DNA of 41,247 nucleotides from Lachnospiraceae bacterium (GTDB lineage: Bacteria > Bacillota > Clostridia > Lachnospirales > Lachnospiraceae): contig JAEELH010000230.1 in NCBI GenBank assembly GCA_016288825.1, positions 1 to 41,247 on the forward strand, read 5' to 3'. The notes beneath the pieces were generated by a model. That model was not told the DNA's origin. It did not search any database and saw only the letters and a list, made by a program, of their open reading frames with translations. Numbering within the stretch: position 1 is the stretch's first letter; each line of letters opens with the position of its first letter. The translations under genes and the position numbers were made by a program. This document shows, piece after piece, positions 1-41,247 of this stretch.

Positions 1-774
1 GACGAAAACAAGACCTGTATCGCCATGGTGGGTGCCAGAAGATGCTCTGCCTACGGACGTACCATGGCCCGTGACATTGCTCAGAGGCTCGCACAGGCAG
101 GTTACATAGTAGTCAGCGGTATGGCAAGGGGCATCGATTCCGAATCCCACAGAGGGGCTCTGGAGGCCGGCGGCACCACCTGCGCAGTACTTGGATGTGG
201 TATAGATACATGTTACCCTCCGGAAAGCCGTGATATATATGACCATGCACCGGAAAAAGGCTGCGTTCTCTCCGAATATCGTCCCGGTACAGCTCCCATA
301 CCCACCTTTTTCCCTCTCCGAAACCGTATAATAAGCGGACTTTCCAGAAGCATACTGGTTTTAGAAGCCCGGGAACACAGCGGATCACTTATTACAGCAG
401 AGCTTGCTACTGAACAGGGACGGGATGTTTACGCCCTTCCCGGCCGGGTAACAGATGCTATGAGCGCTGGCTGTAACCGTCTAATAGCTCAGGGTGCCTA
501 TGTGATACGCTCACCTCAGAGTATCATTTCAGACTTGTCTGCTGACGAAGCTTATACTTCCATTCCTCTCAGTATCCCCGTCGATCCCCAGATCGATCTG
601 GAGGGTGACGAGAGGATAATATACGACTGTTTTGATTTTTATTCCAAAAGCATAGATACAGTGCAAAAAGAAAGCGGATTCGAACTCCTTAGGCTACTGT
701 CTGTAATCATGCAGCTATGCCAAAAGGGTCTAATCCGCGAAAGTTTTAAAAATGAATATATTCGTATGGGGTGA
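1..774 (+). CDS. dprA: DNA processing protein DprA (3' portion, truncated by window edge)
   Basis: Frame is open from base 1. Rossmann-like DprA motifs: VGARRCSAYG, VVSGMARGIDSESHRGAL, TCAVLGCGIDTCYPPES, GSLITAELATEQGRDVYALPG. Confidence 0.93.
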   Translation, partial: DENKTCIAMVGARRCSAYGRTMARDIAQRLAQAGYIVVSGMARGIDSESHRGALEAGGTTCAVLGCGIDTCYPPESRDIYDHAPEKGCVLSEYRPGTAPIPTFFPLRNRIISGLSRSILVLEAREHSGSLITAELATEQGRDVYALPGRVTDAMSAGCNRLIAQGAYVIRSPQSIISDLSADEAYTSIPLSIPVDPQIDLEGDERIIYDCFDFYSKSIDTVQKESGFELLRLLSVIMQLCQKGLIRESFKNEYIRMG

Positions 775-1785
775 TCATCTGATAAGATCAGTCAGACCAA
801 CCTTGCGATGAACTTTGCCCAGGGTCTTAAAGGCTGCCTTTGCGGCCCTGGCATCATTGGCTCCGATCCATCCGTCCAAAAGAGCCTTGTCAGACATTAT
901 CTCTTCATACCTCTTTTGAATAGGAGCCAGCTCATCTGCTACTGTCTCTCCCACTGCGATCTTGAAGTCTCCGTATCCCTTGCCTGCAAACTCTGCGGAA
1001 ACCTCATCATAATTCTTACCGGTGATTGCAGAATAGATCTCGATGAGATTGGAAACACCGGGCTTAGCCTCAGGATCGTACCTGATCTCCGTATCTGAGT
1101 CTGTAACCGCGCGCTTGAACTTACGGATGATGGTATCTCGATCATCAAGAAGAAGTACAGTCGCATTGGCGTTTTCGTCGGACTTAGACATCTTCTTTTC
1201 CGGTTCCTGAAGACTCATGACACGAGCACCGCTCTTGCCAAAGTACGGCTCGGGGATCACGAATACATCTCCGTAGATGTTATTAAAACGCTCTGCTATA
1301 TCTCTGGTTATCTCAAGATGCTGCTTCTGATCCTTACCTACAGGAACCACATCTGTCTGATAAAGGAGGATGTCAGCTGCCATAAGCACGGGATAGGTAA
1401 AAAGTCCTGCATTGACATTATCCTCATGTTTTGCGGATTTATCCTTGAATTGTGTCATACGTGAAAGCTCACCCATATAGGTAAAGCAGTTGAGGATCCA
1501 AGCCAGCTGGGCATGAGCAGATACATGTGACTGGAAATAAATGCAGTTATCAACCGGATCAAGACCGGCTGCAACATAAAGCGCAAAAAGTGATCTGGCA
1601 TTTTTGCGGAAGTCCGCAGGTACCTGTCTTACAGTCAGAGAATGGAGATCCATAACTCCGAAAAAGCACTCATAATCATTATGCAGGTTTACCCAGTTCT
1701 TGAGTGCTCCCAGGTAGTTTCCCAGGGTAAGTGTATTGGTAGCCTGCATTCCACTGTAAAGGATCTGTTTCTTATCGTCTGACAT
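775..1785 (-). CDS. trpS: Tryptophan--tRNA ligase
   Basis: 336 aa. Class I aaRS N-terminus YSGMQATNTLTLGNYLGAL and KKMSKSDENA (KMSKS) motif. Confidence 0.96.
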   Translation of the reverse strand: MSDDKKQILYSGMQATNTLTLGNYLGALKNWVNLHNDYECFFGVMDLHSLTVRQVPADFRKNARSLFALYVAAGLDPVDNCIYFQSHVSAHAQLAWILNCFTYMGELSRMTQFKDKSAKHEDNVNAGLFTYPVLMAADILLYQTDVVPVGKDQKQHLEITRDIAERFNNIYGDVFVIPEPYFGKSGARVMSLQEPEKKMSKSDENANATVLLLDDRDTIIRKFKRAVTDSDTEIRYDPEAKPGVSNLIEIYSAITGKNYDEVSAEFAGKGYGDFKIAVGETVADELAPIQKRYEEIMSDKALLDGWIGANDARAAKAAFKTLGKVHRKVGLTDLIR

Positions 1786-1791
1786 CTGGTT

Positions 1792-2379
1792 CTAGCCCTC
1801 CATTCTGAAAAAATGTCTTATTGTATAAAGCAGGTCGTTGTGAAGGACTCTGCGTCTTATGTATCTGAAAGTATAGTCTTCGCCCCGGACCATAAGCATC
1901 CTAAGTAGCCTCTCCAAAAGCCTTTTGGTCTCCGGGTGGAGCATGTAACGGCCCTTACCCTTTTCATAGTACTTATAGGGACTGGCATCAGTGTAGGCAC
2001 TACCCTGATAAACCTTACAGGCAGCGATCCTATCGCAAAACATCTCAACCACATAACATCTTGGCATACGCATCCCTGCCATAGCATGATCATCCTGCTC
2101 CAGTGAGTAGTCTATCCAGTACTCCAGATGATGCTTATTGCGTCCCTTGTGGTGTAGCCAGGCAAGTGTCACGCCCTTATCCTCACGCTCAGCATTATTG
2201 GGACTCCTATCTCCCTGATAGTACTTGACACCAACCAAAAACTCTGTGGGACTGTACTTGGACAGATCATGCAAAAGCCCCTGGACATAGAGACCGGCCA
2301 TAAAGCAATACTGCCTCACAAGCCTTCTGTGCTCGGTAATGGTATTAAAGTGTGCGATCGCATTATTAATCAGTTTCAT
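1792..2379 (-). CDS. DUF5662-like family protein (HD-like histidine pattern)
   Basis: ~195 aa starting at MKLINNAIAHFNTITEHRRLV. LLHDLSKYSPTEF and WLHHKGRNKHHLEYW motifs. Start overlaps the 3' end of the upstream GH13-like gene. Confidence 0.65.
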   Translation of the reverse strand: MKLINNAIAHFNTITEHRRLVRQYCFMAGLYVQGLLHDLSKYSPTEFLVGVKYYQGDRSPNNAEREDKGVTLAWLHHKGRNKHHLEYWIDYSLEQDDHAMAGMRMPRCYVVEMFCDRIAACKVYQGSAYTDASPYKYYEKGKGRYMLHPETKRLLERLLRMLMVRGEDYTFRYIRRRVLHNDLLYTIRHFFRMEG

Positions 2380-4213
2380 TTGTCTTCTTTCCAATGTAGA
2401 TCGATATTGAGCTTCCGGGAACGATGACAGACATCTGATCCCTCAATTGTTCGCCCTCGGAATTAAAGTCAAAGGAATTTGAATTATTTACAAAGAACCA
2501 ACTCCTGCCCTCAGGTAATTTAGGCAGGGCAAAGGTCTCCTCTCCATAGTAAAAGTTCATGCAAAGAAGTACATCCTCACACTCATTTCTACCATATGAA
2601 CCGCAGTACATGACACCCAGTCCCTTTTTCTCGGCACCAATACCCATGATCCAGGGTTCTCTTCCGTGATATGACAGATCCGGAATGCCATAGTGGCTGT
2701 AATCCGTCTCCCTAAAGGGAGTATCCTGAGAAAGGATACTGTGATCATGTCTGAATTCGATCAGCTTTTTTACGTACTCGGTAACCGCCAGTGCATCCTT
2801 TCGCTTTGAAAAGACTGCCCAGCCTGTGGGATTATCCTGACAGTAGGGATTGTTGTTGCCCCCCTGGCTGTTGAGCACTTCATCACCGGAATTGATAAGC
2901 GGTACAGCCTGTGACAGGATCGTAAGTATGAGATTGTTGCGCACGGCACCAAGCCTGGACCTGCATACACCCCTGAGGGTAGAGGGTCCCTCAACTCCGT
3001 GGTTATTGGAACAATTATAGTTATTACCGTCAGTATTGTCCTCGCCATTGGCTTCGTTATGTTTTTCGCCATAGCATACAGTGTCAAACAGAGTAAAACC
3101 GGAGGTACTGGCTGCATAATTGACAAAGCCCCACTTAGCGTTCTGTCTTCTCATCATCCCGGCAAGTTCGGCAACCGAACCGTCCATATGATTCACAAGC
3201 CGCCTCAAAGGATACATGAAGGAATCATTGTATACAAAAAGCCTTTTTGCGCCTCTCTCCTCCTCAAGAACATTCTGAGGGAAGGAAGTAGTAAAGATCT
3301 TGATATCGGTAAGGAAGGGACACTCGCAGATATCGGAAACCGGAAGTCCCTCTCCCACAAGATGAAAACCATCGATATGATACCTGCCTACCCAGTAGGA
3401 AAGAATAGACTCCAGCTTGCGTCCGCTTATCCTGGATGAAAAAGAAAACTCCAGGATTATCTCCATACCGGCTTCATGAATGCTTTTAACAAGTTCCCTC
3501 ATGCCCTCGTCCGGTGAAACACCGGGGAAATAAGAACTCTTGGGAGAAAAATAATAGGCATCCCCATAGCCCCAGTAGTTGGTTCCATAGGGTTCCTCAC
3601 AAACAACACTTGTCTTCTGGCCCTTATCCATCTCAAGATGAGTCCGATATCGTACTTCTTCAAACTCATACAAAGGCATAAACTCTAGACTGGTAACACC
3701 CATATCCTTAAGTTCTGGAAGAAGTGATATGACTCCTTTATAATTACCGCGCTTATCAGCCGGCAGACCATGCTTCATGGTATATCCCCTCATATGGAGA
3801 CGATACATCACCATATCTGAGGCATCTATCCTCTTAAAAGGCTCCTCCCATGCATCAACAGCCGGATAAAAGCCACCGTAAACCTTGTACTGATCCTTGT
3901 ATCTTGAAGTATCCATCCACTTTTCTCTACCGTGGATGATAGCTGCATATTCATCACAAATATCAACATCCCGACTGCGTATAAGATACTTTCTGTTTTC
4001 GAAAGGGATACCGGTGATCCTGACAGAATATACACCGCCCCAGCGGTACTTATCCGACACCTTTATCTTTTCACACAGCTTACCAGATCTTCTGTCAAAT
4101 AATAACAAAAAAACATCCTCTCGAGGATCGCTGACAAAAGTAAATGTCGCTGCGCCTCCATCGAGGGTTGCTCCGAAAGTTTTAAAATCACCTGGTGATA
4201 GTCTGTATTTCAT
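2366..4213 (-). CDS. Glycoside hydrolase family 13 / glycogen-debranching (GlgX/pullulanase-like) protein, apparently lacking catalytic residues
   Basis: EEPYGTNYWGYGDAYYFSP, YHIDGFH and GFTLFDTVCYGEKHNEANGEDNTDGNN are GlgX/isoamylase-like. AGGAGG precedes the ATG at 4213 (the longest ORF starts at 4228). Confidence 0.8.
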   Translation of the reverse strand: MKYRLSPGDFKTFGATLDGGAATFTFVSDPREDVFLLLFDRRSGKLCEKIKVSDKYRWGGVYSVRITGIPFENRKYLIRSRDVDICDEYAAIIHGREKWMDTSRYKDQYKVYGGFYPAVDAWEEPFKRIDASDMVMYRLHMRGYTMKHGLPADKRGNYKGVISLLPELKDMGVTSLEFMPLYEFEEVRYRTHLEMDKGQKTSVVCEEPYGTNYWGYGDAYYFSPKSSYFPGVSPDEGMRELVKSIHEAGMEIILEFSFSSRISGRKLESILSYWVGRYHIDGFHLVGEGLPVSDICECPFLTDIKIFTTSFPQNVLEEERGAKRLFVYNDSFMYPLRRLVNHMDGSVAELAGMMRRQNAKWGFVNYAASTSGFTLFDTVCYGEKHNEANGEDNTDGNNYNCSNNHGVEGPSTLRGVCRSRLGAVRNNLILTILSQAVPLINSGDEVLNSQGGNNNPYCQDNPTGWAVFSKRKDALAVTEYVKKLIEFRHDHSILSQDTPFRETDYSHYGIPDLSYHGREPWIMGIGAEKKGLGVMYCGSYGRNECEDVLLCMNFYYGEETFALPKLPEGRSWFFVNNSNSFDFNSEGEQLRDQMSVIVPGSSISIYIGKKTNETD

Positions 4214-4360
4214 CATGCCTCCTGACATGGATAATTAAAAACTAAATTTTATTATAACATATGGAATATCAAAAATCATTGATTTTTTGAACTTTACATG
4301 TTACTCTTCTACTTAGCAAATATCATTCCAAAAGCATATTAGCGATAAAAGGAGAAAAAT

Positions 4361-4672
4361 ATGTCAAAAGAAGTATTCCCTGTAGATGAAAACGACACAG
4401 ACATCATGGTAACACTGGATCTGGATGACGGTATGTCCCAGGATTGTGAGATCATCTCTATCTTCGAAGTAGACGGTAGCGACTATATCGCTCTTATGCC
4501 CGTTGATGAAGATGGCAATCCTGTAGATGAGGACAATGTCATTATAGATGACGAAGAAGCCATAGTCTATCTTTACAAGTATTCCGAGGATGCCGATGGC
4601 TCACCTTCACTGGACAACATCGATTCCGATGAAGAATATGACAAGGTAGCCAAGGCATTTGACGAACTGTAG
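4361..4672 (+). CDS. DUF1292 domain-containing protein
   Basis: 103 aa acidic protein (DCEIISIFEVDGSDYIALMPVDEDG...). Strong RBS AAAGGAG upstream. Confidence 0.8.
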   Translation: MSKEVFPVDENDTDIMVTLDLDDGMSQDCEIISIFEVDGSDYIALMPVDEDGNPVDEDNVIIDDEEAIVYLYKYSEDADGSPSLDNIDSDEEYDKVAKAFDEL

Positions 4673-4674
4673 GA

Positions 4675-6081
4675 TCATCTGCCTGCAGCATTAGCCGCAT
4701 TTCTCTTACTACGACACCTTCCTGCACACTCCATCACAAATCTTGATGGCCTGCAGGGGGTGTTTTTGAATTTAACGGGAACAGAAATCACAAGGCTGTG
4801 TCTTGCTCTTGTCATGGCAACATAGAACATACGCCTCTCTTCTTCGATCTCATCTGCATGAACCGCATGTCGATCAGGAGTTATTCCCTCACATGCACCT
4901 ATTATTATAACATGATCAAATTCAAGTCCTTTGGAACCGTGAAAAGTAAAAAGACTGACTCTTTCGTTTGTACTTTTTCTTGTCCTTACATATCCTATTC
5001 CGACTGAATCCAAGGCGTGGGAAATAGCAGATGCCTGGGATTGATTTCTGAAGAGCACAGCTATCTCGGATACATTAGCTCCGTTGTCCATAAGCCACCT
5101 TATGTATCCTGCGCATCTCTCCGCTTCACTTTGTTCGTCAGGACTTTCCGTATAATAGATCCTTCCCTTTAACCGGCTGAAGGATTTGATATCCTTTTTA
5201 TAACGTTTTTTATTGTTATCAATAAGATAGGATGATGCCTTTGTGATATCACTGTCACATCTGTAATTCGTAGATAATCTGTAAATGCTGCATCCCTGAT
5301 ATATCTTGGGAAAATCCAAAAGCAAAGAGGGATTGGCACCTCTGAACCTGTAGATAGACTGATCATCATCACCTACCAGAAAAAGATTATGATAACAGAT
5401 CTTCCTGATCACCTCAAACTGCATATCATTCATATCCTGAGCCTCGTCCACAAGTACGAATCTGTACCTGCGGGCATATGCCTCAAGAATGTCTGGATCA
5501 CGGTTAGAAGCCATATAGACCATGTAGATCATATCGTCAAAGTCTATGGCTCCGCGACGCCTTTTTTCCTCCTGATACATAAAGCAAAGCCTGTAAATAA
5601 GCTCTGAGGTAAAGGGAGCCGGAACAGATTCCGTAAGCTTGCCCGTATTCTGATAATAACTTATCAAACCAAGCAGTCCCAGGGCATCTTCCCTATCACA
5701 GACTGTTTTATCATAACCCATTTGATCAAGAGCGGATTTGAGAAGTCCATACTTTTCGTTCTCACTGAGTATCCTGGGATCATGTACGATCCCGGACATC
5801 TTAAGGATGTGATAATAGAAGGAATGAAAAGTAGCAAAAGTTACGCCACGACATGCACAGTCCATAGCCAAAAAGCGCTGTTCCATCTCTCGCGCAGCCT
5901 CTCTGGTAAATGTGATCACAAGGATTTGCTCTGCCGGAACCTGACGCTCTGAAATAAGCGCAGCTATGCGTCTTGTCAGGACAAAAGTCTTGCCGGCTCC
6001 CGGAGGAGCCAGCACTAAGGCAGGACCTGTAAAATGATCTATTGCGCCTCTCTGGGCGCTGTCAGCCGAAAGGCCGCTCAT
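4675..6081 (-). CDS. Compact UvrD/Rep/PcrA-type SF1A ATP-dependent helicase
   Basis: Walker [70 protein letters not shown]. Only 468 aa. ATGA overlap with gltX. Confidence 0.9.
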
Positions 6082-7532
6082 GCAGCGCCCTCAAGCTTTT
6101 TAATTGCTGCTTCGATACGTCTAATGGATTCATCCTTTCCAAGGATTTCCAAAAGCTCAGTTGCTCCTCCGGGAGTCATAGCCTTGCCTGACAATGCTGT
6201 ACGGATAGGCCAAAGAACTGTACCGTTTTTATACTCATGCTCGGAAGCAAAACCCGAAAGCAATGCATAAAGGCTGTCGTTGGTGTAGTCTTCATGAGAC
6301 TGAAGCACAGGCAGAACTCCCTTAAGAACTTCAAGGGAATTCTCCGTATTAGTCTTCATCTTTTTGTGTGTATAAATATCGATATCGTACTCAGGAACTT
6401 CCTGGAAGAAATCAATGATATCGGGAATATCATCATATGTCTCGATACGGCTTTGGATAAGGCCGAGGATCATATCCTTTTTGCAGTCGCGGGTTATGAC
6501 CTTGTCTACATAAGGCATGGCTTTTTCTGCAAAAACAGAGGGATCCATCTTTTTGATATACTCACCGTTCATCCAGCGAAGCTTAACAGTATCGAATACC
6601 GCGGGAGCCTTGTTGATATGATGATAATCAAAAGCCTCGATAAGCTCCTGAAGGCTCATGATCTCCTGCTCTCCGAGAGGGCTCCAGCCAAGAAGAGCAA
6701 CGAAATTTACAATTGCCTCTCTGACAAATCCGGCCTCAAGAAGATCCTCATAGGATGAGTGACCGCTGCGCTTCGAAAGCTTCTGATGCTCCTCATTGGT
6801 AATAAGAGGGCAATGGATATATACCGGTACCTCCCATCCAAAAGCTTCATAAAGCCTGTTATACTTGGGTGAGGACGAAAGGTATTCATTACCTCTGACA
6901 ACATGGGTAATTCCCATAAGATGATCATCAACTACATTGGCAAAATTGTATGTAGGATATCCGTCGGACTTGATAAGGATCATGTCATCAAGTTCAGCAT
7001 TGTCTACAGTAATATCTCCATAGATCTCATCTGAAAAAGTAGTTGTTCCCGTACGGGGATTATTCTGTCTGATACAGTAAGGTTCACCGGCATCCAACTT
7101 AGCCTGGATCTCCTCCTTGGAAAGAGAAAGACAGTGCTTATCATAGATGGATATTTCCTTGCCGGAAACTGTCTGCTTAAGGCTCTCAAGCCTTTCTTTT
7201 GTACAGAAGCAATAATATGCCTCTCCCTTATCTATAAGCTTCTTTGCATAATCAAGATAGATACCCTGAGCCTGTCTCTCGCTCTGAACATAAGGACCAA
7301 CTCCGCCGTCCTTATCGGGACCCTCATCATGGATAAGTCCGGTATCGGACAAAGTGCGGTAAATGATATCTACTGCACCTTCAACGTATCTTTCCTGATC
7401 CGTATCCTCGATCCTAAGGATGAAATCACCGCCCTCATGCTTTGCTATAAGGTAGGCATAAAGTGCGGTACGGAGGTTTCCGACGTGCATCCTACCTGTG
7501 GGACTGGGGGCAAATCTGGTTCTGACTTTCAT
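6078..7532 (-). CDS. gltX: Glutamate--tRNA ligase
   Basis: 484 aa. [22 protein letters not shown] and [19 protein letters not shown]. Confidence 0.96.
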
Positions 7533-7587
7533 AATAAAAACTCCTTTATAATAAATGTTCTATAAACTTATCCATGAGGAACAAACG

Positions 7588-8769
7588 TTATAAGTGTTTC
7601 CTCAATCCGCATATACGGTCAACCGAAGTAATGATCTCAAGGATCTCAGGCACATAATAGTCATGGGCCTTCATCATCCTGTCGATCTCGTCTCTCTCGC
7701 TCTTTACCGAGCGTGTATTTTCTGCGATCTCATCCCGAACCCGGGAGCGTCTCGACACAAGGTTCTGACGAACCTCTTTCATATCCTCTTCGTCATGAAG
7801 AGCACCGGCCTGATCAAGCCAGATCCGCTTATCATATAGATCAACCGGTTCCAAAAGCCTCATCATCCGGCCGTTGTAATACTCAAGATCGGAATTATCC
7901 CTTTCGTACTGATTTCTTGACCGGACAGTTTCCTGGTACTTTTCATAGATATACTGCAGTTCGTGTGAACTCTTAACGCCATACTTTTGCTGCTCATACA
8001 TGATCGCCCGGGTAACATTGGCATATTTCATCCTGGAAATATTGAGCATATTGACCGTATTGCCAAGTGATCTTCCCATGGAGATACTCTTAGACCTGTT
8101 ACCGCTCTGCCAGGCAAAAAGAAACAGACCTATGAGAGCGCCTGCAAAAATGGTCCCAACCATAAAAGGCCTGACCCTCACATCTCCGGAAAGAGAAAGC
8201 ACGTATAAAAGTACGAATACGGAAAAAAACATGACAAGAAAAAGTATGGAGATCGTCCTTATGATACGGTTGGAGGATTTGATCTCATCTCTGTCTACTT
8301 CGATCTCTCCCCTGTCCGCTTCAAGAATATGCATATTTTTTTCACAATTAGCCTGATAACGCTCATTATCCCGCATGCGGCCTATAACCTGAGGCATGAC
8401 GGATTCATTTTCCTCGATCATCAAAAACTGATCATCGGTAATGGACTTGGGCTTCTGTAAAAAGTTATTTCTGGCCCTCTCCAACTTCAGGATCTGTCCT
8501 GCCACTATACGAAGTTCCTTAAGGTCTGTATCCGGGAGTTTCTGTATCTTGAGGATGTCATCAAGATAGCTGGTAAGAACCCTGTACTCCGCCTTAAGAG
8601 CCTCGATCTCCTTGGTCATGCCTATAATATGTTCGCAGGAATCAAGGATATAATGCTCGATCTTTTTGGGATTGTCCCAGTCGTCGATGGCATGGATCCG
8701 GTCCATCACCCGTTCAAAGGAAGCGTCTATATCCTCATTGCGTTTTTTCTTGTTTCCGAAAAATATCAT
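7588..8769 (-). CDS. Hypothetical coiled-coil protein with two central transmembrane helices
   Basis: Start taken at MIFFGNKKKRNEDIDASF, 1 nt after the upstream TPR-gene stop. TM segments ISILFLVMFFSVFVLLYVL and MVGTIFAGALIGLFLFAW, flanked by charged helical regions. Confidence 0.75.
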   Translation of the reverse strand: MIFFGNKKKRNEDIDASFERVMDRIHAIDDWDNPKKIEHYILDSCEHIIGMTKEIEALKAEYRVLTSYLDDILKIQKLPDTDLKELRIVAGQILKLERARNNFLQKPKSITDDQFLMIEENESVMPQVIGRMRDNERYQANCEKNMHILEADRGEIEVDRDEIKSSNRIIRTISILFLVMFFSVFVLLYVLSLSGDVRVRPFMVGTIFAGALIGLFLFAWQSGNRSKSISMGRSLGNTVNMLNISRMKYANVTRAIMYEQQKYGVKSSHELQYIYEKYQETVRSRNQYERDNSDLEYYNGRMMRLLEPVDLYDKRIWLDQAGALHDEEDMKEVRQNLVSRRSRVRDEIAENTRSVKSERDEIDRMMKAHDYYVPEILEIITSVDRICGLRKHL

Positions 8770-8770
8770 A

Positions 8771-9595
8771 TCAAATCTTACACAACCTGTTATATTCAAT
8801 CTTCCAGTTATCTACTATGTTCTCAACAGCCTTGCGATATGCTTCCTGCCTGCTATGGTCCGATTTCAGACGTGAAAGATGCTGGTCAAAATCCCTGATA
8901 GCATCAGACTGATAAGCATTTTTAGCATGCTCTATGACACTCTGGGCAAAGGCAGCAGGCACTCTGTACTTCTCTATGATCTTATTTGCCCCTTCCTCAT
9001 CTCCATCACAGATGTATGAACATATAAGGGCTGTCAGGGTAACCTTTTTCTGATTGCGCTTATAGGCGGCCTCAAAATACTCCTTGGCCTCATCGAAAAA
9101 GAAAAGCCTGGCAAAACAAACACCGAGATTATGACTTATATCGCCGTAAAGTGCGGAAGGCAGTTCCTTATCCTCAATAAGATCCTGATAAGCGTAGATA
9201 GCATCCACGATCCTCTCCTTGAGAAGAAGCTTGTCCGCACGAAGTTTTTTACGCTCCTGATCAGAATAGGTCTCGTAACGCTCAATAATAGATACCACAT
9301 TCCTGATCTCGCTAACCGTAAGGTAACCGCAGGCCGAAAGCACATGCTCTACGAAAACATGGAGAGGAACCTCCTCGCCGATAAGGGCCAAAAGTTCTGT
9401 CTCCAGGTCCTTCATGTCAAGTTCCCTGCCTATCCAATGGCAAAGCTCCCGTCCGGCAAAATCGGCATCCAAAAGATCTGAATTATTTTTGACATAATAA
9501 CACAGTTCCTCAAGGGAATAGATATTGAGGGAAAGTGGCTCTATATAAAAGGGATTGGCCGCGATGGGCTGTCTGCAAAGTATCAGCTCTCCCAT
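8771..9595 (-). CDS. Hypothetical helical-repeat/TPR-like protein
   Basis: 274 aa. TPR-like pattern in YGDISHNLGVCFARLFFFDEAKEYFEAAYKRNQ. Confidence 0.7.
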   Translation of the reverse strand: MGELILCRQPIAANPFYIEPLSLNIYSLEELCYYVKNNSDLLDADFAGRELCHWIGRELDMKDLETELLALIGEEVPLHVFVEHVLSACGYLTVSEIRNVVSIIERYETYSDQERKKLRADKLLLKERIVDAIYAYQDLIEDKELPSALYGDISHNLGVCFARLFFFDEAKEYFEAAYKRNQKKVTLTALICSYICDGDEEGANKIIEKYRVPAAFAQSVIEHAKNAYQSDAIRDFDQHLSRLKSDHSRQEAYRKAVENIVDNWKIEYNRLCKI

Positions 9596-9603
9596 AATTC
9601 CTC

Positions 9604-10845
9604 CTAGGCTACTCCAATAGTATGCTCCCAGACCTTACCGCTGGACGGAGCGATCTCTCCGAAGCCCAGATCCCGGATGGTAATCCGGATCTTTTTGTCC
9701 GAAAGCGGACGTGCTTCGATCCTTAGTCTCGACATACGATCCTCACGCTTTGGCATATCCGTAAGCTCAAGAACCTCGACTCTCGACTTACGGCTTTCGG
9801 GTCTTGAGATCCAGCATTCAAACTCGCTGCTCCCATCCAAAATGACCTCGCACTCTCCCTTGGTGTCATACCAGCTGTCACCTGCGGAGATGAGCGTAAG
9901 GAATTCCATTTTATTTTTATCTATGACCTTGAGGGCCACATTGATCTTAAGTTCATTGTCACCGATGTAAACGTAGGGCCACTCAGTCTTGCCGTCTTTG
10001 ATCATTCCGGCGTAGCAAGCCCCCTTTGAATAAAGGTTTTTACCCATGAAAACCCTGCGTCCTCTGCAGAGCCTGGAAAGGGACACCTTCATCCAGTCAC
10101 CGTCAAAACCGTCTCCCGTCAAGAATACTCCCGAAAAAGCATCATCACCGATAGTTTCCGCAATAACCGAATCAAAGGAAAGATCACGGTTATCAAGAGT
10201 CACGGCCGCGCTGCCCTGTGTAAGAGTAACCACCATGGGGGTTGTATTGGTGTTGCGATTCAATCTGCAGTAGCGAATGTGGCTGCCTGCAAAATCGTAA
10301 AGCATAACGTCCTGATTATAAATCTGCTGGCTCTGACTAAGGGTGTAATAATAAAAACACTCTCTTTTATCGATCACCAGAAGAGATCCGCCGGAAAGCC
10401 CCAGTCTGTTGGCCACAACGGAAAACAGCTCCACTACCTGAAGCGAAACCTCGTCCACACAGATAACCAGCTTTTCTACGGGAGCTCCGGCATAAAGCTG
10501 AGCCGAAAGCAAAAGCAGCTTGTGGATGAAGATGAAAAGCAGTTCCTTCGCAGTGTACTCCTCTCCGTCCACAATGATCATCTCATCCGACAAAGCTCTG
10601 GAATAGATCCTGTCTATTCCGTCAGCAGCCCCGAGAGAAACCTGCTTTTTAGCCTCATTGCCAAAGTACCACTGGCCTATCCCCCGCTTTTTCGCAAGAT
10701 AGGTTGGGATCTGATACGCTTCGGAACCCATCACCGTGGAAACCGTCTTTGGCTCCTCCATCTCCTGTGAGTAAAAGGAAAGAAGAGTATATGAATCATT
10801 TATATCGATGCCGTAATAGGCACCATCCATATCTCCTATATCCAT
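9604..10845 (-). CDS. DUF5716-like protein with divergent actin/Hsp70-fold ATPase motifs
   Basis: 413 aa. YYGIDINDSYTLLSF (phosphate-1-like), VMLYDFAGSHIRYCRL (phosphate-2-like), VFLTGDGFDGDWM (adenosine-motif-like). The DUF name is from recalled family/neighbourhood knowledge and was not searched. Confidence 0.6.
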   Translation of the reverse strand: MDIGDMDGAYYGIDINDSYTLLSFYSQEMEEPKTVSTVMGSEAYQIPTYLAKKRGIGQWYFGNEAKKQVSLGAADGIDRIYSRALSDEMIIVDGEEYTAKELLFIFIHKLLLLSAQLYAGAPVEKLVICVDEVSLQVVELFSVVANRLGLSGGSLLVIDKRECFYYYTLSQSQQIYNQDVMLYDFAGSHIRYCRLNRNTNTTPMVVTLTQGSAAVTLDNRDLSFDSVIAETIGDDAFSGVFLTGDGFDGDWMKVSLSRLCRGRRVFMGKNLYSKGACYAGMIKDGKTEWPYVYIGDNELKINVALKVIDKNKMEFLTLISAGDSWYDTKGECEVILDGSSEFECWISRPESRKSRVEVLELTDMPKREDRMSRLRIEARPLSDKKIRITIRDLGFGEIAPSSGKVWEHTIGVA

Positions 10846-10854
10846 AATTTCTCC

Positions 10855-13800
10855 TTAAATGATATTGAAAAGTGTCTTGGAAAGCTCCATTAGAGCCTGA
10901 TAGTCCTTCATATCTCCTATCAGATCCGTATCATTCTGATACAAGAGATCGCTCTCGATCTGATTGAGACGGGCATATCTGGAGCCATGTCCGCTTTCTA
11001 TTACGTCAAGGTACGAGATCTGACCGCTGTCAACTACCTCTCCGTCATCTTTAAGTACGATTTCGTACGTAACAGTCTCTCCGAAAAAGACAACCATCTC
11101 ATGAACATAGATGCCGTCATACATCTCTATCATATCGGCTTCCTTATCGGGAGCGCCCTCCTTATGATATCTGATGCCAAGACGATTGCCCGGATCATAC
11201 TTAAGTTCAACAAACATCTTGTCATAAAAATGATATCTGATGATAAGCTTTTCATCCAGGTATGAGTAAAAGGCAAAGTACTGACCCTTGAGAACATTTT
11301 CACGGATAAGTTCAGACAGGATATCATGCTGTGCATCCGAAAGCTTTTCGGAAGTCGCAAGAAATCTTGAAAGAGATATCCTCATGGTGTCCGAAATACG
11401 ATTACCTTTTTTATGCAAGAACTGTATGTAGGTAAAAAGTCCCTTGGGAACAGTCTTGTCGTAAAGCAGATATTCATGGGCATAGAAATTAACATAGGCC
11501 TCAACCAGCATGCGGTTGGGGTCACGCCTGATATAGCTTGCAAATATCTGATCAATATTGTCATCATAACCGCCCACATAAAGGATCTGGGTAAGGATCC
11601 TCTCCTCCAATCCTCTTGTATCAAGAGCTCTGGCAGAGGAATATTTCCAAACTCTGATCATTCCGGATGTAGGTCCGGTATAGTACTTCACCAGATACCC
11701 CAGTGTCTGCTCCGAAGAAAGGAAATTATCCATCAGATAAGCACAAAGCCTGATAAGAAAATCATCAACCGTATCCGGATCGGAATCTATCCTCTCGGTA
11801 GCTATCCTAAGAAGGATATTCATAGGTACCATCTGACCGTTGCGGCAAAGTAATCTCTCATAAGCCTCGGGGATCCTGTCAGTCAGCACAAGCTGCTCGA
11901 TTATAACGGCTATCATGCCGGATGAAAGACCTCTATCATCGGTTATGCTGGAAAGCTCGTCCGAGATCATCTCCTCCCTGGTATGCTCCTTAAGAACCGA
12001 TAAAAACAGGGGATACTTTTGCTTTTTATAAGCAAGTCGGATCGACTCATCCTGTGCAAATCTCTTGATAAGTTCGAGATCGGACTCGGCAAAATCAGAA
12101 ACCTGCCTCTTTTCATCCAGATCCGTAAGGAAAAACTCCAGGGAATTTTTGCCATGTTCCTTAAGCTTTGAAAGCACATGACCGCCCACAATAAGCGGCT
12201 GCACATAGTAGGTTGTATCCTCTGACAAAAGGCCCTCATCAGTAGTATCCAAAAATACTACCGAGTCGTCATCCACTATGCGAACAAAGGCACACCCATC
12301 CACAACAGGAGCCACCTCTGCGCCTGCCCTTTTCTCATCGATGACCATAACCCGGGTAGCATTGACATTGAGGCAGATGATCTTTTTCATGTAGAAAAGA
12401 CGGCCCATATGGAGGGCTACATCCTCGTCAATAAGCCCCTCGTTAAGAAGGTTCTGATAGAGAACAGCCAGATTATCATCGATCTTTTCGGCCCTCATGG
12501 CCTCCAGGGCAAAATGCTCTATCTGCTTATGATATGCCTCGTAGATCTGAGGCTCCTTTTCCTTGTAGGTGACAACATTGGCGTAAAGATAAGCCTTTTG
12601 CTGCCAGGGCAGAGAATTCTCGTAGGAAAAATAAAGGAGAAGAAGTCTCGGCAGCATCCTGATATCATTGAGCGCAGTAGAGGAAATATAGGCCTCATAC
12701 AATCCGCTCAACCTCATCTCCTTTTCAATAGCGATCTCATACCACTGTCTGTACTTTTCACCAATACAATTGCAACGGAGCAAGTACGAAACCAGAGTTG
12801 AAAGATAATCATCCTTTTCAGTTTTTTCAAAGGCATATACAAGGATCTCATATAATCTCTCGTTATAAACGGATACCCCTGCGGCAAGAGAAGTTACCTG
12901 CATAAGCATATGACTGGTAAGTCTGTCATGCCGTCTTGCGTAAGTCAGCATCCTGATAGCAAACCCATCAAGAGATCCGATAAGAAGCGGATCCTGAACA
13001 TAGATCTCCAAAACCTCAAGATAAAGAATGGGTGATGTAATGCCACTATCGATCCACTGTCTGATGGCTGAAAGCTTGCGCTTGGAATCACCTATATACT
13101 CCCGCCTCAGGAAAAGCAGAAACCAAAAGATCCTGTAATCTTCGGGAAGCAGCCTGAATATCCCCTCGATCTCAGCCGTAAGCCTGTCAACATAAGCTTC
13201 CTCCGGCTCGATAAGTGTACAAAGGTATAAAAGATATGCCCACTCAAAGCTCTTTTTATTTTCGATAAGACGCTTTTCATCGGATATGATCCAAAGGCCG
13301 TCCTGACGTCTTCCGTTGACGATAAGAGCCTGTGCTTTGTACAGCTTAAGGAAATGATCATCCGGTGTATCCTCAAGCATCTCATCAAGGTAAGCAATGG
13401 TATCGTCGCACCACTTCCCGGTGGAAATACTGCGAAGCCTGAAGTCCTCATAAATATTGAGAAGAGCCAGAGTCTTACGCTTTGAAGCCACATCAAGAGC
13501 AGTCCGCTCCTCGTCCTTACGATGAGTGGAAATAATAAATTCTATTGATTCATGAAAACCTGTGGAGTCAATGGAAATCGTAGCCTTATTGATACCATCA
13601 TGAAGCTTGTCATAATGGATAAAAACAGGCAATTCCAAAGATGAACCAAGAAAATAATCGGGTGTCACAAGCGACGGTTCAACCGTAATGATGGGTGAGT
13701 CCGAAGTGATACTCATCTCAAAGTATCCCCAATTACTTTTTGTGAGTTCGACTATCTCTTTAAGATTCTCGGTAACCTCATAAAACTCACGTCTATGGCA

Positions 13801-14367
13801 GATAGCCGAAAACTCCAGACGTTCTTTTTGACTGGCTGAAACAAGAAACGACTCCAGATTGATAAGAGTCCTGTCGCCCTCAGCAAAACCAAGATAAAGC
13901 AACCTGTATTTAGCATCAAGATTGCTCATAAAGTCGGCAAATGCCTGGGAATGAAATAAGATAAGAGCTTCTCTGGGTCTTTCCTTGCAAAGAGCTGTAA
14001 AGTCCTCCAGGGATCTGATAGGGCCAAGGGATGACTCAGGATATTTTCTGTCTATGATAACCTCATATGGAAGCGAGGTCTCAATAAGACCTGCAACAAT
14101 ATCAACCTCTCCCTTAAGGGAGTCTCCCGCTCTGAAGCCTGCAACGGAAGCATGAATCCGAATTCGGACTTCATTGCCCTCAAAATTGGGTGCAGGTACG
14201 GTAACATAGGGATTGGATGAATAAACAATGCCCCTCAGAGGCTCTTCCTGATCGCAACTGATGACAAATTCACCCTCTGCATCATCACCCTCTGTAGTAT
14301 GAAGTTCAATTCTGTCTCGGTCAAAGGAAAGCTCCGGAACCTGGTCCCTGAACTGGTCCTCCGACAT
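10855..14367 (-). CDS. Giant DUF5717-like protein (N-terminal beta-sandwich-like region plus long helical-repeat region)
   Basis: ~1170 aa from MSEDQFRDQVPELSFDRDRIEL, with GAGG ~9 nt upstream. The longest ORF extends to 14439. Long region of TPR-like helical repeats. Confidence 0.65.
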   Translation of the reverse strand: MSEDQFRDQVPELSFDRDRIELHTTEGDDAEGEFVISCDQEEPLRGIVYSSNPYVTVPAPNFEGNEVRIRIHASVAGFRAGDSLKGEVDIVAGLIETSLPYEVIIDRKYPESSLGPIRSLEDFTALCKERPREALILFHSQAFADFMSNLDAKYRLLYLGFAEGDRTLINLESFLVSASQKERLEFSAICHRREFYEVTENLKEIVELTKSNWGYFEMSITSDSPIITVEPSLVTPDYFLGSSLELPVFIHYDKLHDGINKATISIDSTGFHESIEFIISTHRKDEERTALDVASKRKTLALLNIYEDFRLRSISTGKWCDDTIAYLDEMLEDTPDDHFLKLYKAQALIVNGRRQDGLWIISDEKRLIENKKSFEWAYLLYLCTLIEPEEAYVDRLTAEIEGIFRLLPEDYRIFWFLLFLRREYIGDSKRKLSAIRQWIDSGITSPILYLEVLEIYVQDPLLIGSLDGFAIRMLTYARRHDRLTSHMLMQVTSLAAGVSVYNERLYEILVYAFEKTEKDDYLSTLVSYLLRCNCIGEKYRQWYEIAIEKEMRLSGLYEAYISSTALNDIRMLPRLLLLYFSYENSLPWQQKAYLYANVVTYKEKEPQIYEAYHKQIEHFALEAMRAEKIDDNLAVLYQNLLNEGLIDEDVALHMGRLFYMKKIICLNVNATRVMVIDEKRAGAEVAPVVDGCAFVRIVDDDSVVFLDTTDEGLLSEDTTYYVQPLIVGGHVLSKLKEHGKNSLEFFLTDLDEKRQVSDFAESDLELIKRFAQDESIRLAYKKQKYPLFLSVLKEHTREEMISDELSSITDDRGLSSGMIAVIIEQLVLTDRIPEAYERLLCRNGQMVPMNILLRIATERIDSDPDTVDDFLIRLCAYLMDNFLSSEQTLGYLVKYYTGPTSGMIRVWKYSSARALDTRGLEERILTQILYVGGYDDNIDQIFASYIRRDPNRMLVEAYVNFYAHEYLLYDKTVPKGLFTYIQFLHKKGNRISDTMRISLSRFLATSEKLSDAQHDILSELIRENVLKGQYFAFYSYLDEKLIIRYHFYDKMFVELKYDPGNRLGIRYHKEGAPDKEADMIEMYDGIYVHEMVVFFGETVTYEIVLKDDGEVVDSGQISYLDVIESGHGSRYARLNQIESDLLYQNDTDLIGDMKDYQALMELSKTLFNII

Positions 14368-14409
14368 ACGCCAGATCCTCTTTCGCAAGGTGAAACCTCT
14401 TCTAAAACA

Positions 14410-14433
14410 TATTTGAAATTGATATTTCAAATA
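14410..14433. promoter_or_regulatory. Perfect 10-bp dyad TATTTGAAAT-TGAT-ATTTCAAATA, candidate operator
   Basis: Read directly. Lies upstream of the preferred DUF5717-like start and overlaps the -35 of the + strand promoter below. Confidence 0.5.
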
Positions 14434-14447
14434 AACCAAACTATAAT
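14419..14447 (+). promoter_or_regulatory. Candidate sigma-A promoter TTGATA-N17-TATAAT
   Basis: TTGATA at 14419-14424, 17-nt spacer, TATAAT at 14442-14447. Points toward the aminotransferase gene at 14875. Confidence 0.5.
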
Positions 14448-14560
14448 GTATACATACAGAGGTAATTATAGCATATTTTGCTATCTATGTCATCTTTAGA
14501 TATACTATATTATACGATAATTAATCACTTTACACGCGATAATACTACTATGCTCTTACG

Positions 14561-14840
14561 CTCCCGCGTGGATACCGTCCCACTCTGCGGTGCTGACGCT
14601 CCTCGAGCGGGTGCCCATCCACGCTCGCGCCTTACTATGCGTATGTGTTTTATTAAGCAAACAGGCTTGAGCATTTCGCTTTAAATGGCGCGAGCAATGG
14701 GTAAGATGCGCCCGGGTTGCCACCTGGCAAGAGGGCGTATGGGGCGCAGAACGTCCGGTGGACGTTCGATTTGCGCCGACCGAAGTGGAACGTAGACCCC
14801 ATTGCGGGAGCCATAGGAAAGGCATAATTCGCTCAAGCCG
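14561..14840. repeat. Intergenic multi-hairpin structured element (candidate structured leader RNA or MITE/REP-like repeat)
   Basis: GCGTGGAT(14566)/ATCCACGC(14617); GGCTTGAGC(14664)/GCTCAAGCC(14831); TTGCCA-CC-TGGCAA; GAACGTCC-GGT-GGACGTTC; GGCGCA/TGCGCC. GC-rich against AT-rich flanks. Confidence 0.6.
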
Positions 14841-14874
14841 TTATATTAACGAATATCAGAAAGGATAATACGCT

Positions 14875-15963
14875 ATGATCACACACAAGGACCACTTTCA
14901 TGGCAGCGATCTTGAAAAGATCGAATCGGTTTACGGCATCAAAAAGGAAGACATCTTAAGTTTCTCCGCCAATGTAAATCCTCTCGGTATATCTCCTTTA
15001 GTACGGGAGCAGATCTCCTCTCACATAGATGTGATCGCCAGCTATCCGGATCGGGAGTACACCACTCTGCGTACAGCCATTGCAAATTATGTTCATACCG
15101 AGCGTGACCGCATTATCGTTGGTAACGGATCAACCGAGCTCATTTCCCTATTTGTGGATATAACCCGTCCCAAAAAGGCTCTTATCCTGGGTCCTACTTA
15201 TTCCGAATATGAGCGTGAAGTATCACTTGTCGGAGGCAGATGTTCCTACTATCCTCTTCGCAATGACTCCCACTTTAATCTGGACATAGATAATTTTTGC
15301 TCCAAGCTTTCCGATGATATCGATCTTGTTATCATCTGCAACCCCAACAATCCTACATCGGGCTGCATAACCAAGCGCGAAATGCGTCAGATACTTGATG
15401 TTTGCAAGCAGCATGCCATCTATGTCATGGTTGACGAGACCTATGTAGAATTCGTTAAACATCCTGAGGAAATATCATCTGTATCTCTTACGGAATACTA
15501 TAATAATATTATTATACTCCGTGGTACCAGCAAGTTCTTTTCCGCACCCGGCCTTCGTTTGGGCTATGCCATCACAGGCAATTACGATCTTGTAAAAGAG
15601 ATCACCCAGCATAAGAATCCCTGGATGGTTGGTTCCCTTGCAGAGGCTGCCGGAGAGATCATGTTCTCGGATACGGATTACATCGAAAAGACCAGAGAAC
15701 TTATCGACCGCGAGCGTGACAGGATGTATGACCTTTACAGTGAATCTGACCGCTTCATCCCCTACGCTCCCAGCGCCAATTTCCTTCTCCTGGAGATCAC
15801 AGAGGACGGCGTCACCAGCCGGATGCTTTTTGACAAGGCCATCCAAAACAGGATGATGATCCGGGACTGCTCCACCTTCCCCTTCCTGGGTGACAAGTAC
15901 ATCCGTATCTGCTTCATGAATCCGGAAGACAATGACAGGCTTTTCAGAGTCCTAACTAATTAA
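14875..15963 (+). CDS. Aminotransferase class I/II, threonine-phosphate decarboxylase (CobD)/histidinol-phosphate aminotransferase-like
   Basis: FSANVNPLG, ICNPNNPTSG, VDETYVEF, RGTSKFFSAPGLRLGYA (PLP lysine region). Upstream RBS AAAGGA. Confidence 0.85.
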   Translation: MITHKDHFHGSDLEKIESVYGIKKEDILSFSANVNPLGISPLVREQISSHIDVIASYPDREYTTLRTAIANYVHTERDRIIVGNGSTELISLFVDITRPKKALILGPTYSEYEREVSLVGGRCSYYPLRNDSHFNLDIDNFCSKLSDDIDLVIICNPNNPTSGCITKREMRQILDVCKQHAIYVMVDETYVEFVKHPEEISSVSLTEYYNNIIILRGTSKFFSAPGLRLGYAITGNYDLVKEITQHKNPWMVGSLAEAAGEIMFSDTDYIEKTRELIDRERDRMYDLYSESDRFIPYAPSANFLLLEITEDGVTSRMLFDKAIQNRMMIRDCSTFPFLGDKYIRICFMNPEDNDRLFRVLTN

Positions 15964-16010
15964 ACTGATTTATCCGCGCTGGAGCGTAAGATCAAAGTAG
16001 TACAACATAA

Positions 16011-16038
16011 AAATAGCAGGTCATATGACCTGCTATTT
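16011..16038. terminator. Bidirectional terminator: 28-nt perfect palindrome AAATAGCAGGTCATATGACCTGCTATTT
   Basis: Lies between convergent aminotransferase (+) and yajC (-) genes, with A-rich and T-rich flanks. Confidence 0.8.
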
Positions 16039-16039
16039 C

Positions 16040-16408
16040 TTACTTATCCTTCTTTTCTTTCTTTTCCTCGGGAGCCTTAGCATCCTCGGGTTTCTCAACG
16101 GCTGCGATAGCTGCCTTCTGCATAGGAATACGGCAATTCTTGTTGCTTCCGAACTCAACGATAACAGTATCATCATCGATATCGATCACAACACCGTAAA
16201 AACCACTGGAAGTAAGAACTGTATCGCCGATTGCCAGCGCATCCATAAGTGCTCTCTTTTCCTTCTGCTCCTTCTGCTGAGGACGGATCATAAAGAAGTA
16301 CATAAATCCGAAAAGGATAACAAGCCAGATCACAAGTCCAAGTGTGCCGCCGAAAAGCCCTGCTCCTGAAGCGGCTGATGAATCAGTTAACAAAATATAA
16401 GGTTGCAT
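16040..16408 (-). CDS. yajC: Preprotein translocase subunit YajC
   Basis: Single TM then FMIRPQQKEQKEKRALMDALAIGDTVLTSSGFYGVV. Confidence 0.92.
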   Translation of the reverse strand: MQPYILLTDSSAASGAGLFGGTLGLVIWLVILFGFMYFFMIRPQQKEQKEKRALMDALAIGDTVLTSSGFYGVVIDIDDDTVIVEFGSNKNCRIPMQKAAIAAVEKPEDAKAPEEKKEKKDK

Positions 16409-16462
16409 TTTTTATCCTCCTGCGTTCACAAAACTTCACTTATTTTATAACAACCCCGCCCA

Positions 16463-17614
16463 TTATGCAAGATTGTTTTTTTCTCTTTCTATGGTTCCCA
16501 GAGAATCCAACATGCTTCTCTTGAACTCGCTGTAAGAGTCAGACTCTATCGCATCCCTGATCTCTTCCATAAGATGATTGTAAAAATAAAGATTATGAAG
16601 GACACAGAGCCTAAGACCAAGTATTTCTTTTGCCTTAAGAAGATGATGGATATATGCCCTGGAATAGCTTTTACAAGCGGGGCAGCCACAGCCCTCCTCA
16701 ATAGGAGCCATATCTGTTTCGTATCTTTTGTTCATCAGATTGCGCTTGCCCAGATGAGTGTAAACATGTCCGTGACGTCCGTTACGGCTGGGATAAACGC
16801 AGTCAAAGAAGTCAACGCCTCTGTCTACAGCCTCTAAAATATTAGCCGGCGTACCAACACCCATGAGATAAGTTGGCTTATTCTGAGGCAAATATGGAAC
16901 AACGTGATCAAGCACATCATACATCTGCTCAGTACTTTCACCAACCGCAAGACCTCCTACCGCATATCCGGGAAGGTCCATCTCACTGATGGTCTTAGCG
17001 TGCTCTATCCTGATATCGTTAAACACTGCGCCCTGATTGATGCCAAAAAGAAGCTGATTAGGATTAACGGTACCCTCTGCCTTGCAAAGCTCATCCATCT
17101 TTACACGGCAGCGCTCCAGCCACCTGGTAGTTCGGTCAACGGAATCCTGAACATAGTTCCTGTCGGAAAGCGCATGGGGGCACTCGTCAAAAGCCATGGC
17201 TATAGTACTACCGAGATTGGACTGGATAGTCATACTCTCCTCAGGCCCCATAAAGATCTTATGGCCGTCAATATGGCTTCTGAAGGTAACTCCCTCTTCT
17301 TTTATCTTGCGCATGGTTGCAAGAGAAAAAACCTGAAATCCGCCTGAATCCGTAAGTATGGGACGATCCCACACCATAAACTTGTGAAGTCCGCCTACGG
17401 ACTTTATAAGCTCATCTCCTGTCCTTACATGAAGATGATAGGTATTCGAAAGCTGGACCTGGGTTCCGATCTCCTTAAGATCATCTGTTGATACGCCACC
17501 CTTAATTGCAGCTACTGTACCCACATTCATGAAAACAGGTGTCTCTATTGTCCCATGAACAGTCTTAAAACGGCCTCTTTTTGCCCTACCGCAGGTTTTG
17601 ATCAATTCATACAT
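16463..17614 (-). CDS. tgt: Queuine tRNA-ribosyltransferase
   Basis: 383 aa. TPVFMNVGTVAAIKG, LSNTYHLHVRTG, DSGGFQVFSLA, GGLAVGE, zinc motif CGCPACKSYSRAYIHHLL. Confidence 0.96.
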   Translation of the reverse strand: MYELIKTCGRAKRGRFKTVHGTIETPVFMNVGTVAAIKGGVSTDDLKEIGTQVQLSNTYHLHVRTGDELIKSVGGLHKFMVWDRPILTDSGGFQVFSLATMRKIKEEGVTFRSHIDGHKIFMGPEESMTIQSNLGSTIAMAFDECPHALSDRNYVQDSVDRTTRWLERCRVKMDELCKAEGTVNPNQLLFGINQGAVFNDIRIEHAKTISEMDLPGYAVGGLAVGESTEQMYDVLDHVVPYLPQNKPTYLMGVGTPANILEAVDRGVDFFDCVYPSRNGRHGHVYTHLGKRNLMNKRYETDMAPIEEGCGCPACKSYSRAYIHHLLKAKEILGLRLCVLHNLYFYNHLMEEIRDAIESDSYSEFKRSMLDSLGTIEREKNNLA

Positions 17615-18708
17615 TATCTTTTATATACTTCCTTTATTGATGAAAGCCGATCCGGCATTCCGGACAAGATAGCGTCCGCCAGAACAAGCTCTGTCATAGC
17701 CTCAACAACAACTACAGCCCTGGGAACGATAACCGGATCATGCCTTCCGTGAATAATGATCTTGGTTTCGTTGCCATCCCGATCAACAGTATCCTGCTCT
17801 CTGGAAATTGAGGGGGTAGGCTTTACTGCAACACGAAAAACGATCTCATCTCCGTCGCTGATACCTCCAAGAATACCTCCGCTGTGATTGGATCTTTTTT
17901 TGATAAGTCCATTTTCGGACATAAAAGGATCATTGTTTTCACTGCCACGAAGTTTTGCAGCTCCAAATCCTTCTCCTATCTCAAATCCCTTAACAGCACC
18001 GATGGAGAACATAGCACCGGCCAAAGCCGCATCAAGCTTTCCAAATACAGGATCACCTATGCCGGGCATCATGCCACTGACTACGGTCTCAATAACTCCT
18101 CCCACAGAGTCCTGGTCATCCCTGCAGGATCTAACAAGTTCCACAGCCTTCTTTGAAGCCTCCTCATCCGGCATATACAGCGGATTTGAAGCTATCACAT
18201 CCTTGTCAAAAGAACTTATCTCAATATCACCGATGGATCTGGTATAAGAAAGCACCCGGATCCCAAGTTCGGATAAAAGCCTGGCAGCTACAGCACCGGC
18301 TGCAACACGGCCTATTGTCTCTCTTCCCGAGGATCTTCCGCCTCCTCTGTGGTCTCTGAAACCGTACTTTTGATCAAAGCAAAAATCAGCATGTCCCGGT
18401 CTGTAAACATCCTTAAGGGCATCATAATCACCCGAATGCTGATCCTGATTTCGGACCATAAGGGCTATAGGTGTTCCAAGAGTTACGCCCTCAAATACAC
18501 CGGACATGATCTCAACTCTGTCAGCCTCACTCCTGGCGGTCGTCATATCAGACTGTCCCGGGCGACGTCTGTCCAGCATTGATTGTATATCCTCTTCACA
18601 AAGCGAAAGTCCCGCAGGAACCCCGTCGATGGTTACACCGACGCCGGCCCCGTGAGACTCCCCCCATGTCATGATCCTAAAATTATTACCGAATAATGAA
18701 TGATCCAT
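17614..18708 (-). CDS. aroC: Chorismate synthase
   Basis: 364 aa. TWGESHGAGVGVTIDGVPAGL, DYDALKDVYRPGHADFCFDQKYGFRDHRGGGRSSGRET. TAATG overlap with tgt. Confidence 0.97.
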   Translation of the reverse strand: MDHSLFGNNFRIMTWGESHGAGVGVTIDGVPAGLSLCEEDIQSMLDRRRPGQSDMTTARSEADRVEIMSGVFEGVTLGTPIALMVRNQDQHSGDYDALKDVYRPGHADFCFDQKYGFRDHRGGGRSSGRETIGRVAAGAVAARLLSELGIRVLSYTRSIGDIEISSFDKDVIASNPLYMPDEEASKKAVELVRSCRDDQDSVGGVIETVVSGMMPGIGDPVFGKLDAALAGAMFSIGAVKGFEIGEGFGAAKLRGSENNDPFMSENGLIKKRSNHSGGILGGISDGDEIVFRVAVKPTPSISREQDTVDRDGNETKIIIHGRHDPVIVPRAVVVVEAMTELVLADAILSGMPDRLSSIKEVYKR

Positions 18709-19775
18709 TACTTGTTCTCCAGTTTAAGTATGCGGATGCAGTTGGGCTTATCCACCTTAACCGGCGGATTCTTCATGAGTGCATAATTCTCCTCATAATT
18801 AAAACCAAAGGTCCTGATCTCGTTGGAATCGTGATTAAGTACGGCTACATACTTTGCACCGGGAAGTACGGCAATTGATTTAGGGAAATCGCCGCTGATC
18901 ATAGTCTCTCCGATGTAGGAAAGTGTTCCATCCTCGGGATCACGCTTGAGCCATGACATACCGTCAAAGCCGTCAATAGCAACAAAAACATAATCATTAT
19001 CCTTGCAAAGAGACATGCTCGTTGCGGAAGATATCCTGAAATCCTCCTCAACAACAGGGATAGTCTGGATCCTCTCAAAGAAAGGCTCGTTACCCTTGTC
19101 CTCGTACTTATATACCTCAATGGCATTGGCAAGCTCTGTAAGGATATAACAGAATCTGGCATCCTCTGAGAATCTGATAAGCCTGGGCGCTGCCTCCAGC
19201 TCACATCTTATGATATCAGCAAGCTTGAGCTTACCGTGGGTGTAATCGATAGCATATACTTTAACCTGATTAAGACCGTAATCTGCCGCACAAAGGTACT
19301 TGTGATCGGGAGTAAGCTTAACACAACTTACCTTTGGATGATCGATCCTTCGGTTTTCAGAAGTAATGGCAAGTCCCTGATGGAAGATACCATCTGCGAT
19401 ATCATCAATCCCGCCATCCGGCCGAAGTCTCATCATGGTCACTCGACCGTCATGATATCCACCTACAAAAAGAAATCTACGCTCCTTATCCACATCAAGA
19501 TAGCAGCCTCTCATCCCGCCGATCCACTTAGAATTGATCTTGGAAAGATCGCCGTTCTCATCGATCTTGAAAGCACATACACCCTCATCCTCAATGGAAT
19601 AAAGGATCTGGCCGTCCTCACTGATAGTAACGTAGGAAGGATTGTTGATGGGCGCTACGGATCTCTCTGTAAGCCTTCCGCTTTCAACATCAATATCATA
19701 CACATGGATACCGATGCTGTTCTCATGTGTATATGTTCCTACATAAGCAACATATCTGTCCTTTGCCTTTGCCAT
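18708..19775 (-). CDS. Lactonase family beta-propeller protein (6-phosphogluconolactonase-like)
   Basis: YVAYVGTYTHENSIGIHVYDIDVESG, NPSYVTISEDGQILYSIEDEG, and DHKYLCAADYGLNQVKVY repeats. Confidence 0.82.
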   Translation of the reverse strand: MAKAKDRYVAYVGTYTHENSIGIHVYDIDVESGRLTERSVAPINNPSYVTISEDGQILYSIEDEGVCAFKIDENGDLSKINSKWIGGMRGCYLDVDKERRFLFVGGYHDGRVTMMRLRPDGGIDDIADGIFHQGLAITSENRRIDHPKVSCVKLTPDHKYLCAADYGLNQVKVYAIDYTHGKLKLADIIRCELEAAPRLIRFSEDARFCYILTELANAIEVYKYEDKGNEPFFERIQTIPVVEEDFRISSATSMSLCKDNDYVFVAIDGFDGMSWLKRDPEDGTLSYIGETMISGDFPKSIAVLPGAKYVAVLNHDSNEIRTFGFNYEENYALMKNPPVKVDKPNCIRILKLENK

Positions 19776-19789
19776 TATAAGCCTCCTTA

Positions 19790-21019
19790 TCAAGCGCTCA
19801 TTCGGATTATGTCGTATTCTTCCGCACCTGTTTGATCAAGCTCAATACATAAAGCCTCACCCGCATGGGGAGCTGACTGGGCACTTTGTCCGTCTTCACC
19901 TATGATGGAGCGAACAACGCAACTTATATTATCACCGTTTGGCTTCATGATTTCAATAGTATCACCGCAAGAAAATTTATTTTTCTGGTGGATAAATATA
20001 GTATTGTTCTCTGCTTTTTCCACCATACCCAGATAAATATAGCCTCTCTCGTAGGAATTCGCCGTATACAGCTGTCCCTCTTCATGCGGTTTGCCAAAGT
20101 AAAATCCGGTGCCGAATGACCTGTAGGTGCAGGCTGTGATCTGGGAACGATACCAGGAAAGATTCTCCCTGTATACTTCCTCTCCCTTGAGATAATCATC
20201 GATAGCCCTACGATATGTCCTGGCTACGGTAGCGACATACAGCGCAGCCTTCATCCTGCCCTCAACCTTAAAGGAGTCAATACCGCACTCCATAAGCTCG
20301 GGAATATGGTCAACCATGCACAGGTCCTTGCTGTTAAAAATAAAGGTCCCTCTATCTGTCTCAACAACAGGCATATATTCTCCGGGGCGATTCTCCTCAA
20401 CCACGGAATACTTCCATCTGCAGGGATGCGTGCAGGCACCGAGATTAGCCGCTCTGCCCGTAAAATAGTCGGAAAGCAGACATCTTCCGGAATATGAAAT
20501 ACACATGGCTCCGTGAACAAAGCTTTCTATCTCCATGTCCTCTGGAATATGCTCCCTAATATCTCGAAGTTCCTCAAGAGAAAGCTCCCTCGCACTGACT
20601 ACCCTGCGAACGCCCTGATCATACCAGAACTTGTACGTCATATAGTTGGTATTATTGGCCTGAGTGGAAATATGAACCTCGATATTCGGCATATACTGTC
20701 TGGCCAGAGTAAATACACCGGGATCAGAGATAAGAACCGCATCGGGTCCGATATCGGACAACTCTTTGAAATATTCTATAACACCGTCTATATCGCGATC
20801 ATGTGCAAAGATATTGGCCGTAACATAAACTTTTACACCTTTTTCATGAGCAAAAGCGATACCGGCCCTCATATCTTCGGGCGAAAAATTATCCGCTCCT
20901 GCACGAAGACCATAGGCCTCACCGCCAATATATACAGCATCTGCGCCGTATCTGACCGCAACTTTTAAAACATTAAGATTGGCTGCCGGAAGCAGCAGTT
21001 CTACATTTCGTCGAAACAC
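19790..21019 (-). CDS. Peptidase U32 family protein
   Basis: ELLLPAANLNVLKVAVRYGADAVYIGGEAYGLRAGADNF, ESFVHGAMCISYSGRCLLSDYFTGRAANLGACTHPCRWKY. Confidence 0.94.
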   Translation of the reverse strand: MFRRNVELLLPAANLNVLKVAVRYGADAVYIGGEAYGLRAGADNFSPEDMRAGIAFAHEKGVKVYVTANIFAHDRDIDGVIEYFKELSDIGPDAVLISDPGVFTLARQYMPNIEVHISTQANNTNYMTYKFWYDQGVRRVVSARELSLEELRDIREHIPEDMEIESFVHGAMCISYSGRCLLSDYFTGRAANLGACTHPCRWKYSVVEENRPGEYMPVVETDRGTFIFNSKDLCMVDHIPELMECGIDSFKVEGRMKAALYVATVARTYRRAIDDYLKGEEVYRENLSWYRSQITACTYRSFGTGFYFGKPHEEGQLYTANSYERGYIYLGMVEKAENNTIFIHQKNKFSCGDTIEIMKPNGDNISCVVRSIIGEDGQSAQSAPHAGEALCIELDQTGAEEYDIIRMSA

Positions 21020-21647
21020 TTATACCGTCTCCTATAGGTAATATATCCGTGATCAGATCCTTGTCCCTGCATATCTCATCAAGAAACTGCCGCATCCTCT
21101 TGTGAATGGTACGGTCACGTCTCTCAAGAGCATATCTGCTGCGAAGTGTATCATTCTCCACAAGGATATTGTCACATAAAAGAACTCCCCCCTCTGTAAG
21201 AAGTCTCTTGATATCGGGAAGCATGGTAATGTACTGTCCCTTGGCAGCATCGAGAAAAATAAGATCATACTGATCCTTAAGGTCTGCCAAAAGCAAAGTA
21301 GCATCGCCTCTTAAAAGACTTATGGCCTCTGTAGCCCCATATTTCTTAAAATTAGCTTCCGCCTGATCAGCTCTTTTTTCATCCATCTCAATCGTGGTGA
21401 TCAGACAACTCTCACGGCAGGCAACCTTCCAGATATATAGGGAGGAATATCCTATAGCCGTGCCTATCTCAAGAACTCTGCGAGGCCTAATGGTTCCAAA
21501 AAGCCAGTTCATAAAAAACTCGCATTCCCTGCGGATTATAGGAACGTCGTCCTCTTCGGCCTGCTCTCTCAGGGATAAAAGTTCCTCATCTCCACCTATG
21601 GTGGCATCTAAGAATACCTGCCACCTCTCATCCGATAAAAGTCCCAT
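20973..21647 (-). CDS. O-methyltransferase (CCoAOMT-like, SAM-dependent)
   Basis: RRVLEIGTAIGYSSLYIW, YDLIFLDAAKGQY, GGVLLCDNILV. 47-bp overlap with the U32 gene. Confidence 0.9.
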   Translation of the reverse strand: MGLLSDERWQVFLDATIGGDEELLSLREQAEEDDVPIIRRECEFFMNWLFGTIRPRRVLEIGTAIGYSSLYIWKVACRESCLITTIEMDEKRADQAEANFKKYGATEAISLLRGDATLLLADLKDQYDLIFLDAAKGQYITMLPDIKRLLTEGGVLLCDNILVENDTLRSRYALERRDRTIHKRMRQFLDEICRDKDLITDILPIGDGISVSTKCRTAASGSQS

Positions 21648-21648
21648 A

Positions 21649-23304
21649 TCAGACTTCCATGATTATAGGCAGGATCATAGGGCGCCTCTGAGTCTCTTTC
21701 CAGACAAAATCCGAAAGAACACTTTTGAGTTCGTTTTTTATACGTCCCCAGTCTCTGATGCCTCCGTCAACAAGATCCTCCATCTTTTCAACAAGGACTT
21801 CATTGGCGGAATCCATAAGATCCTCGGATCCCTTAACATAAACAAATCCTCTGGAAACGATATCCGGTCCCGCAAGGACCTGGCCGCTTCCGGAATCCAT
21901 GGTAATAACAATAATTATAATGCCGTCCTCTGCCAAATGCTGTCTGTCACGAAGAACGATATTACCAACATCGCCGACGCCGAGTCCATCAACCATAACA
22001 GCTCCGGTATGGACCTGACCCACAACTTTGGCCACACCCTCGTCAAACTCCAGGATATCACCGGATTTAAGGATCTTGATATGCTCGGAATCATAACCGA
22101 GTGATCTGGCTATACGCTCCTGGGCCTTGAGATGCTTGTACTCTCCATGGACCGGGATTGAATACTTGGGCCTAACCAGGGAATAGATAAGCTTGATCTC
22201 TTCCTGGCAGGCATGTCCGGAAACATGGACATCCTGGAAGATAACATTGGCCCCCTTGCGATAAAGGTCATTCATGACCCTGGAAACATCCTTTTCATTA
22301 CCGGGAATGGGATGGGATGAAAAGATAATGGTATCATCGGGCTTGATGGCGATCTTGCGATGAGTGCCGTTAGCCATACGGGAAAGGGCTGCCATAGACT
22401 CTCCCTGACTACCGGTAGTGATAAGCACCGTCTTTTCGTCGGGATAATTTTTAAGTTCATCAACAGAGATCAAAGTATTGGCGGGAACATCAAGATACCC
22501 AAGCTCCTGAGCGGTATTGATGATATTGACCATACTCCTGCCCTCTACCACTACCTTACGGCCGTGCTTGTAGGCTGAATTGATTATCTGCTGAACTCTG
22601 TCAACATTGGAAGCAAAGGTTGCGATAATGATCCTGTGGGACACATTTTCAGCAAATATAGCCTCAAAGGCAGCTCCAACAGTCTTTTCAGACTCGGTAA
22701 AACCGGGACGCTCTGCATTGGTGGAATCACACATCAGTGCCAAAACGCCCTTTTTGCCGATCTCCGCAAAGTGCTGAAGGTCAATGGCATCACCGAAAAC
22801 CGGCGTATAATCAACCTTGAAGTCTCCTGTATGGATAATAGTTCCGGCGGGTGTATAGATGGCAAAAGCCGCCGCATCCTGGATACTGTGATTTGTCCTT
22901 ATAAACTCAACCCTGAAAGGTCCTATATTGATTGACTGGCCGTACTTTACCACCTTGCGCCTGACCTGAGACATCATGCCTCTCTCAGCCAGCTTATGCT
23001 CTATAATACCCATTGTAAGACGGGTGGCATATATATTGACCGGGAGCTCGGAAAGCACATAAGGAAGAGCTCCGATATGATCCTCATGTCCGTGGGTGAT
23101 AAAAATACCCTTGACCTTATCCTCATTTTCAATGAGGTAACTGATATCCGGAATAACGAGGTCTACTCCCAACATATCCGATTCCGGAAAGGCAAGTCCG
23201 CAATCAACAACAATAATACTGTCTCCGTACTCGAAGGCAGTAATATTCATCCCGATCTGTTCCAGTCCGCCCAACGGGATGATCCTTAATTTGTCTTTTT
23301 TCAA
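21649..23304 (-). CDS. rnj: Ribonuclease J
   Basis: 551 aa metallo-beta-lactamase/beta-CASP: ITHGHEDHIGALPYVL, GDFKVDYTPVFG, TTGSQGESMAALSRMANG, VSGHACQEEIKL. Confidence 0.93.
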   Translation of the reverse strand: MKKDKLRIIPLGGLEQIGMNITAFEYGDSIIVVDCGLAFPESDMLGVDLVIPDISYLIENEDKVKGIFITHGHEDHIGALPYVLSELPVNIYATRLTMGIIEHKLAERGMMSQVRRKVVKYGQSINIGPFRVEFIRTNHSIQDAAAFAIYTPAGTIIHTGDFKVDYTPVFGDAIDLQHFAEIGKKGVLALMCDSTNAERPGFTESEKTVGAAFEAIFAENVSHRIIIATFASNVDRVQQIINSAYKHGRKVVVEGRSMVNIINTAQELGYLDVPANTLISVDELKNYPDEKTVLITTGSQGESMAALSRMANGTHRKIAIKPDDTIIFSSHPIPGNEKDVSRVMNDLYRKGANVIFQDVHVSGHACQEEIKLIYSLVRPKYSIPVHGEYKHLKAQERIARSLGYDSEHIKILKSGDILEFDEGVAKVVGQVHTGAVMVDGLGVGDVGNIVLRDRQHLAEDGIIIIVITMDSGSGQVLAGPDIVSRGFVYVKGSEDLMDSANEVLVEKMEDLVDGGIRDWGRIKNELKSVLSDFVWKETQRRPMILPIIMEV

Positions 23305-23313
23305 TTTAACCTC

Positions 23314-23604
23314 CTAATACTCGAACCCGGTATCATCAAGAAGTTCTTCGAAAACGCCGAGAACGTTCTTCAGAAGGTTGTCATCATCGACCGGTACATA
23401 ACAAACTTCATCTCCGTCGTCCTCCACTTTTCGAAGAACCATCACCTCTGCCTCATCAGAGTCCGGGTCACTGTCAGATACTAAGAGAAAACTCTCCCCC
23501 GCAAGGACAGTCTCCTCAAGAATAAATAACTCTATATCATTACCGTCATCATCGGTAAATAATATGCTTTCGTAAGATTTAGCTTTGCTTTCTTCGCTCA
23601 TCAA
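23314..23604 (-). CDS. DUF1292 domain-containing protein
   Basis: 96 aa acidic protein: ILFTDDDGNDIELFILEETVLAGESFLLVSDSD. Overlaps ruvX. Confidence 0.82.
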   Translation of the reverse strand: MMSEESKAKSYESILFTDDDGNDIELFILEETVLAGESFLLVSDSDPDSDEAEVMVLRKVEDDGDEVCYVPVDDDNLLKNVLGVFEELLDDTGFEY

Positions 23605-24013
23605 GATATTCCTGTAAAACTATGGCTGCCGCCACCTGATCAATAAACTGCTTTCTTTGACTGCGCAAAACACCACTTTCCCTAAGTATCTCGTCAGCCT
23701 CATACGTTGTAAGTCTCTCGTCCCAAAAGATAACTTCTAAACCTGTTCTGTCTGCCACCTGAGAAGCAAAATCCCTGGTCAGCTCACATCTTTCTCCCTC
23801 GCTTCCATCCATATTGAGGGGGAGCCCCATAACAACAAGTCCGATATCATACTCAGCACAAATATCCGTTATCTGTCTGAGTGTATCTCTGAGAGCACCC
23901 GGCTTTTTACGAGTGATGGTAGAATGCTCCTGTGCTGTCATAAGAAGAGGGTCTGAGATCGCAACACCCACGGTCTTAGACCCGAAATCCAGTCCCAGTA
24001 TCCTCTTATCCAA
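23579..24013 (-). CDS. ruvX: Holliday junction resolvase RuvX / YqgF family
   Basis: ILGLDFGSKTVGVAISDPL, VVMGLPLNMDGSEGERC, DERLTTYEADEIL. Confidence 0.95.
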   Translation of the reverse strand: MDKRILGLDFGSKTVGVAISDPLLMTAQEHSTITRKKPGALRDTLRQITDICAEYDIGLVVMGLPLNMDGSEGERCELTRDFASQVADRTGLEVIFWDERLTTYEADEILRESGVLRSQRKQFIDQVAAAIVLQEYLDERRKQS

Positions 24014-24019
24014 AACAGA

Positions 24020-24286
24020 CTACTCCCAGCCTTTGGAGCGGATATACTCCTCAAGAAGCTCCTCAACGAGCTCATCCCTCTCGACCTTCATGATGAGGCT
24101 TCGGGCATTATTATGACTGGTAATAAAAGTCGGATCCCCTGACATGATATAACCCACTATCTGATTAACAGGATTATAACCACGCTCCCGCAGAGCCTCG
24201 TACACTTTGGTAAGTATATCCTTGGCCTCTACCGACTCCTTGTCAACCTTAAAAAACTGTGTCTGTCCAAGATCCTTCATAAGCAT
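24020..24286 (-). CDS. ireB: IreB family regulatory phosphoprotein (UPF0297)
   Basis: 88 aa. [38 protein letters not shown]. Confidence 0.93.
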
Positions 24287-24358
24287 CTCCTAAGAAAAAA
24301 CAAGTTTCACAAAAGAAACTCACGCGCAGTGCGCATTACAAATACTGAATTCATTGTA

Positions 24359-25660
24359 TTATATCATAACGAAATTTTCAAGTCCCCCGACCTTGTTATC
24401 AAGGGTAAGAATGCCCTCTTTAATGCTTCCGCAGATATGGCTGCCGAGAGTTGATCTGACCTTGATGTATTCCCTCGTGAAACCGGTGATCCCGCCGCTT
24501 GCGTCTTCCTCTTCAAAAAGCACATCGGTCCTGACTCCGTCATAAAGCTTTAAGAAGTCAAGTCTCATACTTTCTCCCAGCTCGATAAGCCTTTGACTGC
24601 GCTCATGCTTGAGTTCTTCCCTTACCTGATCAGGCATCTTTACAGCCCTTGTACCCGGTCTTTTTGAATACTTGAAAACATGCATCTCATAAAAGCCAAC
24701 TCGGCGCACAAAATCAATGGTTTCCTCAAATTCTATGTCAGTCTCACCGGGGAATCCGCAAATAACATCAGTGGTTATTGCCGGGTTATTAAAATATTTC
24801 CTCAATATACTAACACTTTTAAAATATTCTTCTGCAGTATATGATCTGTTCATGCGCTTAAGAACAGAATCGCTGCCGCTTTGGAGCGAAAGATGAAAAT
24901 GAGGGCAAACCTCCTTTACGGAAGAAAGCTCACTGATAAACTCCTCATCCATGATACAGGGTTCAAAGGAGCCGAAACGCACACGCTCGATCCCACTGAT
25001 AGCTGCAACGCTTTTTACCAGATCAATGAGTTTTTCACCCGTATCTTTGCCAAAGGAACTGAGATGGATACCGGTGATCACCACCTCTTTATAACCCTTA
25101 CTCGCAAGATGCGTAACTTCGCTTATAACACTTTCAATACTGCGGCTTCTGGAACGTCCTCTGGCATAAGGGATGATACAATACGAGCAAAACTGATCGC
25201 AGCCGTCCTGAACCTTGATAAATGCCCTTGTATGGTCCATGGTATGCGCCAGGAACATATCCTCATATCTTCTGTCACAGGCAATATTGGAAATTGCGCT
25301 GTTCTTTTGTCCCTTTTCATACTCACTTATAAGCCTGACAAGCTCCTCCTTTTTATTGTTAGAGATCAAAATATCCACGTTGGGACTGCCTTCAAGCTTA
25401 TCTTTTGCTGTCTGGACATAGCACCCTGCAGCAACTACGATGGCGTCAGGATTCTTACTCCTGGCACGTGAAAGCATCTGCCTTGATTTTTTGTCTGCGA
25501 TCTGGGTAACGGAACAGGTATTTATTACATAAACATCGGCCTTTTCGGTAAAGGGAACTATCTCATAACCGGCCTCTTCCAAAAGGTGTGCCATACACTC
25601 GCATTCATATTCATTTACTTTGCATCCAAGGTTGTGAAGGGCCGCTTTTTTCATTGACAT
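24359..25660 (-). CDS. mtaB: tRNA (N(6)-L-threonylcarbamoyladenosine(37)-C(2))-methylthiotransferase MtaB
   Basis: MKKAALHNLGCKVNEYECE, VINTCSVT, radical SAM DGCDQFCSYCIIPYARGRSRSR. Longest ORF starts at 25675. Confidence 0.93.
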   Translation of the reverse strand: MSMKKAALHNLGCKVNEYECECMAHLLEEAGYEIVPFTEKADVYVINTCSVTQIADKKSRQMLSRARSKNPDAIVVAAGCYVQTAKDKLEGSPNVDILISNNKKEELVRLISEYEKGQKNSAISNIACDRRYEDMFLAHTMDHTRAFIKVQDGCDQFCSYCIIPYARGRSRSRSIESVISEVTHLASKGYKEVVITGIHLSSFGKDTGEKLIDLVKSVAAISGIERVRFGSFEPCIMDEEFISELSSVKEVCPHFHLSLQSGSDSVLKRMNRSYTAEEYFKSVSILRKYFNNPAITTDVICGFPGETDIEFEETIDFVRRVGFYEMHVFKYSKRPGTRAVKMPDQVREELKHERSQRLIELGESMRLDFLKLYDGVRTDVLFEEEDASGGITGFTREYIKVRSTLGSHICGSIKEGILTLDNKVGGLENFVMI

Positions 25661-25720
25661 TTTAACCTTTTTCATTTACGATTGAACTATCTATAAATAG
25701 ACAATAACGAGGAGGTTATG

Positions 25721-25951
25721 ATGAAGACAGTACAGATTTCTCTTAATTCGATCGATAAGGTAAAATCCTTTGTAAACACCATAAGCCAGTTTGACAGCGA
25801 TTTCGATCTTATTTCAGGTCGCTACGTTATCGATGCTAAGTCGATCATGGGTATCTTTTCATTGGATCTTTCCCAGCCCATCGATCTTACGATCCATGCT
25901 GAGAAGGACGATGAGATCCTTACCGCACTTGAGTCCTATATCATCAAGTAA
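25721..25951 (+). CDS. HPr-like domain protein lacking the catalytic-His region
   Basis: 76 aa. VIDAKSIMGIFSLDLSQPIDLTIHA resembles the HPr Ser46 region. No G-(I/L)-H-A-R-P motif. RBS GAGGAGG. Confidence 0.78.
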   Translation: MKTVQISLNSIDKVKSFVNTISQFDSDFDLISGRYVIDAKSIMGIFSLDLSQPIDLTIHAEKDDEILTALESYIIK

Positions 25952-25976
25952 TTGTATTTGATCTATTAGATCTGTA

Positions 25977-26002
25977 GGGAACCCGCCAGGGTTCCTTTTT
26001 TA
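25977..26002 (+). terminator. Rho-independent terminator GGAACCC-GCCA-GGGTTCC-TTTTTT
   Basis: 7-bp stem at 25978-25995 followed by a T-run, just 3' of the HPr-like gene. Confidence 0.85.
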
Positions 26003-27187
26003 TTCGCACATTATAACTTCTGTAGATTCCAGCGCCTTGGCCATAAGATCATCTATTACATCCTCCAAATGCTTCTCCGATCTTTCGATGCGCTCAAGCT
26101 TAGGCTTGGTAACCGGATGCTTAGCCACAAAAATAGTACAGCAATCCTCATAAGGAAGGATAGATGTTTCATATGCACCGATTGCTTCGGAGCGCGTCAC
26201 TATCTCCTGCTTATCAAATCCAATAAGAGGTCTCATAACAGGGAGCTTGCATACTGCATTGGTGGCAAGGAGGGACTGCAATGTCTGAGAAGCTACCTGA
26301 GCCACGCTCTCACCTGTAACCAGCGCCAGATCTCCGCATTCATTTGCAAAATGCTCAGCGATCTTCATCATATAGCGTCTCATAATGATAGTCAGCTCAT
26401 CATGAGGACACTTTTCGTAAATTGCCAGCTGGATATCCGTAAAGTTTACTACATGGAGTTTGATAGGGCCGCTGTAGGCCGCAACGATCTTTGCCAGATC
26501 CACTACCTTTTGCTTTGCCCTCTCGGATGTATAGGGAGGTGCATGAAAATAAACGGCATCCAGAACAACGCCGCGCTTAGACATCATATATCCCGCAACC
26601 GGTGAATCGATTCCTCCGGACAAAAGAAGCATTGCTCTTCCGCTGGTTCCAACAGGCATGCCGCCCGGGCCCGGATATGTCTTTGAGTAATAGTTGATCT
26701 TCTCTCTAATCTCAATATAGACCATGATCTGAGGTTCATGAACATCAACGCTCCACTGGGGAAAAGCATCCAGGATCTTTTCACCCATAAAGGAATTGAG
26801 TTCCATGGAATTCAGAGGATAATTCTTTCTTGCACGCCTGGAATCAACTTTAAAAGTAATGTGATCAGTACCGTTGTATGTTTTTTTCAAAAAGGCAACC
26901 ACATCCTCTGCCAGTTCCTCGGGAGATTTATCATCACAAACCTCAGCCGGAGCTATCTCCGTTATACCAAATACCTTCCGAAGTGCATCGATCACTTCCT
27001 GCTCATCGGCATCAGTACCCTCAACAGCTTCAACGAATATCCTGCCTCTTGGCCTTGTAACCGTAAAATCACCGTCAACATGCTTAAGTGAATTTTCTAT
27101 ATTTCTTACAAGCTGCTCCTCAAAAAGATGCCTGTTCTTGCCTTTTATAGCGATCTCCGCATATTTTATCAAAAATGCCTTAGCCAA
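26000..27187 (-). CDS. thiI: tRNA 4-thiouridine synthase ThiI
   Basis: 395 aa. YAEIAIKGKNRHLFE, LLLSGGIDSPVAGYMMSKRG, TGESVAQVASQTLQSL. Confidence 0.95.
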   Translation of the reverse strand: MAKAFLIKYAEIAIKGKNRHLFEEQLVRNIENSLKHVDGDFTVTRPRGRIFVEAVEGTDADEQEVIDALRKVFGITEIAPAEVCDDKSPEELAEDVVAFLKKTYNGTDHITFKVDSRRARKNYPLNSMELNSFMGEKILDAFPQWSVDVHEPQIMVYIEIREKINYYSKTYPGPGGMPVGTSGRAMLLLSGGIDSPVAGYMMSKRGVVLDAVYFHAPPYTSERAKQKVVDLAKIVAAYSGPIKLHVVNFTDIQLAIYEKCPHDELTIIMRRYMMKIAEHFANECGDLALVTGESVAQVASQTLQSLLATNAVCKLPVMRPLIGFDKQEIVTRSEAIGAYETSILPYEDCCTIFVAKHPVTKPKLERIERSEKHLEDVIDDLMAKALESTEVIMCE

Positions 27188-27196
27188 TTCCTTCTC

Positions 27197-28351
27197 CTAT
27201 CTTCTAACAAACCTTGCCAATCTCGGTACGATCTCGGACATCTTACCAATGGCATATTTTATCTCTTCTTCCGTAGTATGTACTGAAAGTGAAAATCTGA
27301 CAGTCTGCTCCAATGCGTCGCCTTTAAGTCCGATAGCGGACAAAGTCCTGCTTTTTGCCGGTCTGTTGGACGAGCAGGCACTTCCGGCAGAGCAATATAC
27401 TCCCTCTTCCTCAAGAGCATGTAAAAGAACCTCTGCCCTAACTCCCCTGGCCGTAACACTTACAATGTGAGGAGCCGCGTTTTCTGCCTCAGGGCCATTG
27501 ATACTTATTCCGTCAATGTCCTCAAGGCCTTCCACAAGCATAGCCCTTAGCTTTCTCAAATGAGCGATATTGCTGTCCTGATCCTTAAAAAGATCCGCTA
27601 CAGCTGCTCCAAGACCGGCTATTGCAGGAACATTTTCAGTTCCCGAGCGAAGACCGTTTTCCTGTCCGCCTCCGTAGATCAGCGGAGCAATATTAACACC
27701 TTCCCTGATAAATAAAAATCCGCTGCCCTTAGGACCGTGAAGCTTATGTCCGCTTACAGACATAAGATCAATGCCTATACGGCCGGGAAAAACAGGGATC
27801 TTGCCATAGGACTGAATAGCATCAACATGAAAGTAAGTGTTTTTATTGCGTTCATGGATGACAGAAGCCGCCTTTTCAACAGGCATCACGCTTCCGATCT
27901 CATTATTGACATGCATGATGGATACGAGCACCGTATCCTCTCTCATAGCCGCCTCAAGCTCGTTTATGTCTATAACTCCATGACTGTCAACCCGAAGTCT
28001 TGTAACCTCATATCCCTCAGCCTCAAGAGCAGCTATGGGCTCTCTAACGGCAGGATGCTCGATCTCGGTTGTGATTATATGCTTACCGTATCTTTTTCGA
28101 TTACGCACCGTTCCGTATATGGCCAGATTATTGCTTTCCGAACCTCCGGAGGTAAAAACGATCTCCGCCGGCTTTGCCTTAAGGGTTTTAGCAATTATCT
28201 GCCTGCTCTCTTTGATGTAGTTTTCCGCATCCATTCCCATATTGTGAAGGGATGAAGGATTGCCGAAATCCTCGCAGAGTACGGTTTGCATCTTTTGGGC
28301 AGCCTCGGGGAGACAAACTGTTGTTGCCGCATTATCAAGATAACACTTCAT
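27197..28351 (-). CDS. Cysteine desulfurase (NifS/IscS-like)
   Basis: YLDNAATTVCLPEA, FTSGGSESNNLAIYG, SGHKLHGPKGSGFLF, CSAGSACSSN. Adjacent to thiI. Confidence 0.95.
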   Translation of the reverse strand: MKCYLDNAATTVCLPEAAQKMQTVLCEDFGNPSSLHNMGMDAENYIKESRQIIAKTLKAKPAEIVFTSGGSESNNLAIYGTVRNRKRYGKHIITTEIEHPAVREPIAALEAEGYEVTRLRVDSHGVIDINELEAAMREDTVLVSIMHVNNEIGSVMPVEKAASVIHERNKNTYFHVDAIQSYGKIPVFPGRIGIDLMSVSGHKLHGPKGSGFLFIREGVNIAPLIYGGGQENGLRSGTENVPAIAGLGAAVADLFKDQDSNIAHLRKLRAMLVEGLEDIDGISINGPEAENAAPHIVSVTARGVRAEVLLHALEEEGVYCSAGSACSSNRPAKSRTLSAIGLKGDALEQTVRFSLSVHTTEEEIKYAIGKMSEIVPRLARFVRR

Positions 28352-29307
28352 TAGTCTTCACCTGCTCCCCTTCGCATGGTAATACCGCACCACTCACCAA
28401 TGTGGACCGTATCAAGTAGTACAAGGCCTCTGGCAGAAAGAGCGTCCAAAACCTCGTTTTCCTTGAAATCAATGATGCCGGAAGTCATAAGTATGCCTCC
28501 GTAAGCAAGTGTTGCACAAATAGCATCTGCCATGTCTATAATTATATCAGCAAGGATATTGCAGACAACGATATCGTAACCTCCGCCAACTTTAGCACGA
28601 AGCGCCTCATCGGCAGAAAGGTTTCCTACGTGGAAATCAACACCGGTCATATCAATATCATTTCTTTCCAGATTTTCTTTTGATGATACGATGCAATCAG
28701 GATCTATATCCAGAAGATCTGCTGTTTTTGCTCCCTTTTTCAAAAGTGCAATGGAAAGGATGCCGCTTCCGCAGCCTATATCAAGGACCTTCTTGCCGGA
28801 TATATCAAAGTCACTCAGCTGACCCAGGATTATCCTTGTACTTTCATGGGCACCGGTACCAAAAGACATACCCGGATCGATCTCTATATCGATACCGTTA
28901 CTATGGGTCTCTGACTCCTCCCAGCTTGGATGGATATAAATATTACCAACATTAAAAGCGTGAAAATAATCCTTCCAGTTATCTTTCCAATCAGCGTCAT
29001 CACACATCTCACAGGAAATACCGCCGGGTATCACATCGGACTCATCACCGTAAAACGACAGTTCACTTTCAATGTCTGAAATCAGACTTGCAGTATCGAA
29101 GTCTTCTTCTCTGTAAAGATAGATCCTGCATCCCTGATCCTCGGAAACATCGGGCTGAAGCTCCGGATACACTCCCGGAGTATACTCATCCTCCACAGCA
29201 GTGCCGTCGTCTATCTCCATCTCCTCGATACCCATATCGTAAAGAGCGGCGCAAACAATATCCTCATATTCAGGTGTTGTACCTATTATGATCTTCTGAT
29301 ACTTCAT
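28351..29307 (-). CDS. prmA: Ribosomal protein L11 methyltransferase
   Basis: IDPGMSFGTGAHESTRIILGQL, KVLDIGCGSGILSIALLKKGA, VVCNILADIIIDMA. AAAGG precedes the ATG at 29307. Confidence 0.94.
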   Translation of the reverse strand: MKYQKIIIGTTPEYEDIVCAALYDMGIEEMEIDDGTAVEDEYTPGVYPELQPDVSEDQGCRIYLYREEDFDTASLISDIESELSFYGDESDVIPGGISCEMCDDADWKDNWKDYFHAFNVGNIYIHPSWEESETHSNGIDIEIDPGMSFGTGAHESTRIILGQLSDFDISGKKVLDIGCGSGILSIALLKKGAKTADLLDIDPDCIVSSKENLERNDIDMTGVDFHVGNLSADEALRAKVGGGYDIVVCNILADIIIDMADAICATLAYGGILMTSGIIDFKENEVLDALSARGLVLLDTVHIGEWCGITMRRGAGED

Positions 29308-29385
29308 ATAATTGCCTTTCAAAAGAAAATGAACTATCTGTTATTGCAAACATGTCTTATTATAACTTAATTAATGTTAAAGTAA

Positions 29386-29434
29386 AGAAAAAGTCCGAAG
29401 CAACTGCCTTTTTAGATGGCACTGTTTCGGACCT
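29386..29434 (-). terminator. Terminator downstream of dnaJ
   Basis: Minus strand: GTCCGAAACAGTGCC...GGCAGTTGCTTCGGAC, then TTTTTC. Confidence 0.7.
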
Positions 29435-29438
29435 GATC

Positions 29439-30587
29439 TTATTTCATCCTATCACGAAAAGACTTTTTCTTTTTAGGAGCGCTGCTGGGATCTGATCCAA
29501 GAGAATTTCCACTCAAAAGATCATATTCCTTAAGTGCCTCCTTGGCATCCTTGGAAAGAGAAGTCGGAACCTCAACCACAAGTGTCACATAATGATCGCC
29601 TCTTGTAGCCTTATTTCTCAGGGAAGGAACTCCCTTTCCGCGAAGCCTTATCCTGGTTCCGGACTGTGTTCCGGCCTTGACTTCATAGGAAACCCTACCA
29701 TCCAGAGTTTCTATGATAACCTCTCCTCCAAGTGTAGCCACTGGGAAAGATATCATGCACTGAGAATAAAGGTCGTATCCGTTTCTCGTAAAATCCTTGT
29801 GCTGATCAACGATAACCTCAACCAGAAGATCTCCTCTGGGACCACCGTTAACTCCGGGCTCACCCTTTTCACGGATCCTGATGCTCTGGCCGTTATCGAT
29901 TCCTGCAGGAACAGAAACCTGGATCTTCTTTTTTTTCTGGACATAGCCTGTTCCGCGACAGTCAGGACACTTATCCTTGATTATCTGACCGCTGCCGCCA
30001 CAATCCGGACAAGTGGTAACATTCTGTACCATACCGAAAAATGACTGCTGAGTCATCATTACACGGCCCTTACCTCCACACTTGGAGCAGGTTGTCTTTG
30101 AAGTACCGGGCTTTGCACCACTCCCGCTACAGGTCGGGCAGGGATCCTTAAGAGGAAGCTCGATCTCCTTTTCACAGCCAAAAGCAGCCTCCTCGAATTT
30201 GATTCGGATACTGGTCCTGATATTAGAACCCTTCATGGGGCCATTAGGATTTCTGCTTCTTCCGCCTCCGAAGAAATCCCCGAAAATATCTCCGAAAAGA
30301 TCCGAGAAGTCCATGCCGGAGAAGTCGAAGCCGCCTCCTCCGCCGCCCATACCGCCGTCAAAGGCTGCATGACCGAACTGATCGTACTGACGTCTCTTAT
30401 CCGGATCCGAAAGCACAGCGTAAGCCTCAGATGCCTCCTTGAATTTTGCTTCGGCATCTTTGTCTCCGGGGTGCATGTCGGGATGGTACTTCTTGGCCAT
30501 CTCGCGATACGCCTTCTTTAATGCGGCGTCATCCGCACTTTTGTCGACGCCTAATACCTCGTAATAGTCTCTCTTTGAATCTGCCAT
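29439..30587 (-). CDS. dnaJ: Chaperone protein DnaJ
   Basis: [33 protein letters not shown]-rich region, four CxxCxGxG zinc motifs. Confidence 0.96.
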
Positions 30588-30613
30588 GGTTGTGATATCC
30601 TTATTACTCACTT

Positions 30614-31030
30614 AGTCCTGTACCGGATTTGGCGCTGCAATACCCTTGGCGACACGCTCCCGCTCCTGCGCTATGAGCACTTAGACGGTGCATCCTCGAG
30701 TATTATCGAGAGGTGCAGCGTCTTACGTGCGATGCCTGCCGGGCCCTTAGCGAGCATAACGAGCTTTAGTAGCCCGGCGGTTTAAACGAGGGTCGCTACG
30801 GGTATCACAGACGCCAAATCCATTTACTAAACTCAGTGTTATAGTATAAATACAATACTTAACTTTTAACAATCAGAATAGTATATAGGTCATGGACGAA
30901 TAGTACCCGTAGCGACCCTCGTTTGCCGTCGTTACTTCGTGGCACGAAGTGGCACGTTACGTAACGTGACGAGCAAACAAGGAGCGCGAGCGAGTCGCCG
31001 AGGGTATTATTCGTTCATGACCGGATTCAG
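30614..31030. repeat. Nested long inverted-repeat region (two foldback elements) in the dnaK-dnaJ gap
   Basis: Perfect 21-bp IR at 30784-30804/30904-30924; ~28-nt IR with 3 mismatches at 30639-30666/30981-31008; 20-nt IR at 30889-30908/31002-31021; 10-bp IR at 30625-30634/30812-30821; palindromes at 30934-30950 and 30953-30968. Confidence 0.85.
30843..30872 (-). promoter_or_regulatory. Candidate internal promoter for dnaJ: TTGTTA-N18-TATACT (minus strand)
   Basis: Located in the AT-rich spacer between the two foldback elements. Confidence 0.3.
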
Positions 31031-31045
31031 TTATATGATAATTAA

Positions 31046-32227
31046 TTAGACCTCTTTAAAGTCCGCATCAACGACATCGTCGTCAGATCCGCCTGCAGAC
31101 GCACCTGCGTTCATGTCAGGGCCGGCGCCAGCGCCCATATCCGGTGCAGGACCACCCTGTGCATTGGCTGCCTGAGCCTGCTCGTACATCTTTGCGAATA
31201 CCTTCTGAGCACTCTCCTGAAGCTTCTCTCTTGCAGCCTTGATCTCGGCAACATCAGATTCGCTCATGCTCTCAGCATTCTCATGCTTGTTAACCAGCTC
31301 CTTAAGTGCATTAAGGTCAGCTTCAACAGCACTCTTGTCAGCTGCATCGATCTTATCTCCGACTTCGGACAAAGCCTTCTCTGTCTGTACTACGAATGCA
31401 TCAGCATCATTCTTGGTATCAACAGCTTCCTTACGCTTCTTGTCCTGAGCCTCGAACTCAGCTGCTTCTTTAACAGCCTTCTCGATATCCTCATCAGACA
31501 TGTTGGAGCCGGCTGTGATAGTGATGTGCTGCTCCTTGCCAGTTCCAAGATCCTTAGCGGATACATTAACGATACCGTTGGCATCGATATCGAAGGTAAC
31601 CTCGATCTGAGGAACTCCGCGGCGTGCAGGAGGGATTCCGTCGAGACGGAACTGTCCCAGTGACTTGTTGTCACGCGCGAACTGTCTCTCACCCTGTACT
31701 ACGTTGATATCAACTGCTGTCTGGTTATCCTCTGCTGTAGAGAAGATCTGGCTCTTCTTTGTAGGGATAGTTGTATTTCTCTCAATAAGTCTTGTGGCAA
31801 CACCACCCATTGTCTCGATGGAAAGTGAAAGGGGTGTTACGTCAAGAAGAAGGATCTCTCCCGCACCTGCATCTCCAGCAAGCTTTCCACCCTGGATGGA
31901 AGCTCCGATAGCTACGCACTCATCAGGGTTAAGGGACTTATTGGGCTCCTTGTTGGTCAGCTGCTTAACCTTTGCCTGAACTGCAGGGATACGTGTTGAA
32001 CCACCAACGAGAAGGACCTTGGAAAGGTCTCCTGCTGTAAGGCCTGCATCCTTAAGAGCGTTCTGAACAGGGATTGCTGTACGCTCTACAAGATCAGCTG
32101 TAAGTTCATCGAACTTAGCGCGTGTAAGGTCCATATCAAAGTGCTTAGGGCCCTCAGCTGTAGCTGTGATGAAAGGCAGGTTGATATTGGTTGTTGTAGA
32201 AGGAGATAGTTCCTTCTTAGCCTTCAC
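31046..32227 (-). CDS. dnaK: DnaK C-terminal fragment (rest of NBD plus SBD), GTG-initiated ORF after an in-frame TAG
   Basis: [30 protein letters not shown]...[13 protein letters not shown]...[14 protein letters not shown]. Same frame as the upstream fragment (31046-32938 = 631 codons including the internal TAG). Confidence 0.93.
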
Positions 32228-32236
32228 TGCAGCTTC

Positions 32237-32971
<735 letters not shown>

Positions 32972-32981
32972 TTATAATGAA

Positions 32982-33083
32982 GTTCTGTTCGTTAAGCTTA
33001 GTCTTCGTTGTCACTCGACTTCGCTAATCTCACAGAACGGCCTCGCACCAAATTCACACTTCGCATCGCTCGTGTTCATTAAG
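32982..33083. repeat. Small repeat-flanked segment in the grpE-dnaK gap
   Basis: GTTCTGT(32982)/ACAGAAC(33032) IR; TGTTCGTTAAG(32986)/TGTTCATTAAG(33073) direct repeat, one mismatch. Confidence 0.4.
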
Positions 33084-33094
33084 TTGCTTTCGGT

Positions 33095-33811
33095 CTAGTT
33101 TGCAACTTTAACCATAGAATGTCTTACGACTGTGTCATGATATGTATAACCCTTTTGCAGAACTTCAACAACTTCACTCTCTCCGTACTGGTCATCATCA
33201 ACATGCATTACTGCATTGTGAAGTTCGGGATCAAACTCCTTACCCAAAGCTTCAATCTCCTTAACGCCCATTTCATCAAGAGCGGTGGTCATCTGCTTGT
33301 AGATCATCTGCATTCCCTCTGCAAAAGCATCATCGGGAGCACCTGCAAGCCCTCTTTCAAAATTATCGATGACCGGAAGGATCTTTTCCACAACGGACTT
33401 GGCACCCATGTCATACATTTGGGTCTTTTCCTTTTCGGATCTCTTGCGGAAGTTTTCAAACTCTGCCATCTGGCGCTTTACTCTGTCCTCGAGCTCCGCA
33501 ACCTTTTCCTTCATGGGATCCTTTTTTTCTTTTTTCTTTTTATCAAAAAGTCCCGAATGGATCTTGCCGTCTGCTCCGAACTTGTCCTCTTCCTTGTCCG
33601 TTTTAGGACTTTCATCGGAAGTTTTTTCTTCATCAGCCGGAGCGGCTTCTTCAGGAGTCTCTTCCTTGTCCGCTTCCGGACTTTCTTCCGATGTTTCTTC
33701 GGTTACAGGCTCCTTAGCTTCTTCGGTAGTTTCATCTTCAACCTTGACGTCTACCTTCTGCTCCTTATCGTCACTTTCGATCTTGATCTTCTTTTTTGTT
33801 TCCTTAGACAA
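33095..33811 (-). CDS. grpE: Nucleotide exchange factor GrpE
   Basis: Acidic N-terminus, then RVKRQMAEFENFRKRSEKEK, VIDNFERGL, FDPELHNAVMHVDDDQYGESEVVEVLQKGYTYHDTVVRHSMVKVAN. Confidence 0.95.
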   Translation of the reverse strand: MSKETKKKIKIESDDKEQKVDVKVEDETTEEAKEPVTEETSEESPEADKEETPEEAAPADEEKTSDESPKTDKEEDKFGADGKIHSGLFDKKKKEKKDPMKEKVAELEDRVKRQMAEFENFRKRSEKEKTQMYDMGAKSVVEKILPVIDNFERGLAGAPDDAFAEGMQMIYKQMTTALDEMGVKEIEALGKEFDPELHNAVMHVDDDQYGESEVVEVLQKGYTYHDTVVRHSMVKVAN

Positions 33812-33826
33812 TTTACTATACCTCTC

Positions 33827-34879
33827 TTACGTACTTTCTCCCTCTCCTCTTACTATCTTGCCAAGCTGAGATTTAAGGGATTTGAGATTATCCATAACGT
33901 TTTTGTAATCCATACGCTTGGGACCGATGATACCGATGGTTCCGCGAACACCCTCTCCCAATTCATAGGTTGCGGTAACAACACTGCAATCCTTCATGGT
34001 AGCTATGGGGCTCTCATCTCCAATATAAACCTGGATGCCGGTATGGTTGCCCTCTTCGTCCGACTGGATATCATTGATCAGGCTAACCAGCTCATCTTTG
34101 TTTTCAAAAGCGGAAATGAACTCGCTCGCTCTCTGGGAATCTGCCAGCTCAGGGTACTTAAAGATATTGGTAGCACCGCTGGTGTAGATCTCCAGGCCTT
34201 CCTCATCGGCTATGGTCTCGGCTATGGAAGATAAAACATCCTCTATTATGTCGCTGTATTCGCCGGCGCTTTCCTTCATGGCTGTAATAAGGCCAAGATT
34301 GATCTCCGACGCAGTCTTGCCATTGAGGTTTGTATTGAGAAGCATGTTGAGCTTCAACATGCTCTCATTGGAAAGGGCGTTTTCAACGGAAATGATCTTG
34401 TTTTTAACTATGTTGCCCTCCATAACTACTACGGAGAGGATCTGTCCGTTGTCCAGAGCCGAAAGCTGTACAAACTTTACTGACTTGCCATGAACTGCCG
34501 GTGCCGAGATAAGAGCAGAATACTGAGTGTTGTTTGCCAAAACTTTGGCAACCTGCTTCAGCATCTTTTCCATCTTCTCGGTCTTTTCGATCATCATCTC
34601 CTTAAAGTCCGCAACCTCTGCATCCTTTTCAGCGATGAGATGATCTACATAAAACCTGTAGCCCTTGTCTGAAGGGATACGCCCTGCCGAAGTATGAGGC
34701 TGAACTATATATCCCAGTTCCTCCAGATCCGACATCTCATTTCTGATGGTGGCGGAGGAAAGGTTCAGATCCGTATTCTTGGATATAGTACGGGATCCTA
34801 CGGGCTCACCTGTCTCAAGATAATTGGCGATTATGGCATTTAAGATCTTTTCTTTTCTCTCGTCTAATTCGTAATCCAT
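33827..34879 (-). CDS. hrcA: Heat-inducible transcription repressor HrcA
   Basis: MDYELDERKEKILNAIIANYLETGEPVGSRTISKNTDLNLSSATIRNEMSDLEELGYIVQPHTSAGRIPSDKGYRFYV. The longer ORF start (34906) falls inside CIRCE, so 34879 is preferred. Confidence 0.95.
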   Translation of the reverse strand: MDYELDERKEKILNAIIANYLETGEPVGSRTISKNTDLNLSSATIRNEMSDLEELGYIVQPHTSAGRIPSDKGYRFYVDHLIAEKDAEVADFKEMMIEKTEKMEKMLKQVAKVLANNTQYSALISAPAVHGKSVKFVQLSALDNGQILSVVVMEGNIVKNKIISVENALSNESMLKLNMLLNTNLNGKTASEINLGLITAMKESAGEYSDIIEDVLSSIAETIADEEGLEIYTSGATNIFKYPELADSQRASEFISAFENKDELVSLINDIQSDEEGNHTGIQVYIGDESPIATMKDCSVVTATYELGEGVRGTIGIIGPKRMDYKNVMDNLKSLKSQLGKIVRGEGEST

Positions 34880-34899
34880 ACACCACTTCCCCTTATCTG

Positions 34900-34926
34900 T
34901 TAGCACTCAATAAAAAAGAGTGCTAA
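34900..34926. promoter_or_regulatory. CIRCE operator TTAGCACTC-N9-GAGTGCTAA (perfect)
   Basis: Exact consensus inverted repeat with 9-nt spacer, upstream of hrcA. Confidence 0.97.
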
Positions 34927-34940
34927 TCATCCTAACGGAT

Positions 34941-34969
34941 AATTTACACCCTTTTACTGTTTTTGTCAA
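34941..34969 (-). promoter_or_regulatory. Sigma-A promoter TTGACA-N17-TAAATT for hrcA-grpE-dnaK-dnaJ
   Basis: Minus strand: TTGACA (34964-34969), 17-nt spacer, TAAATT (34941-34946), directly upstream of CIRCE. Confidence 0.85.
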
Positions 34970-34982
34970 CTATAAACTGTTT

Positions 34983-35843
34983 TTACATAAGATTAAGTTC
35001 TGCCAGAAGTGCTTCGATCTCGTTCTTATTGGGAAGAGCCTCAGAATCCTCTTCTGCCTTCTTCTTGCGTCTGACAAAGAATCTCTCCAGTTTTTCACGG
35101 AGTTTCTTTTCATCCACAGATTTCAAAATATAGTCCTCAGGATTTAGATCCAGCACCTTCATAACTGAATCACGCTCCTGAACACCCGTAAGAAAAATAA
35201 TGGGAATATGCCGCATCTCGTCATCGCTTTTCATCATCTGGTAAAAAAGCGGACCGTCCATAACAGGCATCTTATAATCAAGAAGGATCAGATCTACCCT
35301 GTTTTCACACAGCCACCTGATAGCCTGTGTTCCCGAATCCATCATGGTAATCTTGTATTCGTCATTAAGGGCTTCCTTGAGCATCCTCATATATGTCTTG
35401 TCATCATCCACGATCAGGATATGATGACGCTTTTTGGGAAGAATATAACCACGAATACCATCCCTGATAGTGCTGATCAACTCAGACATGTCCACCGGAC
35501 GCAAAAAGGATCTTGCTATGGCAGTTTGGGGAAGGAATTCAGTAAGCTTATCGTATTCTGCCTTCTCACAAACCACAATAAGGATACGGTCATTGTCAAA
35601 AACAAAGGTTTTAAGATCCTCGGCAAACTTGGCACCTCTGTTGCTATAGATCTCATCTCCAACATAATAGACAATGGGTATTGAGTTATCTCCCGCCATC
35701 TTAAGGGTCGAAAGATTAGGCTCAACATGCCTGGCATCGATCTCGGACTCGGAAAGTTTTTGCATAAGTCCGATTACGGAAAAAGATTCCTTCTTGCTGA
35801 CTATGATAACTTTGCCATTGATCGCAACATTGTTTTCGTCCAT
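34983..35843 (-). CDS. Two-domain response regulator: degenerate N-terminal receiver-like domain plus canonical REC
   Basis: HHILIVDDDKTYMRML...DLILLDYKMPVMDG...IIFLTG. The N-terminal half KVIIVSKKESF...IPIVYYVGDEI...FLRPVDMSEL lacks the acidic pocket. Confidence 0.85.
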   Translation of the reverse strand: MDENNVAINGKVIIVSKKESFSVIGLMQKLSESEIDARHVEPNLSTLKMAGDNSIPIVYYVGDEIYSNRGAKFAEDLKTFVFDNDRILIVVCEKAEYDKLTEFLPQTAIARSFLRPVDMSELISTIRDGIRGYILPKKRHHILIVDDDKTYMRMLKEALNDEYKITMMDSGTQAIRWLCENRVDLILLDYKMPVMDGPLFYQMMKSDDEMRHIPIIFLTGVQERDSVMKVLDLNPEDYILKSVDEKKLREKLERFFVRRKKKAEEDSEALPNKNEIEALLAELNLM

Positions 35844-35852
35844 AAAAGTCTC

Positions 35853-38168
35853 CTATAATATCTTTTCAATTATATTGCAGGCAGCATAATAGTCCATATC
35901 TTCCATGGCATCCTTGATCTTTTGGATGATGATCTCATCGTCTCCCATAAGATCATACTGTTCAAGAGATCTGAGGATAGCCATAACACCCGAATAATCC
36001 TCTGATCTGGCAAACTCAGAAATTGCAAGATAGGCATCTCGGAGTTCAGAGTCCGAACACAGACTTGAATCATTACTGAATACATCCAGACGTTTCTTGC
36101 ACTCCCGGTATTCCTTGATGAAAAACGGGTGAGCTCTTCGGATAGCTTCTATATCACCGTGCTTGCCGGCTTCCTCAAGTTTAAGTGCCTGCTCTGAGAT
36201 GTATGTCTCATTGACCAGTCTTGCGGAACTTTTAAGTCCGTGAACCTTGATGGTATAATTTGCGATATCTTCCTCTTCAAGATACCGATCAAGGTCTCTG
36301 ACCGTCTCATCTATGGATGAAACAAAGATCCTCATAAGAGCTTCCGGTACGTCCCGATCTTGACGACCTCTGTCGGTTTCAACACCATCATGCATTATCA
36401 GCTCGATCCTGGTATCACTGCCCAGAAGTCTGAACAGCACATCCTCCATATCCTTGGCGGTAACCGGCTTGGTCATATGAGCATCGAAACCAACATCGGC
36501 GTAAAGCTTTTCGCTGCCCTTGGAAACATTGGCGGTAAGCATAACGAACTTGGAATCCCTGCACTTACCATCCTCCTGCTCCTTGATGGCGTGAAAGGTC
36601 TCTATACCATCCATCTCAGGCATGAAATGATCAAGAAGGATCACGTCGTACTCATTTTCCTTTGTCATGGCCAGGGCCTGCAATCCGCCCTGTGCAGTGT
36701 CCACCTTGATATGCGTACTCATCAAAAGACGTCTGGCAACAAAAAGGTTTTCAGGCGTATCATCAACTACAAGGATACAGATATCCGGAGCATAAAGACG
36801 ACTCTTATATACCTCATACCGGGACTTTTCTTCAAAAGGATCGATCTCGCCAACACCTGTAACATCGATCACTTTTTGAGGTATAGTGGCCGTAAAGGTA
36901 CTACCTTCTCCGAAAACAGACTCAACCTCTATAGTACCTCCCATATGATCCAGGAATTGCTTGACTATGGAAAGTCCGAGTCCGGACCCCTCGATCTGCT
37001 TAACATCATTGTCAGCACGTCTGTAGGCCGTAAAGATATGGGGCAAATACTCGTCCTTGATACCTATACCGGTGTCCGTAATTTTGTATGTGATCAAAAC
37101 ATCCTTGACGTTTTTAAGCTCACAGGTTACTGAAAGTGTAACCGAACCCTCATTGGTATATTTTATTGCATTATATACCAGATTGACAAGTATCTGCTCA
37201 ATACGGACAGCATCACCTTTAACAACCATCGGGATCTCAGGTGAAATATCCATGATCAGTTTAATATCCTTTTGAGCAGCCTGTATGCTAAGCATACTCC
37301 ATACCGCCAAAAACATATCTTTTGTCTTGTAAGGGGCCTCACTGATCTCAAACATACCTGCACTGATCCTGGACATATCCAAAAGATCATTGATAAGATG
37401 TAAAAGCAGTCGGCTGGAAGAAAGGATATGACGGGCATCTTCATTAACAACCTCTGAAGTGTTTTCCCGAAGGATCATCTCATCCAGTCCGATAATTGAG
37501 TTAATGGGGGTCCTGATCTCATGGCTCATTGAAGAGAAAAACTGGCTTTGAGCCCCTGATAATTCCTCTATCTCAGTTTTTTGAGCCTCTGCCTGCACGA
37601 TCTGAACGGAAAAGTGCCTTCTTATATCCAAAAGGCTGATACCCAGAATAAGCTGAAAAGCCAGAAAAATAATAAGATTTGGAAGTGTCGAAGAAGAACC
37701 TGATGTAATAAACGTCAGGTACAACATAACAGCATCTGATGCCAAAGCGATCAGACCATATACCATATGTGACATGTAAAAACAAAGGGGAACTGCAAGT
37801 GAAAAAGTCATATAGGCCGTGGGATCGATAGTATGAGTCACTAAAGAATCATTATATGTGATCCCTATAGCCCATATAAAAAAGACAAAACCGCAGACAG
37901 GATTAGCCAGGTCCAGTATCCTGAACCTGTTTTTGATATCATTTTTTATATAAATAAGCAAAATATCATAAAGAACAGAAACAGTTAAAAGAGTAATGTA
38001 AAAAAAACGATATTTCCATAGATAGGCACCGTAAAATGGCGCATTAAATACAGTTACCAGCAACATTATCACTTCTATGATCGCAACAACAGCGATCATA
38101 AAAAATGATATCTTGGCTGATGACATGTAAGTACGCATAAGAACGTCATCCTGATTATTCTTATACAT
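35853..38168 (-). CDS. Hybrid sensor histidine kinase (multi-TM sensor - HisKA - HATPase - REC - Hpt)
   Basis: FFSSMSHEIRTPINSIIGLDEMIL, GDAVRIEQILVNLVYNAIKYT, GSGLGLSIVKQFLDHMGG, ILVVDDTPENLFVARRLL, VILLDHFMPEMDGIE, Hpt KVHGLKSSARLV. Confidence 0.93.
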   Translation of the reverse strand: MYKNNQDDVLMRTYMSSAKISFFMIAVVAIIEVIMLLVTVFNAPFYGAYLWKYRFFYITLLTVSVLYDILLIYIKNDIKNRFRILDLANPVCGFVFFIWAIGITYNDSLVTHTIDPTAYMTFSLAVPLCFYMSHMVYGLIALASDAVMLYLTFITSGSSSTLPNLIIFLAFQLILGISLLDIRRHFSVQIVQAEAQKTEIEELSGAQSQFFSSMSHEIRTPINSIIGLDEMILRENTSEVVNEDARHILSSSRLLLHLINDLLDMSRISAGMFEISEAPYKTKDMFLAVWSMLSIQAAQKDIKLIMDISPEIPMVVKGDAVRIEQILVNLVYNAIKYTNEGSVTLSVTCELKNVKDVLITYKITDTGIGIKDEYLPHIFTAYRRADNDVKQIEGSGLGLSIVKQFLDHMGGTIEVESVFGEGSTFTATIPQKVIDVTGVGEIDPFEEKSRYEVYKSRLYAPDICILVVDDTPENLFVARRLLMSTHIKVDTAQGGLQALAMTKENEYDVILLDHFMPEMDGIETFHAIKEQEDGKCRDSKFVMLTANVSKGSEKLYADVGFDAHMTKPVTAKDMEDVLFRLLGSDTRIELIMHDGVETDRGRQDRDVPEALMRIFVSSIDETVRDLDRYLEEEDIANYTIKVHGLKSSARLVNETYISEQALKLEEAGKHGDIEAIRRAHPFFIKEYRECKKRLDVFSNDSSLCSDSELRDAYLAISEFARSEDYSGVMAILRSLEQYDLMGDDEIIIQKIKDAMEDMDYYAACNIIEKIL

Positions 38169-38180
38169 AGTTCACTCCCC

Positions 38181-39392
38181 TTAGTTTCCACCCTCATTAT
38201 CAAGCAAAAATTCGCAAAGCACACGATTGGAAAGATCCATTCCCTGATCCGTAAGACAGATACGCCCCTCGTCATTTACAAGTAGTCCCTTTTCGGACAA
38301 CTCGTCAAACTGCCTTCCATACACATGCTCTATTCCAACTCCAAATTTTTCATAAAACTCGGAAGCATAAACTCCCTCTGTCATACGAAGTCCTAAATAC
38401 ATAAACTCCGCCATGGCATCCTCTCTGGTAAGGATCCTGCTGGAGGCAGCAATGGTTCCATCAAGATAATCCTCCATGGATACGGTATTGTCGATCCTTT
38501 CCTCATAGAAGCCGTCGATCTCCATCTTAAGGCTTTCCTCCAGGAGATCCTTGGTCATAAATGAAGAGGCTCCCAGGCCCACTCCGACATATGCCTTTCT
38601 TCTCCAATACCCTACATTATGACGGCAAAAATGATTGCCTTCGGCATAGTTGGATATCTCGTATCTATTGTATCCGTGGTCCCCCATCTCCCGCTCCACA
38701 AGCTTCATGAGTTCATAAACCTCATCATCAGATGGAAGGAAGTTGGTCTTGAGGCCTTTAGCCTGCCTCTGGGCATCCTTGCCGTATTTCTCGTAAAAAG
38801 GAGTACCCGGCTCTATCATCAGACTGTATGCACTGACATGCTCCGGTCTTATCATAAAGATTTCCCGAAGAGTAGCCATAAGCTTATCTTTTTTCTGTCC
38901 CGGAAGTCCTGTCATGATATCCACGTTGACATTGGAAATACCGCTGCGACGAACATTTTCATAAGCCTCAAGGAATTCCTTGTAAGTATGGATACGCCCC
39001 ATTGCACGAAGTTCCTCGTCATTAGCGGACTGAAGGCCGATGGATGCACGGTTGACACCAAGCCATTTATACTCTCTAGCCGCCTCAGCAGTTACGGTAC
39101 CGGGATTGATCTCAATAGTATACTCAGCATCATCGGGGATCCAAAAACAGTCCGTAATCGTACCCAGGATCCTCTCCATAAGAGGAAGCTCCAGACTGCT
39201 GGGTGTACCTCCGCCAATATATACGGATGTAACCTTGCCTGAGTATCTGGAGGATTTTGACTTGATCTCCTCACAAAGCTTTTCAGTATACTTTTCTTTT
39301 ATCTTGCTATCGTATACCCCTGAGCAAAAGTCGCAGTAATCACACTTTTTAACACAAAAAGGTATATGTACATAAAGTTCAAATTCACTCAT
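38181..39392 (-). CDS. hemW: Radical SAM heme chaperone HemW (oxygen-independent coproporphyrinogen III oxidase-like)
   Basis: [61 protein letters not shown]. Confidence 0.93.
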
Positions 39393-41193
39393 CGTCAAGC
39401 CTCAAAACGCTCATAAAGGCTTCCTGCGGGATCTCCACAGATCCTATCTGGCGCATTCTCTTTTTACCTTCCTTCTGCTTTTCCAGAAGTTTCTTTTTAC
39501 GGGTAATATCACCACCGTAACACTTTGCAAGCACGTCCTTGCGAACCGCCTTAACAGTCTCCCTGGCTATGACCTTGGTGCCTATAGCCGCCTGAATGGG
39601 AACCTCAAAAAGGTGACGCGGTATCTTTTCCTTGAGCTTTTCACACATGCGTCTGCCCTTGTCATATGCTGTATCCTTGAAAACGATGAAGGAAAGGGCG
39701 TCCACCATCTCCTTGTTGATAAGGATATCAAGCTTAACAAGTTCGGAACGCTTGTACTCGGAAAGCTCATAATCAAAGGAAGCATATCCTCTGGATCTGG
39801 ACTTCAGGGCATCAAAAAAATCATAAATGATCTCATTAAGAGGAAGCTCGTACTTGAGTAGCGCCCTGGTTTCCTCCATATACTCCATGGAAATATAGAT
39901 CCCTCGCCTCTCCTGGCAAAGATCCATGATTGCGCCTATATACTCGCTTCGAACCATGATCTCAGCCGAAACATAAGGCTCCTCCATATACTCGATCTCA
40001 GAAGGATCAGGCAGATTAGAAGGATTGGTAAGCTCTATCATGGTGCCGTCGGTCTTATATACCCTATAAACAACGCCGGGAGCTGTAGTTACCAGATCAA
40101 GATCATACTCTCTCTCCAGTCTCTCCTGGATTATCTCCAGATGCAAAAGACCGAGGAAGCCGCATCTGAAGCCAAAGCCCAACGCAACAGAAGTCTCAGG
40201 CTCGTAAAAAAGGGCTGCGTCATTAAGCTGGAGTTTTTCGAGAGCATCCCTAAGATCAGGATACTTGGCTCCGTCTGCAGGATACATACCACAGTATACC
40301 ATGGGATTGACTTTTTTGTAACCCGGAAGTGGCTCCTTGCAGGGTTTATCTGCAAAAGTTATGGTATCGCCTACTCGTGTATCCCTAACGTTTTTAATGG
40401 AGGCTGTCATATAGCCTACCATACCCGCGGAAAGCTCATCACAGGAAATAAAAGCTCCTGCGCCAAAATAGCCTACTTCAACAATCTCAAACTCTGCGCC
40501 TGTAGCCATCATGCGAACCTTGTCGCCGGGCCTCATACGTCCCTCTTTTACCCTGCAAAAAACAATAACTCCGCGATATGAATCATAAAGTGAATCAAAG
40601 ATAAGGGCCGCCAGAGGTGCATCCGGATCCCCTGAAGGAGGCGGAAGCTGAGTTACTATAGCCTCAAGGACTGACTCAACATTTTCACCTGTCTTGGCAG
40701 AGATCCTTGGCGCATCAAGCGCAGGAAGGCCGATAACATCCTCGATCTCATTGGCTGTTCTTTCTGCATCCGCAGAAGGAAGATCTATCTTGTTGATAAC
40801 GGGAAGGACCTCCAGATCATGATCCAGAGCCAGATAAACATTGGCCAGAGTCTGAGCCTCGATACCCTGTGCCGCATCAACTATAAGAATGGCCCCATCG
40901 CAGGCAGCAAGGGACCTGGAAACTTCATAATTAAAATCCACATGTCCCGGAGTATCGATAAGGTTAAAGATATACTCATTACCGTCCTTGGCCTTGTAGA
41001 TAAGGCGGACAGCCTGGGACTTAATAGTAATGCCCCTCTCACGCTCAAGATCCATATTATCAAGGACCTGGGACTGCATCTCCCTGGCAGTAAGGGTACC
41101 GGTCATCTCGATAAGCCTGTCCGCAAGAGTAGACTTACCATGATCAATATGGGCAACTATGCAAAAATTACGGATAAGATTCTGATCTGTCAT
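39385..41193 (-). CDS. lepA: Elongation factor 4 (LepA)
   Basis: 602 aa. [76 protein letters not shown]. Confidence 0.98.
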
Positions 41194-41218
41194 AAATAAA
41201 AACCTGTAAAAAAGAAAA

Positions 41219-41242
41219 CCGCCGGTATGACGGTACCGGCGG
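41219..41242 (-). terminator. Intrinsic terminator upstream of lepA
   Basis: CCGCCGGTA-TGACGG-TACCGGCGG stem-loop. Minus strand continues TTTTCTTTTTT. Confidence 0.75.
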
Positions 41243-41247
41243 AACTA

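Follow-up and report, generated by a model that had tools for sequence, protein, structure and literature searches.

A four-gene operon of Lachnospiraceae encoding a shortened Hsp70 relative, probably the reduced form of a larger Hsp70 operon

Introduction

In Ssz1 of the ribosome-associated complex (RAC) and in the Hsp110 group, the Hsp70 fold serves as a regulator or adaptor within a dedicated complex, and ATP hydrolysis is dispensable. Hydrolysis by Hsp70s requires Lys70, Glu171, Thr199, Asp201 and the GTT motif of phosphate loop 1. The Lachnospiraceae, in which the operon described here is found, rank among the dominant butyrate producers and plant-fibre degraders in the guts of humans and animals. 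The closest published gene neighbourhood is the HSP70-GrpE theme of the GAP1-N2 systems, in which HSP70 and GrpE are encoded together with a second HSP70 devoid of a substrate-binding domain (SBD) and with an FNIII protein fused to DnaJ or TPR (PMC7159879). Our literature searches, whose coverage ended at subscription-only papers, yielded one unrelated mention and no functional description of DUF5716 or DUF5717, as a sequence-only reading of the locus had already stated; no description of Hsp70-GrpE-VWA operons was found either.

Results

A conserved four-gene operon

The window, i.e. the whole 41,247-nt stretch of Lachnospiraceae DNA that was analysed, contains four co-directional genes, called A to D here, separated by gaps of 9, 8 and 1 nt (Table 1). 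Of 62 Lachnospiraceae loci surveyed in relatives, nearly all of them assigned by their labels to this family or to its genera, 52 have A-B-C-D in one direction; the median gaps are 11.5, 3 and 14 nt. Since gene order is kept in so many relatives, the arrangement is not due to chance, and the single operon put forward in the sequence-only reading was confirmed, as was a conserved co-occurrence of the four genes. Nine of the remaining ten loci harbour A-B-C, with D undetected (contig end or divergence), and A is split in one. In the draft genome of Roseburia inulinivorans DSM 16841 (L060), both A and B are split into several ORFs, which probably reflects sequencing errors and possibly decay. A divergent hisC-like gene is present upstream in all 38 loci that have a recognised upstream marker gene. 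The gltX gene is the downstream neighbour in the window and in about half of the relatives. It is close in 13 loci and further off in 14, and is probably a neighbour, not a part of the machine.

Table 1. Features of the operon and its flanks in the window
Feature	Coordinates	Strand	Basis
Gene A, DUF5717 scaffold, 1177 aa from TTG	10855..14388	-	Pfam, AF2, Foldseek, homologue starts
Gene B, DUF5716, degenerate Hsp70 (strongly supported), 413 aa	9604..10845	-	PF18980, AF2, Foldseek, hhalign
Gene C, short TPR protein, 274 aa	8771..9595	-	Weak TPR Pfam matches, hhalign to C'
Gene D, coiled-coil protein with central two-TM hairpin, 393 aa	7588..8769	-	Hydropathy, hhalign to D'
Probable operon promoter, ATGACA-17-TATAAT, extended -10	14465..14493	-	Consensus scan
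Divergent hisC-like PLP aminotransferase gene, locus marker	14875..15963	+	Pfam, neighbourhood comparison
gltX, downstream neighbour	6078..7532	-	Pfam, neighbourhood comparison

In at least 34 of 52 A homologues the residues at the start position are (L/V)RKRI, which implies a TTG or GTG start codon, and the TTG at 14388 is preceded, at a distance of 7 nt, by a ribosome-binding-like AGAAGAGG. On these two grounds we moved the start of A to this TTG, most likely the genuine one, from the ATG at 14367 assumed earlier. The candidate promoter is sigma-70-like, with 11 of 12 consensus matches, approximately 75-105 nt upstream of the TTG. Between A and the divergent hisC-like gene, positions 14540-14840 are GC-rich and contain several overlapping inverted repeats; an Rfam scan of the window detected no RNA element, this stretch included. 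Two other genes of the window deserve mention. That of a UvrD-type helicase (4675-6081, minus strand) codes for 468 aa, versus ~600 aa in many relatives, and is possibly shortened. The dnaK gene (31046-32938, minus strand), apparently within the usual hrcA-grpE-dnaK-dnaJ order, is interrupted by a single in-frame TAG, which separates the ORFs 31046-32227 and 32237-32938 and may be an assembly error or a genuine nonsense change.

DUF5716_C was detected in 293 of 299 Lachnospiraceae genera (98%), nearly always in single copy. Outside the family, no DUF5717_N was found in 399 phylum and 245 class genomes except for one partial match below the cut-off; these draws included few sister-family genomes, and relatives in those families were detected when the order was searched with the B profile. 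Synonymous sites are saturated between the window and its nearest relative, so that dN/dS is not computable for this pair.

Evidence that B is a shortened Hsp70

The B protein matches PF18980 (DUF5716_C) at 3e-101, with 338.7 bits for a cut-off of 34.7. Its AF2 model, built with 50 homologues, has a pLDDT of 90.2 and displays the NBD pattern (residues ~8-298) followed by a beta-rich domain corresponding to SBD-beta (~300-411), with no alpha lid. DnaK and other Hsp70s were the best Foldseek matches, with E-values down to 6e-19, and the best 50 matches listed were all Hsp70 entries or Hsp70-containing complexes. The actin/Hsp70-type fold previously proposed for this 413-aa protein is thus borne out by the model. 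TM-scores with Hsp70 structures were near 0.5 and the rmsd for the entire chain was high; this would fit a different domain orientation and a trimmed NBD.

None of 50 B proteins gave a direct match to PF00012 in Pfam scans, and the homology therefore needs two intermediates, both encoded in operons of sister families (see below): the orthologue B' and its neighbour Hsp70-2. A direct sequence or profile search of B against the PDB returned marginal DnaK matches (E 0.16-0.8) that are unusable alone. In hhalign profile comparisons, B aligned with B' at 1.5e-45, B' with Hsp70-2 at 2.5e-68, and B with Hsp70-2 at 1e-20 over family profile positions 13-411, SBD-beta included; B' aligned with DnaK at 2.9e-18. 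In addition, one B' orthologue (L070:9285-10853) matches both DUF5716_C (1.5e-26) and HSP70 (1.4e-17) in Pfam. This chain from B through B' and Hsp70-2 to DnaK, together with the doubly matching protein, indicates that B is an Hsp70 by descent. Sequence profiles and the predicted fold thus strongly support the view that B is a shortened Hsp70 without the lid and not a generic actin fold.

Catalytic residues of B

We aligned 13 B sequences with the DnaK proteins of two sister genomes. At DnaK positions, Lys70, Glu171, Thr199, Asp201 and the GTT of phosphate loop 1 are replaced in all 13, the alignment of the catalytic Glu being offset-sensitive, with a conserved Glu two residues downstream (residue 162 of the window protein). 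The equivalent of Asp8 in phosphate loop 1 is retained in 13/13 and 48/50 B sequences, the first glycine of the adenosine loop is invariant, and Asp194 of phosphate loop 2 is mostly kept. In place of GGSTR, B proteins harbour an acidic nine-residue loop, GDGFDGDWM, invariant in 50/50 sequences, and mean conservation is highest in the beta domain. A binding surface thus seems to be under strong selection, and hydrolysis under none. Nevertheless, as B keeps Asp8 and mostly Asp194, nucleotide binding and even residual turnover are possible. All the catalytic residues compared are retained in Hsp70-1, Hsp70-2 and Hsp70-3 of the sister operons, and B' is intermediate. Pfam detected neither a J-domain partner nor GrpE in the four-gene operon.

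Predicted features of A, C and D

The A protein is covered by DUF5717_N (PF18984, 8e-211, 702.6 bits) and DUF5717 (PF18983, 8e-76, 255.6 bits), both for a cut-off of 25. Its AF2 model (pLDDT 87, pTM 0.59) is composed of two beta-sandwich domains, a long TPR-like alpha-solenoid, and central and C-terminal beta domains. Foldseek matches were structures rich in ASH/SPD-2-like domains (~1e-7) and TPR scaffolds, among them the Ski complex and NatA; the likeness is one of fold, not of family membership. The beta-sandwich/TPR scaffold deduced earlier from the sequence agrees with both analyses.

C gave only weak TPR matches in Pfam. It aligns with its sister-family counterpart C' at a probability of 99.7 and 9e-27 (hhalign). 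C' has ~387 residues and several clear TPRs; C, with 274 residues, is a shortened TPR protein.

D belongs to no Pfam family and aligns with D' at 1e-37 (hhalign). Hydropathy analysis places two hydrophobic helices at residues 173-191 and 202-220, and two TM segments were predicted for 48 of 52 homologues, consistent with the membrane anchor that had been postulated. D is thus a two-TM hairpin between two charged coiled-coil arms, so that both arms should lie on the same side of the membrane, probably the cytoplasmic one. No convincing TM segment was found in A, C or nearly all B homologues, and inspection revealed no signal-peptide-like start in the operon proteins.

An expanded operon in sister families

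We found 12 related loci in several families of the same order, one of which (L078) is incomplete. They encode A, Hsp70-1, a GrpE-domain protein, B', Hsp70-2, Hsp70-3-VWA, C and sometimes D. Hsp70-2, the protein at the GrpE position and B' are each present in 12/12 loci, Hsp70-1 and Hsp70-3 in 11, and D adjoins the operon in only four. A is often split into two genes and, in several sister loci too, the hisC-like gene is next to it. Hsp70-1 and Hsp70-2 have ~558 and ~545 residues, respectively. The GrpE-position protein is helical. Of the five scanned, four have a C-terminal GrpE domain (Pfam, 8e-15 to 2e-9), and the fifth (L076) gave no GrpE match. In Hsp70-3, a VWA domain replaces the lid, with a MIDAS-type DTTGS motif in 9/10 sequences. 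Besides its unusual architecture, Hsp70-3 (L069-L080) is very strongly conserved, at 78% mean column identity, beside fast-evolving partners. Neither operon version contained a recognisable J-domain protein; an HPD triplet suggested a J domain in one sister C protein, and Pfam found none there.

Among genomes of the order, Hsp70-3-VWA was found in 49 of 105 from outside the Lachnospiraceae and in none of 120 Lachnospiraceae. It was also absent from 148 class and 280 phylum genomes at E 1e-130, a cut-off that would miss divergent members and for which the search of the order served as a positive control. In seven Lachnospiraceae genomes, searching with PF00012 returned DnaK, in some genomes a second Hsp70 of ~570 aa, and MreB-type proteins; no paralogue of the operon Hsp70s was detected at the locus.

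Phylogenetic analyses placed Lachnospiraceae B as sister to B' of family f144 (support 100/97), although the B branch is long and its exact attachment could be affected by evolutionary rate. Hsp70-1, Hsp70-2 and Hsp70-3 each form one clade. In the f144 genome, Hsp70-1 and Hsp70-2 are still encoded, alongside a short GrpE protein and an Hsp70-3 whose reading frame is broken. B' and Hsp70-2 have in common an N-terminal extension and their tandem position. These sequence comparisons strongly support the window operon being a reduced form of the sister-family operon, the direction of change, reduction and not expansion, being based on a single close outgroup family, f144, and on deeper families. 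In the simplest history, Hsp70-2 would have been duplicated and one copy would have decayed to B' before the losses; this scenario is well supported but not proven, owing to the long branches. The active Hsp70s and the GrpE protein would have been lost on the Lachnospiraceae stem.

Sporulation and motility

A role in sporulation was considered and discarded: Spo0A is present in 42 of 49 genomes with the sister-family system versus 41 of 56 without it (p 0.15), and several Lachnospiraceae without Spo0A retain B. A flagellar role was likewise rejected, with B retained in Lachnospiraceae without flagellin. Sporulation or motility alone is thus not supported as the role of the operon. As a separate observation, in sister families flagellin occurs in 46 of 49 genomes with the full Hsp70 operon versus 33 of 56 without it (p 3e-5, uncorrected for phylogeny), and in family f151 most genomes have either both or neither. 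This association concerns the sister families and was not seen in Lachnospiraceae.

Discussion

We consider it probable that the operon specifies a membrane-tethered complex derived from an Hsp70 system, with B as a pseudo-Hsp70, and that it was reduced from an eight-component operon. From gene order we infer that A, B, C and D form a complex, which would bind protein clients. D would anchor this complex in the membrane through its hairpin, with the coiled-coil arms probably in the cytoplasm; A, the large protein, would serve as scaffold, with C as an accessory TPR component. B has probably retained the ability to bind something, in its cleft and via SBD-beta, without hydrolysing ATP. It would act as an ATP-independent client-binding or regulatory subunit, following a logic similar to that of Ssz1 and other pseudo-Hsp70s, and might either hold a client or pass it to the ordinary DnaK-DnaJ-GrpE system; it might also regulate DnaK or play a structural part. 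The chances appear even for a broader proposal, namely that a dedicated, previously undescribed Hsp70 machine of the order, comprising three Hsp70 paralogues of which one is fused to VWA, a GrpE fusion and a giant scaffold, became an ATPase-free, membrane-anchored core at the origin of the Lachnospiraceae, needed by nearly every member.

The sequence-only reading had envisaged an ATPase machine or a cytoskeleton-like assembly. The former is at odds with the loss from B of the residues that make Hsp70 an ATPase. B might yet be a working, unusual nucleotide-driven Hsp70, with nucleotide held on the GDGFDGDWM loop and Asp14, and with binding or slow turnover driving NBD-SBD allostery of A, C and D. 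The retained Asp8 equivalent, the invariant adenosine-loop glycine and the invariant acidic loop would all suit such a protein, but with Lys70, Glu171, Thr199, Asp201 and the phosphate-1 GTT all replaced we regard it as unlikely. An actin-like filament or envelope cytoskeleton is by far less probable still. The fold common to Hsp70 and actin and the presence of a membrane anchor might evoke one; nevertheless, B lies on the Hsp70 branch with an SBD-beta, no MreB, FtsA or PilM is among its best 50 Foldseek matches, and nothing found points to filaments.

A translation-linked quality-control complex, by analogy with RAC and its pseudo-Hsp70 Ssz1, could be imagined from the position of gltX directly downstream in many relatives and from the Ssz1/RAC structures among the Foldseek matches of B. 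However, gltX is distant or unseen in many loci, all Hsp70s score similarly against B, and no J-protein or ribosome-binding feature was seen, which leaves this idea improbable. We hold an equally low opinion of a conflict, defence or cell-suicide module related to the GAP1-N2 neighbourhoods with HSP70, GrpE and TPR/FNIII proteins, whose part list is similar (PMC7159879): no GTPase or GAP1 was found among the window neighbours and sister-operon proteins scanned with Pfam, PADLOC gave no convincing match for A, B, C or D, and a near-universal, single-copy gene set at a fixed locus is unlike defence islands.

Returning to the membrane-tethered pseudo-Hsp70 complex, the presence of the unit in 98% of genera, with its scaffold gene unfound outside the order, makes it likely to be a core trait of the family. 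The larger operon of the sister families, in which three Hsp70s are intact and a GrpE-like partner is present, points to a core, so far unstudied, chaperone-derived machine. The operon has so far been known by DUF names only, and viewing B as a catalytically dead Hsp70 would turn it into a testable chaperone question. B and its fully armed sister-family relatives would form a natural series in which Hsp70 function passes from ATP-driven to ATP-free.

Compared with Hsp70/DnaK (PF00012), B has the NBD lobes and SBD-beta in the same order, with homology established through B' and Hsp70-2; it differs in being ~200 residues shorter, in having no alpha lid, in the loss of most catalytic residues and in not being recognised by PF00012. 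In contrast with Ssz1 and Hsp110, whose partners are unrelated to those described here, the gene for B shares a bacterial operon with those for a membrane anchor and a DUF5717 scaffold. Like the present system, the GAP1-N2 neighbourhoods of firmicutes bring together an Hsp70, GrpE, an incomplete second Hsp70 and a TPR protein with beta domains (PMC7159879). Unlike those neighbourhoods, which include GTPases and GAP1, none of which was found among the proteins scanned here, the present locus occurs in nearly every genus of one family.
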